A stretch of 12,241 nt of DNA, taken from NCBI GenBank assembly GCA_938048505.1, contig CALIUX010000135.1, positions 1 to 12,241 of the forward strand, read 5' to 3'. Below the pieces are notes generated by a model. It was given only the letters and a program-made list of their open reading frames with translations. It was not told where the DNA came from and searched no databases. This document shows, piece by piece, positions 1-12,241 of the stretch; position 1 is the first letter of the stretch, and the number at the start of each line of letters is the position of its first letter. Source of the DNA: an uncultured Pseudomonadales bacterium (GTDB taxonomy: Bacteria; Pseudomonadota; Gammaproteobacteria; Pseudomonadales; Cellvibrionaceae). The position numbers and the translations under genes are program-made.

Positions 1-1112
1 TTGGCGCGGCGTGCACGTGCTTCGCCTAGAGACATACGGCGATTAATTTCTTTAATCGAGGGCAGTTCAAGGCCGGTGCGTTGTTCTATCTCAAGCAGTG
101 TTTCTTGGAGCTTGATGATGTTGTCAGCAACGTTTCTGAGGTTGTCTGAGTAATCACGCTTTTTCTTGATAACGTTGGGTATCCAATCAAGGTTGGTTTC
201 GTTACCCGGGAATTCTTTAATGAATGTCTTGCGCGGCATTTTGCCGTAGCGCATACATTGCATCATCAGGTTGCGTTCGGTTTTACGAACGGTTTGAAGG
301 ATTTCGCGTGCGGCGCCATAAATTGGGTCAAACTGGCGAGGCGGAAGCTTGAAAAAACGAAAGACTTGGCCAAGCTCTTCAAGCGCAATACCGGCATCTT
401 TGCTCATGCGCCCTTTGCTACTGATGATATCGGCAGCTTTGTCGTAGGCTTCTCTTAATTGGGTGAAGCGCTCGCGTGCATATTCTGGATCAATGCCGCC
501 TTCGTTTTCGTCTTCGTCGTCATCATCTTTATCATCTGCTTCTTTTTTGTCTTCAGCGGCTTTTGCTTGAAAGCCTTCTGTAGCGGGAGCAGCAGGATCT
601 TCGGCAGGGTCTAGCCAGCCACTGATGACATCGGCAAGGCGTCTTTCACCTTGCTCGCAGAGCGTATATTCGTCGAGTAGCTTTTTGACTGAATCAGGCC
701 AGAACGCAAGCGAGTGCATAAGCTCGCGCAAGCCTTCTTCGATGCGTTTGGCGATAGCAATTTCACCTTCGCGAGTCAGCAGCTCTACCGTACCCATTTC
801 ACGCATGTACATGCGGACAGGGTCAGTGGTGCGGCCAGCTTCTGTTTCAACAGCAGCGAGTGCAGCAGCAGCTTCAGCGGCGGCAATCTCATCGGGATTG
901 TCGCTGTCATTCATTAACAACTCATCGGCATCGGGTGCGGTTTCAAACACGCGGATGCCCATGTCGTTAATCATTTGAATGATGTCTTCAACCTGATCCG
1001 GATCGGAAATATCCTCAGGGAGGTGATCATTAACTTCGTCGTAAGTGAGGTAACCTTGCTCGCGTCCGCGATTGATAAGGTCTTTGATTCGCGACTGTTT
1101 GTTTTCGCTCAT
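1..1112 (-). CDS. rpoD: RNA polymerase primary sigma factor RpoD (sigma-70), N-terminal part
   Basis: Housekeeping sigma factor that directs RNA polymerase to most promoters. I translated the minus strand from the ATG at 1112-1110; 370 codons are open and the gene runs off the left edge. The start MSENKQSRIKDLINRGREQG and the following YLTYDEVNDHLP are typical of region 1.1. DPVRMYMREMGTVELLTREGE (residues about 98-118) is region 1.2. A long non-conserved region follows and includes an acidic run (DDKDDDDEDENE, near residue 200), as in other gammaproteobacterial sigma-70 proteins. The visible end, INRRMSLGEARARRA, leads into region 2, so regions 2-4 (core binding, -10 and -35 recognition) lie outside the window. 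The gene is 71 bases downstream of dnaG, the usual arrangement. The Shine-Dalgarno is weak (GGA about 8 bases before ATG), and it has its own promoter candidate in the gap. Confidence 0.97.
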   Translation of the reverse strand, partial: MSENKQSRIKDLINRGREQGYLTYDEVNDHLPEDISDPDQVEDIIQMINDMGIRVFETAPDADELLMNDSDNPDEIAAAEAAAALAAVETEAGRTTDPVRMYMREMGTVELLTREGEIAIAKRIEEGLRELMHSLAFWPDSVKKLLDEYTLCEQGERRLADVISGWLDPAEDPAAPATEGFQAKAAEDKKEADDKDDDDEDENEGGIDPEYARERFTQLREAYDKAADIISSKGRMSKDAGIALEELGQVFRFFKLPPRQFDPIYGAAREILQTVRKTERNLMMQCMRYGKMPRKTFIKEFPGNETNLDWIPNVIKKKRDYSDNLRNVADNIIKLQETLLEIEQRTGLELPSIKEINRRMSLGEARARRA

Positions 1113-1157
1113 TAAAGCATCCGTATGACAGATTGTATGAAGGCGGGATAGCCGAAC

Positions 1158-1186
1158 ATTATAACGCTTTTTTTAAATTTTGACTA
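1158..1186 (-). promoter_or_regulatory. Sigma70-type promoter for rpoD, overlapping the dnaG stop codon
   Basis: On the minus strand, TAGTCA (1186-1181, 4 of 6 matches to the -35 consensus) is followed after exactly 17 bases by a perfect TATAAT -10 box (1163-1158). Transcription would start near 1151 and give a leader of about 40 bases before the rpoD ATG. The dnaG stop codon TAG (1186-1184) lies inside the -35 box. Secondary promoters for rpoD inside or just after dnaG are known in E. coli, which supports the reading. No heat-shock (sigma32) motif is evident. The call rests on motif match only. Confidence 0.65.
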
Positions 1187-3196
1187 ACTCGTAGTCGAAA
1201 TGGTTGTGATAAGTTCGATCAGTCGAGCCCGTTCTTTGGATGATAGTTGATTTGGTGGCTTTATTTTGAGTTTGTCGATCTCATTTTGGCGCTTAAGCGC
1301 CTGTGTTTGCTGGGTGATTTTGGCAAAAGCATCGATCAGCTCTTGTCGATCGTTATACCCTTTTGAACGTTTGGCTAAGCTCAAGAGTTGGTTATTAACC
1401 CGCTCAATCAAAAGATTTTGAGCCTGCGTGCCAAAGCGGCCACCCCATGCGCCTATGATGTTGACAAGACTAGGCGCTTCGCGTTCTTTAAGATAAATAA
1501 ATATTTGCTCAAGTTCTTGCGCTTCTTCGCTCTCTAGCATGTCGGGCAGAGTTGTTTCATGCGCCAGCGCTGGATTTTCTAGCAGGAGTGCAATGGCAAG
1601 ATCGATAGGCCCTTGCTGTAGGTTGTTTCTTTTTTCAGTCGGGGTTGCTTGATCAAGCGTGATTTCATTTTGCTGAGGGCTATTTCTTTCTATTGCAGAG
1701 GCTGTCTCGGCCCCAAAGCTTGCTTCCGCTTCAAAAGCGTTCTGGGTTGAAGGGGGCGTGAATGAGCTGTTTTGTTGCGATGCTTGAGCGGGCGGGGCGC
1801 TAGAATACTGTTCGCTGGGTTGCTCTGCTTTAGCTTCTGGCGCCAATCGTGGCGCGGGTTCGCTGATCAGCTCCTGTAAAATCTCTTGGTTTAACCCCGT
1901 GCGCTGAGCAAGCAGTTCGAACATGAGTTCGCGGTATACGCTCTTGGGGAGTTTGTGTAGCAGTGGCGCGGCCAGCTTACTCAGGCGTGCTTTGCCACTC
2001 ATGGTTTGAATGTCTAGCCCTTCGCTGAGTGCACTAAAAAAGAACTCTTCGAGTGGTGTGCCGCGTTTAATGAGTTCATTAAAGCGTTCATGGCCAATTT
2101 GTCTGATGAGTGTATCGGGGTCTTGGCCTTCAGGTAAAAATAAAAACTTAATTTGGTAGCCATCTACCATCACTGGCAAGCTGTTTTCGAGTGCGCGTTT
2201 TGCGGCAGTACGACCAGCTTTGTCGCCATCAAAACAAAAAACAACGGTGTTGGTGTATTTGAATGCAAGCTTAAGGTGTTCTTCGCCACAGGCTGTGCCT
2301 AATGTAGCAACGGCATTGCGAATACCGTATTGCGCCAGAGCAATAACATCCATATACCCCTCAACCACCAGCAAGCTGGTTAGTTCCCGATGGGCTTGCC
2401 TTGCTTGATAAAGCCCGTAAAGCTCTTTGCCTTTATAAAATACGGGTGTTTCAGGCGAGTTAAGGTACTTGGGGCCAGAGCCTTTGATCTTTTTGCCGTC
2501 TGGCCCTACGCGATTCTCTTCGCCTAGAACACGTCCGCCAAAACCGATGGTGCGCCCGCGAATATCCAGTATAGGGAACATAATGCGCTGCCGAAAACGG
2601 TCGTAGCGCTTATTGTCTTCTTCGTGTTCGATCACCATGCCGGTGGTGGTCAGTGCTTTGCGGTCGGCTGCGTCGGTACCGAGTTTGGTGAGTAGGTTGT
2701 CCCATCCTTTGGGTGCATAGCCCAGCTTGAAATCTTTGGCTATTTGGCCCGACAGCCCCCTTTCTTTTAAATATTTAATGGCTTTTTGGCGGTCGGGGTG
2801 TTCTTTGAGGTGGTCGATAAAGTAGGTGGCGCATTTATCTAAAAGCGCATAAAGGCTCTTGAAGTCTTGCTTGGGGCGCCCGTTACTTTTTTTGGGGTCT
2901 TCTTTTGGCACTTGCATACCGGCATTGCTTGCCAGCATTTCAATGGAGTCGACAAAGCTGACTTTATCGAAGTCCATAACAAAGCCAATGGCATTGCCCG
3001 TCGCGCCACAACCAAAGCAATAGTAAAACTGTTTATCTTGGCTAACTGTAAACGAAGGTGTTTTTTCGTTATGAAACGGGCAGCATGCTGAATAGTTCTT
3101 GCCCGTTTTTTTGAGCTTAACGCGTTTATCGACAACATCAACAATGTCGATTCGGTTAATCAAATCATCAATAAAGGGCTGTGGAATACGGCTCAT
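1184..3196 (-). CDS. dnaG: DNA primase DnaG
   Basis: Synthesises the RNA primers for chromosomal replication and is recruited by the replicative helicase DnaB. The ATG at 3196-3194 gives MSRIPQPFIDDLINRIDIVD, the conserved DnaG start, and a protein of 670 residues. The same frame is open back to a TTG at 3253, but that extension does not resemble the family. The N-terminal CHC2 zinc finger shows C39, H42, C60 and C63 (CPFHNEKTPSF, YYCFGCG). The TOPRIM catalytic core has E279 (VVEGYMDVIAL) and the metal-binding D323-G-D325 (CFDGDKAG). A Gln/Ser/Pro-rich linker at roughly residues 455-535 precedes the C-terminal helicase-binding domain. No clear Shine-Dalgarno is visible before the ATG. The gene lies between yqeY and rpoD in the canonical macromolecular-synthesis order. 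The stop codon TAG overlaps the rpoD promoter. Confidence 0.98.
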   Translation of the reverse strand: MSRIPQPFIDDLINRIDIVDVVDKRVKLKKTGKNYSACCPFHNEKTPSFTVSQDKQFYYCFGCGATGNAIGFVMDFDKVSFVDSIEMLASNAGMQVPKEDPKKSNGRPKQDFKSLYALLDKCATYFIDHLKEHPDRQKAIKYLKERGLSGQIAKDFKLGYAPKGWDNLLTKLGTDAADRKALTTTGMVIEHEEDNKRYDRFRQRIMFPILDIRGRTIGFGGRVLGEENRVGPDGKKIKGSGPKYLNSPETPVFYKGKELYGLYQARQAHRELTSLLVVEGYMDVIALAQYGIRNAVATLGTACGEEHLKLAFKYTNTVVFCFDGDKAGRTAAKRALENSLPVMVDGYQIKFLFLPEGQDPDTLIRQIGHERFNELIKRGTPLEEFFFSALSEGLDIQTMSGKARLSKLAAPLLHKLPKSVYRELMFELLAQRTGLNQEILQELISEPAPRLAPEAKAEQPSEQYSSAPPAQASQQNSSFTPPSTQNAFEAEASFGAETASAIERNSPQQNEITLDQATPTEKRNNLQQGPIDLAIALLLENPALAHETTLPDMLESEEAQELEQIFIYLKEREAPSLVNIIGAWGGRFGTQAQNLLIERVNNQLLSLAKRSKGYNDRQELIDAFAKITQQTQALKRQNEIDKLKIKPPNQLSSKERARLIELITTISTTS

Positions 3197-3485
3197 ATGC
3201 AGGGATGGCAGTTTGGGGTTGTAGCCGGCACATTGAAGTAGGGCGCTGGGCAATTACGCGCTTTGTGTTGCGCACGCGTTGAGCTTGGTGTGTTGATGAG
3301 TGTGTTAATAATACAGTGTAGCGAATTTACTGCTGAAGAAATACTATGCTGTCGAAAGTCTTAATGCTTTGCTAGTTTGTATATGCGCTTGGCTCAAATG
3401 GCTGCAGTGCAATCAATTGATAGAAGTATAAAGTTAAGCAGCAGATAAAAAGTGACAGCTAAATGTGGTAGCAAAAAATCGAGGT
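3197..3485 (-). other. 289-base non-coding gap between yqeY and dnaG
   Basis: No gene is recognisable here on either strand. The gap is longer than expected for tightly coupled genes, so dnaG may have a promoter of its own. The best -10-like element on the minus strand is TATTAT at 3313-3308, about 110 bases before the dnaG ATG. Its -35 region (TCAGCA) is poor. A run of six T residues on the minus strand follows the yqeY stop (about 3479-3474), but only a 3-bp stem precedes it, so it is not a convincing terminator. Confidence 0.5.
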
Positions 3486-3935
3486 TTAGCCTTGTAGAGC
3501 TGCCTTTATAAGCTTGCTTACTGCGCCCATATCAGCACGACCTTGCATCTTAGGCTTGAGTTGGCCCATCACTTTCCCCATGTCGCCCATGCCTTGGGCC
3601 TGAGTGGATGATATAGCCTCTTGGATAAGGGATTGTATTTCAGCTTCAGTCAGTGCCTGAGGAAGAAAGTCTTTAATAACACTGATTTCAAATGCTTCAA
3701 TGGTGGCAAGGTCATCACGACCTGCATCCTTATATTGCGTTTCGGCATCACGACGTTGTTTTGTCATTTTGTCGAGTATGACTAATACACGAGCATCATC
3801 AACTTCAATGCGTTCATCGACTTCAATGCGCTTGAACTCTGCTGTGATCATACGGAGCACACTTAAGCGCTCCTTCTCTTTTGCTCGCATTGCATCTTTG
3901 ACTGCAGAGGTAATCGTTTTTTTGATCTCACTCAT
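3486..3935 (-). CDS. yqeY: GatB/YqeY domain protein
   Basis: A 149-residue soluble protein of the GatB/YqeY family, the normal length. The family resembles the tRNA-binding tail domain of the GatB subunit of the Glu-tRNA(Gln)/Asp-tRNA(Asn) amidotransferase, but free-standing YqeY proteins have no established reaction. Family marks are an N-terminal helical part with LSVLRMITAEFKRIEVDER and KMTKQRRDAETQY, and the C-terminal motif GDMGKVMGQLKPKMQGRADM followed by GAVSKLIK. The ATG at 3935-3933 gives the usual start; a weak GGA/AAG-type Shine-Dalgarno lies upstream. The position between rpsU and dnaG is the common one in Pseudomonas-like gammaproteobacteria and suggests cotranscription with rpsU, although a stem-loop sits in the 160-base gap. 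Confidence 0.93.
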   Translation of the reverse strand: MSEIKKTITSAVKDAMRAKEKERLSVLRMITAEFKRIEVDERIEVDDARVLVILDKMTKQRRDAETQYKDAGRDDLATIEAFEISVIKDFLPQALTEAEIQSLIQEAISSTQAQGMGDMGKVMGQLKPKMQGRADMGAVSKLIKAALQG

Positions 3936-4000
3936 ATTCGCTTATCCGGTTAGGGGTCGATATCAATCAAGACGTAATTGTTTACGGCAAAATAGAACTT

Positions 4001-4022
4001 GGCTAGCGCTGATTCGCTAGCC
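4001..4022 (-). other. Stem-loop in the rpsU-yqeY intergenic region
   Basis: A perfect inverted repeat, GGCTAGCG - 6 bases - CGCTAGCC, lies about 75 bases after the rpsU stop and 66 bases before yqeY. On the minus strand it is followed by AAGTTCTATTTTG, with no proper U tract, so it is not a classical intrinsic terminator. An RNA-processing site, an attenuator or a 3'-end stabiliser of the very abundant rpsU mRNA would fit, by analogy with processing and termination signals known between rpsU and dnaG in E. coli. The role is inference. Confidence 0.5.
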
Positions 4023-4095
4023 GTCTAACGCATTATGCTTTAGTGTGCTTACGCTTTATTTATATTGTGCAAGCGTTACAACTAAAGAAAAGCGA

Positions 4096-4311
4096 TTAAT
4101 ACATGCGTTGGAATTTACGGTTCTCACGAGAAACTTTTTTGGCGTGACGCTTAACGGCAGCAGCGGCTTTACGCTTACGTACAGTAGTGGGCTTCTCATA
4201 GCACTCACGGCGACGAACTTCTGCTAAAACACCTGCTTTTTCGCAAGAGCGCTTAAAGCGACGAAGAGCAATATCGAAGGGCTCGTTTTCTTTCAGTTTT
4301 ACTGAAGGCAT
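4096..4311 (-). CDS. rpsU: 30S ribosomal protein bS21
   Basis: Small basic protein of the 30S subunit that sits near the anti-Shine-Dalgarno end of 16S rRNA and aids mRNA binding during initiation. The 71-residue product begins [20 protein letters not shown], the diagnostic bS21 start, has [21 protein letters not shown] in the middle and a Lys/Arg-rich tail ending in NRKFQRMY. The length equals the family norm. AGG with a 7-base spacer before the ATG (4311-4309) is a good ribosome binding site. It is the first gene of the minus-strand cluster rpsU-yqeY-dnaG-rpoD and is divergent from tsaD. Its predicted leader is long (about 125 bases) and structured. Confidence 0.98.
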
Positions 4312-4344
4312 AAATCTACCTGTCTAAATTTGAGTCGTTATAGC

Positions 4345-4378
4345 GCTCTGTTCTTAGCAATTTGCTGCTAGGCAGAGC
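4345..4378 (-). promoter_or_regulatory. Two-tier hairpin in the rpsU 5' leader
   Basis: On the minus strand the leader can fold as GCTCTG - CC - TAGCA - GCAAAT - TGCTA - AGAA - CAGAGC: a 6-bp outer stem, an internal loop and a 5-bp inner stem with a hexaloop. It ends 33 bases before the rpsU ATG. Many ribosomal protein mRNAs bind their own product in the leader, so an autoregulatory element is possible. This is inferred from base pairing alone. Confidence 0.4.
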
Positions 4379-4442
4379 ATTTAAAGGCTGTGTCTTGAGT
4401 CGGTTCGATCAAGTTTTGCACAGTGGTTTTCAAGGGGCCGCA

Positions 4443-4471
4443 ATTCTATACAGTTGTGACGCCGCCTGCAA
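4443..4471 (-). promoter_or_regulatory. Candidate rpsU promoter
   Basis: On the minus strand TTGCAG (4471-4466, three consensus matches) is followed after 17 bases by TAGAAT (4448-4443, five of six matches). The predicted leader is about 125 bases. The spacer contains one copy of the 11-bp repeat GTCACAACTGT. The -35 box is weak, so this is a moderate call. Confidence 0.4.
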
Positions 4472-4495
4472 CGTTTAATTGTGGACAGTTGTGAC
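4450..4495. repeat. Pair of 11-bp direct repeats (ACAGTTGTGAC)
   Basis: ACAGTTGTGAC occurs at 4450-4460 and again at 4485-4495, 35 bases apart. The first copy lies between the -35 and -10 of the candidate rpsU promoter and the second just upstream of the -35. TTGTGAC resembles a CRP half-site, but no palindromic full site is present. The placement fits binding sites for a regulator of rpsU; the regulator is unknown. Confidence 0.6.
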
Positions 4496-4564
4496 CCTTT
4501 GCGCTAGGGCGCAAAAGACATGGAGAATATAGAGGCCGAGGGGTAGAATTGTCGGCTTGCTGCG

Positions 4565-4592
4565 TTGACCCTTGATCGCCTTAGATTATATG
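4565..4592 (+). promoter_or_regulatory. Candidate tsaD promoter
   Basis: TTGACC (4565-4570, five of six matches) is followed after 16 bases by TATATG (4587-4592, four of six). Transcription would start near 4600, about 57 bases before the tsaD start codon. It is the best-matching plus-strand promoter in the divergent gap and would serve tsaD and possibly folB-folK. Confidence 0.45.
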
Positions 4593-4656
4593 GGTTTTAC
4601 ACTAAAAGAATTGGTGCCCTACATGACTGATTCTCGAATATGATTGGCTCTTGAAT

Positions 4657-5694
4657 ATGTTAGTTCTCGGTATTGAAACCTCTTGCGATGAAACCGGTGT
4701 GGCGCTTTATGATGCCTCACGCGGGTTACTCGCCCATCGCTTGTTCAGCCAAATTGCATTGCATGCCGAATATGGTGGCGTTGTGCCCGAGCTGGCTTCG
4801 CGTGACCATATTCGTAAACTCTTACCGTTGATCGATGAGGTTATCGTTGATGCGGGCGTCACAGCGCAAGACATTGACGCAGTGGCTTACACCAAAGGCC
4901 CAGGATTAATCGGCGCACTGTTAGTGGGGGCTTGCACCGGACGCGCATTGGCGCTGGGCTGGGGAGTACCAGCCATCGGTGTGCATCACATGGAGGGGCA
5001 CCTTTTAGCGCCCCAGTTGGAAGCAGCACCCCCTGATTACCCTTTTGTAGCGCTTTTAGTATCTGGCGGCCACACTCAATTAATAGAAGTTAAAGCATTG
5101 GGCGAATATACCTTACTCGGTGAATCGCTTGATGATGCGGCAGGTGAAGCCTTTGATAAAGCCGCAAAAATGCTCGATTTAGATTACCCCGGTGGCCCTC
5201 GCTTAGCAGTGTTGGCTGAGGGGGGGCAAGCAGATCGCTTTCGTTTTCCGCGTCCCATGTGTGATCGTCCGGGCCTAGATTTTAGCTTTAGTGGTCTGAA
5301 GACGTTCACACTCAATACCGTCACCAAGCATGCTCAGACTGATGGTTTGCCTGATGACCAAACCTGTTCTGATATTGCGTATGCCTTTCAAGAAGCCGTT
5401 GCAGATACATTAGTTATTAAGTGCCGTAGAGCATTGGAGCAAACTGGTTTAAAGCGATTGGTTGTCGCGGGGGGTGTTTCGGCCAATACGCGTTTGCGTG
5501 AAAAGCTAGAGATAGCTCTATCTAAGATAGGTGCTAACGTTTTTTATGCTCGGCATGAGTTTTGTACTGATAACGGTGCGATGATTGCCTATGCGGGCTG
5601 TCAGAGATTATTAGCTGATCAGCAAGAGCCTCTGCAAGTGACCGTGAGGCCGCGGTGGCCTATGACTGAGTTACAAGGTTTGGGTGTGAGCTAA
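4657..5694 (+). CDS. tsaD: tRNA N6-threonylcarbamoyladenosine transferase TsaD
   Basis: Transfers the threonylcarbamoyl group from TC-AMP to A37 of tRNAs that read ANN codons, working with TsaB and TsaE. The 345-residue product starts [19 protein letters not shown], as in the family (formerly Gcp/YgjD). The metal-binding histidines H111 and H115 lie in [39 protein letters not shown], the DFSFSGLK segment and [11 protein letters not shown] complete the ASKHA-fold ATPase signature. The ATG at 4657 is chosen because it matches orthologues; an in-frame TTG two codons upstream (4651) is possible. No Shine-Dalgarno is evident, so initiation may be weak. It is divergent from rpsU, a classic arrangement, and followed after 29 bases by folB. 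plsY, often found in this neighbourhood, is not here. Confidence 0.97.
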
Positions 5695-5723
5695 TGCGTT
5701 ATACCCAGGAAACAATGTAAACC

Positions 5724-6083
5724 ATGACAGATACAGTATTTATTAAAGGGTTGAAGACGAACGGCATAATCGGCGTGTTCGAATGGGAAAGAGAAGTACG
5801 CCAGTCACTGTATATTGATGTGACGATGTCAGTCGATATTTCTCAGGCAGCATTAACTGATGATTTACGTCATACCCTCGATTACAAGGCTATTACCGAT
5901 ATGATTCGTGACTTTGTGGCCAATACGCAATTTCAGCTCATTGAAACGTTGGCAGATAAGCTGGCAGAAAAAATTCAATTTGATTTTCATGTTGTATGGT
6001 TGCAGCTAACGGTTCATAAACCTGGGGCGATTGCAGATGCTGATGATGTGGGGATATCGATCGAACGTGGAGAAAAACCTTAA
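5724..6083 (+). CDS. folB: Dihydroneopterin aldolase FolB
   Basis: Cleaves 7,8-dihydroneopterin to 6-hydroxymethyl-7,8-dihydropterin and glycolaldehyde in folate biosynthesis. The 119-residue protein has the family length. Residues matching the active site of characterised enzymes are E22 (GVFEWER), Y54 (LDYKAI), E74 (LIETLAD) and the catalytic K99 (HKPGAI); the end VGISIERGEKP is also typical. Immediately upstream, an AGGA at 5707-5710 precedes a start-stop pair ATG-TAA (5715-5720), in frame with and 9 bases before the real ATG; neither start has ideal spacing from the AGGA. The last base of the stop codon is the first base of the folK start (TAATG), which suggests translational coupling of two consecutive pathway steps. 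Confidence 0.95.
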   Translation: MTDTVFIKGLKTNGIIGVFEWEREVRQSLYIDVTMSVDISQAALTDDLRHTLDYKAITDMIRDFVANTQFQLIETLADKLAEKIQFDFHVVWLQLTVHKPGAIADADDVGISIERGEKP

Positions 6084-6574
6084 TGGCTTTTGTATTACTT
6101 GGCCTAGGTAGCAATCAAAACGCTGCCAAAACATTTGCTAGTGCCATCAAATGCTTAAAGGCATATTTTGGTGATGTTGTGCTATCCCCAGTTTATGAAA
6201 GTGAGGCCGTAGGTTTTAAAGGCGATAACTTCCTTAATATGGTCGTTGAAGTACAAACGGATCTGTCTGTAGGTGATCTTTTAGCGTTGCTGAAAAAAAT
6301 AGAAGATACCCATGGCCGAGATCGCTCAAAACCAAAGTTCTCGGGCAGAACACTTGATATTGATATATTAGTTTATGACGATATTGTGGGCGAAGTTGAT
6401 GGTGTTTTGTTGCCGCGAGACGAGATCTTAGTTAATGCATTTGTACTAAAACCGTTATCGGACGCATGGCCTGATCTTTTGCACCCTGAGCAAAAAAAAT
6501 CATATCGCTCCTTATGGCAGCAATATGACAAAAATAAGCAGCGACTATGGCCATTTGAACTGCCGAACTTCTAG
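6083..6574 (+). CDS. folK: 6-hydroxymethyl-7,8-dihydropterin pyrophosphokinase (FolK/HPPK family)
   Basis: Transfers pyrophosphate from ATP to the FolB product to give the substrate of dihydropteroate synthase. The 163-residue sequence has the glycine-rich start LLGLGSN, the pterin-binding segment SPVYESEAVGFKGDNFLN, and RTLDIDILVYDD containing the magnesium-binding D92 and D94. The loop before that motif reads HGRDRSKPKFSGRTLDIDIL, without the RWGPR form common in canonical HPPK. It may therefore be the second, FolB-linked FolK-like protein found in Pseudomonas-type genomes, with the canonical copy elsewhere (often near panB). It overlaps folB by one base and has GGAG 10 bases before its ATG. 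A hairpin begins two bases after its stop codon. Confidence 0.9.
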   Translation: MAFVLLGLGSNQNAAKTFASAIKCLKAYFGDVVLSPVYESEAVGFKGDNFLNMVVEVQTDLSVGDLLALLKKIEDTHGRDRSKPKFSGRTLDIDILVYDDIVGEVDGVLLPRDEILVNAFVLKPLSDAWPDLLHPEQKKSYRSLWQQYDKNKQRLWPFELPNF

Positions 6575-6575
6575 G

Positions 6576-6615
6576 AGCACGGTTAGAAGCTGTATTCTGT
6601 CATAACGGTGCTTTT
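6576..6615 (+). terminator. Probable intrinsic terminator of tsaD-folB-folK
   Basis: AGCACGGTTA (6576-6585) can pair with TAACGGTGCT (6603-6612), ten positions with one G-G mismatch and a 17-base loop, followed directly by TTTT. It starts two bases after the folK stop. The long loop and short T run make it a moderate terminator. The same left arm, as GGAGCAC (6574-6580), can instead pair with GTGCTCC (6619-6625), so two alternative folds exist. Confidence 0.5.
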
Positions 6616-6921
6616 CCTGTGCTCCAAACCCTGACTGAGTTCGTATTCTTTACTCATTGTACTCTGGCGAGTTGTAATAGAGTGTAATATATCCGCTTAA
6701 TAGGCCCTTTTGAGGCGAGTAGAACACTTTTCATCAGTAAGCAAGGTGATTTTGCTGAATTTAATAGTAATATATGTCACCGCAATCATTGATCGCGTAC
6801 TTTAAGCTTAATTCTGACCCATTAGTCAGGTCTTACATGAGATAATGATGGCTAGATGAATATGTCTAGCGTGACCTAGCAAAGACCTTGCTGAGTACCC
6901 TCTTTATCTGAATGAAAAAGG

Positions 6922-7027
6922 TATAATCCTAGTCGGTATTTAGTCACAACCGTTTTATGGATTAGGTCAATCACTCATACATAGAAGCGTTTATTTTAAT
7001 AAAAACGTTTTAAATGAGAGGTTTTTT
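6922..7027 (+). ncRNA. Candidate short leader or small RNA upstream of the coiled-coil gene
   Basis: A perfect -10 box TATAAT (6922-6927) is followed by an imperfect hairpin: outer arms CTCAT (6974-6978) and ATGAG (7014-7018), inner CGTTT/AAACG. T residues follow at 7022-7027. Transcripts starting near 6934 could end near 7027 (about 95 bases) or read through into the gene at 7096. No -35 match stands 16-18 bases upstream of the -10. The stems are short and AT-rich, so the call is tentative. Confidence 0.22.
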
Positions 7028-7095
7028 GCGAATGCTGAGTTGGGTGGAGTCGTTCCTTAGCTCTTAAATACTTTTTTACTAGTTATAAAATCATT

Positions 7096-8148
7096 ATGGA
7101 AAATACTTACAAATCACTCTTAATCGTTGCTTTTAGTTTACTGTTAGCTTCACCTGCATGGGCTCAAAATAGCTCAATTAGCCAAGAAGTTGCTAAAAAA
7201 GAACAGCAAGTTGCTGCAATTCAAAGTGAAATGGCCTCAGTCTCGCGCAAGGCAAATGCTTCGCAAGCTAAACTTGACGCTTATAATGCCGATATAGAGA
7301 AAAAGAAACAGGCTCTTGCAAAAGCTAAAGCTAATTACGCAAAAGCGCCAACCCCAGAGGGTGAGCAATTTGTTAATAATGCAGCAAAGCGCGTTGAGCT
7401 AGCTGAGTTAGGTTTACAGTCTCGTGTTTCAGCTGTATCGCGGTTGCGCACAAAAGAAGCAGAATTGAATTCTCGTCTTGCAACGGTTAACAAAGAAATT
7501 TCTCGCCTGAATAACCGTGTACAGAGCCAGCAGGTTGCAGCGCGTGTTAAGCAAAGAACTGACAACCTCAAAACCGAAATGGCACAGACAACAGGCGTAC
7601 TTGAACAGCGATTGGCTGCTTTGGAGCGCGAAAATAATCGTTTGCGCCAAGTGGCAGAAGCAGAAGCTATTCGGCGCCAGCAGGCTGACCGGCAAGCGGC
7701 ACAAGCTCTTACTGCTCAAAAACAGCAGGCCCTAGCTGAAGAGCTTGCCGAAGAGAAAGCAGCTAAAGAGGCAATGATTTTGAAGTCAGACCCCAATAGC
7801 TTATCGCCTAAAGAGCGTGCTACTGCTGAGATGGCACGCTTACAAAGCATACTTGCATCTTCTCAAGGTGCTACAGCACCAGCGAAGAAACTAAGCTTAA
7901 GAAGTGAGCGTGGCTTCAATTTTGGTCGCTTTGAATATTTGGGTGCGAATCAGTATCGTATTGATATTGTTGTGGAGAATGCCACTGCTCGTTACCGTGT
8001 TGGTAATAAAGGCTATCGTGTGAAAGTGAGCGAAGCGAACCTTGGGCAAGAATTTATCTTTCTGTACGATCTGAGAGATAATGACAACCCGCGTTTGGTT
8101 GCCTTTGAAAAAGCACTGGTTGACGAGTCGAACTTGGCTGCAGAGTAG
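7096..8148 (+). CDS. Secreted (periplasmic) coiled-coil protein of unknown function
   Basis: I do not recognise the family. The 350-residue product begins with a clear Sec signal peptide: K6, the hydrophobic stretch SLLIVAFSLLLASP and the cleavage motif AWA|Q after residue 23. No lipobox cysteine is present, so a soluble periplasmic location is expected. Residues about 25-245 are almost entirely Ala/Gln/Glu/Lys/Arg-rich heptad-like helix (long coiled coil, with a break near APTPEGEQF). A proline-containing linker follows, then a compact C-terminal domain (about 265-345) rich in aromatic residues and beta-type stretches (FGRFEYLGANQYRIDIVVEN). The architecture resembles periplasmic scaffolds such as YbgF/EnvC-like proteins, but no domain of those families is identifiable. 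It is monocistronic, lacks a visible Shine-Dalgarno, and ends at a strong palindromic terminator. Confidence 0.8.
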   Translation: MENTYKSLLIVAFSLLLASPAWAQNSSISQEVAKKEQQVAAIQSEMASVSRKANASQAKLDAYNADIEKKKQALAKAKANYAKAPTPEGEQFVNNAAKRVELAELGLQSRVSAVSRLRTKEAELNSRLATVNKEISRLNNRVQSQQVAARVKQRTDNLKTEMAQTTGVLEQRLAALERENNRLRQVAEAEAIRRQQADRQAAQALTAQKQQALAEELAEEKAAKEAMILKSDPNSLSPKERATAEMARLQSILASSQGATAPAKKLSLRSERGFNFGRFEYLGANQYRIDIVVENATARYRVGNKGYRVKVSEANLGQEFIFLYDLRDNDNPRLVAFEKALVDESNLAAE

Positions 8149-8164
8149 TCCAGCATCTGACAGT

Positions 8165-8201
8165 AAAAAGGGGAAGGTATTTAAATACCTTCCCCTTTTT
8201 T
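8165..8201. terminator. Bidirectional intrinsic terminator
   Basis: A perfect 36-bp palindrome: AAAAAGGGGAAGGTATTT (8165-8182) followed directly by its exact reverse complement (8183-8200), plus one more T at 8201. The GC part of the stem is flanked by an A run on the left and a T run on the right, so it works in both directions. It lies 17 bases after the coiled-coil gene and 21 bases after the tlyA stop codon, as expected between convergent genes. Confidence 0.93.
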
Positions 8202-8221
8202 ATTGGCTCGTTGAGTGATTT

Positions 8222-9004
8222 TTATGATGCCTTTTCGGCAACCAGTAAAAACTCTCTATTCCCATCCCCGCCTTTAATAGGGCTTTCTTGATAATTCAGC
8301 ACATTAAAATTTAGCGCCTCTAGGTATTCACAAAAATCCTTTTTGATGTGCGTAAGCAGTGTTTTATCCTTCACAATGCCACCTTTACTTAAGTTTTGAG
8401 GGCCGACTTCAAACTGCGGTTTAACAAGCGAAATCAATATGCCTTTGGGTTTGAGTAATGCTGAAAGATTGGGCAGAATTTTTTTTTGTGAAATAAATGA
8501 GACATCCATAACTGCTAGGTCAAAGCCGTTATGCCAATCGGGTAAGCCGTCTAGTTCCTCTTTGTCGTTTAACATCTCTTGAGTGAGATAGCGCGCATTG
8601 ACCCCTTCTAAGCAGATAACACGTGGATCTTGACGGATTTGGGGGGCCAGCTGCTCTTTACCCACTTCGATGCCAATAACACGTTTAATACCGTGCTTGA
8701 GTAAACAGTCGGTGAACCCGCCTGTTGATTGACCGACATCAATTGCCACTTTATCTTTCACATTAATGTTGTTGGATTGGAGTGCCGCTTCAAGCTTTAA
8801 CCCTGCGCGGGAAACGTAGCGCATATCAGGGTGTTCACCTACGCGTATATCGATATCGTTTGAAAGCTTAATAGAGGCTTTGCTGGCGATACGCCACAGA
8901 TTTGCTTCGCGATACTCTACAAGATCAGCGTCGATTAATTTTTGTGCTAACGTGCGGGTTGCGACCAGCCCTTTGTCGACGAGTAATGTATCGAGCCTTT
9001 GCAT
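8222..9004 (-). CDS. tlyA: TlyA family rRNA (cytidine-2'-O)-methyltransferase
   Basis: TlyA enzymes 2'-O-methylate cytidines in 16S and/or 23S rRNA; older annotations call them hemolysins. The 260-residue product has an N-terminal S4 RNA-binding domain (RLDTLLVDKGLVATRTLAQK, residues 3-60) and an FtsJ/RrmJ-like Rossmann methyltransferase domain. The SAM-binding motif is DVGQSTGGFTDCLL (89-102). The catalytic K-D-K-E tetrad appears as K70 (RAGLKLEAAL), D167 (AVMDVSFIS), K195 (LVKPQFE) and E251 (NREFLL), so it should be active. AGGA six bases before the ATG (9004-9002) supports the start. It is transcribed convergently to the coiled-coil gene and divergently from hrpB. Whether it methylates one or both rRNAs cannot be told from the sequence. 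Confidence 0.93.
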   Translation of the reverse strand: MQRLDTLLVDKGLVATRTLAQKLIDADLVEYREANLWRIASKASIKLSNDIDIRVGEHPDMRYVSRAGLKLEAALQSNNINVKDKVAIDVGQSTGGFTDCLLKHGIKRVIGIEVGKEQLAPQIRQDPRVICLEGVNARYLTQEMLNDKEELDGLPDWHNGFDLAVMDVSFISQKKILPNLSALLKPKGILISLVKPQFEVGPQNLSKGGIVKDKTLLTHIKKDFCEYLEALNFNVLNYQESPIKGGDGNREFLLVAEKAS

Positions 9005-9040
9005 GTTGATTCCTGATAGAGCAGTTGCTTATGAGTGAAG

Positions 9041-9078
9041 ATTTACAAATAATGGTTTGTCAGCTGAAGTTTGTAAAT
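9041..9078. repeat. Inverted repeat ATTTACAAA / TTTGTAAAT in the tlyA-hrpB gap
   Basis: Two perfect 9-bp arms, ATTTACAAA (9041-9049) and TTTGTAAAT (9070-9078), are separated by 20 bases that include the palindrome CAGCTG (9061-9066). The arms cover the predicted -10 and -35 of tlyA, so this could be an operator. No regulator is identified. Confidence 0.5.
9049..9077 (-). promoter_or_regulatory. Candidate tlyA promoter
   Basis: On the minus strand TTTACA (9077-9072, five of six matches to -35) is followed after 17 bases by CATTAT (9054-9049, four of six). The predicted leader is about 38 bases and contains the AGGA ribosome binding site. Motif match only. Confidence 0.4.
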
Positions 9079-9203
9079 ATGCTGCCTGCAAAGACAGTAT
9101 TTATCGATTGCATAGAGGATATGAGACGGTTTCATTTATGGGGCGGGTTACAGCCTGTATGCTTCATTGCCATAGTATAACGATTACCTGCAACGACCAC
9201 ATT

Positions 9204-11897
9204 ATGACTCTACCTTCTGAATCAGCTAACCGTTCACATGCCTCTATAGAAGGTAAACCTGCCACTTTACCGATTCATGCTTGCTTAGATGAATTGGCAG
9301 AAGCGCTGCTACAGCGCGATGAAGTCGTATTGCAAGCGCCGCCAGGTGCGGGTAAAACAACGCAGATCCCTTTGATGCTGCTCAATCAGCCGTGGCTTGG
9401 TCAGCAAAAAATTATTGTATTGGAGCCAAGGCGCGTTGCGGCATTAAATGCGGCAACGCGAATGGCAGAGATGCTGGGTGAACCCGTTGGTCAAACAGTG
9501 GGCTATCGTATGCGTGGCGCGACCAAAATTGGGCCCCGCACACAAATAGAAGTGATTACTGAAGGCTTGCTCACGCGTAAGCTGCAAGAAGACCCTGAAT
9601 TAACTGGGGTTGGTATTGTGGTGTTTGATGAATTTCATGAGCGTTCTATTAACACCGATACTGGGCTAGCATTGTGTCTGCAGGCTCGTGAGGTTTTTCG
9701 TGAGCAGGCGTTAAAGCTCTTGGTGATGTCTGCCACCCTTGATGGTCACTCGGTGGCTGAGCTGCTGGATAATGCCCCAATGGTTACCAGTGAGGGGCGT
9801 GCTTTCCCTGTTGAGTGTCATTATTTAAGCCAGCCTTTAAAGAAAAATACGCTGCTAATAGAGCAAGTGACCAAAACTGTTTTGCATGCCCTTGAAAAAG
9901 AGCCAGGTGATGCACTCGTCTTTTTACCGGGGTTAAGCGAAATTAATCGCGCCTATGCCATTCTGAGTTCAGCTCTGCCCGATCATATCCAATGCCATAC
10001 TCTGCATGGCGGTTTGTCACTCGCAGACCAAAAAGCCAGTTTGGTGCCCAGCCCAACTGGGCAGCGTAAAGTGGTGCTATCGACCGATATCGCTGAAACG
10101 AGTCTTACAATTCAGGGTGTCAGAATTGTTGTGGATGCAGGTTTGGTTCGCTCGCCCATCTTCGATCCAAATACAGGATTAACCCGCTTACAGACTACCG
10201 GCATCAGTTTGGCTAGCGCAGAACAGCGAGCTGGACGGGCGGGTCGTTTAGAATCTGGTTGTTGCTATCGATTATGGACTGAAGCGCAACACCGCCAAAA
10301 AATTGCGCATGCGGCGCCTGAAATTACTTGCTCAGACCTCATGCCATTAGCGATGACATTACTGTCATGGGGGGCGCAGCATTTTGATGAGCTGGCTTGG
10401 TTAACACCGCCTAAAGCGTCGAACTGGGATCAAGCGCTTGATGCATTACGATCGCTTGGTGCTTTGAATGAAAAAGGTGAGCTGACCAATGAGGGAACGA
10501 ATCTATCCGTTTTTCCTTGCCACCCACGCGTGGCAAAACTGTTATGTGTGGCACATGCAAATCACTTTGCCAATACAGGGTGTTTAGTGGCAGCCGTCTT
10601 AAGCGAAAAGGCGCCACGGGGTTTATCAGCTGACCTGACGCAAACGGTAGCGAGGCTTTTGGCACACGATCCATCACTCCCTAAAAGCTGGTGCAAACGT
10701 ACCATGTCTTTGGCAAAGCAATTTCAAGCCTTGTTGAACGCAGTGTATAAGCATGACAACAGCATAAACAGCCACTCTACTATTCAAATCAATAAGCAGG
10801 CAAGTGGAAATCATGCGAGCGGAAATATTGATGATATTGCTTGGGCGATGGCTAAAGCCTTCCCCGAACATATTGCTAAGAGGCATGCAGCACAAGATGG
10901 CGTAGCGGTTTTTAAGCTCGCGAATGGGCGAGCAGCGAATCTGGATATGTCAGAACCGCTAGCGCATCATCAATGGATCGTTGTGGCGGATGCCGGTGGC
11001 CATGCGGGTTCAAAACAAGACCGTATCTTTTTAGGTGCTCCACTCGATGAGACGGCTTTTAATTCGGTATTGGCCGATAAAGTCACGCGTCGTGTTATCG
11101 CGCAATGGGATGAGCAAAAGCAACGCTTTATTGCCGAGGCGCAGCATTGCATTGGTAAACTTATTTACGCTTCGGAGCCTGTACGTGACCTGCCACCGCA
11201 TATCAAAGCGGCTGCACTAACAGAATTAATACGGCAAAAAGGGTTATCAATACTGGATTGGAATGATGCGGTTCAGCAGTTGTGTGCCAAAGTGCGCTAT
11301 TTGCGCGAACGTGATGATGAAACGTGGCCTGACCTAACGCATAAAGGGTTATTGAATCGTTTGGAAGAATGGCTGATGCCAGCGCTCGAAGATAAAGCCA
11401 CACCATCGGTAAATGTGTTGAGCGATTTTAAAAAAATCGATATTTACCCATTAATTCTTCAGCAATTACCTTGGCCATTGCCGCAGCAATTAAAAACGCT
11501 ATTGCCCGACCGCATCTCGGTACCAAGTGGTCGGGAAGTGGCGATTGATTACACTCAAGAGCCGCCGGTACTGGCCGTAAAGTTACAGGAAATGTTTGGC
11601 TGCCAAACAACCCCAGCGGTTATGAGGGGGGAGTTAAAGCTGATGTTACATTTATTGTCACCGGCCAAACGGCCTCTGCAAGTGACACAAGACCTCAGTG
11701 CATTTTGGCAAAATGGTTACGATAGCGTGAAAAAAGAAATGCGAGGCCGCTACCCTAAACTCACAGGAACCCTAGGGGGTTGCCAGGCTACAGGAATCGT
11801 GAAAGTGTTGACAAAACCAACACGAGGATTCCGAAATGGATATTACAAAGCAGCAACGAATAACGATTATTCCTGTCATCAAACATGCCACTGCTGA
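9204..11897 (+). CDS. hrpB: ATP-dependent helicase HrpB with replaced C-terminal tail
   Basis: DEAH/RHA-type helicase of the HrpB family, cellular role poorly defined. Visible motifs: Walker A PPGAGKTT (46-53), DEFHERS (Walker B, 142-148), SAT (176-178), TDIAETSLTIQG (about 293-304) and QRAGRAGR (about 340-347), then the HrpB-specific C-terminal region. The ATG at 9204 is preferred because helicase similarity begins soon after; the frame is open back to a TTG at 9057, but that stretch has no family resemblance. No Shine-Dalgarno is evident. Normal HrpB proteins end about 20 residues after a K/R-GRYPKH motif. Here the sequence is normal to RGRYPK (residue 852, base 11759), and the remaining 45 residues (TGTLGGCQATG onward, ending NDYSCHQTCHC) are foreign. 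They come from an inserted element and overlap its first gene by 62 bases. The helicase core is intact, so partial function is possible. Confidence 0.92.
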   Translation: MTLPSESANRSHASIEGKPATLPIHACLDELAEALLQRDEVVLQAPPGAGKTTQIPLMLLNQPWLGQQKIIVLEPRRVAALNAATRMAEMLGEPVGQTVGYRMRGATKIGPRTQIEVITEGLLTRKLQEDPELTGVGIVVFDEFHERSINTDTGLALCLQAREVFREQALKLLVMSATLDGHSVAELLDNAPMVTSEGRAFPVECHYLSQPLKKNTLLIEQVTKTVLHALEKEPGDALVFLPGLSEINRAYAILSSALPDHIQCHTLHGGLSLADQKASLVPSPTGQRKVVLSTDIAETSLTIQGVRIVVDAGLVRSPIFDPNTGLTRLQTTGISLASAEQRAGRAGRLESGCCYRLWTEAQHRQKIAHAAPEITCSDLMPLAMTLLSWGAQHFDELAWLTPPKASNWDQALDALRSLGALNEKGELTNEGTNLSVFPCHPRVAKLLCVAHANHFANTGCLVAAVLSEKAPRGLSADLTQTVARLLAHDPSLPKSWCKRTMSLAKQFQALLNAVYKHDNSINSHSTIQINKQASGNHASGNIDDIAWAMAKAFPEHIAKRHAAQDGVAVFKLANGRAANLDMSEPLAHHQWIVVADAGGHAGSKQDRIFLGAPLDETAFNSVLADKVTRRVIAQWDEQKQRFIAEAQHCIGKLIYASEPVRDLPPHIKAAALTELIRQKGLSILDWNDAVQQLCAKVRYLRERDDETWPDLTHKGLLNRLEEWLMPALEDKATPSVNVLSDFKKIDIYPLILQQLPWPLPQQLKTLLPDRISVPSGREVAIDYTQEPPVLAVKLQEMFGCQTTPAVMRGELKLMLHLLSPAKRPLQVTQDLSAFWQNGYDSVKKEMRGRYPKLTGTLGGCQATGIVKVLTKPTRGFRNGYYKAATNNDYSCHQTCHC
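11763..11796. repeat. Short repeats and palindrome at the element terminus
   Basis: ACAGGAA occurs at 11763-11769 and 11790-11796 (27 bases apart). Between them lies AACCCTAGGGGGTT (11768-11781), with the 8-bp palindrome CCCTAGGG. ACCCTA also occurs on both sides of the presumed junction (11752-11757, 11769-11774). Such sites could be arm or core binding sites for the recombinase; this is inference. Confidence 0.4.
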
Positions 11898-12241
11898 CAT
11901 TGCAGTAACACATACACCTGAATTCCATGCCCCTTGCACGGAAAGCGATTCCCCTCCCGACAAGCTAAGCCTCATTCAAATCGATCCCTTTTTGACCTCA
12001 GAGCAGTCTGAGGGGGATAGGATTTATAACTTCCCATTTCTTCACAACGAAGACCTAAGCCCTTGGGAGGATGGAAATTTGTATATTTGGCACCTAGCTT
12101 CAACCCCCAAATACCTCAACAAATCATCATCCGGACTGAGAAGCCTCGCATCCAGACTCATGGACTTCAAAATATATTGTGATTCTGAAGAAATCGATTA
12201 TTTAGATTTAAGTGGGCGACGGACTTTTAACAGGCCCCCAT
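11836..12241 (+). CDS. Putative tyrosine-type site-specific recombinase, N-terminal part
   Basis: 135 codons are open from the ATG at 11836 and run off the right edge. GAGGA seven bases upstream is a good ribosome binding site. The product starts MDITKQQRITIIPVIKHATA. Residues about 50-85 read IDPFLTSEQ...YNFPFLHNEDLSPWEDGNLYIWHL, and later LASRLMDFKIYCDSEEIDYLDLSGRR...NRPP. The PFL/PW-x-x-x-NLY start, a helical segment and a (I/V)DY-LD-x-SGRR-x-x-x-RP end resemble the SAM-like core-binding domain that precedes the catalytic domain in some island tyrosine recombinases. The catalytic R-H-R-Y residues are beyond the window, so activity cannot be judged. All seven arginine codons are AGA, AGG, CGA or CGG, whereas neighbours mainly use CGT/CGC, a sign of transfer. 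A non-recombinase protein is still possible. Confidence 0.55.
   Translation, partial: MDITKQQRITIIPVIKHATADIAVTHTPEFHAPCTESDSPPDKLSLIQIDPFLTSEQSEGDRIYNFPFLHNEDLSPWEDGNLYIWHLASTPKYLNKSSSGLRSLASRLMDFKIYCDSEEIDYLDLSGRRTFNRPP

Follow-up and report, generated by a model that had tools for sequence, protein, structure and literature searches.

A probable SE-type integrative element at the coding end of hrpB in an uncultured Pseudomonadales bacterium, and its relatives in other genomes

Background

Why does the hrpB gene of an uncultured Pseudomonadales bacterium, which encodes the ATP-dependent helicase HrpB, leave the sequence of its family shortly before its end, and what stands in place of the missing tail? 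The gene lies on the window, by which we mean the whole stretch of DNA that was analysed (12,241 nucleotides); it is the full contig C135 of a draft genome that is 72.5% complete.

The kind of element that best answers this question is already known. Strand-biased circularizing integrative elements (SEs) are described as carrying the operon intA-tfp-intB-srap at their left end and as recombining with two tyrosine recombinases and two further proteins, at short imperfect termini and across a 6-bp spacer (passages of PMC9345347 and PMC10214605). According to the latter paper, bases of attB are found at attL and a 6-bp fingerprint of the donor site at attR, and strand-biased recombination has been shown for SE-Pda04Ya311, the SE of plasmid pAQU1. 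SE-6283-like elements are reported to integrate into bcp and to carry a bcp gene themselves (PMC9345347). As a target, hrpB was found in print only as one sentence, which mentions genomic islands in hrpB of Pseudomonas aeruginosa and, in the part of the paper concerned (PMC8373256), gives no element class, junction or gene content; the word hrpB does not occur in the main texts of two of the four sources cited for these islands. Neither 'hrpB' nor 'helicase' occurs in the main texts of PMC10214605 and PMC5385486, whose supplements may list hrpB.

Results and discussion

The cut hrpB gene and its junction

The gene in question is a clear hrpB: its product matches TIGR01970 (E 3.4e-281) over profile positions 1-805 of 825, and Pfam HrpB_C is also matched. 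The host part of the gene covers positions 9204..11760 on the forward strand and is cut after the RYPK codons and one base, so that the native C-terminal tail is missing. In the hrpB frame RGRYPK ends at 11759 and is followed by 45 unrelated codons (LTGTLGG...) with a stop at 11895-11897. Alignments of this HrpB with 29 other loci stop between query residue 852, the K of RYPK, and 866, mostly at 852-854, and a tail of the form H-x-W-P after RYP[K/R] is kept in all 29 control hrpB loci, taken from the genus, family and order of the window. One further base, the C at 11760, probably also comes from hrpB, because the first base of the next His codon is retained in relatives.

By analogy with those relatives, the six bases at 11755..11760 (forward strand) are presumed to be the crossover bases contributed by hrpB, that is the attB side, at attL. 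They read CTAAAC, a hrpB-like hexamer seen here at the left end only. The sequence from 11761 to 11835, on the same strand, would then be the left terminus of the element (motif C region) with the leader of its first gene, with a single TTGAC box, at 11808; in the six relatives measured, its counterpart has a length of 81-190 bp. Read on in the hrpB frame, element sequence at 11761..11897 (forward strand) provides the new C-terminus of 45 residues, which overlaps the next gene by 62 bp, is not conserved and is unlike the tail of the Pseudomonas elements described below. No tRNA or tmRNA gene was found in the window with ARAGORN, so the integration into such a gene that would mark a tRNA-gene ICE or IME is not seen here.

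The next gene opens with an ATG at 11836, 76 bases past the K codon, and runs off the end of the contig, leaving 135 residues visible (11836..12240, forward strand). We assign it as intA of a probable SE-type element, of which these would be the N-terminal 135 residues of a tyrosine recombinase. Searches of Pfam at E 0.001 and of NCBIfam, PADLOC and PHROGs at E 1 gave no match for the frame. A search of a plasmid collection returned 11 records, nine of them over 96% of the length at 27-36% identity (best E 2e-11), most annotated as 'site-specific integrase' or 'integrase'. Two statements of the preliminary description are thereby confirmed, namely that HrpB matches its family up to RGRYPK and then switches to other sequence, and that an integrase-like gene begins 76 bases further on.

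Relatives cut at the same codon

No relative of the window integrase was found in phage records, in viral contigs or in a length-limited protein search, and a scan of genome contigs with this integrase alone confirmed none. The same scan with aligned integrase N-termini gave 32 loci with related integrases (designated here by L numbers), and in 22 of these hrpB lies upstream of intA and is cut at the same codon. Among the hosts are Pseudomonas, Stutzerimonas, Alteromonas, Pseudoalteromonas and Enterovibrio, together with metagenome-assembled genomes of Oleispira and Alteromonadaceae. The other ten (L052, L054, L055, L057, L059, L061, L062, L069, L073 and L075) have no cut hrpB before intA, so a related IntA does not by itself determine which target is used. 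A tree of 40 IntA N-termini places the window sequence with L045, L046 and L049, all of them hrpB-cutting (local support 0.75, the order inside the group not being resolved). The junction in the window is unlikely to be an artefact of chimeric assembly, since 22 other genomes have the same hrpB codon joined to an integrase of this kind.

If an element has moved into hrpB, the native tail should lie at its far end, and it had been suggested that the missing tail be looked for there. A detached tail was found for 16 of the 22 cut loci. It is seen directly in L045 and L063; a tail-pattern search of 18 genomes had matches in 15, of which 11 were detached tails (L045 and L063 included), three fell in complete hrpB genes and one had chance matches only, and the reading of further contigs gave detached tails for L046, L048, L066, L067 and L070. 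The count leaves aside pattern matches that are not tails (L081, L082, L089, L092) or that are part of complete hrpB genes (L079, L080, L083). For L047, L050, L051, L056, L058 and L074 no attR was found.

Ten elements have both ends on one contig and measure, from their coordinates, 8.7-26.5 kb. Four are short (L045, 8.7 kb; L063, 9.1 kb; L066, 10.4 kb, with a second tail at 14.0 kb; L060, 10.7 kb) and six are long (L065, 19.0 kb; L048, 25.4 kb; L070, 25.9 kb; L049, 26.0 kb; L067, 26.3 kb; L046, 26.5 kb). The hexamer that precedes the element at attL agrees with hrpB CNAARC in 16 of 16 loci. The six bases between element and tail at attR are 16 different hexamers in 17 rows (one with an N) from 16 relatives, 11 rows coming from searches that fixed the last base as C and six from a looser search, in which three end in G or A. 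This pattern in the relatives appears to fit the published SE rule, by which attL keeps bases of attB and attR bears those of the donor site. Imperfect inverted terminal repeats, judged by eye and without statistics, are present in some relatives, for example TATCACGTAAC and TATCAGCTAAC in L067, and are weak in others. The shared cut and the detached tails support the earlier proposal that the window holds an integrated element, one that itself prefers the coding end of hrpB as its target.

The four-gene cassette and the class of element

Six plasmid regions with related integrases were fetched, and in five of them the integrase heads a row of four neighbouring genes whose products have roughly 490, 640, 680 and 140 residues; the sixth (L036) has no annotated fourth gene. 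Profiles of the four proteins (CDS1-4), built from ten relatives, each find their best match in the gene at the same position of the pAQU1 SE, which was located by its four-gene layout beside blaGMA-1 (E 8.5e-13, 1.7e-6, 1.3e-18 and 5.3e-9). The core genes intA-tfp-intB-srap thus stand in this order in ten relatives; the window shows only the N-terminus of intA. All ten IntA rows (CDS1) retain TGxR, HWLR and Y, and all seven IntB rows (CDS3) retain TGMR, HQFR and YY. Tfp (CDS2) has TGAT, without the first Arg, in L063, the one relative in which this position was read, and keeps the C-terminal H...Y in all ten rows.

With the SEs (SE-6283, SE-6945 and SE-Pda04Ya311) the relatives share gene order and the one-to-one homology of the four core genes, and they appear to share the 6-bp spacer, whose bases come from attB at attL and vary at attR, and the choice of a few selected target genes. 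The hrpB-cutting clade differs from them in its target, in a substitute HrpB C-terminus coded by the left end in many members, which we did not find described in the portions of the SE literature consulted, and in having homologous cassettes on betaproteobacterial plasmids, a class in which PMC10214605 reports no Tfp homologs. The bcp-targeting and bcp-carrying SE-6283-like elements are a published precedent for an hrpB element with a spare hrpB. We conclude that the window very probably contains the left end of an SE inserted in the end of hrpB.

Among other elements with several recombinases, the nearest candidates are the GInts (Genomic Islands with three Integrases, ginABCD), a sister kind. 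They likewise have an operon of four recombination genes at one end and imperfect repeats at their termini, insert site-specifically close to the ends of genes and carry varied cargo, as far as PMC5385486 describes them. Two betaproteobacterial cassettes, L152 and L154, also match our profiles strongly, and GInts, unlike SEs, have been reported from Betaproteobacteria (PMC10214605, in part). The order of catalytic and non-catalytic recombinases is different: in GInts, by the partial accounts used here, genes one and two encode catalytic recombinases and the product of the third is without the first Arg, whereas in the relatives CDS1 and CDS3 keep the motifs given above and it is CDS2 that lacks this residue in L063. 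The catalytic pattern of the relatives therefore seems to fit SEs and not GInts as described. The pAQU1 SE also matches the cassette of the relatives gene for gene, the comparison with GInts being by description only, and in PMC10214605 the proteins of SEs and those of GInts fall into clusters of their own, as the relevant section reports. That the element is a GInt is on this evidence improbable.

The SE label may nevertheless be too narrow, because the cassettes of L152 and L154 match the CDS1-4 profiles, in the same order, better than that of pAQU1 does, and yet the SE paper, in the part cited, has no Tfp in Betaproteobacteria. The Tn554 family and the RIT elements also use several tyrosine recombinases, with a 6-bp footprint for Tn554; we set both apart by description, since the passages of PMC10214605 concerned give no Tfp counterpart for Tn554 and three recombinases of 315-410 aa for RITs.

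The host genome and its near relatives

In the host's own assembly, which is 72.5% complete, there was no match to Tfp or IntB of L033 or to an IntB profile, although empty answers of this search are weak evidence, and no detached hrpB tail was found. A looser tail pattern gave six one-mismatch matches against ten for the reversed control, none of them tail-like. The genes that follow hrpB in three relatives of the same genus (by eye, a K+ channel and a SUI1-like gene) are located in this genome on contig C300, where the channel gene is adjoined by a moaE-like gene and not by an hrpB tail. Related integrases are rare near the host: one of 145 related genomes has a match, the host's own, and the other 144 have none. 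Across the host's order there are three in 390 genomes including the host, the two in the 389 others being weak. Because neither the right end nor the detached tail was found in the host genome, we infer the island here from its one visible end; the search for the missing tail was thus fruitful in the relatives and returned nothing in the genome of origin.

An old insertion that has lost most of the element, leaving its left end and an intA fragment, would also give what is seen. Such a dead remnant agrees with the lack of a tfp or intB match in the assembled genome, and a decayed-looking copy does exist, L058, with broken intA and intB frames. We consider it just as improbable as a GInt: intA is open over all 135 visible residues and reaches the end of the contig, and by estimate the assembly lacks about 27% of the genome. 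One might also entertain ordinary vertical divergence of the C-terminus of HrpB, beside an unrelated downstream gene, in that the nearest HrpBs compared, three from the same genus, are only 53-56% identical to that of the window, but the tail kept in 29 of 29 relatives, the same cut in 22 integrase relatives and the displaced tail in 16 leave it almost no likelihood.

Fate of HrpB in the relatives

The preliminary description supposed that the element enters hrpB without rebuilding its 3' end. This does not hold generally, as one group of relatives has a conserved substitute C-terminus and others have a complete second hrpB. At 13 loci, in Pseudomonas and Stutzerimonas, HrpB acquires the new end LFHKLDPWV[E/D]SLN from the left end of the element, and the same end is kept in four of the six fetched plasmid copies (L033, L035, L036 and L041), none of which is in hrpB. 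This substitute tail, LFHKLDPWVESLN, shows 12 synonymous against 4 non-synonymous changes where 21% synonymous would be expected (p 5.6e-6), and the other two frames of the left end show 1 synonymous and 15 non-synonymous changes each. The count was made over 20 left ends (13 in cut hrpB and 7 elsewhere), of which 13 are distinct; an 11-base seed was used to find them, and its bases were left out. The donated C-terminus of these relatives is under coding constraint.

A second hrpB was present in 10 of the 24 genomes examined. It lies directly after srap in L047, L048 and L051, just inside attR in L046 and L049, and between the left end and intA in L067. In L050, L056 and L058 it is on another contig (copies L104, L105 and L106), for which reason these copies are not shown to be in the element; the surroundings of L105 look like ordinary chromosomal context. 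The tenth genome is that of L061, which is not among the cut loci. Five pairs were compared; second and cut hrpB are 36-77% identical in them, and the second ends in H-x-W-P.

Twelve of 13 loci with the conserved tail have one hrpB, and a second copy accompanies eight of the nine remaining cut loci (Fisher p 2.4e-4, uncorrected for relatedness), in a contrast that covers 22 of the 24 genomes, L057 and L061 being left out as they are not cut loci. The exceptions are L045, with neither conserved tail nor second hrpB, and L050, with both. We infer from this distribution that donated tail and second hrpB may be two alternative ways of sparing the host, by each of which HrpB function would be restored.

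Cargo

Phage defence had been suggested as cargo for the island, and 20 selected proteins were searched with PADLOC and 10 with Pfam. The PADLOC profiles identified Gabija (GajA and GajB in L046 and L048, GajA in L065), type I restriction-modification proteins in L049, two ThsB-like TIR proteins in L046, SspC in L070 and a candidate-defence exonuclease (PDC-S48) in L063; QatA was found on the P. gessardii contig with the second hrpB, whose membership in the element is not shown. There was no PADLOC match for L145:5030-7723 or for two L063 proteins. A reverse transcriptase domain is present in L066. L060 carries a solute-binding protein followed by what look by eye like transporter-like genes, and therefore the cargo is not only defence. 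The suggestion thus holds for several relatives, with Gabija, type I restriction-modification and SspC; any cargo of the window copy lies beyond its visible part.

Proposed mechanism and conclusions

In the mechanism that we propose, an hrpB-specific clade of SEs would recognise the conserved end of hrpB. On insertion the element would leave the hrpB hexamer at attL and the hexamer of its previous location at attR, and would push the native hrpB tail about 9-27 kb away. Relatives would make good the damage to HrpB in one of two ways, through a short replacement C-terminus that the left end encodes or through a complete spare hrpB, with function presumably restored in either case. The element of the window is expected to have the same remaining parts as its relatives and the same copy-out mechanism.

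Somewhat short of an even chance, and thus tentatively, we suggest a broad SE-type clade specialised on one hrpB codon, with two ways of sparing the host, a donated, non-homologous and selected C-terminus or a full spare hrpB. On this suggestion hrpB would be a little-described landing site for defence islands, and the element of the window a deep member of the clade, which may carry a spare hrpB as L046 and L049 do, though not L045, among its three nearest relatives.

What had been a one-line mention of islands in hrpB becomes a delimited clade of elements with a defined junction, which makes it feasible to survey hrpB ends for mobile defence islands. Should the SE rule be true of these elements, the attR hexamer would record the previous location of each of them and give a readable history of transposition. 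The donated tail and the spare gene would likewise offer a case, open to test, in which an element pays for the gene that it breaks.

Host genes and possible traces of earlier events at hrpB

In same-genus relatives, a channel-like and a SUI1-like gene, both named by eye, come after hrpB. In the window's own genome, the genes so named lie on another contig (L040, 2547-4285), where they adjoin a gene that by eye is moaE-like, so that either the gene order differs locally in this species or a rearrangement has taken place. The window also carries, at 7096-8148, a 350-residue frame that by eye is coiled-coil-like, with a start resembling a signal peptide.

The Pseudoalteromonas hrpB of L057, which is not cut before intA, ends in HNWDLPDGHD... 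(8187-8297), and the start of this end resembles the substitute tail of L056, one of the interrupted loci. It lies 1.7 kb upstream of the intA of another member of this element family, and is possibly a scar left by a past insertion. In L072, an extra 5' hrpB fragment (6901-7275) immediately upstream of the cut hrpB is perhaps a leftover from a past swap between the host and spare copies. Downstream of L066, two successive hrpB-like detached tails of differing sequence occur on the minus strand of L150 (at 13580 and 9932), as if two elements were arranged in tandem or one tail had been brought from an earlier host.

Cargo, distribution and possible recent spread of the elements

Inside the delimited 9.1 kb element of L063, the stretch 17233-18617 encodes a candidate two-gene system: a 195-aa protein that by eye looks membrane-bound, and one of 266 aa whose frame overlaps it. 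Neither was matched in a PADLOC search, nor was the 266-aa protein in a Pfam search.

The SE survey reports Tfp homologs as absent from Betaproteobacteria (PMC10214605), yet two Paraburkholderia plasmids (L152 and L154) each carry a cassette of four genes that are homologs of the SE core genes. Betaproteobacterial matches extend beyond these two plasmids, for which the cassette homology was noted.

The loci L071 and L072 have 4.9 kb in common from 9749 onward, with 99% identity, whereas their host flanks, in the pieces that align, are only about 65-78% similar. A plasmid copy (L041), located outside hrpB, has the same left end. This near-identity within diverged flanks, together with the plasmid copy, suggests that the element has spread recently, perhaps with a plasmid as its vehicle.
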